Position numbers and translations under genes: made by a program | Shown here: positions 1 through 64,000 of the stretch, one piece after another | How the letters are laid out: the number at the start of each line of letters is the position of its first letter | How positions within the stretch are numbered: position 1 is the first letter of the stretch | Assembly: GCF_000183745.1 (NCBI RefSeq) | Contig: NC_014761.1 | Coordinates: 1,488,001-1,552,000, forward strand | Direction of reading: 5' to 3' | From: Oceanithermus profundus DSM 14977 | Lineage (GTDB): Bacteria > Deinococcota > Deinococci > Deinococcales > Marinithermaceae | Length of the DNA: 64,000 nt | Notes under the pieces: generated by a model | What the model saw: the letters and a program-made list of their open reading frames with translations, nothing else | Told to the model about the DNA's origin: nothing | The model's database searches: none

Positions 1-139
1 GCTGGCCTTTGCCCGCAGGATCGACGAAGCCCGCCTGCTGCGCGCGCTCGACGCGCTGGCCGAGGCCGAGAAGGCCGCCAAGACGGGGCGCGACCCGGTG
101 CTGGCGCTCGAGCGGGTGCTGATGGCGCTGCGGGGCTGA
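1..139 (+). CDS. holA: DNA polymerase III delta subunit, C-terminal end (partial)
   Basis: Only the last 45 codons are inside the window; the frame begins at base 2 and stops with TGA at 137-139. The peptide is a run of amphipathic helix ending in LALERVLMALRG, which resembles the C-terminal helical domain of HolA, the clamp-loader delta subunit that opens the beta clamp. The tail is short, so the identification rests on similarity of this helix to Thermus-type HolA tails and is tentative. The stop codon overlaps the -35 box of the tldD promoter. Confidence 0.5.
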   Translation, partial: LAFARRIDEARLLRALDALAEAEKAAKTGRDPVLALERVLMALRG

Positions 140-165
140 CCCACGGGTCAGTTTTCGTGTACGAT
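136..165 (+). promoter_or_regulatory. tldD promoter, leaderless type
   Basis: CTGACC at 136-141 and TACGAT at 160-165 are separated by 18 bp. The -10 box ends 6 nt before the ATG at 172, so the transcript would start at or next to the start codon. The -35 overlaps the upstream stop codon. Confidence 0.6.
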
Positions 166-171
166 GGTTCC

Positions 172-1566
172 ATGCTCAGCGAAAGCACGGCCGAACGACT
201 GATCGCCCACGCCCTCGCCCAGGGGGCCGACTTCGCGGAAGTCTACGTGGAGCGCACCAAGAACCGCAACCTGCGCCTGCTCGACCTGGAGGTACAGGAG
301 GCCACCAGCGGCATCGAACGCGGCGCCGGGATCCGCCTCTTCTTCGGAACCCAGGTGGTTTACGCCTACACCAACGACCTCAGCGAGGCCAACCTGCTCG
401 AGGTCACCGACACCCTGGCCCGCCTCAAGGGTGGCGGGGGCCGGGTGGACGCCCGCGGCGCCGGCGGCCTCGACTTCCGCAAGACCGCGCCCGCGGGCCG
501 GCACGCTCCCGAGCGGCCTTTCGAGGCCCGCGATAAGCGCTGGCGCATCGAGCGGCTGGCCGAGGCCGACGCCGCCGCGCGGGTGGGCCCCGAGATCAAG
601 AAGGTGCAGATCTACCTGCTGGAGCGCGACCAGGAGATCCTCGTCGTGAACAGCGAGGGCGTCTGGAACACCGACCGGCGGGTGCGCACCCGCTACATGG
701 TGACGGCCATCGCCGAGAACGAGCAGGGAATGCAGACCGGCTTCGCCGGCCCTGGCCTGAGCGTGGGGCTCGAGCTCTTCGACCTGGAGCCCCCGGCCGA
801 GCACGGCCGCGCCGCCGGCGAGCAGGCGCGGACCCTGCTCGGGGCCAGGCCCGCCCCGGCCGGCCCGATGCCGGTGGTCATCGGCAACGCCTTCGGCGGC
901 GTCATCTTCCACGAGGCGCTGGGCCACCTGCTCGAGACCACCTCGGTCGCCCGCAAGACCAGCGTGCTCACGGACAAGCTGGGCGAGCAGATCGCCAGCA
1001 ACGCGGTCACCTACGTCGACGACGGCACCCTCCCCCACGCCTGGGGTTCGTCGGAGTACGACGACGAGGGCGCCCCCACCGAACGCACCGTCCTCATCGA
1101 GAAGGGCGTACTGAAAAGTTACATGGTGGACCGCTGGGGCAGCCTGATGACCGGCTACCGCCCCACCGGCTCCGGCCGCCGGCAGGACTACACCTTCGCC
1201 CCCACCAGCCGCATGCGCAACACCTTCATCGAAGCGGGCGACGCCTCCATCGAGAGCCTCTTCGAGGGCATCGAGTTCGGCCTCTACGCCAAGAAGATGG
1301 GCGGCGGCCAGGTCAAGCCCGGCTCCGGCGAGTACAACTTCGCGGTACAGGAGGGCTACGTCATCCGAAACGGCCGGGTGGAGGAGCCCGTAAAGGGCGC
1401 GATGCTCGTGGGCAAGGGGCCCGAGAGCATCCAGCGGATCGTGGCGGTGGCGGCGGACCGGAAGAACGCGCCGGGGATGTGCGGTTCCCTCTCGGGCTCC
1501 ATCCCCGTCGAGGTGGGCCAGCCCCACCTGCTCATCAGCGAGATCGTCGTGGGAGGCGAAGGATGA
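172..1566 (+). CDS. tldD: TldD family metalloprotease
   Basis: 464-residue member of the TldD/PmbA family. TldD and TldE form a heterodimeric zinc protease that degrades unfolded peptides and matures some modified peptides. The catalytic HExxxH motif is present (H247-E248...H252 in FHEALGHLLE), which marks this as the active TldD subunit. ATG 172 is chosen over the in-frame GTG at 157 because a -10 box (TACGAT) lies 6 nt upstream of the ATG and would overlap the longer reading frame. The stop overlaps the start of the next gene by 4 nt (ATGA), so the pair is translationally coupled, as expected for a stoichiometric complex. Confidence 0.92.
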   Translation: MLSESTAERLIAHALAQGADFAEVYVERTKNRNLRLLDLEVQEATSGIERGAGIRLFFGTQVVYAYTNDLSEANLLEVTDTLARLKGGGGRVDARGAGGLDFRKTAPAGRHAPERPFEARDKRWRIERLAEADAAARVGPEIKKVQIYLLERDQEILVVNSEGVWNTDRRVRTRYMVTAIAENEQGMQTGFAGPGLSVGLELFDLEPPAEHGRAAGEQARTLLGARPAPAGPMPVVIGNAFGGVIFHEALGHLLETTSVARKTSVLTDKLGEQIASNAVTYVDDGTLPHAWGSSEYDDEGAPTERTVLIEKGVLKSYMVDRWGSLMTGYRPTGSGRRQDYTFAPTSRMRNTFIEAGDASIESLFEGIEFGLYAKKMGGGQVKPGSGEYNFAVQEGYVIRNGRVEEPVKGAMLVGKGPESIQRIVAVAADRKNAPGMCGSLSGSIPVEVGQPHLLISEIVVGGEG

Positions 1567-2876
1567 CCCTGCAAGAAGCGCAAACCTACCTGCTCGAGCG
1601 CGCCCGCGAGCGCGGCGTGGAGCTCGAGGCCCTGGCCACCGGCAGCCGCGAGCTGACGCTGCGCGCCCGGGAGGGCGACCTGGAAGAGATCACCGAGGCC
1701 GAAAGCGCGGGCATCGGGGTGCGCGTCGTCACCGGCGGCAAGACGGGCTACGCCTACACCGAGGAGCTCACCCCCGAAGCCCTGGACTGGGTGCTCGCCG
1801 AGGCGGTGGAGAACGCCGAGCTGCAGGCCGACACCGAAGGCTTCCTTCCCCCCGGCCGCCCCCTCGGCCGTCACGACCTGCTGGGCGAGGGCCTCTCCGC
1901 CCCGGTGGACGAGAAGAAGCGGCTGGCGCTGGCGCTCGAGCGCGAGGTCCAGAAGGACCCGCGGGTGCGGCAGGTGGGCGCGGCCAGCTATAGCGAACGC
2001 GAGTTCCAGACCGAGCTGGCCTCCACCAAGGGAGCCCAGGGCGGTTACCGCAGCGGCTACGCCTACCAGATGGTGAACGCGGTGATGGGCGCGGGCGCGA
2101 GCGTCAAACAGGGGTTCGAGCTCAAGGTGACGCGCGAGATCGCCGCCCTCGACCCCGCCAGCACCGCGCAGGAGTTCCTCCACAAAACCGGCCGGCTGCT
2201 GGGCGCGCGTCCGCTCCCGAGCGGCCGCTACACCGCCTACCTGGAACCCAAGGCCTTCCTGGCGCTGCTCGCGCCCTTCGTCTCGATGTGGAGCGCCAAG
2301 CAGGTGCTCGAGGGCAAGAGCCGCCTCGCGGACAAGCTGGGGCAGCAGGTCGCGAGCGCGGTCTTCACGCTTTACGACGACCCCGACCACCCCGAAGGCC
2401 TGATGAACGCCCCCTTCGACGCCGAGGGCACCCCCACGCGCAAGGTCTACCTGCTGCGTGAGGGCGTGGTCGAGAGCTTCCTGCACAACAGCCAGACCGC
2501 CCGCAAGCTGGGGCACGAGCCCACCGGCCACGCCACCCGCAGCTACAAGGGCGTGCTCGGCGTGGCCCCGCACAACCTCATCGTCGCCCCCGGCGCGGGC
2601 GTGCGGCTCGAGGAGGGCGTGCTCGTGACCGACTTGATGGGCGTGCACGCCGGGGCCAACCCCATCTCGGGCGACTTCTCGCTGCAGGCGCTGGGCCTCA
2701 AGATCGAAGGGGGCGAGGAGGCCTATCCCGTCGAAAACTTCACCATCAGCGGCAACGTCTTCGAGCTGCTCCAGCGCATCGTGGCCGTCGGCCAGGAACT
2801 CGAGTGGAGCGTGATGTTCCTGGTGGGGGCGAGCCCCATGGTCGAGGTCGCCGACGTCGCTTTCGCAGGTGCTTGA
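1563..2876 (+). CDS. tldE: TldE/PmbA family protein, TldD partner
   Basis: 437-residue TldE/PmbA homologue. It shares the TldD fold but lacks the HExxxH motif (the matching segment contains FVSMWSAKQVLEGKSRLADK), as is normal for the non-catalytic subunit. The family role is to complete the protease barrel and help select substrate. The ATG overlaps the tldD stop and is preceded by GGGAGG. No antitoxin or modified-peptide precursor is visible nearby, so the substrate cannot be inferred from context. Confidence 0.88.
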   Translation: MTLQEAQTYLLERARERGVELEALATGSRELTLRAREGDLEEITEAESAGIGVRVVTGGKTGYAYTEELTPEALDWVLAEAVENAELQADTEGFLPPGRPLGRHDLLGEGLSAPVDEKKRLALALEREVQKDPRVRQVGAASYSEREFQTELASTKGAQGGYRSGYAYQMVNAVMGAGASVKQGFELKVTREIAALDPASTAQEFLHKTGRLLGARPLPSGRYTAYLEPKAFLALLAPFVSMWSAKQVLEGKSRLADKLGQQVASAVFTLYDDPDHPEGLMNAPFDAEGTPTRKVYLLREGVVESFLHNSQTARKLGHEPTGHATRSYKGVLGVAPHNLIVAPGAGVRLEEGVLVTDLMGVHAGANPISGDFSLQALGLKIEGGEEAYPVENFTISGNVFELLQRIVAVGQELEWSVMFLVGASPMVEVADVAFAGA

Positions 2877-2956
2877 ACGAGGATTTGAATCGGCGTACGG
2901 GGCCTTGACCGGGAAGGCAAATCTCTAGATCCCCCAGTTCCCAAAGTCCCCACCCG

Positions 2957-2976
2957 GCCCTCCCCTCGGGGAGGGC
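2957..2976. repeat. CTCCC/GGGAG palindrome, REP-like
   Basis: An 8-bp stem (GCCCTCCC / GGGAGGGC) with a CTCG loop lies between tldE and the dipeptidase. Very similar palindromes occur at 32976-32996, 33128-33143 and 33289-33306. It may also serve as a terminator for tldDE, because a T-rich stretch (CTTCTTGTT) follows. Confidence 0.6.
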
Positions 2977-3025
2977 TTCTTGTTGCGCCGCAACCAAACC
3001 GAAGGCTCTTGTTGCGGCGAAAAAC

Positions 3026-3072
3026 CACGAGCTACAAGCTACGAGCCACAGGCCGATTCCCACAGGCCATTT
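3026..3072. repeat. Imperfect heptad repeat (GCTACRA / GCCACAG type)
   Basis: Seven-base units such as ACGAGCT, ACAAGCT, ACGAGCC and ACAGGCC follow each other. A reverse-complement version lies at 32598-32632 in another repeat-filled gap. Confidence 0.5.
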
Positions 3073-3092
3073 CCTGCGAACCCTCCTTGCCG

Positions 3093-3121
3093 TTGGAACG
3101 ACGGGCTTCCTGCCGTACCAT
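3093..3121 (+). promoter_or_regulatory. Dipeptidase promoter that decides the start codon
   Basis: TTGGAA (3093-3098), a 17-bp spacer, then TACCAT (3116-3121). The -10 box covers the ATG at 3120, so that ATG cannot be the start of a transcript made here. GTG 3129 lies 7 nt downstream. Confidence 0.65.
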
Positions 3122-3128
3122 GGATGGC

Positions 3129-4151
3129 GTGAAACCCCCAAAGCCTCCCCTCGTGGACGCGCACCTCGACCTCGCCCACAACGTGCTCGACATGGGGCTC
3201 GACCTGACCCTGCCGCTCGTGGAGCTGAGGCGGCGGCGCACGGAGGGCGACGTGCCCACGGTCACGCTGCCGGCGCTGGAGGAGGCGGGCGCCGCGCTCG
3301 TCTTCGCCACCCTCTTCGCCAGCCCCTACCACCCCGAGCACAACCCCGAAGGCTACCGCACCCCGGACGAAGCCCACGCCTGGGCCCTGCGCCAGCTCGA
3401 GCTCTACCGCCGCTGGGCGGACGAGGGCCGGATTCGGCTCGTCACCGACCGGGCCGGCCTCGAAGCCCACCTGAGGGCCTGGGAGGAAGACGGCGTGGTC
3501 GGCGCAATCGTCCTGATGGAGGGCGCCGACCCCATCCGCACCCCGGACGAGCTGAACTTCTGGGCCGACGCCGGGGTGCGGCTGGTGGGGCCCGCCTGGA
3601 TCGGCAACCGCTACGCCGGCGGCAGCTGGTACGGCACCGGCGGCCTCACCGAGCTGGGCCGCGAGCTGATGGCGGCCCTGCAGGACGAACCGCGGGTGGC
3701 CCTCGACGCGAGCCACCTCTCGGAACGCTCTTTCTGGGAGGCGGTCGAGCGCTACGAGGGCCCGATGCTGGCCAGCCACTCCAACGCGCGCCGCTACGTG
3801 GACCACGAACGCCACCTCACCGACGCCATGATCCGCGCGATCGGCGAGCGCGGCGGGGTGATCGGCACCGTCTTCTACAACGCCTTCCTGCAGGAAGGCT
3901 GGAAGCGGGGCGAGCCGCGACCGGGGCTCGAGGCCGCGCGGCGCCACATGGCGCACGTCGCCGGCCTGATCGGCTGGGACCGCGTGGGCATCGGCTCCGA
4001 CTTCGACGGGGGTTTCGGCGCCCGCGAGCTTCCCGAGCCGCTCGACCGCCCCGCCGACCTGCGGCGGTTGGGGGATCTGCTGCCCGCGGGCGTCTTCCCC
4101 GGCGTCCTCGGCGAGAACTGGCTTCGCTGGCTGCGCAGCTGGCTGCCCTGA
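3129..4151 (+). CDS. Membrane dipeptidase (peptidase M19 family)
   Basis: 340-residue zinc dipeptidase of the renal dipeptidase (M19) family, which hydrolyses dipeptides. Binuclear-metal ligands are visible in order: HLD near the N-terminus (DAHLDLAHN), the bridging Glu in LMEGADP, His in LDASHLSERS and in LASHSNARRY, and Asp in GIGSDFDGG. There is no signal peptide, so it is probably cytoplasmic. The start is set at GTG 3129 because the upstream ATG 3120 lies inside the -10 box. It stands alone between the tldDE pair and a secreted protein. Confidence 0.88.
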   Translation: MKPPKPPLVDAHLDLAHNVLDMGLDLTLPLVELRRRRTEGDVPTVTLPALEEAGAALVFATLFASPYHPEHNPEGYRTPDEAHAWALRQLELYRRWADEGRIRLVTDRAGLEAHLRAWEEDGVVGAIVLMEGADPIRTPDELNFWADAGVRLVGPAWIGNRYAGGSWYGTGGLTELGRELMAALQDEPRVALDASHLSERSFWEAVERYEGPMLASHSNARRYVDHERHLTDAMIRAIGERGGVIGTVFYNAFLQEGWKRGEPRPGLEAARRHMAHVAGLIGWDRVGIGSDFDGGFGARELPEPLDRPADLRRLGDLLPAGVFPGVLGENWLRWLRSWLP

Positions 4152-4186
4152 CAGCCGCTTCTCATGCACAGGGGCTAGCCTGCGGT

Positions 4187-4660
4187 ATGCGTTCCGCTTT
4201 CTGGTGGCTGCTGCTCGCGGCCTCGGCCCTGGCCACCTCCTCGGGCAAAAGCCCCGCCCCCGCACCGGCGCGGCCCCTCGCGGCCCAGGTGCTGGACGTC
4301 AAGGTCGACGGGCGCGCGGGCGCCTACACCTTCGCGGTTCGGGTGCAGAGCCCCGACACCGGCTGCGAACGTTACGCCGACTGGTGGGAAGTGGTCACCC
4401 CCGACGGGTCGAAGCTGCTCTACCGCCGCGTGTTGCTGCACGCCCACACCCGCGAGCAACCCTTCACGCGCTCGGGCGGACCGGTGCTGATCGATCCCGA
4501 CACCGAGGTGGTGGTGCGGGTGCACGTCAAACCCCTCGGCTACGCCGCGAACGCCCTGAAGGGCAGCGTGGCGACCGGGTTCGAACCGGTCGTTCTGCCG
4601 CAGGGTTTCGGCGCAAAGCTGGCGGAGTCCGGGCCCCTGCCCACCTCCTGCTGGTTCTGA
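4187..4660 (+). CDS. Secreted protein of unknown function
   Basis: 157 residues. The N-terminus MRSAFWWLLLAASALA is a signal peptide; the mature part begins with a Pro/Ala-rich linker. The remainder has alternating beta-type segments, a CERYADWWEVV motif and a C-terminal TSCWF. Two cysteines, one in each of these motifs, could form a disulfide. I recognise no enzyme motif. A possible -10 box (TAGCCT, 4176-4181) lies 5 nt before the ATG, which again suggests leaderless expression. It converges on atpD across a strong hairpin. Confidence 0.75.
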   Translation: MRSAFWWLLLAASALATSSGKSPAPAPARPLAAQVLDVKVDGRAGAYTFAVRVQSPDTGCERYADWWEVVTPDGSKLLYRRVLLHAHTREQPFTRSGGPVLIDPDTEVVVRVHVKPLGYAANALKGSVATGFEPVVLPQGFGAKLAESGPLPTSCWF

Positions 4661-4675
4661 GGGCGGCAAGGCGAA

Positions 4676-4696
4676 CGGGGCCCCATTGGGGCCCCG
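4676..4696. terminator. Bidirectional hairpin between convergent genes
   Basis: A perfect 9-bp stem (CGGGGCCCC / GGGGCCCCG) with an ATT loop sits in the 60-bp gap between the secreted-protein gene and the end of the ATPase operon. No T-run follows on either strand. Confidence 0.7.
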
Positions 4697-4720
4697 CGGC
4701 AAGGCAAACGGGAAACGGGT

Positions 4721-5356
4721 TCAGGCCGTGGCGGGCTGCTTCTCTTCCTTCTCGCTCTTGGCCTTGATGCGCTTGAGGCGGAAGGTGTCCTCGCGCTCGC
4801 GCTGCTCGAGGACCAGCTTGATGAAGCGCATCTGGTGCAGCACGCCGGGAATCACCACCTGCTCCAGCGCGTTGACGCGGCGGGTGGTCTTCTTGATCTC
4901 CTCGCCGATGCGGCGCAGCCGGGTCTCGGTGTTGGCCACCTCGACGAGCGCCTGAGCGAAGCGGCGGAAGGCCTCCTGCGCCTTCAGGGTCTGCCCACCC
5001 GTGGCGATGGGGCTCGCCGCCGCGCCCTCGGGCCAGTCCACGTTCAGCTTGGGCACCTTGGTGCCCCAGACGTTCTCGACCTCGGCCTCCACGCTGCCCA
5101 GCACGGGCATGCCCAGGGCCAGCGCGTCCACGGCTTCGGGACCGTCGAAGGCCTTGGCCAGGAAGAGGGCGAAGTAGGCGTCCTTGGCCGCGTCCTCGAG
5201 CCGCTTGCGCGCCTCGAGCGTCTCGTGCACCAGCGCGAAGAACTCCCCCACCAGCGCGTCGCGCTTCTTCTTGAGCAGGTCCACCCCCTTGCTGGCCAGC
5301 TGCAGCTGGCTGCGTTTTTGCAAGAGGGTCATCCGGGTGGGGCTGATCTGTTCCAT
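4721..5356 (-). CDS. atpD: V/A-type ATPase subunit D (central rotor shaft)
   Basis: 211 residues. Long N- and C-terminal helices (MEQISPTRMTLLQKRSQ at the start) form the coiled-coil shaft that turns inside the A3B3 hexamer. The length matches the family. It is the last gene of the operon, 12 nt after atpB, with a GGGAGG ribosome-binding site. The C-terminus is rich in Lys and Glu. The hairpin at 4676-4696 follows. Confidence 0.93.
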   Translation of the reverse strand: MEQISPTRMTLLQKRSQLQLASKGVDLLKKKRDALVGEFFALVHETLEARKRLEDAAKDAYFALFLAKAFDGPEAVDALALGMPVLGSVEAEVENVWGTKVPKLNVDWPEGAAASPIATGGQTLKAQEAFRRFAQALVEVANTETRLRRIGEEIKKTTRRVNALEQVVIPGVLHQMRFIKLVLEQREREDTFRLKRIKAKSEKEEKQPATA

Positions 5357-5368
5357 GACGCCTCCCGG

Positions 5369-6772
5369 CTAGACCTGGCCCCAGATCTCTTCGAGCTTGG
5401 CGCCGTAGTACTTGCCGATGTGGTCGCGCGAGATGCGCTTCAGCTCGGACTGCGGCAGCGTCGAAAGCAGGGCCCAGGCCAGGTCGAGCGACTGCTCGAG
5501 GGTGCGGTTCGCCGAGCCCTGGTTGATGAAGTACTTCTCGAACTGGTCGGCGAACTCGAGGTACTTGCGGTCGTTCTCGGTGAGCGCGTCCTCACCGATG
5601 ATGGCCACCAGCTTGCGGATGTCCACGCCGTTGGAGTAGGCGGCGTAGAGCTGGTCGGCCACCTGCTTGTGGTCGTCGCGGGTCTTCCCCTTGCCGATGG
5701 CGTTGTTCATCAGCCGCGAGAGCGAGGGCAGGGGGTCGATGGGCGGGTAGAGGTTCTTGCGGTGCAGCTCGCGCGACAGCTGGATCTGACCCTCGGTGAT
5801 GTACCCCGTCAGGTCGGGCACCGGGTGGGTGCGGTCGTCGTCGGGCATCGAGAGGATGGGCAGCTGGGTCACCGAACCGCTCTTGCCCTCGATCACGCCG
5901 GCACGCTCGTAGATCGTCGCCAGGTCGGTGTACATGTAGCCCGGGTAGCCGCGGCGACCGGGAATCTCCTCACGCGACGCGGCGACCTCGCGCAGCGCGT
6001 CACAGTAGTTGAGCATGTCGGTAAGGATGACCAGCACGTGGTAGTCGTGCTCGAAGGCCAGGTACTCGGCCACCGTGAGCGCCATGCGCGGGGTGAGGAT
6101 GCGCTCGATCGTGGGGTCGTCGGCCTTGTTGAGGAAGAGCACGCTGCGCGCGAGCGCCCCGGTGCGCTCGAACTCGTTCACGAAGAAGGAAAGCTCGCGC
6201 TGGGTGATCCCCATGGCGGCGAAGACCACGGCGAACTGCACGTCCTCACCGGGCACCGTCGCCTGGCGGGCAATCTGAGCGGCCAGCTCGTTGGCCGGCA
6301 GACCCGAGCCCGAGAAGATGGGCAGCTTCTGCCCGCGCACCATCGTGTTCATCACGTCGATGGTCGAGATGCCCGTCTGGATGAACTCCTCGGGCTTGCG
6401 GCGGGCCACCGGGTTGATGGGCTTACCGATGATCGGCTCGCGCTTCTCGGGAGTGATCGGGGGCAGGCCGTCGATCGGCTTGCCGATGCCGTTGAAGCGG
6501 CGGCCCAGCATCTCCGGGCTCACGCCCAGGCGCGCCACGTCCTCGACCAGGCTGACCGTGGTGGTGGCCAGGTCCAGACCGGTGGTCTCCTCGAACACCT
6601 GGATGACCGCGTACTCCTCGGAGACCTCGATGACCTGACCGCCGCGCACGCGCCCGGAACCGTCCTTGATCTCGACGATGGCGCCGTAGGCCAGGTCGCT
6701 GGCGTTCTCCACGAAGAGCAGCGGCCCCGAGATGTAGGTGAGGGAGGTGTACTCTTTCTTGAACAGATCCAT
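5369..6772 (-). CDS. atpB: V/A-type ATPase subunit B (non-catalytic)
   Basis: 467 residues, the regulatory B subunit that alternates with A in the V1 hexamer. There is no intact P-loop (the matching segment is [14 protein letters not shown]), as is normal for B. The conserved [12 protein letters not shown] and [13 protein letters not shown] segments are present. A GGGAG-type ribosome-binding site precedes the ATG. It lies 12 nt after atpA. Confidence 0.96.
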
Positions 6773-6784
6773 GGTTCTTCTCCC

Positions 6785-8521
<1,737 letters not shown>

Positions 8522-8540
8522 TCCCGTTTGCCTCCTTGCG

Positions 8541-8867
8541 CTAAAGCTTGATGTCGTAGCCGATCGTCGACTTCACCAGCCGCCGCATGTACTCGGTGGC
8601 GTCTTCCTCGCCGGCCGCGAAGGCCTGCGCCAGCGAGGTAAAGGGAAGCAGGACCGGCAGGTCGCGCCCCCGCATCACCCGCTCCACCGCCTCGTAGGGC
8701 TCGGGCAGGAGCCCTTCGTCCACGGCGATCAGGGCGAACTCGTCGCTCTCGACCATCTCGGCCAGACGCTCGGTGGCCTCGGCTTCGTCCCGGGCGGTCG
8801 TCACTTCGAGGCCGCCCAGGCGGAATCCGGTGGCCGTTTCGGGATCGGTGAGCACGGCGATCTTCAC
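8541..8867 (-). CDS. atpF: V/A-type ATPase subunit F
   Basis: 108 residues. The N-terminus [19 protein letters not shown] is typical of subunit F, a Rossmann-like domain that docks on the D shaft and modulates coupling. The start is GTG 8867, which overlaps the atpC stop (GTGA, 8864-8867), so the two are translationally coupled. Longer in-frame starts upstream are inside atpC and lack a ribosome-binding site. Confidence 0.9.
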
Positions 8868-9847
8868 GAGCAGAACACCTCCCGCTCCACGGCCTCGACC
8901 GGCAGGCGGTAGTAGGCGCGGCGCGCGATCAGGCGCAGGCGGGCCGCCTCCCACTCCATGGCGCGGACGAACGCGGTCACCAGACCGGCGCCCTCCGCGT
9001 CGAAGGCACCGCGCCCGGCGCGTTCGAGCAGCAGGCAGCGCAGCGCGTGCTCGAGCTCGCCCAGGTCTCGCGCGGCCGCCAGCGGCTCGAGCGGCGTACC
9101 CGCGAGCTCGTCCACGGCGGCGACCTCACCGCCCGCGATGCGGGTGAACAGCGCCTCGCTGACGTGGCGCCCGCCCTTGACGAAGTAGGCGTCGGCGTCG
9201 GCCACGCCCCCCCGCTGCGCCAGCTTGAAGGCGGTGGAGAGGTTGACGCCGTCGATCTCGTAGGCCAGGTAGTCCTGCAGGAAGGCATCGTCGATCCTTC
9301 CCGCCAGCTTGCGCAGCCCTTCGAAGTAGGCCCGGTCCAGGGCGACCTCGATCTGCTCCGCCTCCCCACCGGCGGCCACGGCCTCGCGCAACGCCGCCGA
9401 GAGCGGGTGGCCGGGCAGGACCAGGGCCTGCACCACGCCCGCCGCGTCCGGCGCCTCGATCATCGCCTGCAACACGGCCTCGGGCAGGGTGCCGCCGACC
9501 AGGTTGGCACGGATCTCCTCGGCCGAGAGGCCCACCTCCTTGGCGCGCAGGATCGTCTTGATGTTCGCCAGGTCGGCGCGCGAGAGCAGCATGACGACGG
9601 CCTCGCGGGTCTCGCCGCCCACCAGCTCGGGCAGCGAGCCCACGACCTGCCGCAGGCGCGCGGCGACGGCGCGGTCGACCGCGCCCAGGTCCTCGCCGGT
9701 CAGGTGCTCGGCGTAGGGGGTCTCGCCCAACGCGCCGACGAAGTCGTCGAAGTTCAGGTTCAGGGCTTCCTGGAAGAAGCCCTCGGGCAGGAGGCTCGAG
9801 CGGCGGACGCGCACGCGCGCGTTCAGGTATCCAAAGTCGTCCGTCAC
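8864..9847 (-). CDS. atpC: V/A-type ATPase subunit C (rotor-ring adaptor)
   Basis: 327 residues, close to the Thermus C subunit in length. It is an all-helical, funnel-shaped protein that joins the D-F shaft to the K ring. The GTG start at 9847 (reading TDDFGYLNARVR) has an AGGAGGT site 6 nt upstream and follows the atpE stop by 10 nt. Three repeated helical blocks can be followed through the sequence, for example AVVMLLSRADLANIKTILRA. Confidence 0.9.
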   Translation of the reverse strand: MTDDFGYLNARVRVRRSSLLPEGFFQEALNLNFDDFVGALGETPYAEHLTGEDLGAVDRAVAARLRQVVGSLPELVGGETREAVVMLLSRADLANIKTILRAKEVGLSAEEIRANLVGGTLPEAVLQAMIEAPDAAGVVQALVLPGHPLSAALREAVAAGGEAEQIEVALDRAYFEGLRKLAGRIDDAFLQDYLAYEIDGVNLSTAFKLAQRGGVADADAYFVKGGRHVSEALFTRIAGGEVAAVDELAGTPLEPLAAARDLGELEHALRCLLLERAGRGAFDAEGAGLVTAFVRAMEWEAARLRLIARRAYYRLPVEAVEREVFCS

Positions 9848-9857
9848 CGGGACCTCC

Positions 9858-10424
9858 TCATGCCCACAGAACCTGCGAGACCTTGGCGGAAAGAACCTCC
9901 CACGCGCGCTCCAGCCGGTCGGGCAGCGTGTTCGCCACCCGGGTCTTGCCGCCCTTGGCCACGGCCACGACGCCCAGGCGCACGGCGTCGTCGGCCTGCA
10001 CCGCCAGCCCCTTGCCCTCGGCCCAGCCCTTGAGCCGGGGGACGTCGTCGGGGTGGACGACGATGGCCTCGGCCTCGCCCACCGCGGCCACGGCCTCCTC
10101 GGCCAGGCGCTCGAGCAGCGTCGGGTACTCCGGGTTCTGGGGGAGCTCTTCGAGGCGGCCCTGCACCTCACGGTAGATCGTGGCGATGACCTCACCCTTG
10201 GCCTCGACGCGGGCCGTGGTGACCGCCAGCTCCGCCGCGCTCTCGGCGCGGTGCAGCTCGGCCTGTTTGCGCGTCTCGAGCTTGCGCTGCTGCGCCGCTA
10301 CCAGCGCCTCGGCCTTCTCCTTGGCCTCGGCGACGATCGCCGCCGCCTCTTCCTCGGCCTTGGCCATCAGCTGCTGGATCTCGGCCAGCACCTCCTCCTG
10401 GAGGATCGTTTCTAGTTTAGACAT
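9858..10424 (-). CDS. atpE: V/A-type ATPase subunit E (peripheral stalk)
   Basis: 188 residues. The N-terminal two-thirds is a Glu/Ala/Lys-rich coiled coil (EEVLAEIQQLMAKAEEEAAA) and the C-terminal part is a globular cap, the standard layout of stator subunit E, which pairs with subunit G. A GGGAGG ribosome-binding site precedes the ATG. A long hairpin separates it from atpK upstream. Confidence 0.93.
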   Translation of the reverse strand: MSKLETILQEEVLAEIQQLMAKAEEEAAAIVAEAKEKAEALVAAQQRKLETRKQAELHRAESAAELAVTTARVEAKGEVIATIYREVQGRLEELPQNPEYPTLLERLAEEAVAAVGEAEAIVVHPDDVPRLKGWAEGKGLAVQADDAVRLGVVAVAKGGKTRVANTLPDRLERAWEVLSAKVSQVLWA

Positions 10425-10443
10425 GCACCGCCTCCCGTGACGG

Positions 10444-10474
10444 TTCGCCCGACGCCGCGTGCGGCGCGGGCGAA
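10444..10474 (-). promoter_or_regulatory. Intercistronic hairpin between atpK and atpE
   Basis: On the transcribed strand, outer arms of 8 bp (TTCGCCCG / CGGGCGAA) enclose an inner 5-bp stem (CGCCG / CGGCG) with one unpaired base. No U-run follows. It may protect or separate the message for the ring subunit, which is needed in many copies, from the downstream single- or few-copy subunits. Confidence 0.55.
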
Positions 10475-10490
10475 GCCGTTATGCACCGCT

Positions 10491-10793
10491 CTAGAGCCTG
10501 CCGAGCAAGATGAACGCGATCACGAGACCGAAGATGACCAGGGTTTCCGGCAGCAGCAGGAAGATCAGCGCGGTACCGAACATCCCGGGCTTCTCGGCCA
10601 CGGCTCCGACGCCCGCCGCACCGATGCGGGCCTGCGCCACGCCGGTGCCGAGCGCGCCCAGGCCGACCGCGAGGCCGATACCCAGGCCGATCAGGCCCCT
10701 GCTGACGCCGCCGTCACCGCCGGCGGTGTTCTCCGCAGCCATCGCCAGAGCGCCCAGAACCATCATCCCCAGTGCAGTTAGAACTTTCTTCAT
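10491..10793 (-). CDS. atpK: V/A-type ATPase subunit K (proteolipid ring)
   Basis: 100 residues. A signal-like leader (MKKVLTALGMMVLGALAMA) precedes two transmembrane helices. The ion-carrying Glu83 is in LLPETLVIFGL. A cleavable leader followed by a two-helix subunit matches the Thermus proteolipid. The GTGGAGGT ribosome-binding site is 6 nt from the ATG. A 33-nt gap separates it from atpI, and the hairpin at 10444-10474 follows. Confidence 0.93.
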   Translation of the reverse strand: MKKVLTALGMMVLGALAMAAENTAGGDGGVSRGLIGLGIGLAVGLGALGTGVAQARIGAAGVGAVAEKPGMFGTALIFLLLPETLVIFGLVIAFILLGRL

Positions 10794-10826
10794 GATGTAA
10801 CCTCCACAACCCTTCTCTCTTGCTCC

Positions 10827-12803
10827 CTAAGATGCAGTGCCTGCATCGTTACGGACGGACTTGAACGGGCGGTACGGCCGCCCCGACTCCTCGTAGAAAC
10901 CGAACTTGGTGAAGAACTCGACCCAAACCAAACGGATGGGCTGCAGGATGTGCCCCATCATCGTCAGCGCCAGGATCGTGAGGTGCGTCAGCAGACCCAC
11001 GACCAGGCCGACCAGGACCCCGAGGATCCCCAGCTTTTCGGCCAGGGAGAAGCCCAGGTCGGTGGCCAGGTTGGCCATGATCGCCCCGGCCACGCCGACG
11101 GCGTAGATACGGATGTAGCTGAGGATGTGCCCGCCCTGGGTGGGCAGCTCGGCGATCATCAGGACCACCCGCGACATCACGATGCCCAGCAGGAAGACCG
11201 CGAAGCCGGCGTACATGACCAGGTTGTACCCGCCCCCGCTGGCTCCGGTGAGGAAGGTGTAGGCGAAGACGATCAGGCCCACGAGCCCGCCCAGGTAGCC
11301 CGTCGCCTCCCAGAAGTGCTTCATGTGGCCGTGGCGCAGGCTCAGCCAGGCGCGCACGCCCAGGCCGTGGAAGACCTGGAAGACCCCGAAGGCGATGGCG
11401 ATCAGGATCATCATCGTGGCCGTCGCCGCGGTGTCGGCCCTGGGAATGGCGATGGGAATCAGGCCCTCGTTGTGGCCCGGCACGTAGAAGACGCCCAGGT
11501 GTTCGAGGAAGTTGCCGAAGAACTCACCGTAGATGAAGCCCCAGACGACGGTCCAGAAGATCATGGCGTTGAGGACGAAGACCAGGTCCTTGACCACCGG
11601 GGGCTTCATGTGAATGCCGAAGAACTCGATGACGAGCGGCTTCTTCTGTTTGACCAACCCGGAGAGCAGCCGCGCGATCAGCATGAAGAGCAGGGCGTAG
11701 CCCAGGTCGCCCACGATCATCCCGAACCAGAAGGGGAAGAAGACGGCCACAACCCAGGTCGGGTCCCAGGTGCCGTACTTGGGGATGTTCAGGAACTCGA
11801 TGAGCATCTGGAAGGGCTTGACCATGGGGCCGTTCTCGAGGGTGACCGGAACCCGGTCGGCCTCGTGGTGCTCGTCGGCGGGTTCGAGGGTGTAGACGAC
11901 GTGCTCCTTGTGGGCCGCCAGCGCCTCTTCCACCTTGCCCTTGAGCCGCGCGGGGATCCAGCCGAAGAGCGCAAAGCCGAAGCGGCCGGCGGCGATGTCG
12001 AGCAGCGCGCGCAGGCGTGCGGCTTCGTCCATCGCCCGGGTCCAGAGGGAGCGCAGCGGGGCCTCCGCCTCCTTGCGCAGCCGGGTCAGCGCCGAGTGCA
12101 CGTTTTCGAGCTCCTCGGGCGCCAGCTTGGCGCGCTCGCGCATGCGCACCCGCGCCTCGCCGAGCGAGAGGCCGGCGAACGGACCGGTCAGGCGCAGCTC
12201 GCCGATGCCCTTGCGGGAAAGGGCGCCCCGCGCCGTCTCCAGGTCGCCCTGGAGGACGACCGCGAGCGCCGCGACCCGGCCGTCGAGCGGCTGGTGGGCG
12301 AGCACGTAGCGGTCTTCCAGCGCCTCGCCGAGGGCTTCGGCGGCCACTTCCAGCTCGGACTCCTTCTCGAGGAGGAAGGGCAGCACCGCCAGCCACCGGC
12401 TGGTGTCGAGGCCGTGGGCCATCTCCGCCAGCGTCTCGACCGGCTGCTGGTAGAGGTCGATGAGGTCGATCTCTTCACGCAGCTTCTCGGCTTCGCGCGT
12501 GAGCACGTCGGCGCGGTGGACCAGGGGCTCGAGCTCCGACTCGGCCGCGGCCAGCCCTCCCTCGAAGGGGCGGGTGGCCTCCGGCGCCGAGCCGAGCAGC
12601 GCGAGGGCGTGCTCCGCCCCCTGGACCACGCGCTGCCAGCGCTTGGCCGCGTCCTCTTCCTCGGGACTGTAGGCGTACTCCGGCAGCTCTTCGGTGCGGA
12701 GCGCGTCGATCTGCACCACCCCGATGCGCTGCAGCTCCCCGAGAAGCTCGTGCACCCGGCGCTTGGGGCCGGCGACGATCAGCTTCTCCATGGGTGCGAT
12801 CAC
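10827..12803 (-). CDS. atpI: V/A-type ATPase subunit I (membrane stator)
   Basis: 658 residues. The N-terminal half is a cytoplasmic coiled-coil arm; the C-terminal half has about eight membrane helices forming the half-channels beside the K ring. The start is GTG 12803 (MIAPMEKLIVAGPK), overlapping the stop of the preceding subunit G gene by 4 nt; ATG 12791 is also possible. The MIAPMEKL start resembles that of Thermus subunit I. Confidence 0.92.
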   Translation of the reverse strand: MIAPMEKLIVAGPKRRVHELLGELQRIGVVQIDALRTEELPEYAYSPEEEDAAKRWQRVVQGAEHALALLGSAPEATRPFEGGLAAAESELEPLVHRADVLTREAEKLREEIDLIDLYQQPVETLAEMAHGLDTSRWLAVLPFLLEKESELEVAAEALGEALEDRYVLAHQPLDGRVAALAVVLQGDLETARGALSRKGIGELRLTGPFAGLSLGEARVRMRERAKLAPEELENVHSALTRLRKEAEAPLRSLWTRAMDEAARLRALLDIAAGRFGFALFGWIPARLKGKVEEALAAHKEHVVYTLEPADEHHEADRVPVTLENGPMVKPFQMLIEFLNIPKYGTWDPTWVVAVFFPFWFGMIVGDLGYALLFMLIARLLSGLVKQKKPLVIEFFGIHMKPPVVKDLVFVLNAMIFWTVVWGFIYGEFFGNFLEHLGVFYVPGHNEGLIPIAIPRADTAATATMMILIAIAFGVFQVFHGLGVRAWLSLRHGHMKHFWEATGYLGGLVGLIVFAYTFLTGASGGGYNLVMYAGFAVFLLGIVMSRVVLMIAELPTQGGHILSYIRIYAVGVAGAIMANLATDLGFSLAEKLGILGVLVGLVVGLLTHLTILALTMMGHILQPIRLVWVEFFTKFGFYEESGRPYRPFKSVRNDAGTAS

Positions 12804-13114
12804 GGAAGGACCTCCTCGAGGACCGCTTCCACGGCCCCTTTGAGCTTGCCTTCCGCGGCCGCCTTGACCTTCTGGGCCTCCGCCTCGGCCTTGCGGCGGG
12901 CCTCCTCTTCGATCCGCCGCACCTCGGCTTCGATTTGTTCGCTGTATTCGGCGGCGAGCCGTTCGACTTCCTCTTCGGCCTGCCTGAGGATGCGTTCGGC
13001 TTCCGCCCGGGCTTCGGCCAGTTTGGCCTCTGCGGTCTTCTGCGCCTCCTCGAGTTTTTGCGCCAACTCGCGCTCCCGCTCGGCGAGACTCTTTACCAGT
13101 CCTAGGCCTTGCAT
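12800..13114 (-). CDS. V/A-type ATPase subunit G (peripheral stalk)
   Basis: 104 residues of almost continuous coiled coil, rich in Glu, Ala and Arg, matching the G subunit that pairs with E in the two peripheral stalks. It is the first gene of the nine-gene operon (G-I-K-E-C-F-A-B-D). The ribosome-binding site AAGGAGG lies just upstream of the ATG, about 60 nt downstream of the -10 box. Coiled coils are poor evidence alone; position in the operon makes the call secure. Confidence 0.88.
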   Translation of the reverse strand: MQGLGLVKSLAERERELAQKLEEAQKTAEAKLAEARAEAERILRQAEEEVERLAAEYSEQIEAEVRRIEEEARRKAEAEAQKVKAAAEGKLKGAVEAVLEEVLP

Positions 13115-13174
13115 ACCGCCTCCTTATACCCCGCGAAACACGGCTAAACTCGCGTCTGCGACGCGTCCCGGCGC

Positions 13175-13203
13175 ATAATACCCCAGGCCCCCTGAGGTGT
13201 CAA
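13175..13203 (-). promoter_or_regulatory. V/A-ATPase operon promoter
   Basis: On the minus strand TTGACA (plus 13198-13203), a 17-bp spacer, then TATTAT (plus 13175-13180). This is the best match to the sigma-70 consensus in the window and fits a highly expressed operon. The 5' leader would be roughly 55 nt, with a strong AAGGAGG site. Confidence 0.85.
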
Positions 13204-13263
13204 CGCGCGCCCGTCAGGGGGCGAACCAACGTCTACCATCATACGCGAAGCGCCCTGCGCGTG

Positions 13264-13269
13264 TATGCT
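13264..13269 (+). promoter_or_regulatory. -10 box of the rRNA methyltransferase gene
   Basis: TATGCT ends 7 nt before GTG 13277. The ATG at 13265 overlaps this box, so GTG 13277 is the better start. No clear -35 is seen. Confidence 0.5.
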
Positions 13270-13276
13270 CGATGCC

Positions 13277-14446
13277 GTGAAGGTCGTGCTCTCCCCCCGC
13301 GGCGCCGCCCGCGTCCTCGCCCGCCACCCCTGGGTCTGGCAGAGCGACGTGAAAAGCCTCCCCGAGACCCCCGGCATCCACCCCGTCTACGGGCCCCGGG
13401 GGCTGTTGGGCTGGGCCCTGACCAACCCCCGCTCGCTGATCCAGGTGCGCGTCTTCCACTTCGGACCCACGGACGACCCGCTCGCCGCCCTGTGGGCCAA
13501 CCTCGAGCGCGCCCTGGCCTTTCGCCGGGAAGCCTACGAAGCCGAGCCCGAGGGGGGCTTCCGCCTCGTGCACGCCGAAGGCGACCTGCTGCCCGGCCTG
13601 GTCGTGGACGGCTACGCCCGCCACCTCGTGGTGCAGGCGCACGCCGCCGCCTGGGAGCCGCTCCTCGGCGAGTTGACGCTGCGGCTCGAGGCGGCCCTGA
13701 AGCCCGCGGGCATCCTGGCCAAGCACGACGCGCCGCTGCGCGAGCGCGAGGGGCTGGAGCGCTACCTGCGCACCCTCGCCGGGCGCGTGCCCGAGGCCGT
13801 GGAGGTGCGCGAGGGGGCCGTGCGCTACCGCGTCCGCCTCCAGGGCGGGCAGAAGACCGGAGCCTTCCTGGACCAGCGCGACAACCGCCTGCGCCTCGAG
13901 GCCTACCTGGAGGGCCGCGGCTACGCGCGGGCCCTGGACGTCTTTGCCTACCAGGGGCTCTTCGCCCTGCACATGGCGCGCCACGTCGCCGAGGTGGAGG
14001 CGGTGGACAGCTCCGCCGCGGCGCTGGAGGCGGCCCGGGAAAACGCGGCCCTGAACGGGCTCGAAAACCTTCGCTTCACCGAGGCCAACGCCTTCGACCT
14101 GCTGCGCGAGCGCCAGCGCGCCGGGGAGCGCTACGACGTGGTCGTCCTCGACCCGCCCGCGTTCGCGGCCCGCAAAGCCGACCGCGAGCGCGCCCTGGCG
14201 GCGTACAAGGAAGTGAACCTGCGGGCGTTGAAGCTGCTCGCACCGGGCGGGCTGCTGGTCACGGCCTCCTGCAGCCACCACGTCTCCGAGGCCGACTTCT
14301 ACGCCATGCTCGCCTCGGCGGCCGCCGACGCCCACCGGATCGTGCGCGTCCGCGAGCAGCGCGGGCAGGGCTGGGACCACCCCGTCTTGCTCACCGTTCC
14401 CGAGACCCGGTACCTTAAGCTGGCCTTGATGGAGGTGCTCGAGTGA
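13277..14446 (+). CDS. Class I SAM-dependent 23S rRNA methyltransferase (RlmI/RlmO family)
   Basis: 389 residues from GTG 13277 ([19 protein letters not shown]). The N-terminal domain resembles the PUA RNA-binding domain of the RlmI/RlmO/YccW family. The C-terminal Rossmann domain shows [17 protein letters not shown] (SAM site), VVLDPPAFA (motif IV) and the motif VI cysteine in [10 protein letters not shown], all expected of an m5C rRNA methyltransferase. The first codons of the longer ATG-13265 version lie in the -10 box. It overlaps the next gene by 4 nt. Confidence 0.88.
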
Positions 14447-14691
14447 ACGAACGCGAAGAGTCCCGGGCCGAGCCGCTGCCCGACGAGCTCCAGCGCAAGC
14501 TGGGCGAGCTGGGGGAGTACCTGGTCTGGCGCATCGGCACCAACGAGGCCGAGGACGTGCTGATCGTGCGTGTGGGCCTGGCCTCGAACACCCCGCGGTT
14601 CAACGAGCTCCCCACCCTGCGCAACGTCGGCGAACGCAAGATCGAGGAGCTGGTCAAGGAAGGCCGGGTCCGGGTGGAGTGGGTGGAGTAG
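14443..14691 (+). CDS. Small conserved protein, DUF3248-like
   Basis: 82 residues from a GTG that overlaps the methyltransferase stop (GTGA). The sequence has an acidic start, then [18 protein letters not shown] and a basic [19 protein letters not shown] tail. It resembles small Thermus-group proteins of the DUF3248 family (recalled from family knowledge, not searched). Function is unknown. Its tight coupling to an rRNA methyltransferase and to the next small gene suggests a shared operon rather than a shared pathway. Confidence 0.65.
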
Positions 14692-14694
14692 GCG

Positions 14695-15159
14695 ATGGAG
14701 CTCGAGCGCGACGTCGCCTTCTGCCTCGCCGCCGCTGATCCCGCGGCCGCGCAGGCGCTGCTGGAGCGTCCGCAGGAGGCGTTGGGGCGGCTGGCGGTCT
14801 TTCGCGACCTCGAGCTCTCGGGCGACGAGCTGCGGGGCGCGCTCGTCGCCCCCTTTGCGCTGCTGGGCGAGGTGCGCTTCCCCTTCCGCGCGCGCTTCAC
14901 GACCCGCGGGGAGACGGCCGTGCTCGAACCCCTCGACCCCGGTGCGGACGATCTCGCCGCCGAGCTCTCGGGGCGCGCCCGGCGGGAGGGTTCGCAGGTC
15001 TGCTACCGCGCCCGGGTGCGGCTACGGGTGCGCCTTCCCGAAGGGGAAAAGTGGGGCGGCCGCGCGTTCAAGAAGATGGCCGAAGCGGCCTTCGCGCGAA
15101 CCCTCGAACGCACCCTCGCGGACGTAAACCGTGGCGCGCACGGCGGTTTGTTAGACTGA
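14695..15159 (+). CDS. Conserved protein, possibly DUF3809
   Basis: 154 residues, starting 3 nt after the previous stop. Alternating beta strands (RFPFRARFTTRGETAVLEP, CYRARVRLRVRLPEG) and a C-terminal helix (AFKKMAEAAFARTLERTLADV) suggest a small SRPBCC-like beta-alpha fold. A Deinococcus-Thermus-specific family (DUF3809) has this size and context, but the assignment is from memory. There are no catalytic motifs. Confidence 0.6.
   Translation: MELERDVAFCLAAADPAAAQALLERPQEALGRLAVFRDLELSGDELRGALVAPFALLGEVRFPFRARFTTRGETAVLEPLDPGADDLAAELSGRARREGSQVCYRARVRLRVRLPEGEKWGGRAFKKMAEAAFARTLERTLADVNRGAHGGLLD
15152..15157 (+). promoter_or_regulatory. Candidate -10 box for the metal-dependent hydrolase
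   Basis: TAGACT ends in the upstream stop codon region, about 40 nt before the start, leaving a leader with a strong AAAGGAGGG site. Confidence 0.4.
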
Positions 15160-15197
15160 GAAAAGCATAAGAAGCGCTCGGAAAGGAGGGCTTGCAC

Positions 15198-15869
15198 ATG
15201 GCCAAAGTCACGTTCCTGGGACATGCTGCGGTTCTGCTGGAGGGTCGGGAGACCACGCTGGTGATCGACCCCTTCCTCACCGGCAACCCCGTCGCCACCG
15301 TGGGGCCGGAGGCGCTGCAAGCGGACCTGGTCGTCCTTACGCACGCCCACGGCGACCACTGGGGCGACACCCTGGCCCTGGCCGGCAAGGGCGCGACCGT
15401 GGTATCGACCTACGAGATCGCCGTCTACGCCGAGAAGCACGGCGCCCAGGCCTTCGCCATGAACATCGGCGGACGCTACGCCTTCCCCGGCGGCTGGCTC
15501 AAGTTCTACCCCGCGTGGCACTCGAGCTCGTTCCCCGACGGCACCTACGGCGGCATGCCGATGGGCGTCGTCGTCGAGCTGGACGGCAAGAAGATCTACC
15601 ACGCCGGCGACACCGCGCTCTTCAGCGACATGCGGCTAATCGGCGAGGAAGGCCTCGACCTGGCCCTCCTGCCCATCGGCGACACCTTCACCATGGGCCC
15701 CGACGACGCCCTGACGGCGCTCGAGCTGCTGAAGCCCAAGAAGGTCGTCCCCATCCACTACAACACCTTCCCGGTGATCGAACAGGACGGCGAGGCCTTC
15801 GTCGCCCGCGCCCGGACGCTCGGCGTCGAGGGCGCGGCCCTGAAACCCGGAGAGGCGATCGAAGTCTAG
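15198..15869 (+). CDS. Metal-dependent hydrolase, UPF0173 type (metallo-beta-lactamase fold)
   Basis: 223 residues. The metal-binding motif THAHGDHWGD and a downstream His/Asp set (FYPAWHSSS, YHAGDTALF, PIHYNTFP) define the metallo-beta-lactamase-fold UPF0173 group, cytoplasmic hydrolases of unknown substrate. The start is ATG 15198, 9 nt after AAAGGAGGG; the in-frame codon 6 nt earlier is too close to the site. The kinase gene starts 3 nt after its stop. Confidence 0.88.
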   Translation: MAKVTFLGHAAVLLEGRETTLVIDPFLTGNPVATVGPEALQADLVVLTHAHGDHWGDTLALAGKGATVVSTYEIAVYAEKHGAQAFAMNIGGRYAFPGGWLKFYPAWHSSSFPDGTYGGMPMGVVVELDGKKIYHAGDTALFSDMRLIGEEGLDLALLPIGDTFTMGPDDALTALELLKPKKVVPIHYNTFPVIEQDGEAFVARARTLGVEGAALKPGEAIEV

Positions 15870-15872
15870 CCC

Positions 15873-16745
15873 ATGAGTCTGCGTAGCCTGCGCCGCGAGG
15901 ACTTCCGGCTCGAGCTGCTGCTCGGCCTCGGCAAGACGGCGCAGGTCTACCTGGCCCGCGCCCCCGACGGCACCGAGGTGGCGCTCAAGCTGCCCCGCAA
16001 GGAGGTGCGCGAGGACGAACGCCTGGCGCAGATGTTCGCCCAGGAGGTTCGGCTCTCGATGGGCCTCAAGCACCCCCACCTGCTGCGCGGGCTCGCGGGC
16101 AAGCCGTTCGGCGAGGGCGCCTTCGTGGCGCTCGAGTACATGCCCGACGGCACCCTCGACACCTTGCTGCGGCAGGGGCCGCTCGATCGGGAGCTGGCGC
16201 TGAACCTGCTGACGCAGCTGCTCGAAGCCCTGATCTACCTTCACGGTCGCGGCATCGTCCACCAGGACATCAAGCCCGCCAACGTCTTCATGAAGGGGGA
16301 GGTCGCCAAGCTCGGCGACTTCGGGGTCGCCCGCACCCAGGACAACCCCAACCCCTTCGAACGCGCCGGCAGCCCCTTCTACATGGCGCCCGAGATCTTC
16401 CAGGGGCACGCGGCGACCCCCGCCTCGGACGCCTACTCGTTGGGCGTCCTCGCCTACGAGCTGCTCACCGGCAAGCGCCCCTTCTACGGCGACAGCTACG
16501 AGGCGCTGATGGCCGCCCACCTCACCAAGGCCCCGCCGCGCCTGCCCGCCGAACTCGACCTGCACCCCAAGCTGGTCCAGCGCATCCGCGGGCTGCTGAC
16601 CAAGGACCCCGCCCGCCGCACCCACCTGGAAAGCCTCCGGCGCACCCTCGGGGGTTACTACACCGTCGAGGCGGCCCCCGAACGTCCGCAGAAGAACCCG
16701 CGCGGGTTCCGTTTTCTCGGTTGGTTGAGGAGGAAGAAGCGATGA
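15873..16745 (+). CDS. Eukaryote-like Ser/Thr protein kinase (HQD variant)
   Basis: 290 residues. It is a single kinase domain without a membrane anchor or sensor domain. Glycine loop LGLGKTAQVYLA, VAIK-type Lys39 (VALKL), catalytic loop HQDIKPAN at 130-137, DFG at 149-151 and MAPE are present. Arg of the usual HRD motif is Gln131, so it is a non-RD kinase and would not need activation-loop phosphorylation in the usual way. A basic tail (LGWLRRKKR) ends the protein. It overlaps the acyl-CoA synthetase start by 4 nt, hinting at a functional link. Confidence 0.88.
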   Translation: MSLRSLRREDFRLELLLGLGKTAQVYLARAPDGTEVALKLPRKEVREDERLAQMFAQEVRLSMGLKHPHLLRGLAGKPFGEGAFVALEYMPDGTLDTLLRQGPLDRELALNLLTQLLEALIYLHGRGIVHQDIKPANVFMKGEVAKLGDFGVARTQDNPNPFERAGSPFYMAPEIFQGHAATPASDAYSLGVLAYELLTGKRPFYGDSYEALMAAHLTKAPPRLPAELDLHPKLVQRIRGLLTKDPARRTHLESLRRTLGGYYTVEAAPERPQKNPRGFRFLGWLRRKKR

Positions 16746-18676
16746 AGCCCGTCTGGACCCCCAGCGAAGCCTACACCCGAGGCAGCCACCTCGAGCGCTT
16801 GATGCAGCGGCTCGAGCTGCCCGACTACGACGCCCTCTACGCCTTCAGCGTCGAACACCCCGACGCCTTCTGGAAGGCGACGCTCGAGCAGATAGGCCTC
16901 GAGTGGTTCGAACCCTACGAGGACTACGTCGACCTCAGCCGCGGGGTGATGTGGCCCGAGTGGTTCCCCGGCGGCAAGCTGAACCTGGCCCACAACGCCA
17001 CCACCCGCCACGCCACCGGCGAGCGGGCGCGCCAGCTGGCGCTGATCTGGGAAGGCGAGAACGGCGCGGTGGTGCGCCTCACCTACCGCGAGCTCGACCG
17101 CCAGGTGGCCCAGGCCGCCTCCGCCCTGCGCGAGCTGGGCGTGGGCCGCGGCGACCGGGTGGGCCTGTTCCTGCCCATGCTGCCCGAGACCGCGGTGGCC
17201 TTTCTGGCCGTCGCGCGCATCGGCGCGATCGCCATCCCTATCTTCTCGGGCTACGGCGCCGAGGCCACGGCCACCCGCCTGGCCGACGCCGGCGCCAAGC
17301 TGCTGGTGACCGCCGACGGCTTCTTGCGCCGCGGCCGGGTCGTGCCCATGAAGCCCGTGGCCGACGAGGCGCTCCAGCGCGCCCCCAGCGTCGAGAAGGT
17401 GCTGGTGGTGCGGCGGGTGGACGGCGGCTACGCCATGAAAGAAGGCCGCGACCTCTGGTGGGACGAGGCGGTGGCCCGCCAGCCGGGGGACGCCCCCACC
17501 GAGGCGATGGGGAGCATGGACCCCTTCATGCTCATCTACACCTCGGGCACCACCGGCCGGCCCAAGGGCACGGTCCACTACCACGCCGGCTTCCCCCTCA
17601 AGGCGGCGCAGGACATGGCCCACCTTTTCGACCTGCGCCCCGGCGAACTGATGTTCTGGTTCACCGACATGGGCTGGATGATGGGCCCCTGGGCCATCCT
17701 GGGCAGCCTCCTGCTCGGCTCCACCGTCTTCCTCTACGAGGGCGCGCCCGACTACCCCGGCCCCGACCGGCTGTGGCAGATGGTGGCGCGCCACGGCATC
17801 ACCCACCTGGGCATCTCCCCCACCCTGATCCGCGCCCTCATCCCCCACGGCGAGGAGCCGGTGAAGAAGCACGACCTCTCCTCGCTGCGCGTCCTCGGCT
17901 CCACCGGCGAGCCCTGGAACCCCGAGCCCTACCAGTGGTTCTTCCAAAACGTGGGCGGCGGGCGCTGCCCCATCGTCAACTACTCCGGCGGCACCGAGGT
18001 CTCCGGCGGCATCCTCGGCTGCACGGTCTACAAGCCCATCGCCGAGGCCTCGTTCAACACCCCCGCCCCCGGCATCAAGGCGGCGGTACTCAACGACGAA
18101 GGAGAACCGGTGGTCGGTCAGGTGGGCGAGCTGGCGGTGCTCGCGCCCTGGCCGGGGATGACCAAGGGCTTCTGGAACGACCCGGAGCGCTACGAGCGCA
18201 CCTACTGGAGCCGCTTCAAGGACGTCTGGGTCCACGGCGACTGGGCGTTGGTGGACGAGGAGGGCTACTGGTTCATCCTCGGCCGCAGCGACGACACCCT
18301 CAAGATCGCGGGCAAGCGCGTGGGTCCGGCGGAGCTCGAGTCGGCGGCGATCCGCCACCCGGCGGTCCAGGAGGCCGGCGCGGTGGGCGTGCCCCACGAG
18401 GTCAAGGGCGAGGTGCCGGTGCTCTTCGTGGTGCTGCGCCCCGAGTTCGAAGGCTCGGAAGCGCTGGCCGCCGAGATCGCCGAGAAGGTGGCCGAAGTGC
18501 TGGGCAAGCCCATGAGGCCGGCGGCGGTCCACTTCGTCAGCGACCTGCCCAAGACCCGCAACGCCAAGGTGATGCGCCGCCTCCTCAAAGCCGCCTACCT
18601 GGGCGAGAGCACCGGCGACACCTCGGCGCTCGTCAACCCCGAGGTGCTGGACGAGGTGCGCAAGCTGAAGAAGTGA
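16742..18676 (+). CDS. AMP-forming acyl/acetyl-CoA synthetase
   Basis: 644 residues. It adenylates a carboxylic acid and transfers it to CoA. The AMP-binding motif YTSGTTGRPKG starts at 266, and GRSDDTLKIAGKRVGPAELES marks the mobile C-terminal domain. The catalytic lysine is K609 in KTRNAKVMRRLLK, the same motif that is acetylated in acetyl-CoA synthetases. The N-terminus resembles the acetyl-CoA synthetase N-terminal domain. ATG 16742 overlaps the kinase stop and has an AGGAGG site. The acid substrate cannot be fixed from sequence; acetate or propionate are likeliest. Confidence 0.87.
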   Translation: MKPVWTPSEAYTRGSHLERLMQRLELPDYDALYAFSVEHPDAFWKATLEQIGLEWFEPYEDYVDLSRGVMWPEWFPGGKLNLAHNATTRHATGERARQLALIWEGENGAVVRLTYRELDRQVAQAASALRELGVGRGDRVGLFLPMLPETAVAFLAVARIGAIAIPIFSGYGAEATATRLADAGAKLLVTADGFLRRGRVVPMKPVADEALQRAPSVEKVLVVRRVDGGYAMKEGRDLWWDEAVARQPGDAPTEAMGSMDPFMLIYTSGTTGRPKGTVHYHAGFPLKAAQDMAHLFDLRPGELMFWFTDMGWMMGPWAILGSLLLGSTVFLYEGAPDYPGPDRLWQMVARHGITHLGISPTLIRALIPHGEEPVKKHDLSSLRVLGSTGEPWNPEPYQWFFQNVGGGRCPIVNYSGGTEVSGGILGCTVYKPIAEASFNTPAPGIKAAVLNDEGEPVVGQVGELAVLAPWPGMTKGFWNDPERYERTYWSRFKDVWVHGDWALVDEEGYWFILGRSDDTLKIAGKRVGPAELESAAIRHPAVQEAGAVGVPHEVKGEVPVLFVVLRPEFEGSEALAAEIAEKVAEVLGKPMRPAAVHFVSDLPKTRNAKVMRRLLKAAYLGESTGDTSALVNPEVLDEVRKLKK

Positions 18677-19167
18677 GCGTCCTCGCCCACGGCACGCCGC
18701 AAAAGAGCGGGGCCTACGTGCTCGAGCTGGCGATCGAGGCCCCGCTCGAGCTCGCCTTCGGCCGCTTCCAGGGCGGCCGGGTCTTCCGGCTGGCGCCCGG
18801 CCGGGTCTACTACGTGGGCTCGGCCCTTGCGGGGCGGCTGCCCAGCCGCCTGCTGCGCCACGCCACCCGCGCCGGCGGCCCGCCCCACCGGATGCGGGGC
18901 GAGCTGCTCGCGTACTTCCAGGCCCTGGGCTGGGCCGTGCGCCCCCCCGCGCGCAAGACGCTCCACTGGCACGCCGACCACCTGATGGAAAGCCCCGCGG
19001 AGCTTGCGGCGGTCTACCTCTTCTACGGCGGCACGCGGCGCGAGGCCTTTCTGGAAGACGCGCTGCGCGCCCTCGGGGCCGAGCCCCTGGCCCCCGGTCT
19101 GGGCGCGGGCGACCGCCCCGGCGGCAGCCACGTGCTCTGGAGCCCCGAACCTTTGAACGTATCGTGA
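18673..19167 (+). CDS. DUF123 (GIY-YIG-like) protein
   Basis: 164 residues from a GTG that overlaps the synthetase stop. The sequence GAYVLELAIEAPLELAFG, then FRLAPGRVYYVGSALAG, LLRHATRAGGPPHRMR and KTLHWHADHL matches the DUF123 domain, a circularly related GIY-YIG nuclease-like fold. In other genomes the domain is found alone or fused to endonuclease III. It may act in DNA repair; no direct evidence here. Confidence 0.75.
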   Translation: MSVLAHGTPQKSGAYVLELAIEAPLELAFGRFQGGRVFRLAPGRVYYVGSALAGRLPSRLLRHATRAGGPPHRMRGELLAYFQALGWAVRPPARKTLHWHADHLMESPAELAAVYLFYGGTRREAFLEDALRALGAEPLAPGLGAGDRPGGSHVLWSPEPLNVS

Positions 19168-19337
19168 AGCCCACCAACGTTTCTGGTGAAAGTCTACTCT
19201 CTTTGCAGTCAATCCATCACCGCTCCCCCGAGCCAATCGCCACAACCAGCGACCACGGCGAGACCCTGAATCACGCTCAGGGTAGTCCCAGGGATCGCCT
19301 TGCGCATCCAGGGCGACGGGTTTCGTTTGGTACCCGC

Positions 19338-19451
19338 GAGACCCCGGGTCGCGCGCCCTTCGGGCGCTTGCCCGGGGTGACGAAGAGATTGTGTGCGAAA
19401 AACAAAACCCCCGTTCCGTACGAGCGGGCCGCAAGCCCGCGGGATCCCGGA
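19338..19451. repeat. Dispersed repeat, copy 1
   Basis: About 114 bp. It begins GAGACCCCGG, contains a hairpin (GCGCCC/GGGCGC), then CCGGGGTGACGA, a TGCGAAAA segment, CGTTCCG and CGCAAG, and ends GATCCCGGA. The same order of blocks returns in copy 2, 246 bp downstream. Confidence 0.7.
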
Positions 19452-19583
19452 TCAAGTCCGGGACAGGCCCCGGATCATGTGAGGGACAGGTCCGGAATCT
19501 CACAGCGCGCGGCTGAGAAGACCTGGGGCCTTATTGGTTGCCGCTACCTGCCGCCATGGTGTTGTGCGTTTTTCAGCAGCAAC

Positions 19584-19692
19584 GAGACCCCGGATCTCGC
19601 TCCGCTCGTCCGGGGTGACGAGGAACGTAGAGGATGCGAAAACACACCCCGTCGTTCCGGACAAGCAGGTCGCAAGACCTGCGCGATCCGGA
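19584..19692. repeat. Dispersed repeat, copy 2
   Basis: About 109 bp with the same block order as copy 1: GAGACCCCGG, hairpin, CCGGGGTGACGA, TGCGAAAACA, CGTTCCGGACAAGC, GTCGCAAGAC, GATCCGGA. The hairpin and loop sequences differ, with compensating changes in the stems. Confidence 0.7.
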
Positions 19693-19826
19693 ACCTCGTC
19701 GGTCTCGCGTAGTCACAAGGCAGGTCCAGACTCTCAGGAGAAGCAGGTGAGGGCCAAAGCCCTCCGCCCTCGTTTGCGGTGGCGAAAGGACGATCGGTTG
19801 TGCATGGATGGCGGTCGTTTGCATGC

Positions 19827-19832
19827 TATACT
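19827..19832 (+). promoter_or_regulatory. Extended -10 box for the lipoprotein-protease gene
   Basis: TGCTATACT gives a TG-extended -10 with a perfect TATACT. About 60 nt of leader follow before the ATG at 19896, which has a GGGGGAG ribosome-binding site 5 nt upstream. Confidence 0.55.
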
Positions 19833-19895
19833 CATTACACCTTCTGCTACCGTCCCTTCCTTGTCATAACGACAGTATTCGGATTGGGGGAGATT

Positions 19896-21699
19896 ATGAA
19901 GAGATTCATCGGGGTTCTCTCTCTGTTCTGCTTGCGCTCTTCGCCGGCTGCTCGACGGGCGGTGAGCCGTGCGGAGGCGGCGACCCGCGGGCGGTAGCGG
20001 AAACGGTGCCGGCGGTGGCGGCGCAGGCTTTGACGCTGCGGTTCGGGCTAGGAAGCGAGGTCGGGCTGCAGGAGGTGGGAAGCCAGGAGGCGGCCTCGCT
20101 GTTGGTGGAAGACGTGGACGGCTACCCGCTGGTCTACCTGACGGTGCTGGGGCCCGAGGCCGCCGGCGGCTTCTGGGAGGCGGCGCGGAGGGCGGTGGCC
20201 GTGGGCGAAGGGCACTACCTGGTGGCCACGGGGGCGAGCACCCTCTACTCCCCTACCCTGTTCGCGGACACCGGGACGGACACCCTGGAGCACCTGCTTT
20301 CGGTGGTGGATGCAATGGGCGGCCCGGAGGCCGTGGCGCGGGTGGTGGGCTTCAACGAGCCGGGGCGCTTCTTCCTGGTGGACCGGGAGGGAAGGTACCG
20401 GGACGGCTACAGCGGCGAGGTGGTAGGCGACGACGAGGTGGCGCAGCTGGCGCAGGCATTCCACGAAACCGTGGAGCGGCTGGCGGAAGAGGACGACTAC
20501 CGGGCCGAGATGGCGCACGTCTGGGCCTGTTTGCTGGGCGAGGCGAGCGAGGAAGAATGTCAAGCCGAAGACGCCTCGGCGGCGGCGCAGGAGGCGCGCC
20601 AGACGGAGGCGGAGCTGCTCGGCAAGCTGGGCTACGACCCGGTGAGCGTGCAACAGGTAGAGGCGCAACCCCAGGCCGAGGGGATGGAACTGGCGGCGAT
20701 GACGGGGCCGGACGGGGAGCTGGACTTCGTCAGGGCGCAGGGGGTGATCGCGGACAGTCAACTGCGAATCTTTTCGAGTGACGGGACGGTGAAACCGCAG
20801 TACAAAGCCGAACATTGTGTCAACTGGTTGTGTTTTGGGAAATATTGGATCGTCGAAGCCCAACACCGGCGGACGGGGAAGCCCGAGTATGATTTCATTG
20901 GACAGAATTGGCAATATAGGTGGGAGTATGACTTCAAGCCCCGCGAGTCCGACGCCGACCTCGACAACTTCACGCTTTACGCTCTACACGGACATGGAAA
21001 AGTTGGCGATCGCCCCATCGGCTGCGCGCCCGCGGCCTTCATCCGGCTGGCAACGTGGTTTCAGTTTGAACGACATGGATACACCGGCAGCTCGAACATT
21101 GACTGGTACGGTGACCATCTAGGCGTCGGCTACGGAAGCGGTGGTTACACAGGCACAGGCGCCAAGATGTACGAACGCAACAAGGCCTTGGGGCACCGTA
21201 TGTTGGCGCTCAAGCGGTACGTGGACGGCTCTGGAAGTTCGAGTGTGGTGTATTACCGACCACAGCTAGCCGAGTACATGCGACGCGCGCCTTCGCCGGT
21301 TCCGGGCTCACCCTCGTTGGCGACTTCGTACGCGGGGCAAACCGTTGGTTGTCCGAACGAGGAAGCGCGATGCGTATTCGCGGTGGAGGGTACATATTTC
21401 TGGTGAATCTGGTTCCGTACATTGGCTGGACCGCGTGGAACGCTGAGGTTTGGAAAATGTATTCGACGGCCTTGAACGCCATGGGCAGTCGAAACGAGCC
21501 CGCTATAGCCATCTACGCCACAGGGGGCGGCAGTTATCATTACAGCCCAGTACTAGAAGCGAGACTTTATAACTGGAGAGTCAAGGCTGACGTACTAGTA
21601 CGCGTTCCCGCCAACGAGAAGTTCGATGAGATTGGCGGAAAGTTCGTCAACATCTCGGCGTTCAAATTGACTGCCGGAGGGTTGTATGGGCTTTGGTAA
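19896..21699 (+). pseudogene. Secreted lipoprotein with C39-like cysteine protease domain, two frameshifts
   Basis: Three frames must be joined to give one protein. The start ATG 19896 (MKRFIGVLSL) is in a different frame from the lipobox LLALFAGC; deleting one CT unit from the (CT)4 at 19917-19924 gives a perfect lipoprotein signal. The long middle frame runs to a stop at 21406 and carries a candidate nucleophile Cys (codon 21023) in IGCAPAAFIRLATW. The candidate His (SYHYSPVLEARLY, codon 21538) lies in a third frame ending at 21699. That frame is open from 21115, and its sequence from about 21286 (GLTLVGDFVRGANRW) reads as continuous protein. The second break is therefore near 21250-21300, consistent with loss of one base. 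The 3' half is less GC-rich than its neighbours. It could instead be assembly error or phase variation. Confidence 0.6.
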
Positions 21700-22267
21700 A
21701 TACGGCCGCAACATCGCACTTCGTGCTGCTCTCCTGGGCCTGCTGGCGCTCGGGCTTACCGCCTGCCCGCAGACGAAGGCGCCGGGGAGCCTGGGCGTTG
21801 GCATCTACGCCACCAATACCGAGCGGTGCGACGACGGGATCAAGGTGGAGGTGGAATTCAATACCTTTGGCCTCTCGGACGGACCCGCCGCCAGCGTACC
21901 CGAGGACGAGAACGTGTATGGGGGCGGCGCCAACTGGCTGTGGGTGAAGCCGGGGAAGGTGGGGTGGATGCGCTGGATGGACGACCCCTACGACCGGGTG
22001 GTACCCGGGGGCGCGCTGCGCATCACCGCGTGGTGCATGCGGGAGGGAATGGCACCGGGTAAGAGCGAGCGTCGATTTGCGCTCGATAACTACGTCATGA
22101 GCAACCATGTACTTGGCGCAATCTTCTCCGTACGAGACATGAGCGCCGATCCCGATATCTCGATGTACGCTGGCTATACCGAGGTCGTGTCCCCCGCGCC
22201 CGGCATCTTTGACTGGGAGGAGTGGTGCGATCTGGGGGTGCCGGGGGATTGTTCGGATATCGAATAA
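21686..22267 (+). CDS. Lipoprotein of unknown function
   Basis: 193 residues. The signal peptide LLGLLALGLTAC ends in a clear lipobox. The mature part has paired Cys residues and many aromatic residues (WLWVKPGKVGWMRWMDD), suggesting a small disulfide-bonded extracellular domain. The ATG has a GGAGGG site and overlaps the end of the protease frame by 14 nt, so the two were one operon. It may act with the broken protease upstream, for example as an inhibitor or partner; this is a guess. Confidence 0.7.
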   Translation: MGFGKYGRNIALRAALLGLLALGLTACPQTKAPGSLGVGIYATNTERCDDGIKVEVEFNTFGLSDGPAASVPEDENVYGGGANWLWVKPGKVGWMRWMDDPYDRVVPGGALRITAWCMREGMAPGKSERRFALDNYVMSNHVLGAIFSVRDMSADPDISMYAGYTEVVSPAPGIFDWEEWCDLGVPGDCSDIE

Positions 22268-22292
22268 CCCTCTCGGGTTCTCGACAGAGCTT

Positions 22293-22317
22293 GGGGGCGG
22301 GCCTTCGGTCCGCCCCC
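22293..22317. terminator. Bidirectional terminator
   Basis: An 11-bp stem (GGGGGCGGGCC / GGTCCGCCCCC, one G-T pair) with a TTC loop lies between convergent genes. Confidence 0.7.
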
Positions 22318-22337
22318 TGCTTCGCAAGAAGATCGTT

Positions 22338-23501
22338 TCAGGCCCGGGCCGCCAGCGCCGCTTCCAGCACAGCCGCGAGCCGGCGCACGCCCTCCTCCAT
22401 CTGCGCCTCGGGCACGCTCACGAAGGTGAGGCGCAGCGCGTTTTCCAAACCGCCGTTTGCCGCGAAGACGGGGCCGGGTACGTAGGCCACGCCCGCCTCG
22501 ACCGCGCGCTCGAAGAGCGCCAGGGTGTCCACCCCTTCGGGCAGCGTAAGCCAGACGAACATGCCCCCATGCGGCGGGACCCAGCGAACGCCCGCGGGCA
22601 TGTGGGCCTCGAGCAGCTTCAGCATGCGTTCGGCGCGCTGGCGGTAGAGCTCGCGGGTGCGCGCCTCCTGCCGCTCGATCACGCCCGCTTCGGCGAGCTC
22701 GGCCAGGATGGCCTGGCCGTAGGCCTGGCTGTGCAGGTCGGCCGCCTGCTTGGCCTGGGCAAGGGCATGGATCACCTCTTCCGGGCCGATGACGTAGCCC
22801 ATGCGCAAGCCGGGGGCGACGATCTTGGAAAACGTGCCCAGGTAGAGCACGCCTTCAGGCCAGCGGCTCTGCAGGCTCGCCGGCGGCGCGGCGTCGAAGT
22901 AGAGGTGGCCGTAGGGATCGTCCTCCACCACGAGCACGCTGCGCTCCCTGGCCCAGGCCACCACCGCCCCGCGGCGCGCCTCGGGCAGGAGGCTGCCCGT
23001 GGGGTTCTGGAAGTTGGGCAGGACGTAGGCGAGCTTCACCTGATCCTCGGGAAGCGCCTCCGGCACCAGCCCTTCGGCGTCGGTGGGCACCTCGCGGTAA
23101 CGGGCGTCGTAGACGTTCCAGGCCTGCAAAGCGCCCATGTAGGTGGGGCGCTCCACCAGCACCGCGTCGCCCTCGTCGAGGAAGACGCGGCCGATCAGGT
23201 CGAGCCCCTGCTGCGAGCCCGAGGTGACGAGCACCTGCTCGGGCGCGACCCCGCGCCGGCGGGCGATGTACGCGCGCAGCGGCGCGAGCCCCTCGGTGGG
23301 GCTGTACTGGAGCGCGCCGCTCCCCCAGCGCGCCAGCGCCCTTTGCGCGCCCTCGGCGATCTCGGAGATCGGAAAGGTCTCGGCTGCGGGAATCCCCCCC
23401 GCGAGCGAGATCACGCCCTCACGCTGCCCCAGCTTGAGCAGCTGTCGGATGATCGGGTTTTCCATGCGGGCCGTACGGCCGGCGTAACGAAACACGGACA
23501 C
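22338..23501 (-). CDS. PLP-dependent aminotransferase, LysN/MocR-like class I
   Basis: 387 residues. Fold-type I aminotransferase: GSQQGLDLIGRVFLDEGD, PNFQNPTG, VVEDDPYGHLYF and the PLP lysine in GTFSKIVAPGLRMG. The ALQYSPTEGLAPLR segment and overall pattern resemble the 2-aminoadipate aminotransferase LysN of Thermus and its relatives, which act on several amino acids. The true substrate is unknown. The start is GTG 23501 with a GGGGGAGG site; it follows the exonuclease gene by 21 nt, probably in one transcript. Confidence 0.85.
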   Translation of the reverse strand: MSVFRYAGRTARMENPIIRQLLKLGQREGVISLAGGIPAAETFPISEIAEGAQRALARWGSGALQYSPTEGLAPLRAYIARRRGVAPEQVLVTSGSQQGLDLIGRVFLDEGDAVLVERPTYMGALQAWNVYDARYREVPTDAEGLVPEALPEDQVKLAYVLPNFQNPTGSLLPEARRGAVVAWARERSVLVVEDDPYGHLYFDAAPPASLQSRWPEGVLYLGTFSKIVAPGLRMGYVIGPEEVIHALAQAKQAADLHSQAYGQAILAELAEAGVIERQEARTRELYRQRAERMLKLLEAHMPAGVRWVPPHGGMFVWLTLPEGVDTLALFERAVEAGVAYVPGPVFAANGGLENALRLTFVSVPEAQMEEGVRRLAAVLEAALAARA

Positions 23502-23522
23502 GGTTCCCCCTCCCCCTTCAGC

Positions 23523-24281
23523 TTAAACGTCGAGCACGGCCACGACCGGGACGTGGTCCGAGGCGTAGGCGTCGTAGTAGATGTAGGCGTCCATTAGATG
23601 AGGCAGCAGGTCTTCGGAGATGAGGATGTAGTCGATGCGCCAGCCGATGTTCTTGGCCCGGGCGTTGAAGCGGTAGGTCCACCAGGTGTAGGCCCCCGTC
23701 GCGTCGGGGTGCAGGTGGCGGAAGGTGTCGATCCAGCCCTTCTTCAAAAAGGCGTCGATCCAGGCCCGTTCCTCGGGGGTGAAGCCGGCGCTCTTCTGGT
23801 TCTGCTTGGGCCGGGCGATGTCGATCTCGCGGTGGGCGACGTTGAGGTCGCCCATGAGGACCACGCCCTTCCGGGCGCGCAGGCCTTCGAGGTAGTTCTC
23901 GATCGCTTGGTCGAAGGCGAGTTTGTACCCCAGCCGCGGCAGGCCGCGCCCGGCATTGGGGAAATAGGCGTTGACCACGTAGTAGCGCTCGTATTCGAGC
24001 GTGATGACCCGTCCTTCCTCGTCGAACTCGTCGTGGCCGATCCCGTAGGTCACGTCAAGGGGCGGGACGCGGACCAGCACCGCCACCCCCGCGTAGCCCT
24101 TGCGGTCGCCCGGGTTCCAGTACCAGCGGTAGCCCCCTAAGCCTTCGGGAAGCTCGGGGGGTTCTTCGGCGCGCACCTCCTGCAGACCCAGCACGTCGGC
24201 GTCGAGTCCGCGAACCACGTCCCAGAAGCCCTTTTTCAGCGCCGCGCGCAGGCCGTTGACGTTCCAGCTGGCCAGCTTCAT
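23523..24281 (-). CDS. xth: Exodeoxyribonuclease III (AP endonuclease)
   Basis: 252 residues. Exonuclease III family: SWNVNGLRAALKKGF at the N-terminus, catalytic Glu in LGLQEVRAEE, MGDLNVAH, and SDHVPVVA at the end. It cuts abasic sites and trims 3' ends in base excision repair. A -10 box (TAGAAT, plus 24288-24293) lies 6 nt before the ATG, so the message is probably leaderless. Confidence 0.94.
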   Translation of the reverse strand: MKLASWNVNGLRAALKKGFWDVVRGLDADVLGLQEVRAEEPPELPEGLGGYRWYWNPGDRKGYAGVAVLVRVPPLDVTYGIGHDEFDEEGRVITLEYERYYVVNAYFPNAGRGLPRLGYKLAFDQAIENYLEGLRARKGVVLMGDLNVAHREIDIARPKQNQKSAGFTPEERAWIDAFLKKGWIDTFRHLHPDATGAYTWWTYRFNARAKNIGWRIDYILISEDLLPHLMDAYIYYDAYASDHVPVVAVLDV

Positions 24282-24287
24282 ACCCCG

Positions 24288-24293
24288 ATTCTA
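24288..24293 (-). promoter_or_regulatory. -10 box of xth, leaderless
   Basis: TAGAAT on the minus strand, 6 nt from ATG 24281. Confidence 0.55.
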
Positions 24294-24323
24294 CGCTCCG
24301 CGGCGCGGCCGTTCCGATAAAGA

Positions 24324-24346
24324 CATACGTACCTGTACCGTGTATG
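24324..24346. promoter_or_regulatory. Inverted repeat upstream of the SQR-like gene
   Basis: Arms CATAC / GTATG flank a GTAC-rich centre in the divergent xth/SQR gap. It may be an operator; no regulator gene is adjacent. Confidence 0.3.
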
Positions 24347-24401
24347 AGTAGCCACTTACGATAGGGGTGTTTAAACGGCGCACTGCGCCCGGGAGGAAGC
24401 T

Positions 24402-25562
24402 ATGGCAAAGAAAGTGGTCGTGGTAGGCGGTGGCAGCGGCGGTCTGGTCGCTGCCCGCATGGTGCAAACGGAAGCCACGCGGCTGGGGCGCGACATCGAC
24501 GTCACCCTGATCTCCGCCAGCGAGAAGCATTACATGCCCCCGCTCTGGTCCGAGGTGGCCCTGGGCACGGCCAGCCCCGAGGAGACCTGGGCCCCCATCA
24601 AGAACGCCGAAAGGGCTTACGGCTTCAAGGTGGTGGTGGATCCGGTCAAGACCTTCGACCTCGCGGGCAAGAAGGTGGTCACCGAGGGCGGCCAGAACTT
24701 CGACTACGACTTCCTGGTCATCGCCCTGGGCACGGCCTACGGCTGGAGCGACTACAAGGGCCTCGACAAGTACGGCTTTCACAACTACACCGAGGAAGGC
24801 GCGCTCGAGCTCAAGGAACAGCTGGCCACCTTCAAGGGCAAGAAGATCGTCTTCCTGGTGCCCGAGCTGCCGTTCCGCTGCGGCATCTACCCCCCCGAGA
24901 TGGCGCTCAACCTGCGGGCGTACTTCGAGGCCCGGGGCCAGCATCCGGAGATCACCATCCTCTACCCCGCCGACGCCATCCGCATGGCGCTGGGCGAAGG
25001 GCTCGACCGTTTCTTCAAGCGCCGCTTCAAGCGCACCGGCATCCGCTACGTCACCGGTTTCGAGCAGCTCGTGGAGGTGACGGAGAACAAGGTCGTGACC
25101 AAGCACGGGGAATACGAATACGACCTGCTCATCAAGTCGCCGCCCTCGCGGCTGCCCAAGGTGCTGGCCGACAACGGCATGGCGCACCCCGGCGACCCGC
25201 GCTGGTCGGTGGTCACGGGCCCGCTCTTCAAGCACCCCGAGCACCCCGAGGTCTACCTCGTGGGCGAACACGCGATGCCCCCGGTCGGCCTGCTCACCGC
25301 CGGCGTGCCCATCCACAACGCCGCGGTGATCGCCGGCGCCAGCATCCTCAACGAGGCCCTGGGCGGTTACATGATCCCCTCTTACGGCGACACCCTCTGC
25401 ATGGGGCACAGCTTCGAGTCGGGCTTCGCGGGCAACTGCGAGTACTGGTGGATCCCCGAGGAGGGCAAGTGGGGCCACGCCTGCTACACCGTGGCCACCG
25501 GTCCGATGGTCCGGTTGATGAAGGACTCGTTCTACCGGGGCTGGCTCGACGCCCTGAGGTAA
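24402..25562 (+). CDS. Sulfide:quinone oxidoreductase-like FAD oxidoreductase
   Basis: 386 residues. The N-terminal dinucleotide site VVVVGGGSGGLVAARM and a late FAD motif (VYLVGEHAMPP) are typical of the SQR/NDH-2 flavoprotein superfamily. Cysteines that could shuttle sulfur are at PFRCGIYPPE and near the C-terminus (GNCEYWWIPEEGKWGHACYT). These enzymes sit on the membrane and pass electrons from sulfide or NADH to quinone. A GGGAGGAAG site precedes the ATG. The DUF1641 gene follows by 10 nt, the usual partner of SQR-like genes. Confidence 0.8.
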   Translation: MAKKVVVVGGGSGGLVAARMVQTEATRLGRDIDVTLISASEKHYMPPLWSEVALGTASPEETWAPIKNAERAYGFKVVVDPVKTFDLAGKKVVTEGGQNFDYDFLVIALGTAYGWSDYKGLDKYGFHNYTEEGALELKEQLATFKGKKIVFLVPELPFRCGIYPPEMALNLRAYFEARGQHPEITILYPADAIRMALGEGLDRFFKRRFKRTGIRYVTGFEQLVEVTENKVVTKHGEYEYDLLIKSPPSRLPKVLADNGMAHPGDPRWSVVTGPLFKHPEHPEVYLVGEHAMPPVGLLTAGVPIHNAAVIAGASILNEALGGYMIPSYGDTLCMGHSFESGFAGNCEYWWIPEEGKWGHACYTVATGPMVRLMKDSFYRGWLDALR

Positions 25563-25572
25563 GGAGGAAGCC

Positions 25573-26001
25573 ATGGCCGAGATTACGATCACCGAAGAAG
25601 ACGCCAAGACCGTAGAAGAACTCATCCGCTTGGCGCGGCAGTTGAAGGTGGGGGGGTACCTGGGCATCTTCACCGAGATGACCACCAACGGCGACCTGCT
25701 GCTCGAGCACATCGCCGGCGAGCGCGAGGTCATCCGCGGGGCCGCCCTGGCCGAGGCGGTGATGGACCCCATCAAAAACATGCCGCCCACGCACGTGCCC
25801 AAGATCCGCCACAACCTGGTGCACCTGATGGGCCCCCTCGTCGAGGCCCTGGCCCAGACCAACCCCAAGGAAACGCCTAAAGTAGGCATGTTCGGAGCGC
25901 TCAGGTACCTGAGCGACCCCGGCGTGCAGAAGGGGCTGGGCTTCCTCCTGGAGCTCGCCAAGAACCTGGGCAAGGCGATGGACGAATACGAACCCAAGTA
26001 G
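25573..26001 (+). CDS. DUF1641 protein, SQR-associated
   Basis: 142 residues. The pattern (LKVGGYLGIFTEMTTNG near the start, then GMFGALRYLSDPGVQKGLGFLLELAKNLG) matches DUF1641, a family found next to SQR and formate dehydrogenase genes and of unknown mechanism. It is mainly helical with no cofactor motif. An AAGGAGG site is present. A strong palindromic terminator follows. Confidence 0.82.
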   Translation: MAEITITEEDAKTVEELIRLARQLKVGGYLGIFTEMTTNGDLLLEHIAGEREVIRGAALAEAVMDPIKNMPPTHVPKIRHNLVHLMGPLVEALAQTNPKETPKVGMFGALRYLSDPGVQKGLGFLLELAKNLGKAMDEYEPK

Positions 26002-26018
26002 GGAACCGGAAACCCTGC

Positions 26019-26040
26019 ACCGGGGGCCGCGGCCCCCGGT
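26019..26040. terminator. Terminator of the SQR-like operon
   Basis: A perfect 22-bp palindrome (ACCGGGGGCC-GC-GGCCCCCGGT) followed by AACTTTGTGT. It occupies the position where a -35 box of the next gene would lie. Confidence 0.75.
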
Positions 26041-26049
26041 AACTTTGTG

Positions 26050-26055
26050 TAAACT
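26050..26055 (+). promoter_or_regulatory. -10 box of the 26061 lipoprotein, leaderless
   Basis: TAAACT, then GGGGC, then ATG 26061. The same 5-nt spacer precedes the start of the divergent gene at 28965. Confidence 0.55.
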
Positions 26056-26060
26056 GGGGC

Positions 26061-27031
<971 letters not shown>

Positions 27032-27035
<4 letters not shown>

Positions 27036-28165
27036 CGCGCCACCTCGAAGGCGAAGACGCCGCCCCGCGCCCCGCCCGCGTAGACCCGCCACCCCCGCGG
27101 GGTGGGGGCGTAGGCCAGGTTGGACGCGATCCGCTCCGGCAGCGGCAGCCGGCGGCGCACCCTGCAGGTTTCGGCCCCGCAGTCGACGACGACCAGCTCG
27201 GGCGCGCCGAAGCCCGCGAGCACCAGTACGTCGCCCGCCGCGCCGCGGCCCAGGCGCACGGCCAGGTCGAGGTTGCGCGAACCCAGCGCGTGGGCGGTGA
27301 CGCCCAGGGCGTGGGTGCGCAGGCCCAGGCCGGGCAGGACGTAGACGGCCAGGGGGCCGCCGATGTGGGGCGTGTGCACCGCATAGACGCGGTCGGGGGC
27401 GGCCGCGAAGGCGTTGAGCCAGCGAAAGGCGCGCCCCATGGGCCGCCCCTCGGCGGCGGGCTCGAGGCCGGCTTCGCTCCAGGCCAGCAGCACCAGCCCG
27501 GCGCCGGCGTCGGGGTGCGAGCGCGTCACCAGCACGCGACCGGGGCCGGCGGGGAGCGCCCGCAGCTGCTCCAGCACGGCCGGCGGTCCGGGACGGTAGG
27601 CGGCTACGGGTTCGAGGGTCTCGGGATCGAAGAGGGTCAGGGCCTCGGCTTCGACGCCGTCGCCCAGCACACCGTGCCGGTAGCGGGCGGTGGGGCCGGT
27701 CAGGAGGGCGAGCGCCGCGCCTTGCGGACCCTCGACCCAGACCGGCTGGGCGTCGGGCAGCGCGCCCGCGGGGCGCCGGAGCTCGAGCCGCAGCTCGCCG
27801 TCCAGCCGCAGGAGCTCCGCGCCTCCGGGCCCCAGTGCGAAGACCCTGCCATCGCGGCAGGCGGGGCGGGCGTCCGGGGCCACGGCGACGTTCGAAAGCC
27901 AGGGCGCGCCCGGACGACCGAGGCGGCCCTCGGCGCTCACGGCCAGCACGTCCGGGCCGCAGGCGGTGAGGAAGCCGGGCCGCCAGCGGCCGGCGAGCGG
28001 TACGGCCCCGCCCGCCTCCAGCCGCCAGACCGTGCCCGCGGAGGTGAGCGCGTAGACCCCGCCCCGGGCGACCTCGATCCAGACCGCCGCAGCGGGCAGC
28101 CGCGCCTGCGGCGCCGCGGCCAGCGCCAGCGCGGCCAGCATGGCCCCCGCAAGCGCCCGCCTCAC
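27032..28165 (-). CDS. Secreted beta-propeller-like protein
   Basis: 377 residues from GTG 28165, which overlaps the upstream stop (GTGA). The N-terminus RRALAGAMLAALALAAAPQA is a signal peptide. Repeated blocks such as GVYALTSAGTVWRLEAGG, DGRVFALGPGGAELLRLDG and RVYAVHTPHIGG suggest a propeller of about six weak blades. Two Cys in VVVDCGAETCRV may form a disulfide. No enzyme motif is visible. It is coupled to the discoidin-like gene, so both probably act in the envelope. Confidence 0.65.
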
Positions 28166-28965
28166 GGCTTCGCGAACACCCCCACCTCGACCGCGCCGGT
28201 GTTGCCCCCGCTCGAGCTTCGCACCCGGAAGGTGAAGCGGCGGCCGCGCGCGTTCTCGACCGGGAAGAGGTCCATCCGCTCGGCCCCATCGAGCTCGAAG
28301 GGGCCGTAGACCCGGCCCGCTTCGTCCTCGACGACGAAGCTCCGCACCTGGGCGCTCGAGCCCATGGTGCGCGTCCAGAACCCGAAGGCGGCCACCTCGA
28401 CCTCGCGGGGCAGCTCGACGGTGAGGAAGGCGGCGTCGCCGTCGCCGTCCGACGACCACTCCGTCGCCGGGTCGCCGTCGAGGGCGGCGTTCGCGCCCCA
28501 GCGGGCGTCGTTCGCCGCGCCCCCGTAGTTGCTGGAAACGGCGGCCACCCGGGCCCCCAGCCCCAGCCGCGCCAGGTTGAGCGGGGCGGCGGCGGAGGCC
28601 CGGGGCGCGGTGAAGCGGTAGGTGCGGCTCGCGAAAAGGCGGCCCGAGGGGTCGCTGCCCTGCAAGCGGTAAGCGTAGCTGCGGCCGGGCTCGAGCCGGC
28701 CGAAGGCGATGCGGTGTTCCCGGTGGGCGGCGGCCCCCATGGCCGCGTCGAGGGCCATGCGGCCGAAGCCTTCGTCCTCGCCGTAGACGACGACGCAGGC
28801 CAGGTCGATCGTCGTCGCGAGCTCCAGCCAGGCCTGCCCTTCGGGACCGAACCGCACCTCGGGCGGCGCGGCCAGAAAGGGCTCGACGGGTTCGACGACC
28901 GGCGGCACGGCGTACGCCGCGCCCAGAAATCCGGCGATCAGGGTCACCACGGATACGAAGCGCAT
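28162..28965 (-). CDS. Secreted discoidin (F5/8 type C)-like protein
   Basis: 267 residues from ATG 28965 (MRFVSVVTLIAGFLGAAYA, a signal peptide). Residues about 25-115 look like a fibronectin III or purple-phosphatase N-domain; the rest fits an F5/8 C carbohydrate-binding domain (AALDGDPATEWSSDGDGD, FLTVELPREVEVAAFGFWT). A TGTACT box lies 5 nt before the ATG, and an in-frame GTG at 28977 overlaps that box. It probably binds surface glycans. Confidence 0.7.
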   Translation of the reverse strand: MRFVSVVTLIAGFLGAAYAVPPVVEPVEPFLAAPPEVRFGPEGQAWLELATTIDLACVVVYGEDEGFGRMALDAAMGAAAHREHRIAFGRLEPGRSYAYRLQGSDPSGRLFASRTYRFTAPRASAAAPLNLARLGLGARVAAVSSNYGGAANDARWGANAALDGDPATEWSSDGDGDAAFLTVELPREVEVAAFGFWTRTMGSSAQVRSFVVEDEAGRVYGPFELDGAERMDLFPVENARGRRFTFRVRSSSGGNTGAVEVGVFAKP

Positions 28966-29016
28966 GCCCCAGTACACCCCTTGCGCGCGCCCCGGAAGGT
29001 CGCCTGCACGACAAAA

Positions 29017-29036
29017 GCCCCAGCCGCAGCTGGGGC
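29017..29036 (-). terminator. Intrinsic terminator of tRNA-Trp
   Basis: Stem GCCCCAGC / GCTGGGGC with a 4-nt loop; on the minus strand a TTTT run follows. It begins just past the CCA end of the tRNA. Confidence 0.8.
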
Positions 29037-29039
29037 GTT

Positions 29040-29115
29040 TGGCGGGCCGCGGAGGACTCGAACCCCCAACCCCCGGTTTTGGAGACCGGTGCTCTGCCAG
29101 TTGAGCTAGCGGCCC
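29040..29115 (-). tRNA. tRNA-Trp (CCA anticodon), CCA end encoded
   Basis: 76 nt on the minus strand. Acceptor GGGCCGC pairs with GCGGCCC; D-arm GCTC/GAGC; anticodon stem CCGGT/ACCGG with loop CTCCAAA (anticodon CCA); T-loop TTCGAGT. Discriminator G and an encoded 3' CCA are present. A terminator follows. Confidence 0.93.
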
Positions 29116-29168
29116 CTACGCAACGGCGATTCTAGCACGCGCCCCCGAATGGGGCAAGCAAACGGCGG

Positions 29169-30197
29169 CTAGGACGTGCCCAGGCGGCTGATGCGCTCGA
29201 TCTCGGCGGCAGCGCTCACCCGCCACCAGTCCGAAGGGGTGCGCGAGCGCAGGCCCCGGTCGCCCAGGTAGGCGCCGAGCCAGGCTCCGGCGAGCGCCCC
29301 CATGGTGTCGGTGTCGCCCCCCGCGTTCACCAGGGTGAGGTAGGTCGCCTCGGGGTCTTCGGGATGGCTGAGGAAGACGGCGGCGGCGCTGGGGAACGAC
29401 TCGAGCACGAAGGCGCCGGTCCGGAAGTGCTCGAACGCCTCCTGCGGCCGCCCCAGGAAACCCTCCACCTCCTGCAGGAGCCCCGCCAGCGTCACGCTCC
29501 GGCGCTTGCGGTGCCGGCTCGCCAGCGGACGCTCCAACCCTTCCACCGCCGCCGCCAGCCAAGCCAGCACCTCCGCGTCCGCCGGACCCCCGCGCGCCAG
29601 CCAGCCGACCCAGAGCGCATGGACGATCGAGCTGGCCACGGCGCTGGGGTCGCGGTGCGTCACCAGGGCCTGCAGGAAGGCCGCCCGGCGGATCGCGTCC
29701 GGGGACTCGCAGAACAACCCCGCCGGGGCGGCGCGCATGGCCGCTCCGTTTCCCGCGGACGCGCTCCCGGCCAGCCACCAAGCCGCGCCGCGGCCCAGCC
29801 GCTCCAGGGCCTGACGGGTGGCCCATCCCGCCGCCACCAGCTCCGGCTCCGCATCCAGGAAACGCCGCACCAGGTCCTCGGGGTCGAGGGTGCCGCGCTC
29901 GAGCAAGCTCGTCGCGACCGCCAGGGTGAGCTGCGTATCGTCGGTAACCGTGCCCGCGGGGCGTCCGTTGTGCGGCCGCAAACGGCGCACCGGGCCCGCG
30001 GCCCCGTCGGCGCCCGGACGCCCCTCGACCGGGGCGCCCAAAGCGTCGCCGATGGCGACGCCGAACAGCGTCCCGCGCACCCGGCCCACCGTCAGCGGCC
30101 GGGGATCAAACGGCCAGGTGAGCGGTCGCTCGAAGGCTTCCAGGTTCCAACCCTCCGCCTCGAGCGCCCGGCGCACCTGCGGCCAGGCGGTTTCCAC
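29169..30197 (-). CDS. ADP-ribosylglycohydrolase (DraG/ARH family)
   Basis: 342 residues. Metal and substrate motifs of the family: GDALGAPVEGR, GTVTDDTQLTLAVA, NGAAMRAAP and NAGGDTDTMGALAGAWLGA. It removes ADP-ribose from proteins or nucleic acids, or acts on related adducts. The GTG start at 30197 follows a TAAAAT box by 7 nt; the box also contains the glnS stop codon. No nearby ADP-ribosyltransferase gene is visible. Confidence 0.88.
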   Translation of the reverse strand: METAWPQVRRALEAEGWNLEAFERPLTWPFDPRPLTVGRVRGTLFGVAIGDALGAPVEGRPGADGAAGPVRRLRPHNGRPAGTVTDDTQLTLAVATSLLERGTLDPEDLVRRFLDAEPELVAAGWATRQALERLGRGAAWWLAGSASAGNGAAMRAAPAGLFCESPDAIRRAAFLQALVTHRDPSAVASSIVHALWVGWLARGGPADAEVLAWLAAAVEGLERPLASRHRKRRSVTLAGLLQEVEGFLGRPQEAFEHFRTGAFVLESFPSAAAVFLSHPEDPEATYLTLVNAGGDTDTMGALAGAWLGAYLGDRGLRSRTPSDWWRVSAAAEIERISRLGTS

Positions 30198-30204
30198 GTC
30201 CCCA

Positions 30205-30210
30205 ATTTTA
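30205..30210 (-). promoter_or_regulatory. -10 box of the ADP-ribosylglycohydrolase gene
   Basis: TAAAAT on the minus strand, 7 nt from GTG 30197. Its first three bases are the TAA stop of glnS. Confidence 0.55.
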
Positions 30211-32520
30211 CGCGGAGCCGCGGTCCAATTGTTGGCTGAGCACGCTTTGGACCTGCTTCGGGTCGGCCCGCCCTTCGCTCGCGCGCATCACCCGGCCGAC
30301 GAAGAAGCCCATCAGTCCGCGCTTGCCCGCGCGGTAGGCTGCCACCTCGTCCGGGTGGGCCGCCAGCACCTCGTGCACCAGCTCCGCGAGCGCCTCCGCG
30401 GACAGCCGGTCCGCGGCCCGCGCCCGCGCCCGCTCGAGCGGGTCGCCCCCGCGCGCGAGCGCCTCCTCGAGGGCCTGCTTGGCCACGCTGCGGTCGAAGG
30501 CGCCCTTCTCCAGCTCGGCCAGCAGCGCCATCAGCGCCTGCGGCTCGACCCCCGCCTCGCCGGCCCGGATGGCCTTGCCCAGCACGTGCACCACCCAGGG
30601 CGCGGCCAGCGCCGGGGGGCCGTAGGCCGAGCAGTCCTCCAGGTAGGTGCGCAGCCGCTCGTCCCGCGCGATCTGCAGCGCCTCGGCCTCGCCCACGCCC
30701 AGGTGCCGGCAGCGCTCGTAGACCTCGCGCGCCTCGGGCGCGAGCGCCGCCACCTTGTCCTCGGGTTCGGCCTTCTTTTCGGGCCTGGGCTCGGGCCTGG
30801 CCTCCTGCTTTTGCGCACCTGCCTTCTTCCAGGTGTCCTTGAGGGTGATGATGCGGTTGAAGACCGGCTTCTCCCCGCGGCCCCGCTCCGGGTCGCGCCA
30901 GAAGTAGCCCAGCCGCTCGAACTGGTAGCGGGTATCGGGGTCGTCGGTGGCCACGCTCGGCTCCACGTAGCCCTGCAAGACCTTGAGCGAGTCGGGGTTG
31001 TAGTGGTCGAGGAAGCTGCCCTCGCCGGCGTCGGGGAAGGGCACCTTGAAGAGCCGGTCGTAGAGGCGGAACTCGGCCGCCAGCGCTTCGGCCGCCGCCA
31101 CCCAGTGGACCGCCCCCTTCACCTTAACGCCCTCGGGGTTCTTGCCCAGGGTGTCCGGCAGGTAGACCCCGCGCAGCGCCACCACCTCGCCGGCGTCGTT
31201 CGTGACCGCCTCGTCGATGCGCACCACGTAGGCGTGGCGTAGGCGGGTGTGACCGCCGACGACGAGCCGCTTCCAGCCCTTGGGGGGCTCGAGCGCGAAG
31301 TCGGAACGCTCCACCCACAGCTCGCGCCCGAAGGGCACCTTGCGGCTGCCCGGCCTGCCCACGTCGGGCGGGAAGTAGGGGGCTTCCAGCTCCTCCAGCT
31401 TGCCTTCGGGGTAGTTGGTGAGCACCAGCTTGAGCGGTTCGGTCACCGCCATCACCCGCGGGGCGATGGGGTTGAGGTCGTCGCGGATGGCCCACTCCAG
31501 TAAGGCGATGTCCACGGTGCGGTCGGTGCGGCTGATGCCCACCTTGCGGGCGAAGGCGATGAGCGCCTGGGGCCGCACCCCGCGCCGGCGCAGGCCCGCC
31601 AGCGTGGGCAGGCGCGGGTCGTCCCAGCCGTCCACCAGGCCGCGCTCGACCAGCTGGATCAGCTTGCGCTTGCTGACCACGGTGTACTCGAGGCTGCGGC
31701 GGCCGAACTCGATCTGCTTCGGCCGCGGCCACTCGGGCAGGCCGCACTTGCCGGCCAGGTTCTCCACCAGCCAGTCGTAGACCGCCCGGTTGTCGATGAA
31801 CTCCGAGGAGCACAGCGAGTGGGTGACGCCCTCGATGTAGTCGGAAAGCGGGTGGGCGAAGTCGTACATCGGGTAGACCTTCCAACGGTCACCCGTGCGG
31901 TAGTGCTCGGCCTTGAGGATGCGGTAGAGGATGGGGTCACGCAGCTTCATGTTGGGCGCGCTCATGTCGATCTTGGCCCGGAGCACGTGCGCCCCCTCCT
32001 CGAACTCCCCCGCCGCCATGCGGCGGAACAAATCGAGGTTTTCTTCCACCGAGCGCTCGCGGTAGGGGCTGGGCCGGCCCGGCTTTTCCACCGTTCCCCG
32101 GTACTCGCGGATCTCCTCTTCGCTCAGCGAGTCGACGTAGGCCTTGCCCTCCTTGATGAGCTGCTCGGCCAGCTCGTAGAGGCGGTCGAAGTAGTCGGAG
32201 GCGAAGTAGAAGTGCTCGCCCCAGTCCCACCCCAGCCAGGCCATGTCGCGCTTGATGGCCTCGACGTAGCGCATCTCCTCGGTGAGCGGGTTGGTGTCGT
32301 CCATGCGCAGGTGGCAGCGCCCCCGGTAGTCGCGGGCGATGCCGCAGTCAATGAAGCTGGCGATGGCGTGGCCGATGTGAGGAAAACCGTTGGGCTCGGG
32401 GGGAAAGCGGGTGACGATCTCGTCGTACTTCCCCGAGCGCAGGTCTTCGTCGATGATCTCGGTGATGAAGTTGGGGGGCACCAGACGCCCAGCGTCCGGG
32501 GGGATGCGCGAAGCCGGCAT
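30208..32520 (-). CDS. glnS: Glutaminyl-tRNA synthetase with C-terminal YqeY/GatB-like domain
   Basis: 770 residues, about 200 longer than standard GlnRS. The catalytic core has RFPPEPNGFPHIGHA (HIGH region), TNPLTE and VVSKRKLIQL (KMSKS-like). After about residue 560 a charged Pro/Glu linker leads to a helical domain ending GKRGLMGFFVGRVMRASEGRADP region, as in YqeY and the GatB tail. A similar fusion is known from Deinococcus GlnRS, where the tail helps tRNA-Gln binding. A TAACAT box 6 nt before the ATG indicates a leaderless message. Confidence 0.95.
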   Translation of the reverse strand: MPASRIPPDAGRLVPPNFITEIIDEDLRSGKYDEIVTRFPPEPNGFPHIGHAIASFIDCGIARDYRGRCHLRMDDTNPLTEEMRYVEAIKRDMAWLGWDWGEHFYFASDYFDRLYELAEQLIKEGKAYVDSLSEEEIREYRGTVEKPGRPSPYRERSVEENLDLFRRMAAGEFEEGAHVLRAKIDMSAPNMKLRDPILYRILKAEHYRTGDRWKVYPMYDFAHPLSDYIEGVTHSLCSSEFIDNRAVYDWLVENLAGKCGLPEWPRPKQIEFGRRSLEYTVVSKRKLIQLVERGLVDGWDDPRLPTLAGLRRRGVRPQALIAFARKVGISRTDRTVDIALLEWAIRDDLNPIAPRVMAVTEPLKLVLTNYPEGKLEELEAPYFPPDVGRPGSRKVPFGRELWVERSDFALEPPKGWKRLVVGGHTRLRHAYVVRIDEAVTNDAGEVVALRGVYLPDTLGKNPEGVKVKGAVHWVAAAEALAAEFRLYDRLFKVPFPDAGEGSFLDHYNPDSLKVLQGYVEPSVATDDPDTRYQFERLGYFWRDPERGRGEKPVFNRIITLKDTWKKAGAQKQEARPEPRPEKKAEPEDKVAALAPEAREVYERCRHLGVGEAEALQIARDERLRTYLEDCSAYGPPALAAPWVVHVLGKAIRAGEAGVEPQALMALLAELEKGAFDRSVAKQALEEALARGGDPLERARARAADRLSAEALAELVHEVLAAHPDEVAAYRAGKRGLMGFFVGRVMRASEGRADPKQVQSVLSQQLDRGSA

Positions 32521-32526
32521 GCGCTT

Positions 32527-32532
32527 ATGTTA
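32527..32532 (-). promoter_or_regulatory. -10 box of glnS, leaderless
   Basis: TAACAT on the minus strand, 6 nt from ATG 32520. Confidence 0.55.
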
Positions 32533-32675
32533 ACGGCTGCGGGGCACGGGCGCAGGTGGAGGGGGTGGAGCAGGCGACGCAGTACGTGGCGACGAGGAAG
32601 CTCGTGGCCTGTAGCCCGTAGCCTGTGGCGGGCCCGTCAGCGGCAACCGAATCTCGGCTTCCCGCCCGGCATGGA

Positions 32676-32718
32676 CCCCGGATCAAGTCCGGGGCAGGCC
32701 CTGAATCTAGTTCAGGGC
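32676..32718. repeat. Paired palindromes of the CCCGGATCAAGTCCGGG type
   Basis: CCCCGGA-TCAAG-TCCGGGG (32676-32694) is followed by GCCCTGAA-TCTAG-TTCAGGGC (32698-32718). The first is nearly the same as the palindrome near 19442-19462. Both stems are intact although the sequences differ. Confidence 0.65.
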
Positions 32719-32777
32719 GGGCTCCCGGGTCTCATTCGCTAACAGCTCGCTCGCCGGGGGATACAGGAAAGGCAGGA

Positions 32778-33087
32778 TGTAGGGGGTGGGATGTGGGAGG
32801 TGGAGTTCATTTTTCAGAAGCACACGAAGGGGCTTGGACACAACACATCAGAACACGAAGTTGAGTCTTCCTACCACCTACCCCCTACACCCCACACCCC
32901 ACATCCCGGCGAAGCCGACCCATCGGGCCCATGCCGCGCCCGAACGCCACGATTTGGTCGCCGCGAAAACAAAACGCCCTCCCCCTTGGGGAGGGCCGGG
33001 GAGGGGGTTGTGGGTGTTATGAAGCCGAACGTTCACCATCCGAACCATGACCCGCCCACATCCCACCCCCTACACCCCACATCCGGC
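32778..33087. repeat. Scattered G- or C-rich TACACCCCACA strings in both orientations
   Basis: A G-rich string (GTAGGGGGTGGGATGTGGGA, from 32778) is mirrored by C-rich strings at about 32874-32909 and 33057-33087 (CCACCCCCTACACCCCACAT). They could form long-range stems. Confidence 0.5.
32976..32996. repeat. CTCCC/GGGAG palindrome, REP-like
   Basis: GCCCTCCCC-CTTG-GGGAGGGC type stem followed by CGGGGAGGGGG. Confidence 0.6.
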
Positions 33088-33127
33088 ATTCCAGCAAACA
33101 ACCCCCCTCTGGCGGCTACGCCGCCAT

Positions 33128-33143
33128 CTCCCCCAAGGGGGAG
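33128..33143. repeat. CTCCC/GGGAG palindrome, REP-like
   Basis: CTCCCCC-AA-GGGGGAG, preceded directly by a second hairpin (TGGCGGC/GCCGCCA, 33110-33126). Confidence 0.6.
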
Positions 33144-33200
33144 GCTTTAAAGTCGGCCGTCAAACAAACCGCAGCGTTCACCATGCTTTAAGCTCTGGAT

Positions 33201-33218
33201 CCCCCGCTTTCGCGGGGG
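33201..33218. repeat. Short palindrome CCCCCGC-TTTC-GCGGGGG
   Basis: A 7-bp stem flanked by CTGGAT and AGGTCCAG, a form close to dispersed repeats seen in many GC-rich genomes. Confidence 0.55.
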
Positions 33219-33288
33219 CAGGTCCAGCTCGCGCAGGCCAAGGGCCTGCTTGGCTGGAATGACGAATTACTCGCTGCGAAATAAACCT

Positions 33289-33306
33289 CCCTCCCCTGGG
33301 GGAGGG
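33289..33306. repeat. CTCCC/GGGAG palindrome, REP-like
   Basis: CCCTCCCC / GGGGAGGG stem followed by TCAGGGTGGGGTGA. Confidence 0.6.
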
Positions 33307-33386
33307 TCAGGGTGGGGTGATGCAAGAGTCGAAGATTGGCCTTCCGCCCCGCGGCAAGTCTACGTCCCGTACCCAAATAAACCGCA

Positions 33387-33409
33387 TGGGGGCGGCCACG
33401 CCGCCCCCA
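33387..33409 (-). terminator. nrdJ terminator
   Basis: A 9-bp stem (TGGGGGCGG / CCGCCCCCA) with a 5-nt loop, 21 nt past the nrdJ stop; a T-rich stretch follows on the minus strand. Confidence 0.6.
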
Positions 33410-33430
33410 AAGGCGCGAATGGAACCCGAT

Positions 33431-36316
33431 CTAGCCGCACTTCGAATAGCCGCAGACCTCGCAGGTCAGGCAGCCGTCCTCCACCTTCAGCGGCGCGCCG
33501 CACTCGGGGCAGGCGTTCGCGCTGTTGCCCGGGCCCGTGGGCACCTGCACCTTGGGCGGCTCCTGGGCCACCGGCGCCGCCTCCGCGTCCGCCTCGGCGC
33601 CCTCCGGGAAATGGGGGATGGACTCGAGCGCCACCGCGATCAGGTCGGCCTTGCTGGCCACGAAGCGCTTGTGGTAGTTGCCGTAGAGCCCGCCGTTGAT
33701 GCCGCGCAGGGTCTTGACGATGGCCTCGGGCGGCACCCCGTACTGGAGCGCGATGCTGACCACGCGGCCCAGCGCCTCGCTGTCGGCGTTGGCCTCATCG
33801 CCCGCCTTCCCCGAGGTGATGATGACCTCGATGGGGTGCCCCCCGGCCATGTTGACGGTGACCAGGTAGGAGTGGCGCGACCCCTCCGAACTGGTGAGCT
33901 TGACCATGTCGGTGAAGCCGAAGAGGCGGGCGGGGCGTTCGTGCACCGGCTTGCCGGGGCGCGCCGCGGGGGCCTCGGCCGCGGGTTCCGAGGGGTCGGG
34001 GGCGGCCGCCGGCGCGGCGTCGTCCTCCGTTTCCTCCTCCTTCGTCACCGAAAGCACCTGGTAGTCGCGGCTGCCGTCACGGTAAACGGTGACCCCCTTG
34101 CAACCGGTGCGGTAGGCCTCGGTGTAGGCCGCTTCCACGTCCTCGACGCTCGCCTCGTGGGGCAGGTTGATCGTCTTGGAAAGCGAGTTGCCCACGTAAC
34201 CCTCGGCATCGAAGGCGCGCTGGACCACGCCCTGCATGCGCACGTGGTCGAGCGGGCTGACGTCGTGGGCGCACTTGAAGACGGCGCGGATGGACTCGGG
34301 CACGACCTCGAGCCCCTGCACCGAGCCGTGGTTCTCCTGGATGGCGGCGATGAGCTTGTCCCAGTCCCAGGTGCCGTCCTTCTCCCAGTCGGGGTGGGGC
34401 GGGTGCTGCTCCATCAGCTCCTGGAAGAGCGGGTGCACCAGCGGCTTGTACTCGCCGCCGATGCGGCGCCAGACGAAGGGGCTGAAGACCGGCTCGATGC
34501 CGCTGGAGACGCCCATGAGCATGCTCGTCGTGCCCGTGGGGGCCACGGTGAGCACGGCCAGGTTGCGCCGCGGCTTGATGCCCATGCGGCCAAAGTATTC
34601 GGCCTCTTCCTCGTAGAGCGGGAAGACGCCGCGCTCGGCGCCCAGCGCCTCCGAGGCCGCCAGGGCCTCCTCGCGCATCACCGACATGATCTTCCACACC
34701 GCCTCGCGCGCGGCTTCGGAGTCGTAGGGCAGGCCCATCTTGATGAGCGCGTCGGCCAACCCCATCACCCCGAGCCCCAGGCGGCGGAGCTGCTGGCTGG
34801 CCTCGCGGTTGTCCTCGAGGGCAAAGACGTTGACGTCGAGCACGTTGTCGAGAAAGCGCACCGCCGTGCGCACGTCGCGCCGGAAGGCCTCGTAGTCGAA
34901 GGCGCCGTCTTCGACGTAGGCCGCCAGGTTGAGCGCGCCCAGGTCGCAGGGCTCGCCCACGGTGAGCGGGATCTCGCCGCAGGGGTTGGTGGCGCGGATC
35001 TGCCACCGCTCGCCCAACCCCTTGAGGGCCGACTTCTCGTTGACGCGGTCGATGAAGATGAGCCCCGGCTCCCCGGTGGCCCAGGCGTGCCAGGCCACCT
35101 CGTGCCAGATCCAGCGCGCGGGCACGCCGCCCTCGTAGACCGGGACCGGCCGGGCGCCGTCCTCGGCCACGCCCAGCTCGGGCCACTCGCCGGTGTAGGC
35201 CCCCTCGACGGGCTGCAGGTAGTACTTGCCCGGGACCGGGCGCAGGCGCACCGGCCAGAGCTCGTCCTTTTCCAACGCCTCCACGAAGGCGTCGGTGGCC
35301 AGGATCGAGATGTTGAAGGTGGAGATGTCGCCCTCGGCCGCCTCGCGGTCGAGGTCCTTGGCGGTGAGAAAGTCGAGCACGTCAGGGTGGGCCACGTCGA
35401 TCGTGGCCATGCCCGCGCCGCGCCGGGTGCCGCCCTGCCGCACCACGCGCAGGACGGGGGCGTAGACGTAGCGCAGCGTGGCCACCGGACCGGCGTCGGG
35501 GCCGCCGCGGTTGGCCCACTCGAGGAAGTTGTCGTAGATCTCGAGCAGGTAGCTGACCGGCCCGCTGGCGGTGCCGCCCGAGCTCTTGACCTCGGCCCCT
35601 TCGTGCCGCAGCTGACTGAAGTCCACCCGCGGCTCCTCGCCCGCGAGCGCCAGCCGCGCCGCTTCGGCCGCGGCGTCCATGATGCCGCCCATGTCGTCGC
35701 GGACCACGATGACGTCGTCGGGCCGCACGGGCACGGTCAGCACGCCGTGGCGGCGCGCCAAGGCGGTGAGCTCGGGCCCCAGGTCGCCGTAGATGACCCG
35801 CGTCCAGTTGCGCACCGGATGGGGCACCTTGTCGCCGTCGGGGTTGTTGGAAGGCCGCATCAAGCCGCGGATGAAGTCCTCGACGTCGCGGTGGGCGGCG
35901 TCCATGTAGGCGATGCCGCGCACCACCCCCACGGGCCTTTCCCGGTACACGTAGGGGTCCAGGTTCACGCCGTTTCCGCCGCCCACCTTGGTTACCAGGG
36001 CCAGCTTCTTGGCGACCTCCATGATGCCCTCGAAGCTCGCGGGCGGGTGCGCCGTCGCCCCCTGCACGAAGCAGTTGAGGACGTTGCCGTGCGCGGTGCC
36101 GGCGCCCGCGAGGACGCGGCCGCCCGGGCAGAAGCGCTTGGTGGCCATCAGCTCGTAGAAGGTGTCGGCCCAGCCGCTGCGGGTGGCCTCGTCCTCCGGC
36201 AGCGCCACCCAGTCGGCGACGCGGCGGAAGATGCCGAAGACGTCGCCGTCCCCGGGCTGCAAGTACTGGCGTTCGGCAATGGCTTTGGCGTGCTCGTCAA
36301 AGATGGATGTGTTCAT
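33431..36316 (-). CDS. nrdJ: Class II (adenosylcobalamin-dependent) ribonucleotide reductase
   Basis: 961 residues. It makes deoxyribonucleotides using a B12-derived thiyl radical and works with or without oxygen. Active-site motifs: NCFVQ near the N-terminus, SGGTASGPVSY, TFNISI, ATNPCGEIPL and the PTGTTSMLMGVSSGIEP loop. The C-terminus has a TSCBD-like domain (GRVVSIALQYGVPPEAIVKTL) after a low-complexity Ala/Pro/Glu linker, and a zinc-ribbon-type tail CPECG...CEVCGYSKCG that carries the reducing cysteines. An inverted repeat 54-72 nt upstream may bind NrdR. Confidence 0.95.
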   Translation of the reverse strand: MNTSIFDEHAKAIAERQYLQPGDGDVFGIFRRVADWVALPEDEATRSGWADTFYELMATKRFCPGGRVLAGAGTAHGNVLNCFVQGATAHPPASFEGIMEVAKKLALVTKVGGGNGVNLDPYVYRERPVGVVRGIAYMDAAHRDVEDFIRGLMRPSNNPDGDKVPHPVRNWTRVIYGDLGPELTALARRHGVLTVPVRPDDVIVVRDDMGGIMDAAAEAARLALAGEEPRVDFSQLRHEGAEVKSSGGTASGPVSYLLEIYDNFLEWANRGGPDAGPVATLRYVYAPVLRVVRQGGTRRGAGMATIDVAHPDVLDFLTAKDLDREAAEGDISTFNISILATDAFVEALEKDELWPVRLRPVPGKYYLQPVEGAYTGEWPELGVAEDGARPVPVYEGGVPARWIWHEVAWHAWATGEPGLIFIDRVNEKSALKGLGERWQIRATNPCGEIPLTVGEPCDLGALNLAAYVEDGAFDYEAFRRDVRTAVRFLDNVLDVNVFALEDNREASQQLRRLGLGVMGLADALIKMGLPYDSEAAREAVWKIMSVMREEALAASEALGAERGVFPLYEEEAEYFGRMGIKPRRNLAVLTVAPTGTTSMLMGVSSGIEPVFSPFVWRRIGGEYKPLVHPLFQELMEQHPPHPDWEKDGTWDWDKLIAAIQENHGSVQGLEVVPESIRAVFKCAHDVSPLDHVRMQGVVQRAFDAEGYVGNSLSKTINLPHEASVEDVEAAYTEAYRTGCKGVTVYRDGSRDYQVLSVTKEEETEDDAAPAAAPDPSEPAAEAPAARPGKPVHERPARLFGFTDMVKLTSSEGSRHSYLVTVNMAGGHPIEVIITSGKAGDEANADSEALGRVVSIALQYGVPPEAIVKTLRGINGGLYGNYHKRFVASKADLIAVALESIPHFPEGAEADAEAAPVAQEPPKVQVPTGPGNSANACPECGAPLKVEDGCLTCEVCGYSKCG

Positions 36317-36369
36317 GCGTGCGAACCCCTCGTATGCAACAAAGAACGAAACGTTTTAACCCCGATTTA

Positions 36370-36388
36370 ACACAACATCTGGTTGTGT
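36370..36388 (-). promoter_or_regulatory. Candidate NrdR box upstream of nrdJ
   Basis: Perfect arms ACACAAC / GTTGTGT around ATCTG, 10-28 nt downstream of the TATATT -10 box. NrdR boxes are A/T-rich palindromes beginning ACAC and ending GTGT, in front of ribonucleotide reductase genes, so position and form agree. The nrdR gene is not in the window. Confidence 0.55.
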
Positions 36389-36397
36389 ACGCTGACC

Positions 36398-36403
36398 AAT
36401 ATA
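36398..36403 (-). promoter_or_regulatory. nrdJ -10 box
   Basis: TATATT on the minus strand, 82 nt before ATG 36316; no convincing -35 is seen. Confidence 0.45.
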
Positions 36404-36438
36404 CCACTCGTTGGGGGTGCGGGGGCGGTTCTGCGCAC

Positions 36439-37878
36439 CTATTGGAGCGGCGCCCAGACCTCCAGCGTCCACGGGGGCAGTTCCGCCCCGCGCAGACGGC
36501 CTCCGCGGCAGTCGAGCCGACCTTCGTGCAGCAGGCCCCGGAAACGGGCGTGCGGGGCCGGGCAGGGCAGGTCCAGCGTCCAGGTCCGGGCGTCGGCGTT
36601 GACCGTCACCCGGTACCGTCCCCGCGCGAAGGCCGCCCGGGCCCCCTCGGCCCACCAGGCCTCGAACCCGCCGCCGCGCAGGTCGTCGTGCTCCCCGCGC
36701 AACTTCAGGACGGCGCGGACCCGGTCGCGCACCTCGTGGTTCCAGCGCTCGGGGTGGCCCCAGGGGAAAGCCCGGCGGTTGTCGGGGTCGTGGACGCCCG
36801 GGAGGCCGATCTCGTCGCCGTAGTACAGGTTGGGCGCCCCCGGCAGGACGGCGAGGAGCTCGAGCGCCAGCGCCGCACGGCCGGCGTGGTCGCGCATCAT
36901 CGTGTACAGGCGGGGGGTGTCGTGGCTGGTCAGCAGGTTGAGCTGGGCCCGGACAACCGCCTCGGGGTACCGCCCCAGCACCTCGGCCACCCGCTCCACC
37001 CAAGCGGGGGCGTCCAGCGCGGGCACGGCCCCCAGGCCGCTGCGGGCCGCCAGGTCGCGGTCGAAGGCTTCGCCGCCGACGAAGCCCAGCACCGCCCGGC
37101 CCAAGGGGTAGTTCATCACCCCGTCGAAGGGGCCCGCAGGCGCCACCCAGTCGGGGGCCTCGTGCCAGATCTCGCCCACCAGGTAGGCCTCCGGGTTCGC
37201 CCCCTTGACCCGCTCGCGGAACGCCGACCAGAACTTCATGTCGGCGATCTCCTCGGGCACGTCGAGCCTCCAGCCGTCGGCGCCGAAGCGGATCCAGTAC
37301 TCGGCCACGTCGAGCAGGTAGTCCCGCACCGCGGGCGTTTCGGTGCGCAGCTTGGGCAGCTCGGGGTTGTCCCACCAGGCGGAGTAGTTGGGCCGGCCGC
37401 CGTAGGCGTGCAGGGGGAAGCCCTTCACGTGGTACCAGTCGCGGTAAGGGCTCGCGGGGCCGTTCTCGAGCAGGTGCTGGAACGCGAAGAACCCCCGCCC
37501 GGTGTGGTTGAAGACGCCGTCGAGGATCACCCGCAGACCGCGCGCGTGGGCCGCATCAAGCAGGTGCCGCAGCGCCGCGTCCCCGCCCAGGATGGGATCG
37601 ACGCGGAAGTAGTCGCTGGTGTGGTAGCGGTGGTTGGCGCTCGAGGCGAAGACGGGGTTGAGGTAGATCGCGTTCACCCCCAGCTCGACGAGGTAGTCGA
37701 GCTTCTCGGCCACGCCCCAGAGGTCGCCCCCCTTGAACCCGCGGACGGTGGGCGGGCCGTCCCAGGGCTCGTAGGCGTCCGCGGGCCGCGGATGCGCGGC
37801 CGGCCGGCCGGAGCGGTAAAAACGGTCCGGGAAGATCTGGTAGAAGGCGGCGTCGGTGACCCAGTCCGGTGGCTTCAT
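36439..37878 (-). CDS. GH13 alpha-amylase family glycosidase (neopullulanase-like)
   Basis: 479 residues from ATG 37878. GH13 barrel with the conserved regions DGVFNHTGRGF, GWRLDVPEE (nucleophile D206), LVGEIWHE (acid E236) and LLTSHDTPR (D320). There is no signal peptide, so it is cytoplasmic, and no N-terminal CBM34 domain. It hydrolyses alpha-glucans or maltodextrins; the exact specificity is unclear. A TAGCAT box 8 nt before the ATG suggests leaderless expression, and the earlier in-frame start overlaps it. Confidence 0.88.
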   Translation of the reverse strand: MKPPDWVTDAAFYQIFPDRFYRSGRPAAHPRPADAYEPWDGPPTVRGFKGGDLWGVAEKLDYLVELGVNAIYLNPVFASSANHRYHTSDYFRVDPILGGDAALRHLLDAAHARGLRVILDGVFNHTGRGFFAFQHLLENGPASPYRDWYHVKGFPLHAYGGRPNYSAWWDNPELPKLRTETPAVRDYLLDVAEYWIRFGADGWRLDVPEEIADMKFWSAFRERVKGANPEAYLVGEIWHEAPDWVAPAGPFDGVMNYPLGRAVLGFVGGEAFDRDLAARSGLGAVPALDAPAWVERVAEVLGRYPEAVVRAQLNLLTSHDTPRLYTMMRDHAGRAALALELLAVLPGAPNLYYGDEIGLPGVHDPDNRRAFPWGHPERWNHEVRDRVRAVLKLRGEHDDLRGGGFEAWWAEGARAAFARGRYRVTVNADARTWTLDLPCPAPHARFRGLLHEGRLDCRGGRLRGAELPPWTLEVWAPLQ

Positions 37879-37886
37879 CGTGCACC

Positions 37887-37892
37887 ATGCTA
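37887..37892 (-). promoter_or_regulatory. -10 box of the GH13 gene
   Basis: TAGCAT on the minus strand, 8 nt from ATG 37878. Confidence 0.5.
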
Positions 37893-37918
37893 CCCCCAAG
37901 CCACGGGTCGCTGCGCGG

Positions 37919-37944
37919 TTGCATAACCCCCGTTATCCATGCAA
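37919..37944. promoter_or_regulatory. Imperfect inverted repeat between GH13 gene and gmk
   Basis: TTGCATAAC ... GTTATCCATGCAA; the arms TTGCAT/ATGCAA and AAC/GTT pair with an extra ATCC on one side. It lies in the divergent promoter region and may be an operator. Confidence 0.3.
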
Positions 37945-37985
37945 TATTCAGGGGTACGCGCTTCCAGCGCGGCTAGGGGGAGACG

Positions 37986-38639
37986 GTGCGAGGAGACCTG
38001 TTCGTCATGACCGGCGCTTCGGGGGTGGGGAAGGGTACGCTGCGTGCCCGCCTGATGGAGCGCGTCAAGCTGCACTACTCGATCTCGATGACGACGCGCC
38101 CGCCGCGCGAGGGCGAACGCCACGGGATCGACTACTGGTTCGTCGACGAGGCCACCTTCGAGCGCACGAAGCGCGAAGGCGGGTTCCTCGAGTACGCCAC
38201 CTACGTGGACCACAGCTACGGCACGCCCCGCGCGCCGGTGGAACGGGCGCTCGAGCGCGGCGAGGACGTGCTGCTCGAGATCGAGGTGCAGGGGGCCCTG
38301 CAGGTGGCCGAGAAGATGCCCGAGGCCCAGCTGATCTTCGTCATTCCCCCCTCCCTCAGCGAGCTGCGGCAGCGTCTGCTGCTGCGCGGGAAGGACACCC
38401 TCGAGAAGATCGAGAAGCGGCTCGAGCGCGCGCGCGAGGAGATCGCGCTGGCCGATCGCTTTCACTACGTGGTCGTCAACGACCTCCTCGCCGACGCGGT
38501 GGCCGACCTTGAACGTATAATCATGGCGAGGCGTCGTATAGTTAACCGGATGCGCCCGGCGCTCGAGCGCGCCCTGGAGCGCGATCCGGACCTCGAAGCC
38601 GAACTCGACGAGATCGCGAAGCGGATGCAACGGAGGTAA
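37986..38639 (+). CDS. gmk: Guanylate kinase
   Basis: 217 residues. P-loop [10 protein letters not shown], then [20 protein letters not shown] and the GMP-binding [14 protein letters not shown]. It phosphorylates GMP to GDP. The GTG start follows GGGGGAGAC. It heads a compact cluster (gmk-rpoZ-coaBC-argR-marC) of the kind common in bacteria. Confidence 0.95.
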
Positions 38640-38641
38640 CC

Positions 38642-38944
38642 GTGGCGGAACCTGGAATCGACAAACTGCTGGCCCTTACCGACAACAAGTACAAGCTCAC
38701 GGTGGTCATCGCCAAGCGCGCGCAGCAGCTGTTGCGCTTCAACTTCAAGAACACCGTCCTCGCGCCCCCCGAATGGCCCAAGATGCGGACCATCGAAGGG
38801 GAGCTGCCCGACCCCAACCCGGTCACCTGGGCCATGCGCGAGCTGCAATCGGGCCGGCTGGTGATCGGGGAGAACCTCATCCCCGAGGACAAGCTGAGCC
38901 GCGTCATGGAAGAGGTCTACCCCACCGAGCCGGAGCTGGAGTAG
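38642..38944 (+). CDS. rpoZ: RNA polymerase omega subunit
   Basis: 100 residues, GTG start with a GGAGGT site, 2 nt after gmk. The N-terminus ([25 protein letters not shown]) is the conserved omega region that wraps the beta-prime C-terminus. The long C-terminal tail ([20 protein letters not shown]) matches Thermus omega, which is about this length. Confidence 0.94.
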
Positions 38945-38951
38945 TCCGCAG

Positions 38952-40184
38952 GTGAGCCGCAGCACGTCGGGACGGGTCGTGGTCGCCGCCGGAGGGGGCG
39001 TGGCGGCGATGAAGACGCCGTTCCTGCTGCGCCGGCTGCGCGAGGCGGGGTTCGAGGTGCGCGCGCTCGCCAGCGACCGCGCCCTTGCCTTCACCACCGA
39101 GACCGCCCTGGCGGTGGCCGCGGGCGGCCCGGTGGCCACCGAGGCGCGCTGGTTCGCCGCCGAGGGCGACGCGCTCCACCTCGACCTGGCGCGCTGGGCC
39201 GACCTGCTCGTCGTCGCCCCCGCCACGGCGGCGGGGCTGGCGCGGGCGGCCGCGGGCCTGGCCGAGGACCTGACGACGGCCACGATCCTGGGCGGCGCGC
39301 GCAAGGTGCTCTGGGCGCCGGCGATGAACCCCGAGATGTGGCAGCACCCCGCCACCCAGGCCAACGTCGAACGCCTGCGCGCCTGGGGGCACGCCTTCGT
39401 GGGTCCCGAACACGGCGCGCTGGCCGCGGTCGGCGAGGGGGAAGGTCTGGGCCGCATGAGCGAGCCCGAAACCATCGTCGAACACGTGCGCTACCACCTC
39501 ACCCCCAAGGACCTCGAGGGCTACACCGTGCTGGTGACGGCGGGCCCCACCCGCGAGTACTTCGATCCGGTGCGCTTCATCTCGAACCCCTCCTCCGGCA
39601 AGATGGGCTACGCCGTCGCCGAGGCCGCACGCGACCGCGGCGCCCGCGTGATCTTGGTCAGCGGCCCCACGGCGCTGCCCGCGCCCTGGGGGGTCGAGGT
39701 CGTGCACGTCGAGCGCGCCGAGGAGATGCATGCGGCGGTGCTCGAGCGCTTTCCCGAAACCGACGCGGTGGTCATGGCCGCGGCGGTCGCCGACTGGCGG
39801 CCCGCTCGCACCGCCAGCGAGAAGACCCCGAAGCAGGAGGGGAAGAACGTGGTCGAGCTGGCGCCCACCCCCGACATCCTCGCCGAGCTGGGGCGGCGCA
39901 AGGCGCCGGGGCAGGTCCTCGTCGGCTTCGCCATGGAAACCCGCGCCGGGCGGGAGCGCGCCCGCGCCAAGCTGGAACGCAAGAACCTGGACCTGATCGC
40001 CCTCAACTTCCCCACCCGGGCCGGCAGCGCCTTCGGTGGGGACCACAACGAGGTCGAGCTGCTCTTCCCGGACGGCCGCGTCGAGGCGACCGGACGCGTG
40101 CGCAAACGCGCCGTCGCCGAGCGCGTCCTCGACCACGTTCGCGAGCTGCTGATCGCAAAGGAGGCCGAACGCGATGCCCAATAA
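38952..40184 (+). CDS. coaBC: Bifunctional phosphopantothenoylcysteine decarboxylase/synthase
   Basis: 410 residues. The N-terminal flavoprotein domain (CoaC) has the active His76 ([10 protein letters not shown]) and PAMN at 123-126. The C-terminal CoaB domain has [24 protein letters not shown]. The CoaC flap normally reads ACGDxGxGRM with a redox Cys; here it is [14 protein letters not shown] (156-169), with no Cys. This may be a lineage variant. The start is GTG 38952, 7 nt after rpoZ. Confidence 0.92.
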
Positions 40185-40632
40185 GGAGAAACGGCACAAG
40201 AAGATCCAAGAAATCGTATCCAAGGAGGAGATCTCCACCCAGGCCGAACTGGTCGCGCGGCTGCAGAAGGAAGGCTTCAACGTCACCCAGGCCACGGTCT
40301 CGCGCGACATCAACGAGCTGCGGCTCGTGCGCATCCCCTTGGGGAAGGGCAAGCACAAGTACGCGCTGGCCCCGATCCAGCTCGAGGAGGACGTGGCCCG
40401 CGAGATCGAGGGTCGCTTCCGCGAGTTCGTGAAGGACATCGACCGCGGCGAGAACGTGCTCGTGATCCGCACCGAAGACGGCCACGCCACCGGCATCGCG
40501 CTCCTGATCGACAAGCTGCACCGTGACGACATCGTGGGCACCCTCGCGGGCGAGGACACCATCCTGGTCGTCGCGCGCACCTCGGACGACGCCGAAAAGC
40601 TCGTGGACGACTTCGCGGCCTTCCTCGCGTGA
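40174..40632 (+). CDS. argR: Arginine repressor
   Basis: 152 residues. The N-terminal winged helix ([38 protein letters not shown]) and C-terminal arginine-binding oligomer domain ([34 protein letters not shown]) are complete. It controls arginine biosynthesis and could act on argJ at the right end of the window. It overlaps coaBC by 11 nt. Confidence 0.94.
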
Positions 40633-41255
40633 CCCTGCTCGCGGCCAAGGCGCTGCTGACCCTCTTCGTCGTCATGGACCCGGTGGGGCTGGCGCCGGTC
40701 TTCGTCGCGCTCGCCGGCGGACGCCCCACCGCGGACCAGGTGCGCATGGCCCGGCGCGCCGTTCGGGTGGCCGGCGGGGTGCTGCTGGCCTTCGCCCTCT
40801 TCGGGCCGGCGCTGCTCGAATACCTGGGGATCAGCCTCGACGCCTTCCGGGTCGCGGGCGGCCTGCTGCTCCTGAAGATCGCCGTGGACATGGTCTTCGC
40901 CCACCGCGAACGCGAAACCGACGAGGAAAAGGCCGAGGCCAGCCTGCGCGAGGACATCAGCGTCTTTCCGCTGGCCATCCCGCTGCTCGCGGGCCCCGGC
41001 GCCATGACCAGCGTGATGATCCTCACCGCGGAATCGCGCGACGTCCCCGGAGGTTTCTTCATCGTCCTGGGGGCGGTGGTGGTCGTGCTGCTGCTCGCCT
41101 ACGCCGCGCTGGTGCTCGCCTCCCGCCTGGCGCGGCTGCTCGGGCGCACCGGCGTCAACGTCGTGACCCGGGTGCTGGGCGTCCTGCTGTCCGCCCTCGC
41201 TGTGCAGTACATCGCCGACGGCGTCCTCGACTTCCTGGCCCTGGCGGTAGGCTAA
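40629..41255 (+). CDS. MarC family integral membrane protein
   Basis: 208 residues, about six transmembrane helices. MarC signature [13 protein letters not shown] near the N-terminus and [15 protein letters not shown] in the middle. The family is described as NAAT transporters or as proteins of unknown role. GTG 40629 overlaps the argR stop (GTGA). Its own stop TAA forms part of the thrB -10 box. Confidence 0.88.
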
Positions 41256-41258
41256 ACT
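41253..41258 (+). promoter_or_regulatory. -10 box of thrB
   Basis: TAAACT, 8 nt before ATG 41267; the first three bases are the marC stop codon. Confidence 0.55.
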
Positions 41259-41266
41259 CCTAAGAG

Positions 41267-42139
41267 ATGGAGCGCGTCTACGTACCCGCCACGCTCGCCA
41301 ACCTCGGCAGCGGCTTCGATGCGCTCGGGGTCGCGCTCGCGCTCTACCTGGAGGCCGAGGCCGAACCCGCGGAAAGCGACCGTTTCCACTACAGCGGCGA
41401 GGGCTACGTCCCCGACACCCCCGACAACCTGGTGCACGAGGCCTTTCGCGCGGCGTTCGCCCGCGCCGGGGAGGCCGCGCCGCCCGTCGAGATCCGTCTC
41501 TTCAACCCCATCCCCCTGGCACGCGGCCTCGGCTCGAGCGCCGCGGCGCGCGTCGCCGGGGCCGCGCTCGCCGACCGCCTGCTGGACGGCCGCCTTGGCA
41601 GGGAGGGCGTCTTCGCGGTCGCCACGGAGCTCGAAGGCCACCCCGACAACGTCGCGCCCGCGGTCTTCGGCGGCTTCCAGCTCGCCCTCGCCCAGCCGCT
41701 GACCCACGTCCCGCTCGCGCAGCCCGACGGGCTGCGCTTCGTCGTGGCCGTACCCGGCCAGCCGCTGGCCACCGCCCAGGCGCGGGCCGCGCTGCCGGCG
41801 CAGGTGCCCCACGCCGACGCCCGCTACAACCTGGCGCGCGCCGCGCTCTGGGCCGCGGCGCTGGCGCAGGGCCGGCTCGAGCTGCTCGCCGAGGCGGCCC
41901 GCGACCGCCTGCACCAGCCCTACCGCCTCGAGCTGATGCCGGGGGCGGCCGAAGCGCTGGAGGCCGCGCGCGCCGCGGGCGCGCTCGCCGCCTTCGTGGC
42001 GGGCGCCGGGCCCAGCGTGGCGGCGCTGACCGACGCGGCCGCGTCCGAGGTCGTTCGCGCGCTCGCGGACTACGCCGGACCCGAGGGACGGCTGTTGACC
42101 CTTAGCATAGGAGGGGGGTTGACGTGGAAGGCAACCTGA
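41267..42139 (+). CDS. thrB: Homoserine kinase
   Basis: 290 residues. GHMP kinase: [18 protein letters not shown], the ATP loop [29 protein letters not shown], and GAGPSVAAL near the end. It phosphorylates homoserine in threonine synthesis. No other thr gene is adjacent. The DUF4388 gene overlaps its end by 16 nt. Confidence 0.93.
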
Positions 42140-42861
42140 GCACGATGCCGCTGGTGGACCTGCTCGAGCTGCTGCACGCGGGCCGCAAGTCCGGCGTGCT
42201 GCGGATCGAGGGCCGCCCTCCGCTCGTGCTGCGCCTGCAGGCCGGGGAGGTGGTGGGCGGCGGCATCCTCGACTGGGAAGGGCTCGAGGCCATCGCCGCC
42301 TTCGACCTGCACGCCCCCGAAGGGGCCTTCCACTTCGAACCGGGGCTGCAGTCGGGCAAGGTGATCCGGCCCATGCAGGCGCTCCTGGGCGAGTGGGCGC
42401 GCCTCAACGACGAATGCCGCCGCTTCCTCGAGGTCATCGACTCCCCCTCGCGCGTCTACGAGGGGCTGGGCGGCGAACCCCCCTACGACGTCTTCGTGGG
42501 CGGGCGCAGCGTCCGCGGCGCCGCCAAGGCCTGGGGCGTCCCGTTGATCATCGCCATGGAACGCGTCTGGACGGGGCTTCGCAGCGGCGACCTCACCCCG
42601 CTCGGGCGGTACGCCTGGTACGGCCTGCGCATCCGCCACCCCCAGGCGCGCAGGAAGCCGCCCGAGGACGGCGACCTGAGCCAGCTGATGGACGGCCGCG
42701 CCAACCTGGGCGACCTGGTCGCCGCGGGCGTGGAGCCGAACCGGCTGCGGCGTTACCTGATCGAAGGCATCGCCGCCGGCGACCTGCTCTTCCCCGGCCG
42801 CGGCTGGCTGTTGCGGGACCTGACCTGGGAACTCGAGCACACCCCGGCTCCACCTTCGTGA
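42124..42861 (+). CDS. DUF4388 domain protein
   Basis: 245 residues. The N-terminus ([44 protein letters not shown]) is the DUF4388/PATAN domain, often found with two-component and Roadblock-type signalling in Deinococcus-Thermus. The C-terminal half (LMDGRANLGDLVAAG, LRRYLIEGIAAGDL) looks like a helical repeat of a winged-helix type. GTG start with a GGAGGGG site inside thrB. Function unknown. Confidence 0.82.
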   Translation: MEGNLSTMPLVDLLELLHAGRKSGVLRIEGRPPLVLRLQAGEVVGGGILDWEGLEAIAAFDLHAPEGAFHFEPGLQSGKVIRPMQALLGEWARLNDECRRFLEVIDSPSRVYEGLGGEPPYDVFVGGRSVRGAAKAWGVPLIIAMERVWTGLRSGDLTPLGRYAWYGLRIRHPQARRKPPEDGDLSQLMDGRANLGDLVAAGVEPNRLRRYLIEGIAAGDLLFPGRGWLLRDLTWELEHTPAPPS

Positions 42862-42878
42862 TCACTTTTTGAATCGGG

Positions 42879-42884
42879 TATACT
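42879..42884 (+). promoter_or_regulatory. -10 box of the TetR gene
   Basis: TATACT, 6 nt before ATG 42891, with a possible TTCGTG -35 at 18 bp. Confidence 0.6.
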
Positions 42885-42890
42885 ATCTTC

Positions 42891-43496
42891 ATGCAGGGCC
42901 TTCGGGAACGCCAAAAACAGCGCCGCCGCGAGCGGATCCTGCGCACCGCCGTCGAGCTCTTCAAGGAGCGCGGGTTTCAGCAGACCACCGCGGTGGACAT
43001 CGCCAAGGCCAGCCACGTCTCCCGCGGCACCTTCTTCAACTACTACCCCTACAAGGAGGCGGTGCTGCTCGACTACGGCGCCGAACTGCTGGAGCTCGCC
43101 TGGGGCGAGGCCAAGGCCGCCCTCGAGAACGGCGTCCCACCGGTGGAGGTGCTCGAGGCCTTCTGGAACCGCCTGGCCGAGCTGAGCGAACAGGAGCTGG
43201 GGCGCGAGCTGCTCTCGCACCTGGCCTACGAGCTCGTCAACCCCGACCCGGAGCGGGCGCACGCCGCCTACGAAGCCCTGCCCCTGGCCCAGTTCGTCGC
43301 CGAGATCCTGCGCCCGCTGGCGCGCGCCGGCCGCCTGCGCACCGACCTCTCCCTCGACCGCATGGCCAACTCCATCGCCGACGCCTTCCTGCTCGCCGTG
43401 CTGCGCTGGGCCGGGCACACCCCCGACCGCAGCCTCGCCGGCGAGCTGCAGAAGTTCCTGACCATCGTCCTCGAGGGCGTGCTCGCCCGTCCGTGA
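42891..43496 (+). CDS. TetR family transcriptional regulator
   Basis: 201 residues. N-terminal helix-turn-helix: RERILRTAVELFKERGFQQT, VDIAKASHVSRGTFFNYYPY. The C-terminal ligand domain is all-helical and not diagnostic. It overlaps the alkyltransferase-like gene by 4 nt (GTGA), so the two are co-translated. The target could be its own operon or a fatty-acid pathway; nothing in the sequence decides. Confidence 0.9.
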   Translation: MQGLRERQKQRRRERILRTAVELFKERGFQQTTAVDIAKASHVSRGTFFNYYPYKEAVLLDYGAELLELAWGEAKAALENGVPPVEVLEAFWNRLAELSEQELGRELLSHLAYELVNPDPERAHAAYEALPLAQFVAEILRPLARAGRLRTDLSLDRMANSIADAFLLAVLRWAGHTPDRSLAGELQKFLTIVLEGVLARP

Positions 43497-43972
43497 ACCG
43501 CTCCTGGGCCTTCCTGGAAACCCCGATCGGTCTGCTGCGCGTGGAGGCCAGCGCCGCAGGCCTGACGCGCGTGCACCTGGCGGGGGCGCCCCAGGACGAG
43601 GCGGAAGGCGCCGGCTGGGCGCACGTGACGCGCTTTTTGGACTTCGCCGAGCGCTACTTCGCGGGCGAACCCGTCGCCTACGCCGGCGCCCTCGACCTGA
43701 GCGGGGCCACGCCCCGGCAGGCGGCGCTGTGGCGCTACGTGCAAACCATCCCCTACGGCCGCACCCAAAGCTACGCCCAGGTGGGGCGGGCGCTGGGGCT
43801 GCACCCCCGGGCCGTCGGGGCGGGGATGCGCGCCGTCCCCTGGTTGCTGGCCGTGCCCGCCCACCGCGTGATCCACGCGGACGGGCGCGTGGGGGGCTTC
43901 GCGGGCATGGAGGGCGTCAAGGCCTGGCTGCTCGCGTTCGAAGGCGTCAACCCGGCGTCAGGTACTTGCTGA
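43493..43972 (+). CDS. Alkyltransferase-like protein (ATL, Cys to Ala)
   Basis: 159 residues from GTG 43493. It has the O6-alkylguanine-DNA alkyltransferase fold: TPRQAALWRYVQTIPYGRTQSYAQVG, the DNA-binding helix with Arg finger (HPRAVGAGMRAVP) and active-site loop VPAHRVIHADGRVGGF. The acceptor Cys of PCHRV is Ala123, so it cannot transfer alkyl groups. ATLs bind alkylated guanine and recruit nucleotide excision repair; one is known in Thermus with the same kind of substitution. Its 3' end overlaps acuC on the other strand by 26 bp. Confidence 0.88.
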   Translation: MNRSWAFLETPIGLLRVEASAAGLTRVHLAGAPQDEAEGAGWAHVTRFLDFAERYFAGEPVAYAGALDLSGATPRQAALWRYVQTIPYGRTQSYAQVGRALGLHPRAVGAGMRAVPWLLAVPAHRVIHADGRVGGFAGMEGVKAWLLAFEGVNPASGTC

Positions 43973-45083
43973 CCACGTCGAGCAGCCGGTCGACGTTGCT
44001 GCGGTTGTAGCGCTCGATCTCGGGGCGGCGCGGCACCAGCGGCGGTCCGTGGGTGTCGTGCAGCTCGGCGCCGAGCGTCTGCCCCAGGCGCTGGCCCCAG
44101 CGGCTGCGCCAGCCTTCGGGCAGGCGCTCGGGGAGCCGCTGCTCCTTGAGCAGGAAGTAGAGCAGCGCCCAGACCCGCACCGCGGCGTCGAAGGAATACC
44201 CCCCGCCGAGGGTGAAGAGCACCCGGCCTTCGGTGTACTGCTCCGCCCCTTCGAGGATGCGGGTGAAGATCCGCTCGTAGGCCCGGGTGGTCAGCATCAG
44301 GTCGGCCAGCGGATCGAGGAAGTGGGCGTCGGCTCCGGCCTGGACCAGGATCACGTCGGGCAGGAACCAGGCCAGCGCCTTCTCGAAGACCCGCTCGAAG
44401 CCCTCGAGGTAGCAGGCGTCGCCGGTGTAGGGCTCGAGCGGCAGGTTCCAGCTGTACCCGGTGCCGCCGCCCTGACCCAGCTCGAAAACGCCGCCCGTTC
44501 CCGGGAACAGGTAACGGCCCGATTCGTGCAGGGAGAGGGTGAGCACCCGCGGATCCTTGTAGAAGATCCACTGCACCCCGTCGCCGTGGTGGACGTCGAC
44601 GTCGACGTAAAGCACCCGCATCCCCGCCTCCAGGAAGTGGTGGATCGCCACGGCGAGGTCGTTGTAGACGCAAAAGCCGGAGGCGCGGTCGAACTGGGCG
44701 TGGTGCAGCCCTCCGCCCAGCTGCAGCACCCTGCGGGCGGTCCCGCCGCTCACCAGCCGCGCCCCGGTGAGCGTCCCCCCCACCAGCCAGCGCGCCGCGG
44801 CGTCCATGCCGGGGAAGACCGGCGTGTCGCTCGTCCCCAGACCGTACTCGTCCAGGTCGTCGGGGGGGGCTCCCTGGCTCGCCGCCTCCACCCGGCGCAC
44901 GAACCGTTCGGCGTGGACCGTGAGCACGTCCTCGCGCCGCGCCTGGACGGCCGCGACCGGACCCCAGGCGGGGTCGAGCTCCTCGAGCAGCTCGACCAGC
45001 ATGGCGAGCCGCTGGGGGCTGAAGGGGTGTTGCGGCCCGAAGTCGTAGGTCAGGTACTCGGGCCTGTAGACTACCGGGACCAT
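43947..45083 (-). CDS. acuC: AcuC family deacetylase (class I/II HDAC fold)
   Basis: 378 residues from ATG 45083. HDAC-fold motifs: FVRRVEAASQG, LGGGLHHAQFDRASGFCVYND, YVDVDVHHGDGVQWIF, LSLHESGRYLFPGTG and QAGADAHFLDPLADL. It removes acetyl groups from lysine, in Bacillus from acetyl-CoA synthetase. It overlaps acuB by 13 nt. The Zn ligands (Asp-x-His and Asp) are all present. Confidence 0.93.
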   Translation of the reverse strand: MVPVVYRPEYLTYDFGPQHPFSPQRLAMLVELLEELDPAWGPVAAVQARREDVLTVHAERFVRRVEAASQGAPPDDLDEYGLGTSDTPVFPGMDAAARWLVGGTLTGARLVSGGTARRVLQLGGGLHHAQFDRASGFCVYNDLAVAIHHFLEAGMRVLYVDVDVHHGDGVQWIFYKDPRVLTLSLHESGRYLFPGTGGVFELGQGGGTGYSWNLPLEPYTGDACYLEGFERVFEKALAWFLPDVILVQAGADAHFLDPLADLMLTTRAYERIFTRILEGAEQYTEGRVLFTLGGGYSFDAAVRVWALLYFLLKEQRLPERLPEGWRSRWGQRLGQTLGAELHDTHGPPLVPRRPEIERYNRSNVDRLLDVVSKYLTPG

Positions 45084-45700
45084 GGTTTTTCGGGCGGCCA
45101 GAGCACCTCGAACCCCGCGGCCCGCAGTTCGTCGGCGAGCTTGCGGGTTTCCAGGCTTCCCACGCGCAGCACGTTGCGCACCCAACCGGGTTCGTCGGGG
45201 TAGGTGAGCAGGGAGTGGATGTTCACGCCCCGCTCGGCGAAGAAAGCGGCCAGCTTGGCCAGCTTCCCGGGCCGGTCGGGCAGGCGGACCTCGACGCGGC
45301 CGCTGGGCAGCCGCGCCCCGGTGAGCGCCACCAGCGCGTCGAGCAGATCGATGCCGGTGATGATGCCGACCAGCTCACGGCCGTCCACCACCGGCAGGCA
45401 GCCGATCTTGCGGTCGCGCATGACCCGCGCGGCTTCCTCGACGGGGTCGAGCGGGTCGGCGGTGAGCACCGGGGTGGTCATCACCTCCTCGACCCGCGCC
45501 TGAGGGGTGAAGGGCATGGGCGAGAGCTCGCTGGTCGCGAGCCGCACGTCGCGGTCGGTAATGATGCCGACGATCCGCCCGCCCTCGACGACGGGCAGGT
45601 GGCGGATGCCCTGCTCCCACATCAGGGCGTTGGCTTCTTCGAGCGTGGCCCCGGTGGAGATGGTGATCACCGGGGAGTGCATCACATCGCGTACGAGCAT
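45071..45700 (-). CDS. acuB: AcuB-like protein: two CBS domains plus ACT domain
   Basis: 209 residues. CBS1 (VRDVMHSPVITISTGATLEE) and CBS2 (VEEVMTTPVLTADPLDPVEE) form a nucleotide-sensing pair, followed by an ACT domain (VEVRLPDRPGKLAKLAAFFA, GVNIHSLLTY). This layout is typical of AcuB, thought to sense adenine nucleotides in the acetate/acetoin system. GGAGGT site before the ATG; 33 nt after acuA. Confidence 0.9.
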   Translation of the reverse strand: MLVRDVMHSPVITISTGATLEEANALMWEQGIRHLPVVEGGRIVGIITDRDVRLATSELSPMPFTPQARVEEVMTTPVLTADPLDPVEEAARVMRDRKIGCLPVVDGRELVGIITGIDLLDALVALTGARLPSGRVEVRLPDRPGKLAKLAAFFAERGVNIHSLLTYPDEPGWVRNVLRVGSLETRKLADELRAAGFEVLWPPEKPWSR

Positions 45701-45733
45701 CGCACCTCCGTTTTCTCCAGTCTACCGCCCGGA

Positions 45734-46369
45734 CTAGAAGGGGAAGTCCCAGGGGGCGGTGCCCTTGAGGCGCAGCTGGTGGAAGCGCTCGACGGTCTCG
45801 GGAGGCGCCTGGGGCCCGATGCGCGCCATGAGCGCGTTCTCGATGCGGCCTGCGATCTCGGGGTCGTCGGTGCGCCAGACCCGGAAGCCCACCTTGCGGT
45901 AGAGCCGGATCAGGGCTTCGCGGTAGGTGAAGGGGCTCACGCCGGTGCGCTCGGTGTCGTAATGCCAGGAGAGCAGCTGGGCGATCACGACCTTATCGTC
46001 GAAGAAGCCCGTCGCAAAGGTCCGTTCCAGCAGCTTCCGGGCGAGGCCCCGCCCGCGCCACGCCGGAGCCACCTCGACGGCGCCCAGCTCCCAGATGCGG
46101 CAGGTCGGGTCGCAGCTCCAGCGCTCGAAGCGTTCGGGCTTCTGCAGGGCGACGTAGGCGACCGTCACCCCTTCCGCGAAGGCCGCGCTCACGCACCCCT
46201 CCCCCGAGCGAACGAGCTTGACCAGGGCCTCGTGCTGGCGCTCGGGCGGGCGGAAGACGTCGAGTTCGGGATGGAAGGGGTGGCGTTCGAGCGTCTCGGC
46301 GTCGCAGCAGATGCACAGCTCGGCGGTCTGCGGCGGCGTCCGGTCCTGCGCGCCCGCGGGCTCGCCCAC
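45734..46369 (-). CDS. acuA: AcuA-like GNAT protein acetyltransferase
   Basis: 211 residues from GTG 46369, which lies 2 nt after the MoaD-like stop. The GNAT core ELGAVEVAPAWRGRGLARKLLE binds acetyl-CoA. The C-terminus (LLSWHYDTERTGVSPFTYRE, RTDDPEIAGRIENALMARIG) closely follows the AcuA pattern, so the assignment does not rest on the GNAT fold alone. AcuA acetylates the catalytic lysine of acetyl-CoA synthetase. A leading Cys pair (CICC) is unusual. Confidence 0.85.
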   Translation of the reverse strand: MGEPAGAQDRTPPQTAELCICCDAETLERHPFHPELDVFRPPERQHEALVKLVRSGEGCVSAAFAEGVTVAYVALQKPERFERWSCDPTCRIWELGAVEVAPAWRGRGLARKLLERTFATGFFDDKVVIAQLLSWHYDTERTGVSPFTYREALIRLYRKVGFRVWRTDDPEIAGRIENALMARIGPQAPPETVERFHQLRLKGTAPWDFPF

Positions 46370-46371
46370 GC

Positions 46372-46911
46372 CTAACCCCCGCCGCGCATCGCGCCGACGC
46401 TGATGCGCTCCGCCCAGCGGCGCGCCTCCGCGCCGCCGACCTCGACCTCGAGCCGGCTGGTGCGCAGCCCGCCCACCACCCGCGGGGGCAGCGCGCGAAA
46501 ACGCACCCAGGCCCCGTCCACGCGCCAGCCGTCGTCCGCCTCGACCGCCCCCCAACGGCGCAGGTAGTCCGCCAGCAGCCAGGGCGAGACGCCGCCCAGC
46601 TCGGCGCGCCAGACCCCCGCGCGGTCGGGCCCCGAGAAGCCGAGCGCCCCGCCGGCCACCGGCGGGAAGAGGTCGAGCACGTCCTCCGGACCCACCGGCG
46701 TGGCCAGGCCCTGGAGGTAGCGCACGTCGCGGCCGTTCACGAAGACCGAGACCCGCTCCGAGAGCACCCCCGGGGCCTCGAAGAGCTCGCCCTGCATCTC
46801 GGGGTGCAGCGTGAGCAGCTTCTCGAGCACCTCGCCGACGGTGGCCCCGTCCAGCTCCAGGTGCTTCACCCCGGCCACGTCGCGGAAGGTGGCGTAGAGG
46901 TTAACCCGCAC
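46372..46911 (-). CDS. MoaD-related protein with C-terminal extension (DUF1952-like)
   Basis: 179 residues. Residues 1-88 are a MoaD/ThiS ubiquitin-like domain ending in LFPPVAGG, where free MoaD would stop. About 90 more residues follow (WRAELGGVSPWLLADYLRRW, WVRFRALPPRVVGGLRTSRL), matching the layout of a structurally known Thermus MoaD-related protein. The extreme C-terminus is also Gly-Gly-Gly. It overlaps the LapA-like gene by 11 nt and is coupled to acuA. Whether either GG is activated is unknown. Confidence 0.8.
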   Translation of the reverse strand: MRVNLYATFRDVAGVKHLELDGATVGEVLEKLLTLHPEMQGELFEAPGVLSERVSVFVNGRDVRYLQGLATPVGPEDVLDLFPPVAGGALGFSGPDRAGVWRAELGGVSPWLLADYLRRWGAVEADDGWRVDGAWVRFRALPPRVVGGLRTSRLEVEVGGAEARRWAERISVGAMRGGG

Positions 46912-47125
46912 GGCGCCGCCCCCACCACCAGGCCGCGCCCAACCCCAGGACGAACCCCAGGGCCAGCGCGGCCAGCAGGAACCAGGCGGTGGCCACCTCG
47001 TGCACCCCGAACCACCAGAAGCGCGTGCGCTGCGCGAAGTTGAGGCCGACCACCACGGCCAGCAAGAGCAGCACCACCAGGGTCAGGTAGAGCCGGACCT
47101 GCACCCACCACGGCGTGGATTCCAT
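46901..47125 (-). CDS. Small LapA-domain membrane protein
   Basis: 74 residues with two transmembrane helices ([19 protein letters not shown] and [20 protein letters not shown]) and a basic tail GRRRAG. This matches the LapA/DUF1049 family. It is the first gene of the MoaD-acuABC operon. A TATCAT box 6 nt before the ATG suggests a leaderless start. Confidence 0.75.
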
Positions 47126-47131
47126 GCGTTC

Positions 47132-47137
47132 ATGATA
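47132..47137 (-). promoter_or_regulatory. -10 box of the LapA-MoaD-acuABC operon
   Basis: TATCAT on the minus strand, 6 nt from ATG 47125. It lies 14 bp from the divergent glyA -10 box. Confidence 0.5.
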
Positions 47138-47151
47138 ACGCGCCCGGCGGT

Positions 47152-47157
47152 TATAAT
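47152..47157 (+). promoter_or_regulatory. -10 box of glyA
   Basis: A perfect TATAAT 9 nt before ATG 47167, with TTCATG 17 bp upstream. Its -35 region overlaps the divergent -10 box. Confidence 0.65.
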
Positions 47158-47166
47158 CGCCTCGAC

Positions 47167-48384
47167 ATGAGCCCCCGAGACGAAACCGTGTTCCAGCTCA
47201 TCGAGCTCGAGGCGCGCCGCCAGGCGGAAGGCCTCGAGCTCATCGCCAGCGAGAACTTCACCAGCGCCCAGGTGCGCGAGGCCGTGGGCAGCGTCCTCAC
47301 CAACAAGTACGCCGAGGGTTACCCCGGCCGTCGCTACTACGGCGGCTGCGAGGTGGTCGACCGCGTCGAGACCCTGGCCCTCGAGCGCGCCCGCGAACTC
47401 TTCGGCGCCGCGTGGGCCAACGTGCAGCCGCACTCGGGCTCGCAGGCCAACATGGCCGTCTACTTCACGCTGATGGAGCCGGGCGAGGTCCTGCTGGGCA
47501 TGGACCTGGCCGCGGGCGGGCACCTCACCCACGGCTCGCGGGTCAACTTCTCGGGCAAGCTCTATAAGGTGGTCAGCTACGGGGTGGACCCCGAAACCGA
47601 GCGCATCGACTACGACGAGGTCGAACGCCTGGCGCGCGAGCACCGGCCGCGCGTCATCGTCGCCGGGGCCAGCGCCTACCCCCGCACGATCGACTTCGAA
47701 CGCTTCCGCGCCATCGCCGACGCGGTGGACGCCTACCTGGTCGTCGACATGGCCCACTTCGCCGGGCTGGTGGCCGCGGGCGTGCACCCCAACCCGGTTC
47801 CCTACGCCGACGTGGTGACGAGCACCACCCACAAGACGCTGCGCGGCCCCCGCGGCGGCCTCATCCTCTCGCGCGACCCCAAGCTGGGCAAGAAGATCGA
47901 CAAGACCATCTTCCCGGGCATCCAGGGCGGGCCGCTCGAGCACGTGATCGCCGGCAAGGCCGTGGCCTTCTTCGAGGCCATGCAGCCCGGGTTCAAGGCC
48001 TACGCCCGCACCGTCGTCGAAAACGCCCGGGCGCTCGCGGGGCACCTGGCGGACCGCGGCTACCGCATCGTCTCCGGCGGCACCGACAACCACCTTTTCC
48101 TGGTGGACCTGCGTCCGGCCGGCCTGACCGGCGCCGAGGCCGAGGACCGCCTGGGCCGCGCCGGCATCACCGTCAACAAGAACGGCATCCCCTTCGACCC
48201 CCAGCCGCCGCGCGTCACCAGCGGCATCCGCGTGGGCACCGCGGCGATCACCACCCGCGGCTTCGAGCCCGGCGAGATGGCGCAGGTGGCCGAGTTCATG
48301 GACGCGGCGCTGCGCGAGACCCGGCCCGCGGAAGAGCTGCGCGAAGGGGTGCGCGCCTTCGCCCTGGCGCACCCGATGCCGTAG
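47167..48384 (+). CDS. glyA: Serine hydroxymethyltransferase
   Basis: 405 residues. Converts serine to glycine and loads tetrahydrofolate. [33 protein letters not shown], the PLP lysine in [14 protein letters not shown], and [16 protein letters not shown] are all present. The start is ATG 47167, with no ribosome-binding site but a TATAAT box 9 nt away. Confidence 0.97.
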
Positions 48385-48416
48385 GGCCCGCCCTAGGCAA
48401 CGCCGCGTCCGTACGT

Positions 48417-48422
48417 TAAACT
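48417..48422 (+). promoter_or_regulatory. -10 box of der
   Basis: TAAACT with a 28-nt leader before ATG 48451; here a ribosome-binding-like CCAGGA is present, so this gene is not leaderless. Confidence 0.45.
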
Positions 48423-48450
48423 AGGGGTTCGGGTCGGGAGCCCCAGGATC

Positions 48451-49752
48451 ATGCGCAAGGTCGTCATCGTCGGTCGCCCCAACGTGGGCAAGTCCAGCCT
48501 CTACAACCGCCTGCTCGGCCGCCGCGACGCGGTGGTGGCCGACGAGGCCGGCGTGACCCGCGACCTCAAGGAGGCCGTGGTCGAGACCGAGCGCGGAAAG
48601 TTCAAGCTGGTGGACACCGGCGGCCTCTGGTCGGGCGACGCCTGGGAGCCCAAGATCAAGGAAAAGGTGGACCGGGCGCTCGCGGAGGCCGATCTGGTCC
48701 TCTTTCTGGTGGACGGCCGCGCCGAGCTGGCCCAGGCCGACTACGAAGTGGCCGACTACCTGCGCCGCAAGAACAAGCCGGTGCGCCTGGTGGCCACCAA
48801 GGTGGACCACCCCAAGCACGAGGCCTACCTGGGCGAGCTCTACGCCCTGGGCTTCGGCGACCCCATCCCCACCTCGGTGGAGCACCGCCGCGGGCTGGAA
48901 GAGCTCGAGGACGCCATCTGGGCGGCCCTCCCGGCGGAGGAGGGCGAGACCGAGGTCGAGGTCCCGCCCATCCGCATCGCCATCATCGGCCGCCCCAACG
49001 CCGGAAAGTCGAGCCTGCTCAACGCCATCCTGGGCGAGGATCGGGTCATCGTCTCCGATCAGCCGGGCACCACCCGCGACAGCATCGACGTCGAACTCGA
49101 CTACGGCGGCACCCGTTTCGTGCTGGTGGACACCGCGGGCATCCGCAAGCGGCCCGAGACCGCGGTGGAGCACTTCGCCATCCAGCGCGCCCACCGGGTG
49201 ATCCAGGAAGCCGACGTGGCGGTGCTGGCCGTGGACCCGTTCGAGCTGGGCGACCGCGAGCTGAAGATGGCGAACGAGGCCCTGGACGCCGGCAAACCGG
49301 TGATCCTGGCCGTCACCAAGTGGGACGCCGTGCCGAAGGAGGAGCGGCCGGAGGTGCGGCGCCAGATTCGCGAAAAGCTGGCTCACCTCGAGCATCTGCC
49401 CATCGTTTACACCTCGGCGGCGACCGGGCAGAACATCCACAAGATCTTCCAGCTGGCGACGCGGCTCTACCATAAGGCGCGCGAGCGCTTCGACACCGCC
49501 GACCTGAACCGCTGGGTGCAGGTCTGGCTCACCAAGACCCGGGTGCCCAACTTCCGCGGCCGGCCCCTCAAGATCTTCTTCGTCACCCAGCCCGAGGTGG
49601 CCCCGCCGCTCTTCGTCTTCTTCGTCAACCAGCCCGACTTCGTCACCCGCGCCTTCGAAAACTACATCAAGAACCGCATCCGCGAGGACCTGGACCTGCG
49701 CGAGGTCCCCTTCAGGCTCGCCTGGCGCGGGCGCAAGGGCAGGACGGGCTAG
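48451..49752 (+). CDS. der: Ribosome biogenesis GTPase Der (EngA)
   Basis: 433 residues. Two tandem GTPase domains, each with a G1 motif (GRPNVGKSS at the start, GRPNAGKSS at about 180), G3 DTGG and DTAG, G4 TKVD and TKWD, then a KH-like C-terminal domain. It is required for 50S assembly. It converges on the sirtuin gene with a 4-bp overlap. Confidence 0.96.
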   Translation: MRKVVIVGRPNVGKSSLYNRLLGRRDAVVADEAGVTRDLKEAVVETERGKFKLVDTGGLWSGDAWEPKIKEKVDRALAEADLVLFLVDGRAELAQADYEVADYLRRKNKPVRLVATKVDHPKHEAYLGELYALGFGDPIPTSVEHRRGLEELEDAIWAALPAEEGETEVEVPPIRIAIIGRPNAGKSSLLNAILGEDRVIVSDQPGTTRDSIDVELDYGGTRFVLVDTAGIRKRPETAVEHFAIQRAHRVIQEADVAVLAVDPFELGDRELKMANEALDAGKPVILAVTKWDAVPKEERPEVRRQIREKLAHLEHLPIVYTSAATGQNIHKIFQLATRLYHKARERFDTADLNRWVQVWLTKTRVPNFRGRPLKIFFVTQPEVAPPLFVFFVNQPDFVTRAFENYIKNRIREDLDLREVPFRLAWRGRKGRTG

Positions 49753-50495
49753 CTCCCCGGGGGCGGTGCGGACGCGCCAACGAGCGCTTCCATGCCCCGG
49801 GCCGCCGTGGCCCGCAGCGAAACGTCGGCCAGCGGGGTGAGCGGCGTGGGCTCGGGGTTGACCTCGATGAGGTAGGCCCCCGCGGACTTGGCCATCCGCC
49901 CCAGGCTGGCCGCGGGCTCCACCACCGCGCTGGTGCCGATCACCAGCGCCACCTCAGCGGTCATGAAAGCGCGCTCGGCCCGGGCCAGCAGCTCGGCGTC
50001 CAGGAACTCGCCGAACCAGACCACGTCGGGCCGCATGCGGCCGCCGCAGCGTTCGCAGACCGGCGGCGGGGTGAAGGCATCCGGCGGCGGCAACGACTGG
50101 CGGTGGCCGCAGCGTTCGCAGCGGGCGCGGGCGATGCTGCCGTGCAGCTCGACCACGCGCCGGCTGCCGGCGCGCAGGTGCAGACCGTCCACGTTCTGGG
50201 TGACGAGCAAAAAGCCGTCCCCCTTCTGCCGCTCGAGGTCCGCGAGCCGCAGGTGGGCGGGGTTGGGCTCGGCCTCCATCACCTGGGCGTAGCGCATCGC
50301 GTACCAGCGCCACACCTTCTCGGGGTCGCGGGCGTAGGCCTCGGGGGTGGCCAGCTCCTCGGGGCGGAACCCCTCCCAGAGCCCGCCCGCGCCGCGGAAG
50401 GTGGGAATGCCCGACTCGGCGCTGACGCCCGCGCCGGTCAGCACGGCCACCCTCCGGGCGGCTTCGAGCCGTCTCTGGGCCTGCTGGACTTCCAT
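49749..50495 (-). CDS. cobB: NAD-dependent protein deacylase, sirtuin family
   Basis: 248 residues. TGAGVSAESGIPTFRG (NAD site), TQNVDGLHLRAG, catalytic His in VVELHGS, and a zinc site CERCGH...CERCGG. It removes acyl groups from lysine using NAD; acetyl-CoA synthetase is the classic target. A TATTCT box 6 nt before the ATG suggests leaderless expression. Confidence 0.94.
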   Translation of the reverse strand: MEVQQAQRRLEAARRVAVLTGAGVSAESGIPTFRGAGGLWEGFRPEELATPEAYARDPEKVWRWYAMRYAQVMEAEPNPAHLRLADLERQKGDGFLLVTQNVDGLHLRAGSRRVVELHGSIARARCERCGHRQSLPPPDAFTPPPVCERCGGRMRPDVVWFGEFLDAELLARAERAFMTAEVALVIGTSAVVEPAASLGRMAKSAGAYLIEVNPEPTPLTPLADVSLRATAARGMEALVGASAPPPGS

Positions 50496-50501
50496 GTTCT
50501 T

Positions 50502-50507
50502 AGAATA
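50502..50507 (-). promoter_or_regulatory. -10 box of the sirtuin gene
   Basis: TATTCT on the minus strand, 6 nt from ATG 50495; 14 bp from the divergent K+ channel -10. Confidence 0.5.
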
Positions 50508-50521
50508 GCGCCGCAGGGTGC

Positions 50522-50527
50522 TAGATT
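50522..50527 (+). promoter_or_regulatory. -10 box of the K+ channel gene
   Basis: TAGATT, 6 nt before ATG 50534. Confidence 0.5.
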
Positions 50528-50533
50528 GGACGT

Positions 50534-51601
50534 ATGGCGCGTACGCAACGGCTGGAGGTCCGCCTGGCCCTGCCTCTGGCCCTGGTCGCCACGGTGACCG
50601 CCGTGGGCACCCTGGGCTACTGGCTGCTCTGGCGGCCCTACGGGGCCTCCTGGCTCGACGCGCTCTACATGACCTTCATCACCATCACCACGATCGGCTA
50701 CAGCGAACCCTTCCCGCTCGACGAAGGGGCCCGGATCTTCACGATGGTCATCGGAACCACGGGCATCGCCAGCCTGTTCTACGTCTTCGGCGTCTTCATG
50801 GACTACCTGGTCGAGATGGGGGCGAGCGGCGAACGGAGGAAGCGGCAGATGGAGCGAAAAGTAACGGCGCTGTCGGAACACGTGATCCTCACCGGCCTGG
50901 GCCGCGTCGGCCACCAGGCGGCCGAGGAGCTGAGCCAGGCGCGCGAACCCTTCGTGGTCGTCGAGCGCGACCCCGAGCGGGTGCAGTGGGCGGCGGACCA
51001 GGGCTACGTCGTGCTCGAGGGCGACGCCACCGAGGACGAGACCCTGAGGAAGGCGGGCATCGAGCGCGCCAAGGGGCTGATCGCGGCCACCGGCGACGAC
51101 GCCGCCAACCTATTCATCGTCCTGAGCGCGCGTGCCCTCAACCCCGAGCTCTACATCGTGGCCCGCTCGGAGGACGCGGGGGTCATCCCCAAGATGCTCA
51201 AGGCGGGGGCCAATCGGGTGATCGATCCCTACGCGATCGGGGGCCGGCGGCTCGCCAGCCTGGTGCTGCACCCCGCGGTGGTGGACTTCCTGGAAACCAC
51301 GCTGCGGCGGGGCGGGGCGCCGATCTCGATCGAGGACATCCTGATCACCCGCGACAGCCCGCTGGCCGGCAGGTCGATCGCCGAGCTGAACCTCAACCGC
51401 CGCTACGGCATCGTGGTGCTCGCCATCATCCGCGGCGACGAGACCCTGGTCTCCCCCGCGGCCGAGTGCGTCTTCAAGCCCGGGGACCAGGTGATCGTGA
51501 TGGCGACGGTGGAACAGCTCGAGCAGTTCGTGCGCGAGATGGAGCTCCAGGAGGGCGTGAACCGCAGGGAACGCCTCGAGCGCGAAGCGAAGGGAGCGTA
51601 G
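50534..51601 (+). CDS. Two-helix potassium channel with RCK (TrkA) domain
   Basis: 355 residues. TM1 (about 11-32), pore loop with filter TTIGYSE at 52-58, TM2 (about 70-95). The soluble part has an RCK-N Rossmann domain (HVILTGLGRVGHQAAEELS) and an RCK-C domain (CVFKPGDQVIVMATVEQLEQ), as in MthK-type channels. The filter has GYS in place of the usual GYG, seen in some prokaryotic channels. NADH or ions probably gate it. The NnrDE gene follows by 3 nt. Confidence 0.87.
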   Translation: MARTQRLEVRLALPLALVATVTAVGTLGYWLLWRPYGASWLDALYMTFITITTIGYSEPFPLDEGARIFTMVIGTTGIASLFYVFGVFMDYLVEMGASGERRKRQMERKVTALSEHVILTGLGRVGHQAAEELSQAREPFVVVERDPERVQWAADQGYVVLEGDATEDETLRKAGIERAKGLIAATGDDAANLFIVLSARALNPELYIVARSEDAGVIPKMLKAGANRVIDPYAIGGRRLASLVLHPAVVDFLETTLRRGGAPISIEDILITRDSPLAGRSIAELNLNRRYGIVVLAIIRGDETLVSPAAECVFKPGDQVIVMATVEQLEQFVREMELQEGVNRRERLEREAKGA

Positions 51602-51604
51602 ACG

Positions 51605-53065
51605 ATGCGGCTCTTCACCCCCGAGGCGATGCGCGCCGCCGACGCGCAGGCGGTGGAGCTGGGCTACCCCAGCCTGCTGCTCATGGAAGCGGCGGGCCGG
51701 GCGGTGGCCGAGGCGGCCCGGGCCGCCTGGCCCGAGGCCGAAAGCTACGCGGTGGTCGCCGGCAAGGGCAACAACGGCGGCGACGGGCTGGTCGCCGCCC
51801 GCTGGCTGCACCTTTGGGGACGGGAGGTGCGCGTCTACGCCCCCGAGGGGCACCGCGGCGACGCCGCGCTTGCGCGCGCGGCGCTGGCGGCCCACCTGGA
51901 GATCGAACCGCTGGAGGCCGTGGATCTGCGTGAAGCCGACGTGGTGGTGGACGCCCTCTTCGGCACCGGACTGACCCGACCGCTGGAGGGCGCGTGGGCC
52001 GAGCTCGCGGAGCGGATCAACGCCGCGGACCGGCCCGTCGTCGCCGTGGACGTGCCCTCGGGCCTGCCCTACGCCCCCCACGTCCGCGCCGACCTGACCG
52101 TGGCGCTGGCGGGCCTGAAGCCCGACCACGTCTTCTACCCCGGCCGCAGCGCCTGCGGCCGCATCCAGCTGGCCCCCATCGGCCTGCCGCCGGCGCTGCT
52201 GGAGCCGCGGGAACTGCCCGAGCTGCTGGACCCCGAAACCATGCGCGCGCTGCTGCCGTCTCGCCCCGGCCACGCCCACAAGGGCTCGGTGGGCCGGGTG
52301 CTGGTGGTCGGCGGCGCGGCCGAGTACACCGGGGCCCCCGCGCTGGCGGCCCTGGGCGCTTACCGCGCCGGGGCGGGGCTGGTGACCGTGGCCTACCCCA
52401 GCGACGCCCGGGTGGACCCCCCGCTCGAAGCCGTGCGGCTCCCGGTCAGCCGCTGGCAGGACGCCCGCCTCTTCGAGGCCAAGGCCGAGGCCCTGGCCGT
52501 GGGGATGGGCGGCGGCAGCGGCGGCGGGGCCGCGGCGCGGGCGGCGTTGAAGCTCAAGAAGCCCACCGTCCTCGACGCCGACGCCCTCTACCCCGAGGTG
52601 GTGAAGGCCTACGCCGCGGCCGCTGTGCCCACGGTGATCACCCCCCACCCGGGCGAGGCGGCCAGGCTCCTGGAGACCGGCGTGGGAACGGTGGTGCAGG
52701 ACCCGCTGGGCTCCGCCTGCGAGCTGGCGCGCCGCTTCCGCACGACCGCGGTGCTCAAGGGCGGGCCTACCGTCCTCTGCGAACCCGGCCGCGCCGCCGT
52801 GAACACCACCGGCAACCCGGCGATGGCGACGGGCGGGGCCGGCGACGTGCTTTCGGGCGCGATCGCGGCCTTCCTGGCCGCGGGCCTCGCCCCCTGGGAC
52901 GCGGCGCGTCTGGGCGTTTACCTGCACGGTCTCGCCGGCGACCACCTGGGCCGGATCGGGCTGACCGCGCACGAACTGGCCGAGGCCCTGCCCGTGGTGC
53001 GGGAGAAGCTCGAGCTCGGCTACCTGCGCCCTTACTGGGAAGCCGGTCTGCTCAGCCCACGGTAG
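51605..53065 (+). CDS. nnrD: Bifunctional NAD(P)H-hydrate epimerase/dehydratase
   Basis: 486 residues. N-terminal YjeF domain (epimerase, NnrE) with AGKGNNGGDG at 52-61; C-terminal ribokinase-like domain (dehydratase, NnrD) with ITPHPGEAARLL and NPAMATGGAGDVLSGAI. It repairs heat-damaged NADHX/NADPHX, which is formed faster at high temperature. The 3' end overlaps the SpeD-like gene by 14 bp. Confidence 0.93.
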   Translation: MRLFTPEAMRAADAQAVELGYPSLLLMEAAGRAVAEAARAAWPEAESYAVVAGKGNNGGDGLVAARWLHLWGREVRVYAPEGHRGDAALARAALAAHLEIEPLEAVDLREADVVVDALFGTGLTRPLEGAWAELAERINAADRPVVAVDVPSGLPYAPHVRADLTVALAGLKPDHVFYPGRSACGRIQLAPIGLPPALLEPRELPELLDPETMRALLPSRPGHAHKGSVGRVLVVGGAAEYTGAPALAALGAYRAGAGLVTVAYPSDARVDPPLEAVRLPVSRWQDARLFEAKAEALAVGMGGGSGGGAAARAALKLKKPTVLDADALYPEVVKAYAAAAVPTVITPHPGEAARLLETGVGTVVQDPLGSACELARRFRTTAVLKGGPTVLCEPGRAAVNTTGNPAMATGGAGDVLSGAIAAFLAAGLAPWDAARLGVYLHGLAGDHLGRIGLTAHELAEALPVVREKLELGYLRPYWEAGLLSPR

Positions 53066-53471
53066 CGGCGGCGCGGGCCTTCGCCAGGAAGCGCTCGCCC
53101 AGCAGCACCCGCTCGAGCAGCGCCTCCTCCTGGGGGAAGAAGTGGCCGTAGCGGCTGCGGCGCAGGTCGTAGACGCCCAGTTCGAACAGCTCCTCGACGC
53201 GGGCGACGAAGGCCGCCGCGGAGACCGCCCCCACCGTGAAGGCCACGACGGTGAGGCGCGCTTCCCCGGGAAAGACGTGGAGCAAAAGGGAGCCCTGGGA
53301 ACCCAAGAACGCCAGGGTCACGCCGCCGTCCTCGACGCGGTGGCGGCGCAGGCCCCCGCCCAGGGGCCAGGCGTCCGCCAGCGCCTGGGCGCGCGCCTCG
53401 ACTTCCATGCTTTCGAGGGCCAGATGGCGGGCGTCGATCGTGATCCGGGTGCCGTAGGCCAGCTGCTGCAA
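53052..53471 (-). CDS. Possible SpeD (AdoMet decarboxylase)-like protein
   Basis: 139 residues from TTG 53471, supported by an AGGAGGG site 7 nt upstream. The pattern TRITIDARHLALES, then LAFLGSQGSLLLHVFPGEAR, then LTVVAFTVGAVSAAAF recalls small bacterial AdoMet decarboxylases. In those the pro-enzyme cleavage Ser sits in ESHLSIHTWPE; here the matching segment is SQGSLLLHVFPGE, so cleavage and activity are doubtful. It could be a diverged paralogue with another role. Confidence 0.4.
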   Translation of the reverse strand: MQQLAYGTRITIDARHLALESMEVEARAQALADAWPLGGGLRRHRVEDGGVTLAFLGSQGSLLLHVFPGEARLTVVAFTVGAVSAAAFVARVEELFELGVYDLRRSRYGHFFPQEEALLERVLLGERFLAKARAAATVG

Positions 53472-53597
53472 GGCGGATCCCTCCTGGGGTCACCTTACCA
53501 TTCCGGGCCCGGTGCTAGGCTGCCGGCAGGGGGCTTTCGCCCCTTGGATGGCGCGTGCCCGCGGGCGTTAAATGGATGAGACGGCTGCGTGCGGTGC

Positions 53598-53603
53598 TAA
53601 ACT
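53598..53603 (+). promoter_or_regulatory. -10 box of the sdh operon
   Basis: TAAACT, followed by a 22-nt leader with the strong site AAAGGAGG before ATG 53626. Confidence 0.5.
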
Positions 53604-53625
53604 TATGGGCGTAAAAGGAGGCGAT

Positions 53626-53988
53626 ATGTACCGCGGAAGAGAAGGGCAATGGGCTTTTTACCTCCACCGGATCACCGGGGTCGCGATCCTGCTCTACCTG
53701 CTGGTTCACGTAGGCGAGCTCACGGCCGCGATGTTCGGTGCCAAGTACTCCAACGCGATCCTCGAGTTCTTTCACCAGCCCCTGTTCCAGCTCGGTCTGC
53801 TCGGCGTGATCGGAGCGGTGCTCTACCACGCCCTCAACGGACTGCGCATCCTCATCATGGACTTCACCTCCTGGGGGACGCGCATGCAGCAGAAGCTGTG
53901 GTACGGCGTCCTGGTGCTGTTTGCGCTCCTCTACATCCCCACGATGATCAAGATCCTGCCCGAAATCTTCGGGGGCGGAGGTCACTGA
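53626..53988 (+). CDS. sdhC: Succinate dehydrogenase cytochrome b556 subunit
   Basis: 120 residues. Three transmembrane helices; haem-ligand-type histidines in YHALNGLRIL and LHRITG near the N-terminus. It anchors the enzyme and carries haem b and the quinone site. The start at ATG 53626 is set by the AAAGGAGG site; the longer upstream frame crosses the promoter. It leads sdhCDAB. Confidence 0.9.
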   Translation: MYRGREGQWAFYLHRITGVAILLYLLVHVGELTAAMFGAKYSNAILEFFHQPLFQLGLLGVIGAVLYHALNGLRILIMDFTSWGTRMQQKLWYGVLVLFALLYIPTMIKILPEIFGGGGH

Positions 53989-54389
53989 TGGCGATCAAGA
54001 CCCGTAACTTCAACGAAGCCCGCCAGCAGGCCAGCACCAACATCGAGCTCATCTGGTGGGTCTTCATGCGCGTCTCCGGGGTGCTGCTGGTCTTCCTGGT
54101 GCTGGGCCACATCTACATGAACAACATCATGATCAGCAACACCTCGATCGACTACGACTACGTCGCGTCCAGATTCTCGCAGCCGCTGATCAAGGTCTAC
54201 GACCTGGTCATGCTCGCGCTGGCGATGCTCCACGGCACCAACGGCCTGCGCTACGTGATCGACGACTACGTCCACCACGCCGGCTGGCGCAGCTTTATCA
54301 AGTTCGTGCTCTACTTCCTGGTCGCGTTGCTGATCGCTACCGGCACCATGGTCCTCTTCAGCTTCCCGTTCAACAAGGTAGGAGGTTAG
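53988..54389 (+). CDS. sdhD: Succinate dehydrogenase membrane anchor subunit
   Basis: 133 residues. Three transmembrane helices ([58 protein letters not shown]), the middle one with a conserved HGTNGLR motif for haem. ATG 53988 overlaps the sdhC stop by one base (TGATG). Confidence 0.9.
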
Positions 54390-54391
54390 CC

Positions 54392-56131
<1,740 letters not shown>

Positions 56132-56141
56132 GGAGGGGACG

Positions 56142-56843
56142 ATGCGCGTAACACTGAAACTCTTGCGGTACAACCCCGAAGCGGATCAGGCCCCCCACTG
56201 GGAGAGCTACCAGCTGGATGCCGAACCTATGGACCGGGTCCTCGACCTGCTGCACAAGGTGAAGTGGGAGACCGACGGAACGCTGGCCTTCCGGCGCAGC
56301 TGCGGCCACGCCATCTGCGGCTCCTGCGCCATGATGATCAACGGCGTCAACCGGCTCGCCTGCAAGACGCTGGTGCAGGACCTCAGCGGGGACACGATCA
56401 CCGTCGAGCCCATCCGCGGCCTTCCGGTGGAGAAGGACCTGGTCGTCGACATGGAGCCCTTCTTCAAGGCCTACAAGGCGGTCAAGCCCTACTTCATCAA
56501 CAACGACCCCCCGCCCGCCCGCGAACGGCTGCAAAGCCCCGAGGAGCGGGAGATCTTCGACGAGGGCACCAAGTGCATCCTCTGCGCGGCCTGCACCACC
56601 TCCTGCCCCGTCTTCTGGATCAACGGCACCTACATCGGTCCCTCGGCCATCGTCAACGCCCACCGTTTCATCTTCGACAGCCGCGACCAGGGCAACGCCG
56701 AGCGCTTCCGGGCCCTCTCGGGCGGCGGCGGCGTGTGGCGCTGCCGCACCGCCTACAACTGCACCGAGGCCTGCCCGCGCGAGATTCCCGTCACCCACCT
56801 GATCGAAGAGGTGAAGCGCGCGATCATGCTCAACCAGGTCTGA
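56142..56843 (+). CDS. sdhB: Succinate dehydrogenase iron-sulfur subunit
   Basis: 233 residues. [2Fe-2S] ligands C54, C59, C62 and C74; [4Fe-4S] ligands in CILCAACTTSCP (C145, C148, C151, with C155 passing to the next cluster); [3Fe-4S] ligands C201/C207 and C211 in CRTAYNCTEACP. It passes electrons from FAD to the haem/quinone subunits. A strong intrinsic terminator follows. Confidence 0.96.
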   Translation: MRVTLKLLRYNPEADQAPHWESYQLDAEPMDRVLDLLHKVKWETDGTLAFRRSCGHAICGSCAMMINGVNRLACKTLVQDLSGDTITVEPIRGLPVEKDLVVDMEPFFKAYKAVKPYFINNDPPPARERLQSPEEREIFDEGTKCILCAACTTSCPVFWINGTYIGPSAIVNAHRFIFDSRDQGNAERFRALSGGGGVWRCRTAYNCTEACPREIPVTHLIEEVKRAIMLNQV

Positions 56844-56860
56844 GCATCCGCAGGCGCACC

Positions 56861-56892
56861 GGCGCGGGGCCCCGGCCCCGCGCCTTTCTTTT
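56861..56892 (+). terminator. Intrinsic terminator of sdhCDAB
   Basis: A 10-bp GC stem (GGCGCGGGGC / GCCCCGCGCC) with a 4-nt loop, then TTTCTTTT. Confidence 0.9.
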
Positions 56893-56893
56893 G

Positions 56894-56899
56894 TAGAAT
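56894..56899 (+). promoter_or_regulatory. -10 box of the PfpI gene
   Basis: TAGAAT starts 2 nt after the terminator T-run; the leader to ATG 56928 is 28 nt with an AAAAGGAGG site. Confidence 0.55.
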
Positions 56900-56927
56900 G
56901 GTGGACGAACGGAAAAGGAGGTTCAAG

Positions 56928-57515
56928 ATGGCGCAGAAGAGGATCCTTATGTTCGTCGGCGACTACATGGAGGACTACGAGGCGATGGTGCCCTTCCAGA
57001 TGCTGCTGATGGCGGGCCACCAGGTGGACGCGGTCTGCCCCGGCAAGAAGCCGGGCGACAGCGTCAAGACCGCCATTCACGACTTCGAGGGCGACCAGAC
57101 CTACAGCGAGAAGGTGGGGCACAACTTCGCGGTCAACGCCGACTTCGACCTGGTGAACCCCGACGACTACGACGCCCTGCTCATCCCCGGCGGCCGCGCG
57201 CCCGAGTACCTGCGGCTCAACCCGCGCGTGATCAAGCACACCCAGGCCTTCGCGGCCGCGGGCAAGCCCATCGCCGCGATCTGCCACGGGGCCCAGATCC
57301 TGGCCGCGGCGCGGGTGATCGAGGGCTACGAGATCAGCGCCTACCCGGCCGTGGGTCCCGAAGTCGAACTGGCGGGCGCGAAGTACATCGGGCCCAACGA
57401 CACCTTCACCAACGCCCACACCGACCGCAACTTCGTCACCGCGCCGGCGTGGCCGGCGCACCCTGAGTGGATCCGGCAGTTCCTGGAGTTGCTGGGGACC
57501 CGCATCGAACCCTAG
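56928..57515 (+). CDS. DJ-1/PfpI family protein
   Basis: 195 residues. The nucleophile elbow AAICHGAQILAAA places Cys119, with a Glu in the N-terminal DYMEDYEA loop. The family includes PfpI proteases, chaperones and deglycases; the role here is uncertain but often linked to heat or glycation stress. The start at ATG 56928 follows AAAAGGAGG. Its stop overlaps the dynamin-like gene by 4 bp. Confidence 0.88.
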   Translation: MAQKRILMFVGDYMEDYEAMVPFQMLLMAGHQVDAVCPGKKPGDSVKTAIHDFEGDQTYSEKVGHNFAVNADFDLVNPDDYDALLIPGGRAPEYLRLNPRVIKHTQAFAAAGKPIAAICHGAQILAAARVIEGYEISAYPAVGPEVELAGAKYIGPNDTFTNAHTDRNFVTAPAWPAHPEWIRQFLELLGTRIEP

Positions 57516-59146
57516 GCTTCGAGCTCGATCCGCAGCGCGCCGGCCCGCCGGCGCAACTCCTGCAGGCGCTCGCGGAGCGCCTGCAGCTTTTGCCGGCGGT
57601 CTTCCAGCTCGGCGCAGCGGTCGCGGTAGAGGGCGCGGAAGCGCTCGGCCGAACGCGCCAGTTCGCCCTCCAGGGTGGCCTCGAGCCCCTCGGTGAGCTC
57701 GCGCTCGAGGCGGTCGAGCCCTTCGTCGATCCGCCGCTGGGCGGTGCGCTTGCGGCGCGGCAGGATCGAGAGCCCCAGCACCGCCGCCACCAGGCCGGCG
57801 GTGACGCCGGTCACGTCGGCGGCCAGGCCGTGCAGGGCCAGCGCCAGCCCCGCCCCCAGACCCACCGCCCCCAGTTCGGCCAGCGCGGTGTGCTGCAGTG
57901 CGCGGCTGAGCAGGCCCTGGAGGTCGCGGGCCTCGGCCTCGGGGTCGTAGGCCTCCAGGGCCCGCGTCACCTGCTCCGAGAGGGTCGGGCCATCGCCTTC
58001 GTAGGCGCGGGCGCCGCCGCGCGTGTTGAGGAGGTCGAGGGCGGAGGCCAGCAGGTCGCGCTCGGCGCGGGCGAGCCAGGCCAGGCTCTCCTGGATCTTG
58101 CGCTCGAGTTCGCGGTGGGCCTCCCCCACCACCTCGGCCTCGAAGGACTTCTGGATCTTGCTCGCGTTCATCAGGTCGAAGAGGCGGCCGAAGCGCAGGG
58201 TTTCGTCGAGCCACCGCGCCGCACGCCGGCGGACCCGGGCCACGACCTCGCGCAGCTGCGCCGTCTGGCCCCGAAACTCCTCGCGCACGCGCCCCTCGTG
58301 CCGCTCGAGCAGGGCTTCCAGGCGGGCGCAGGTCTCGAGTTCGGACTCCAGCGCCTGGGCCTCGGGCCCGAGCCGCCCCTCGCCCTGCTCCAGCAAGCGC
58401 TCGAGCACGCCCAGCGGCGAGCCCAGCTTGATGCGCGCCGCCTCCTCGCGCAGCACGCGCTCGATGAAGGCCTCGAGCTCCTTTACGCCCCCGTCCTCCC
58501 CGGCGCGCGCCCGTCGGGCCGAAACCCCGAAGACCGGGGGTTCGACGCCCAGCGTACGGGCGGCCTGCTCGCGGACGTAAGCGAGCACTTCTTCGGCCTC
58601 GTCAGGCCCCAGCAGATCGAGCTTGTTGACGACGAGCACGACCTTCTTGCCCCAACCCCTGATGAGCTCGAGGAAGTCGCGCTCGCTGGCGGTGTAGGGG
58701 CGGTCGGCGCTGGTGGTGAAGAGGATCAGGTCGGCGCGGGGCAGGAAGCGCTCGGTCAGGATCTGGTGGTGCTCGATCACCGCGTTGGTGCCCGGGGTGT
58801 CCACCAGGTGGACGTCCTTGAGCAAGGGGTGGGGCAGCCGCAGCACCACCAGGCCCGGCTCCAGGGCCCGGCTGCCCGGCTCCTCCCCGTAGGCGATCCA
58901 CTGGATGCGGTCGGTCGTCGGGGTCACCCCCTCGCGCAACAGCTCCCGGCCCAGCAGGGCGTTGAGCAGGCTCGACTTGCCGCTGTTGAACTCGCCCGCG
59001 ACCACGAGCAGGAAGGGGCCCTCCAGGTCCTGAAGCGCCTGGCGCAGGGGGGTCGTCGTCTCCCCGGCTTGCGCAAGCGCTTCCAGGCCTTCGGCGAGCA
59101 GCCCGCGCACCTCGCCCGCCAGGCGTTGCAGTTCGGGGTCGATCAC
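57512..59146 (-). CDS. Bacterial dynamin-like GTPase
   Basis: 544 residues. GTPase motifs GEFNSGKSS (51-59), DTPGTNA, and NKLDLL; then long helical segments, a hydrophobic hairpin (AELGAVGLGAGLALALHGLA, VTAGLVAAVLGLSIL) that could enter the membrane, and a C-terminal coiled coil. This is the layout of bacterial dynamin-like proteins that remodel or repair membranes. GTG 59146 follows a TAGCAT box by 6 nt. It borders the integrated element but lies outside the attL repeat, so it is chromosomal. Confidence 0.87.
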   Translation of the reverse strand: MIDPELQRLAGEVRGLLAEGLEALAQAGETTTPLRQALQDLEGPFLLVVAGEFNSGKSSLLNALLGRELLREGVTPTTDRIQWIAYGEEPGSRALEPGLVVLRLPHPLLKDVHLVDTPGTNAVIEHHQILTERFLPRADLILFTTSADRPYTASERDFLELIRGWGKKVVLVVNKLDLLGPDEAEEVLAYVREQAARTLGVEPPVFGVSARRARAGEDGGVKELEAFIERVLREEAARIKLGSPLGVLERLLEQGEGRLGPEAQALESELETCARLEALLERHEGRVREEFRGQTAQLREVVARVRRRAARWLDETLRFGRLFDLMNASKIQKSFEAEVVGEAHRELERKIQESLAWLARAERDLLASALDLLNTRGGARAYEGDGPTLSEQVTRALEAYDPEAEARDLQGLLSRALQHTALAELGAVGLGAGLALALHGLAADVTGVTAGLVAAVLGLSILPRRKRTAQRRIDEGLDRLERELTEGLEATLEGELARSAERFRALYRDRCAELEDRRQKLQALRERLQELRRRAGALRIELEA

Positions 59147-59152
59147 GCCCTC

Positions 59153-59180
59153 ATGCTACCAGCCCACGGTGAAACGCCAA
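59153..59180 (-). promoter_or_regulatory. Promoter of the dynamin-like gene
   Basis: Minus strand TTGGCG (plus 59175-59180), 16-bp spacer, TAGCAT (plus 59153-59158), then 6 nt to GTG. Confidence 0.6.
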
Positions 59181-59181
59181 C

Positions 59182-59205
59182 AAAAAAAGCCGGGTTTCCC
59201 CGGCT
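59182..59205 (-). terminator. Original terminator of tRNA-Ile, displaced
   Basis: Stem AGCCGGG / CCCGGCT with a TTTC loop; on the minus strand it is followed by seven T. It abuts the duplicated tRNA 3' end at 59209 and probably ended the tRNA-Ile transcript before the element inserted. Confidence 0.75.
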
Positions 59206-59208
59206 CTC

Positions 59209-59243
59209 TGGTGGGCGATGGTGGACTTGAACCACCGACCTCA
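59209..59243. repeat. attL: duplicated 3' end of tRNA-Ile
   Basis: 35 bp identical to 61675-61709, covering CCA, the acceptor 3' strand and the T-arm. Beyond base 59243 the match to the tRNA ends (TGCG against CGCT). Confidence 0.88.
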
Positions 59244-59492
59244 TGCGAAAGTTACCGGGATTAGCTGTAGTCGGCTTACTCAGAATAGAGGCGGAGCGCA
59301 CAAGCCCGTAGAACTTGTCCGCACAAAAATCATGGGACTGCCGCGGGCGCTGCAGTGGACGCCTGATGAGTTCTCGGAATAAAACGGGGCACGAGCTGCC
59401 CAAACTATCTACGCTGAATGTTCAAGTTCCCACCACCCTCCCCGCGGGATATACTATGATCTGTAGTAGGCGCAGCCAATGGAGGCAAACCG
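59244..59492. other. Left end of the element, no clear gene
   Basis: About 250 bp with stops in all useful frames upstream of the S24 gene. It could hold the remains of a helix-turn-helix gene start or integrase arm sites; nothing recognisable is seen. Confidence 0.4.
59450..59455 (+). promoter_or_regulatory. -10 box of the S24 gene
   Basis: TATACT with a weak TTCCCA -35 at 17 bp; 37 nt leader with a TGGAGG ribosome-binding site. Confidence 0.5.
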
Positions 59493-59825
59493 GTGGAGTA
59501 CGCAGTGCCCATCCGAGAAGACATGATGCGCCCTGAAGCTATCGCGTTCGAGGTCCAGGGTGACTCGATGGATGATGGCACCCCCAACACGATCCGTGAC
59601 GGCAACGTGGTTATCGTGGCTACGCTCCTCACAGATTTAGTACGCGGAGAGGTCTTCCTCGTGGAGCTCCCCGGCCAGGGCCTCATGGCAAAGCGCCTGC
59701 GGCGCGTCAGTGATGCACCTTGGTTCTTGTCCGACAAGCCCACCAACGACTTCTTCCCGGCCGGGGACGTGGTGTGGGTGGTCGGGCAAACCTACGGGAA
59801 GCTTAGCTACAGTCGGGTGAGTTGA
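59493..59825 (+). CDS. S24 (LexA/CI-like) peptidase domain protein without DNA-binding domain
   Basis: 110 residues. The Ser/Lys dyad of the S24 family is visible: S25 in EVQGDSMDDG and K67 in QGLMAKRLRR, with VVIV and RGEVFLVEL strands. Full repressors have an N-terminal helix-turn-helix and an Ala-Gly cleavage site; here the frame begins right at the peptidase domain (GTG 59493, GGAGG site) and a stop lies 12 codons upstream. It may be an antirepressor-like or UmuD-like regulator, or a truncated repressor. The zinc-ribbon gene follows by 10 nt. Confidence 0.75.
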   Translation: MEYAVPIREDMMRPEAIAFEVQGDSMDDGTPNTIRDGNVVIVATLLTDLVRGEVFLVELPGQGLMAKRLRRVSDAPWFLSDKPTNDFFPAGDVVWVVGQTYGKLSYSRVS

Positions 59826-59835
59826 GTGAGCAGCA

Positions 59836-60516
59836 ATGGCTAAGTGCAAATATTGTGGTCGGGGTGGTTTGTTTCTCGCAGTAGACAAGAACGGCATCTG
59901 TCGTGATTGTGCAAAATTTGTATACCCTCAGATAAAACATTACCTAACAAGAGTGCAAGGCTATTTCTCAGCGATGCAAAAAACGAAGCATCCTAAAACT
60001 ATTATTTCCAAAAGAGACGATATTTTAGAAGTGCTTAACCATTTAGAAGATGAATTTGAGTCAAAAGGCATCTCTGTCTTTGATTACAGTGTTTCTCAAA
60101 TGCGCAGGGATATGTTAAGTGCTGCCGACGAATTATTGATTGACCTTTTAGCTGAAGAAGCCAAGAAAACGGATTCCAAGGCGGTAGTTTCTGATACTCC
60201 GAAACAGAAGGCAACTCATTACAAGCGTTTCCTCAGCAAGCTTGTCGATTTTGAATCGTTGATGAGTGATCCGTCGCAAATATCTGCAATTAAATACGAT
60301 ATCATTGTGAAGATTCGTGAACATATCATTCAAGATTTGATAACAAAAGCTCAAAAATATGAATTCAAAGGCTACCTTAAAAAAGCTAGAGAGATCTATA
60401 TGGATGCTCTTTTTGAGCTAAAAAATGACGACATACCGGATGAATTGCAAGCACACTTAATAAATATAGTTCAAGACAATTTAAACCGCTTAGAAGCAGA
60501 GATCGGGGAAGGATAG
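59836..60516 (+). CDS. AT-rich cargo gene: N-terminal zinc ribbon, helical body, unknown function
   Basis: 226 residues. C4, C7 (CKYCG) and C23, C26 (CRDC) form a zinc ribbon; the rest is predicted mainly helical and rich in Lys, Ile, Asp and Leu (DDILEVLNHLEDEFESKGIS, KAREIYMDALFELKNDDIPD). Base composition and codon use (AAA, ATT, TTA, GAT) are strikingly AT-rich against the surrounding GC-rich genome, so it was acquired from a distant source. I do not recognise the family. Its place after a repressor-like gene in a mobile element suggests a regulated accessory function; defence is possible but unsupported. Confidence 0.72.
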   Translation: MAKCKYCGRGGLFLAVDKNGICRDCAKFVYPQIKHYLTRVQGYFSAMQKTKHPKTIISKRDDILEVLNHLEDEFESKGISVFDYSVSQMRRDMLSAADELLIDLLAEEAKKTDSKAVVSDTPKQKATHYKRFLSKLVDFESLMSDPSQISAIKYDIIVKIREHIIQDLITKAQKYEFKGYLKKAREIYMDALFELKNDDIPDELQAHLINIVQDNLNRLEAEIGEG

Positions 60517-60541
60517 CCACGCCCCGTCACCCGACCTTCTT

Positions 60542-60616
60542 CCAAACTCGAAGCTGCGTCGCGACGACCGCATAGAGGTACGGGTGCAAGTGGACGGGCG
60601 GCGCATCGGCCGCTAA
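60542..60616 (+). pseudogene. Remnant of the integrase N-terminal arm-binding region
   Basis: The frame reads KLRRDDRIEVRVQVDGRRIG and then stops at 60614-60616. This is the beta-strand pattern of the arm-binding start of many phage-type integrases. The intact catalytic frame (60679 onward) is in another frame, so the 5' part of the gene seems broken. The inference rests on this short segment. Confidence 0.4.
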
Positions 60617-60678
60617 GTACGGTCGCCATAGGGCGACTGTGCCCTGTACACCGAGCCAGACGTGGAACCGGGCAGCGC

Positions 60679-61662
60679 TTGCACTCGGGGTGGACGGTGG
60701 CGGCTTGGCTTGAGTGCCAGTTGGCCAGTCCGTGCATACTTGCGTCAACCAAGGTGCACGAGGACTCCAGGCTAGCCGACATCATCAACCAGGCGCTCGG
60801 AGACCGCCTCCTCGAGGACCTGACCCCGATGCAGGTGCAGGACTGGCTCGATGGCCTCGACTACTCGCACCGAACCAAGCTGCGCGCCCTGCAGATGCTG
60901 CGCAATGCCCTGGCCGAGGCCGAGGCCCTGGAGCTGCTGCACCGCAACGCCGCGGCGCCGGTCAAGCTGCCCAGGCAGCCGCGGCAGACCAGCGGGCAGG
61001 CGTGGACGCTCGACGAGGCCCGCAGGTTCCTGGCCGCCGCCCAGAAGCGCCGCCTCTGCTCCCTCTACCGCATCATGCTCGCCCTAGGCCTGCGCGTGGG
61101 CGGGGCCATAGCCTTCGAGGTGGGCGACTGGGCGCACGACCCCGCGGTGGGGTCGTTGAGGCTGCGTACCGAGTGCACGGCCACGGTCGAAGGTTCTTTG
61201 GCCGGAGTCAAGACGCCCGCGGCGCGCCGAACGGTCTACGCCCCGGACGATCTCGCCGTGGCCCTCTCAACCTGGCTGGAACGGCGCGAGGCCGAAGCCG
61301 GGCTGCCCAGCTGGGACGAACAGGGCTGGCTCATCCCGGCCAGTAACGGCCGCCTGCTGAGCCACAACAACGTTCGGCGCGACCTCCGCGCGGCCATCGC
61401 CGAGGCCGGCGTGCCGCGCATCCGCCTCCACGACCTGCGCCACACCGCGGCCAACCTGATGCGCCAGGCGGGCATCGGGCGCGAGGTGCGGATGCAGATC
61501 CTTGGCCACCAGATCCGGGACGTCCACGACATCTACACGCACCACGTCGAGCCCGGCGAGCTGGTGCGCGCGGCGCGCGCCCTGCACGGGCTTTTCCCGG
61601 TGCCCGGCGAGACCCCAACTGGGGTCACTGGGGTCAGCCAACAAAAAGAGGACGGGGCCTAA
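60679..61662 (+). CDS. Tyrosine recombinase/integrase (5' end uncertain)
   Basis: 327 residues if TTG 60679 is used; no ribosome-binding site is seen there. The core-binding domain (about residues 5-90: TVAAWLECQLAS, ALGDRLLEDLTPMQVQDWLD) leads to a complete catalytic domain: R139 (LGLRVGG), K178 (GVKTPAARRT), H251-x-x-R254 (HDLRHT), H277 (LGHQ) and Y286 (IYTHH). The N-terminal arm-binding part is missing or out of frame. The stop lies in the loop of the terminator at 61649-61672 and 12 bp from the tRNA it targets. Confidence 0.82.
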   Translation: MHSGWTVAAWLECQLASPCILASTKVHEDSRLADIINQALGDRLLEDLTPMQVQDWLDGLDYSHRTKLRALQMLRNALAEAEALELLHRNAAAPVKLPRQPRQTSGQAWTLDEARRFLAAAQKRRLCSLYRIMLALGLRVGGAIAFEVGDWAHDPAVGSLRLRTECTATVEGSLAGVKTPAARRTVYAPDDLAVALSTWLERREAEAGLPSWDEQGWLIPASNGRLLSHNNVRRDLRAAIAEAGVPRIRLHDLRHTAANLMRQAGIGREVRMQILGHQIRDVHDIYTHHVEPGELVRAARALHGLFPVPGETPTGVTGVSQQKEDGA

Positions 61663-61672
61663 ACCCCGTCCT
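61641..61672 (-). terminator. Element-borne terminator for tRNA-Ile, overlapping the integrase end
   Basis: A 9-bp stem (AGGACGGGG / CCCCGTCCT) with a 6-nt loop containing the integrase stop codon. On the minus strand it is followed by CTTTTTGTT, so it ends the tRNA transcript 3 nt after CCA. Confidence 0.8.
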
Positions 61673-61674
61673 GG

Positions 61675-61751
<77 letters not shown>

Positions 61752-61799
61752 TCGTCGGTCGCCCAGCACGGGATATCGTATCAACCCCGCGGGGGGCTG

Positions 61800-62387
61800 T
61801 CAAGGTTTGGCCACGCGCTCGACCCGCTGCCCGACGGCATCCACGGCGATTACCGTGGCCGAGGTGGCCGGCACCTGAATCATGAAGCTGACCTCCTTGC
61901 CGCGCGGCAGCGGCAGACGGCTGAAGGTCTTGCCGTACTTCACGACCACCCGGTCCACCTCCACGTCGTCGGTCGCCTTGCCCACGATGCGGAGCAGCTT
62001 GTCCTCGGTCAGCTCGACGCGCTCGAGCACCAACTTCGGCTTCTCGGTGTCGAGGGTGAGCGGCAGCTTCAGTTTGCGCACCTGGCCGCCGGTGTCCCGA
62101 GCCTCGAGCTCGAGCTCGACCTGACCGCCCTTCTTGGCCTCGACCAGGAAGCGAAACTGCACCAGCTTGCGTCCGCGCTCGGCCTGGGGCAGCACCTCCT
62201 GCCCCCCCACGCGCACGCTCTCGACCCCGGAGTCGTCGAAGGCGTAGCCCTCGACGGTCACCTTCTGCCCTTCGCTCACCGCGCCGCTGCGCGGCTGGGT
62301 GATGCCCAGAAGCGGAGCCATCGCGTCGCCGCTGCGGGAACATCCGGCGAACAGGAACAAAAGGAGAAGGGGGAGATACCTGCGCAT
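61800..62387 (-). CDS. Lipoprotein with Ig-like domains
   Basis: 195 residues from ATG 62387. The signal RRYLPLLLLFLFAGC has a lipobox. The mature part looks like two beta-sandwich modules (GITQPRSGAVSEGQKVTVEG, YAFDDSGVESVRVGGQEV; then LTEDKLLRIVGKATDDVEVD). It is probably an envelope structural or binding protein. A TACGAT box 7 nt upstream favours ATG 62387 over ATG 62396, which overlaps that box. Confidence 0.75.
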   Translation of the reverse strand: MRRYLPLLLLFLFAGCSRSGDAMAPLLGITQPRSGAVSEGQKVTVEGYAFDDSGVESVRVGGQEVLPQAERGRKLVQFRFLVEAKKGGQVELELEARDTGGQVRKLKLPLTLDTEKPKLVLERVELTEDKLLRIVGKATDDVEVDRVVVKYGKTFSRLPLPRGKEVSFMIQVPATSATVIAVDAVGQRVERVAKP

Positions 62388-62394
62388 CTCCCCC

Positions 62395-62400
62395 ATCGTA
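62395..62400 (-). promoter_or_regulatory. -10 box of the Ig-like lipoprotein
   Basis: TACGAT on the minus strand, 7 nt from ATG 62387. Confidence 0.5.
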
Positions 62401-62411
62401 ACAGCCGAAGA

Positions 62412-62861
62412 TTAGCGGAAGTTGACGCCGAAACGACCGCCGAAGAAGGGACCGAAGGCGAAGTACGAGTCGTACTCGGCCCCGATCTGGGCTTCGGAGA
62501 ACACCCCGAAGTTGGTGTCGGGGATCATCCACTCGACGCCCAGCAGACCGTGGCCGTTCACGCCGAAGGCGCTCCCGTAGAAGGTGTAGTTCACGAAGAA
62601 GGCCGAGACGCCGGCGCCGTAGTAGTAGTTGAGGTCGAAGCCCTCGACCCCCAGCGGGCCGCTGCCCATGATCATGTCCGCCGAACCGGCCACGCCGAAT
62701 CCGCCGAAGACCGGCAACCCGATGCTGAACCGCATGCCGCTGTCCATCGTGTACTGCACACCGATGGCTTCGGGGTAACCCGAGAACACACCCATGTAGC
62801 TCTTGGCCGAGGCGAAGGACAACACCATCATCAACGCTGCAACTGCTAGAACTTTCCTCAT
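62412..62861 (-). CDS. Small outer-membrane beta-barrel-like protein
   Basis: 149 residues. Signal peptide RKVLAVAALMMVLSFASA, then alternating aromatic and glycine residues (YYYGAGVSAFFVNYTFYGSA, SYFAFGPFFGGRFGVNF) with an aromatic residue near the C-terminus, typical of short barrels. A GGAGGTG site precedes the ATG. Function unknown; the lipoprotein gene is next downstream. Confidence 0.7.
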   Translation of the reverse strand: MRKVLAVAALMMVLSFASAKSYMGVFSGYPEAIGVQYTMDSGMRFSIGLPVFGGFGVAGSADMIMGSGPLGVEGFDLNYYYGAGVSAFFVNYTFYGSAFGVNGHGLLGVEWMIPDTNFGVFSEAQIGAEYDSYFAFGPFFGGRFGVNFR

Positions 62862-62892
62862 ACCATCACCTCCAAGTTATGTTACGCATTAA

Positions 62893-62898
62893 AGTATA
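62893..62898 (-). promoter_or_regulatory. -10 box of the beta-barrel gene
   Basis: TATACT on the minus strand with a 31-nt leader carrying GGAGGTG. Confidence 0.5.
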
Positions 62899-62954
62899 GC
62901 ACAGCACCAGGGCAAAACATCCCATGGGAACGGGTTTTCCACCCCCACGGACGG

Positions 62955-64000
62955 CTAGGTGGTGTACTCGGCGTTGATCTTGACGTAGCCCTCGGTGAGG
63001 TCGCAGCCCCAAGCCTCGCCCGCGCCCGCGCCCTCGCGGAAGTCGACGTCCACCACGACCTCCTCCGCCTGCATCGCCTGCGACAAGGCGATGCCGCTGT
63101 AGGGCACCGCCCCGCCGTCGTAGATCACGGTCTCCTGAAGGCGGATCTCCAACCGCTCGGGCTCGAAGCGGGCCCCCGAATACCCCAGGGCCACCAGGAT
63201 GCGCCCCCAGTTGGGGTCGTTGCCGTGCACCGCGGCCTTCCAAAGCGCGCTCGCCGCCACCGCGCGCGCCGCGACCCGCGCCTCCGCTTCGCTCACCGCC
63301 CCGCGCACCCGCACCGTGATCAGCTTCTGGGCCCCCTCACCGTCGCGGGCGATCTGCCGCGCCAGGTCCCGGGCCACCGCGTGGACCGCCTCCCAGAAGG
63401 CCCCGTCGGAGACCGGCCCGGCCCGACCGCTCGCGAAGAGCACAGCCATGTCGTTGGTGGAGGTGTCGCCGTCCACGGTGACCTGGTTGAAGGTGGCCCC
63501 CACCACCCGCGGCCAGCGGTCGCGCAACGCCTCCCGGTCCACCGCCGCATCGGTGAACAGGTAGGCGAGCATCGTCGCCATGTTGGGATGGATCATTCCG
63601 CTTCCCTTGGCCACCCCCACCACGCGCGCGCCGCCGGGCAGCGGCCGCTCGCTCAGCTTGACGCGGGTGTCCGTGGTGAGGATCGCCTCGGCGAAGGCCT
63701 CCAGGTCGCGCCCGAGCTCGATCGCATCGATGCGGGCCTCGACCTTGTCGACCGGGAGGGGCACGCCGATCACCCCGGTCGAGGCCGTCAGCACCGCCTC
63801 GGGCGCAAGGCCCAGCCTGCGCGCCGCCAACTCCGCGAGCCTGCGGTCGTCGGCCACGCCCCGTTCCCCGGTGGCGCAGTTGGCGTTTCCGGCGTTGACA
63901 ATCAGGCCCGCGATCGGCGCTCCGCCGGCGTAAAGCCGCCGGCCGCGCCCCACGCAGGGCGCGGCGGCGCGGTTGGTGGTCGCCACGTAGGCCCAGTCGG
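62955..64000 (-). CDS. argJ: Glutamate N-acetyltransferase/amino-acid acetyltransferase (partial, 5' end outside window)
   Basis: The frame is open to the right edge; about 348 residues are visible, starting [17 protein letters not shown]. ArgJ moves the acetyl group from acetylornithine to glutamate in the cyclic arginine pathway. [13 protein letters not shown], the GVIGVPLP motif, and the self-cleavage site with nucleophile Thr in [20 protein letters not shown] are present. The tail [16 protein letters not shown] and the final [10 protein letters not shown] match the family. ArgR at 40174 is its likely regulator. Confidence 0.94.

Follow-up and report, generated by a model that had tools for sequence, protein, structure and literature searches.

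Organization of the lipoprotein locus

The stretch of DNA analysed here (hereafter referred to as the window) comprises 64,000 nucleotides of the finished Oceanithermus profundus 506T chromosome (genome label G000), and both the total of 2,439,291 bases and the chromosome length of 2,303,940 bases for this genome match the published values (PMC3111992). The window contains a putative lipoprotein gene in which the start codon and the lipoprotein signal occupy different reading frames, with a short dinucleotide repeat between them. The features of the locus are the following:

19827 to 19832, plus strand: -10-like promoter element TATACT, identified in the DNA alignment of the window with L002 and L003
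Enclosing TATACT, plus strand: 18-base block ATGCTATACTCATTACAC, conserved among Oceanithermus genomes (three in the DNA alignment)
19886 to 19892, plus strand: Shine-Dalgarno sequence GGGGGAG, from the sequence; GGAGGAG in relatives
19896 to 19997, plus strand: short open reading frame of the OFF state, starting at ATG 19896, 33 codons plus stop
19917 to 19924, plus strand: (CT)4 tract CTCTCTCT within the signal-peptide coding region, from the sequence; (CT)5 in two congeners
19928 to 19951, plus strand: end of the signal peptide and lipobox LLALFAGC, in a frame that differs from that of the ATG
19949 to 21283, plus strand: coding region of the mature lipoprotein, main family; 64% identity to G002, 437 codons; under purifying selection
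21271 to 21300, plus strand: second frame break, in the context GACGCGCGCC, where the profile match changes frame
21284 to 21699, plus strand: C-terminal portion of this gene, in a different frame, with the conserved His-Tyr (YHY) region inside
21686 to 22267, plus strand: putative small lipoprotein immediately 3' of the gene, in frame

The ATG start codon (19896-19898) opens a frame that reads MKRFIGVLSLFCLRSSPAARR... and reaches a stop at 19997, and the lipobox, with its Cys codon at 19949-19951, lies in a second frame that stays open as far as 21406. The initial annotation of this DNA had described an ATG at 19896 with a Shine-Dalgarno sequence, a product that begins MKRFIGVLSL and then leaves frame, and a lipobox LLALFAGC off the frame of the ATG, all of which is borne out by the sequence. 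Its prediction that the loss of a single CT unit would create a perfect lipoprotein start is equally correct, as the product would then read MKRFIGVLSVLLALFAGC. A hand count places the ATG in frame with the lipobox only when the number of CT units is 3, 6, 9 and so forth. By count alone the tract is at chance level, with one (CT)4 observed in the window against 1.7 +/- 1.45 expected from shuffled sequences, and it is the comparison with relatives that raises it above chance.

In L002 and L005, too, the gene is followed by an open reading frame equivalent to the small downstream lipoprotein (21686-22267). In the intergenic region 5' of the window gene (positions 19340-19630), CCGGGGTGACGA occurs twice, each time after an inverted repeat of the GAGACCCCGG... 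type, and these units possibly belong to a dispersed repeat element.

Conservation of the repeat-bearing signal peptide in Oceanithermus

A family search showed that G002 and G003, two further Oceanithermus genomes, also have this gene, which in both adjoins ftsZ; the corresponding ftsZ site is empty of a copy in the genome of the window. The promoter block, the Shine-Dalgarno sequence, the ATG and the GTT(CT)n segment align base for base in the window, G002 and G003, with four CT units in the window and five in each of the two congeners. All three alleles are out of frame with the conserved open reading frame, so that counts of four and five are both OFF, on opposite sides of the in-frame count. 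The G002 genome, searched on both strands, has a single (CT)5, which is the tract of the lipoprotein gene. The repeat occurs three times in G003, where two of the occurrences are copies of the 5' region of the lipoprotein gene, and is absent from G000, G005 and G006. Elsewhere in G003, and in G004, (CT)5 sites were set aside as unrelated to lipoproteins. Tracts of four to five CT units are short for a fast switch, which counts against phase variation.

The two copies of the 5' region in G003 (L034 1-120, on the minus strand of G003:C102, and L035 5020-5200, on G003:C23) are located one beside ftsZ and the other beside a GIY-YIG-like gene, as in the window. They are identical over their last ~75 bases, including the (CT)5 tract, and different further upstream, suggesting gene conversion or recent copying. 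One of the G003 contigs ends 8 bases past the (CT)5 tract.

Because repeat tracts can be miscounted, and because one gene here carries two frame breaks, a sequencing or assembly error in the repeat has to be considered, and we assign it almost no probability. The genome of O. profundus 506T was finished from Illumina and 454 data at 282.8x coverage, with an error rate below 1 in 100,000 (PMC3111992), which makes an assembly error unlikely. Neither of the two frame breaks lies in a homopolymer, and independent assemblies share the out-of-frame architecture with other repeat counts and units. Tracts of three CT units in relatives, which the initial annotation had named as the mark of such an error, were absent, both congeners carrying (CT)5.

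Different repeats at the same site in other genera

In G012, which represents another genus of the same family as Oceanithermus, two distant homologs of the lipoprotein carry a tetranucleotide tract directly after the Shine-Dalgarno-preceded ATG, (AAGG)6 in one case and (GAAG)3 in the other, and both are out of frame. A third lipoprotein of this genome, unrelated to the main family (L127 94-971, G012:C17), has an (AAGG)n tract after its ATG and is also OFF; other families in this genus may use the same switch.

A class-wide profile search identified further homologs in the genus that includes Meiothermus ruber 21T (G030), in which the tract site is occupied by a heptamer, (TTGGTCG)1-7. Two or more lipoprotein families share this heptamer tract, among them the main family and a smaller partner of ~200 residues, and in the twelve heptamer loci that were aligned the large length differences fall within the tract. 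The lipobox takes the forms LFAGC, LLAGC, LLAAC and LASC in the long frames, and a lipobox with invariant Cys is in frame in the single ON allele described below and in the tract-free homologs, as required of a lipoprotein signal peptide. The units are 2, 4 and 7 nucleotides long, none of them a multiple of three, and all lie in a 5' coding position. Read in frame, they would add residues that are hydrophobic or basic (LVVGRWS for the heptamer, KEGR for AAGG and Leu-Ser for CT). The repeat units appear to be interchangeable, the site being fixed and the unit (CT, AAGG or TTGGTCG) replaced between genera.

Many heptamer loci also have, immediately 5' of the Shine-Dalgarno sequence, an inverted repeat in a shared leader, CCAGGCT...AGCCTGG (alignment A8), as seen in L116 (~2935-2970), L117, L119, L121 and L126. 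A riboswitch or other known RNA in the leader was discarded, since the leaders searched gave no Rfam match up to E = 1. Between G039 and G030, the partner gene and the flanks of its tract are ~97% identical (L115 1700-2800 versus L117, minus strand), and upstream of the leader the L115 and L117 sequences are unrelated, as if leader, tract and gene moved together as a cassette. No plasmid-borne copies were found in PLSDB. A long heptamer run on a viral contig (L181 3929-4027) was dismissed as an unrelated coincidence of unit: it lies opposite the strand of a phage gene, and this gene encodes a PTTNDQR linker repeat.

Allele states, selection and tract variability

The state of every allele was assigned with a single rule, which compares the frame of the Shine-Dalgarno-preceded ATG with the long downstream frame. 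Under this rule, 20 of the 21 tract-bearing loci are OFF and one is ON. The sole ON allele (G040:1520k) belongs to the partner family, begins with MRFSSFGCWLLVAGCWLLVAGLGLLITAC... and continues into the partner protein, confirming the start codon and the type of product. Three tract-free homologs (G108, G014 and G067) are likewise in frame from their own ATG. No ON allele of the CT-bearing gene or of the main family was present among the 21 tract loci. If one third of the alleles were ON at random (two thirds OFF expected), at most one ON allele in 21 would have a probability of P = 0.0023, but the loci are partly dependent through paralogy and shared ancestry, and the excess of OFF alleles is therefore only a hint, not proof, of a favoured OFF state.

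The main-family protein beyond the tract is under purifying selection. Estimates of dN/dS range from 0.04 to 0.32 for main-family pairs in Oceanithermus and from 0.05 to 0.14 among four genomes of the Meiothermus genus, many with high dS. In at least eight copies, each about 540-620 codons long (G002, G034, G042, G040, G030-134k, G026, G033:C212 and G012:C225), the reading frame is open except at the tract. For the partner gene of G039 versus G030, dS is 0.057 and the proteins are 95% identical; the 627-nt open reading frame differs by substitutions only, with no indel, and the tract differs by 35 nt, equal to five heptamers, with a change of frame. These loci therefore present the sequence features used to recognize simple sequence repeat (SSR) contingency loci, namely a non-triplet repeat in the 5' coding region and a unit count that varies between close relatives, all comparisons here being between species.

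The strong conservation of these genes, despite nearly all of their alleles being out of frame, would also be accounted for by constitutive expression, achieved through recoding (ribosomal frameshifting or transcriptional slippage) or through use of another start codon, and some loci do offer a GTG or TTG in the lipobox frame (GTG in G042). We regard this explanation as quite improbable. The shift needed for recoding varies, the frame difference being 2 in 12 loci and 1 in 8, so that no single frameshift rule fits, and a single programmed frameshift was rejected on this ground. In tract-free relatives, as in the ON allele, the Shine-Dalgarno-preceded ATG is used directly, and heptamer and tetramer tracts are not, to our knowledge, known slippery sites. 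A usable start codon in the long frame, raised in the initial annotation as the finding that would speak against a switch, has no credible candidate in the two relatives. In G003, the lipobox frame opens after a TGA that shares bases with the ATG, and from this last stop to the Cys codon it contains no ATG, GTG or TTG, which excludes an alternative start there. The only candidate in G002 is a TTG lacking a Shine-Dalgarno sequence at proper spacing. In the window, the only candidates are ATGs that overlap the conserved promoter block or lie upstream of it and do not remain in frame in G003, and they were likewise rejected.

A second frame break in the window copy

Further along the gene in the window, at ~21271-21283, the profile match leaves the frame that ends at 21406 and continues in the one that ends at 21699, and the conserved C-terminal His-Tyr region sits in this second frame. 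This break, in the same gene, had been overlooked in the initial annotation. Since it removes the conserved C-terminus, a change in the CT tract would not by itself be enough to give a full product in O. profundus 506T, and the window copy is probably an OFF and decaying member of its family. The slipped-strand switch that had been proposed for this tract finds its support at the level of the family, in the position of the tract, its counts, the replacement of its unit, purifying selection and one ON allele.

In a rival reading, these genes are ordinary pseudogenes, frameshifted at easily broken repeats and decaying without switching back. Such a reading would agree with the OFF state of all but one of the tract loci, with the additional frame breaks found in five copies (the window copy, G012:C108, G030:2.953M, G033:C115 and G040:800k) and with the remnant copies in G037 and G038:149k. 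It is harder to reconcile with the eight or more long copies that are broken at the tract only, with dN/dS values of 0.04-0.14 on long branches, with the recurrence of unrelated unit types at one site, and with tract-free homologs in frame and a tract-bearing allele that is ON. We consider pseudogene decay unlikely as an account of the family, and it may be right for the fate of the window copy.

Sequence features of the lipoprotein

The lipoprotein has no sequence match in Pfam, NCBIfam or PDB. Alignment A5 shows invariant Gln and Trp residues, an invariant Gly-Cys pair and a nearly invariant His-Tyr/Phe pair. The order Gln...Gly-Cys-Gly...His-Tyr resembles that of papain-like peptidases (papain-like or C39-like), which may serve as a lead only. 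No family or fold match placed the protein among the papain-like or C39-like cysteine peptidases, and we do not assign it to them; an AlphaFold model of the window protein was discarded because of its pLDDT of 38.7.

Discussion

With a probability of roughly three in four, we conclude that the gene in the window belongs to a Thermales lipoprotein family that appears to undergo slipped-strand translational phase variation, of which it would be an OFF and probably decaying member. In the mechanism proposed here, a simple sequence repeat is placed between the start codon and the lipobox, and replication slippage would add or remove units, thereby shifting the frame. At CT counts of 3, 6, 9 and so forth (for other units, at the equivalent counts), the full signal peptide would be read and the lipoprotein presumably exported; at any other count, translation would yield only a brief peptide of no use. 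Since the signal peptide that holds the tract is cleaved off, ON alleles of different length should yield the same mature protein. Switching would be reversible within a strain and would presumably bring a benefit.

A wider formulation, which we advance tentatively and rate at somewhat below even odds, is that the Thermales possess a dispersed, cassette-like switch, in which a conserved leader, start codon and repeat-bearing signal peptide are set on several lipoprotein families, with the position of the repeat fixed and its unit (2, 4 or 7 nt) replaced between genera. OFF would then be the selected default, and the conservation of the proteins would be owed to a benefit provided by rare ON cells.

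Most known cases of repeat-driven phase variation are in host-associated bacteria. The opa genes of Neisseria carry CTCTT repeats in the signal-peptide coding region, and the Thermales loci resemble them in having the repeat in signal-peptide coding sequence, such that ON lengths would lead to the same mature surface protein, and in forming a dispersed multigene family with a common 5' end. They differ from opa in encoding a lipoprotein and no beta-barrel, in having an unrelated repeat and in belonging to another phylum, and the switch in the Thermales is a predicted one. The SSR contingency loci of Haemophilus influenzae, which include lipopolysaccharide genes and mod, have repeats, tetranucleotides among them, in the 5' part of their coding sequences (PMC2651432). 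As in Haemophilus, the units are not multiples of three, lie just inside the 5' coding region and would switch translation ON or OFF, and the predicted products are envelope-associated. Unlike the Haemophilus loci, those of the Thermales place the tract in a lipoprotein signal peptide, occur in free-living thermophiles, have few units (1-8) and use a type of unit that depends on the genus within one protein family. Conserved genes with frame transitions at repeats are classed as phase variation in the GeneTack clusters (PMC3711429), and the main text of that study mentions neither Meiothermus nor Oceanithermus. In the open-access papers searched, we found no report of repeat-driven phase variation in the Thermus/Meiothermus/Oceanithermus group.

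Two aspects of these loci are unusual: at one fixed site the repeat unit has been replaced from genus to genus, and genes that almost all sequenced genomes carry in the OFF state are strongly conserved. The loci are present in the sequenced type strains O. profundus 506T and Meiothermus ruber 21T. A switch of this kind in free-living thermophiles would suggest a selective pressure other than immune evasion, such as that exerted by phages or competitors.
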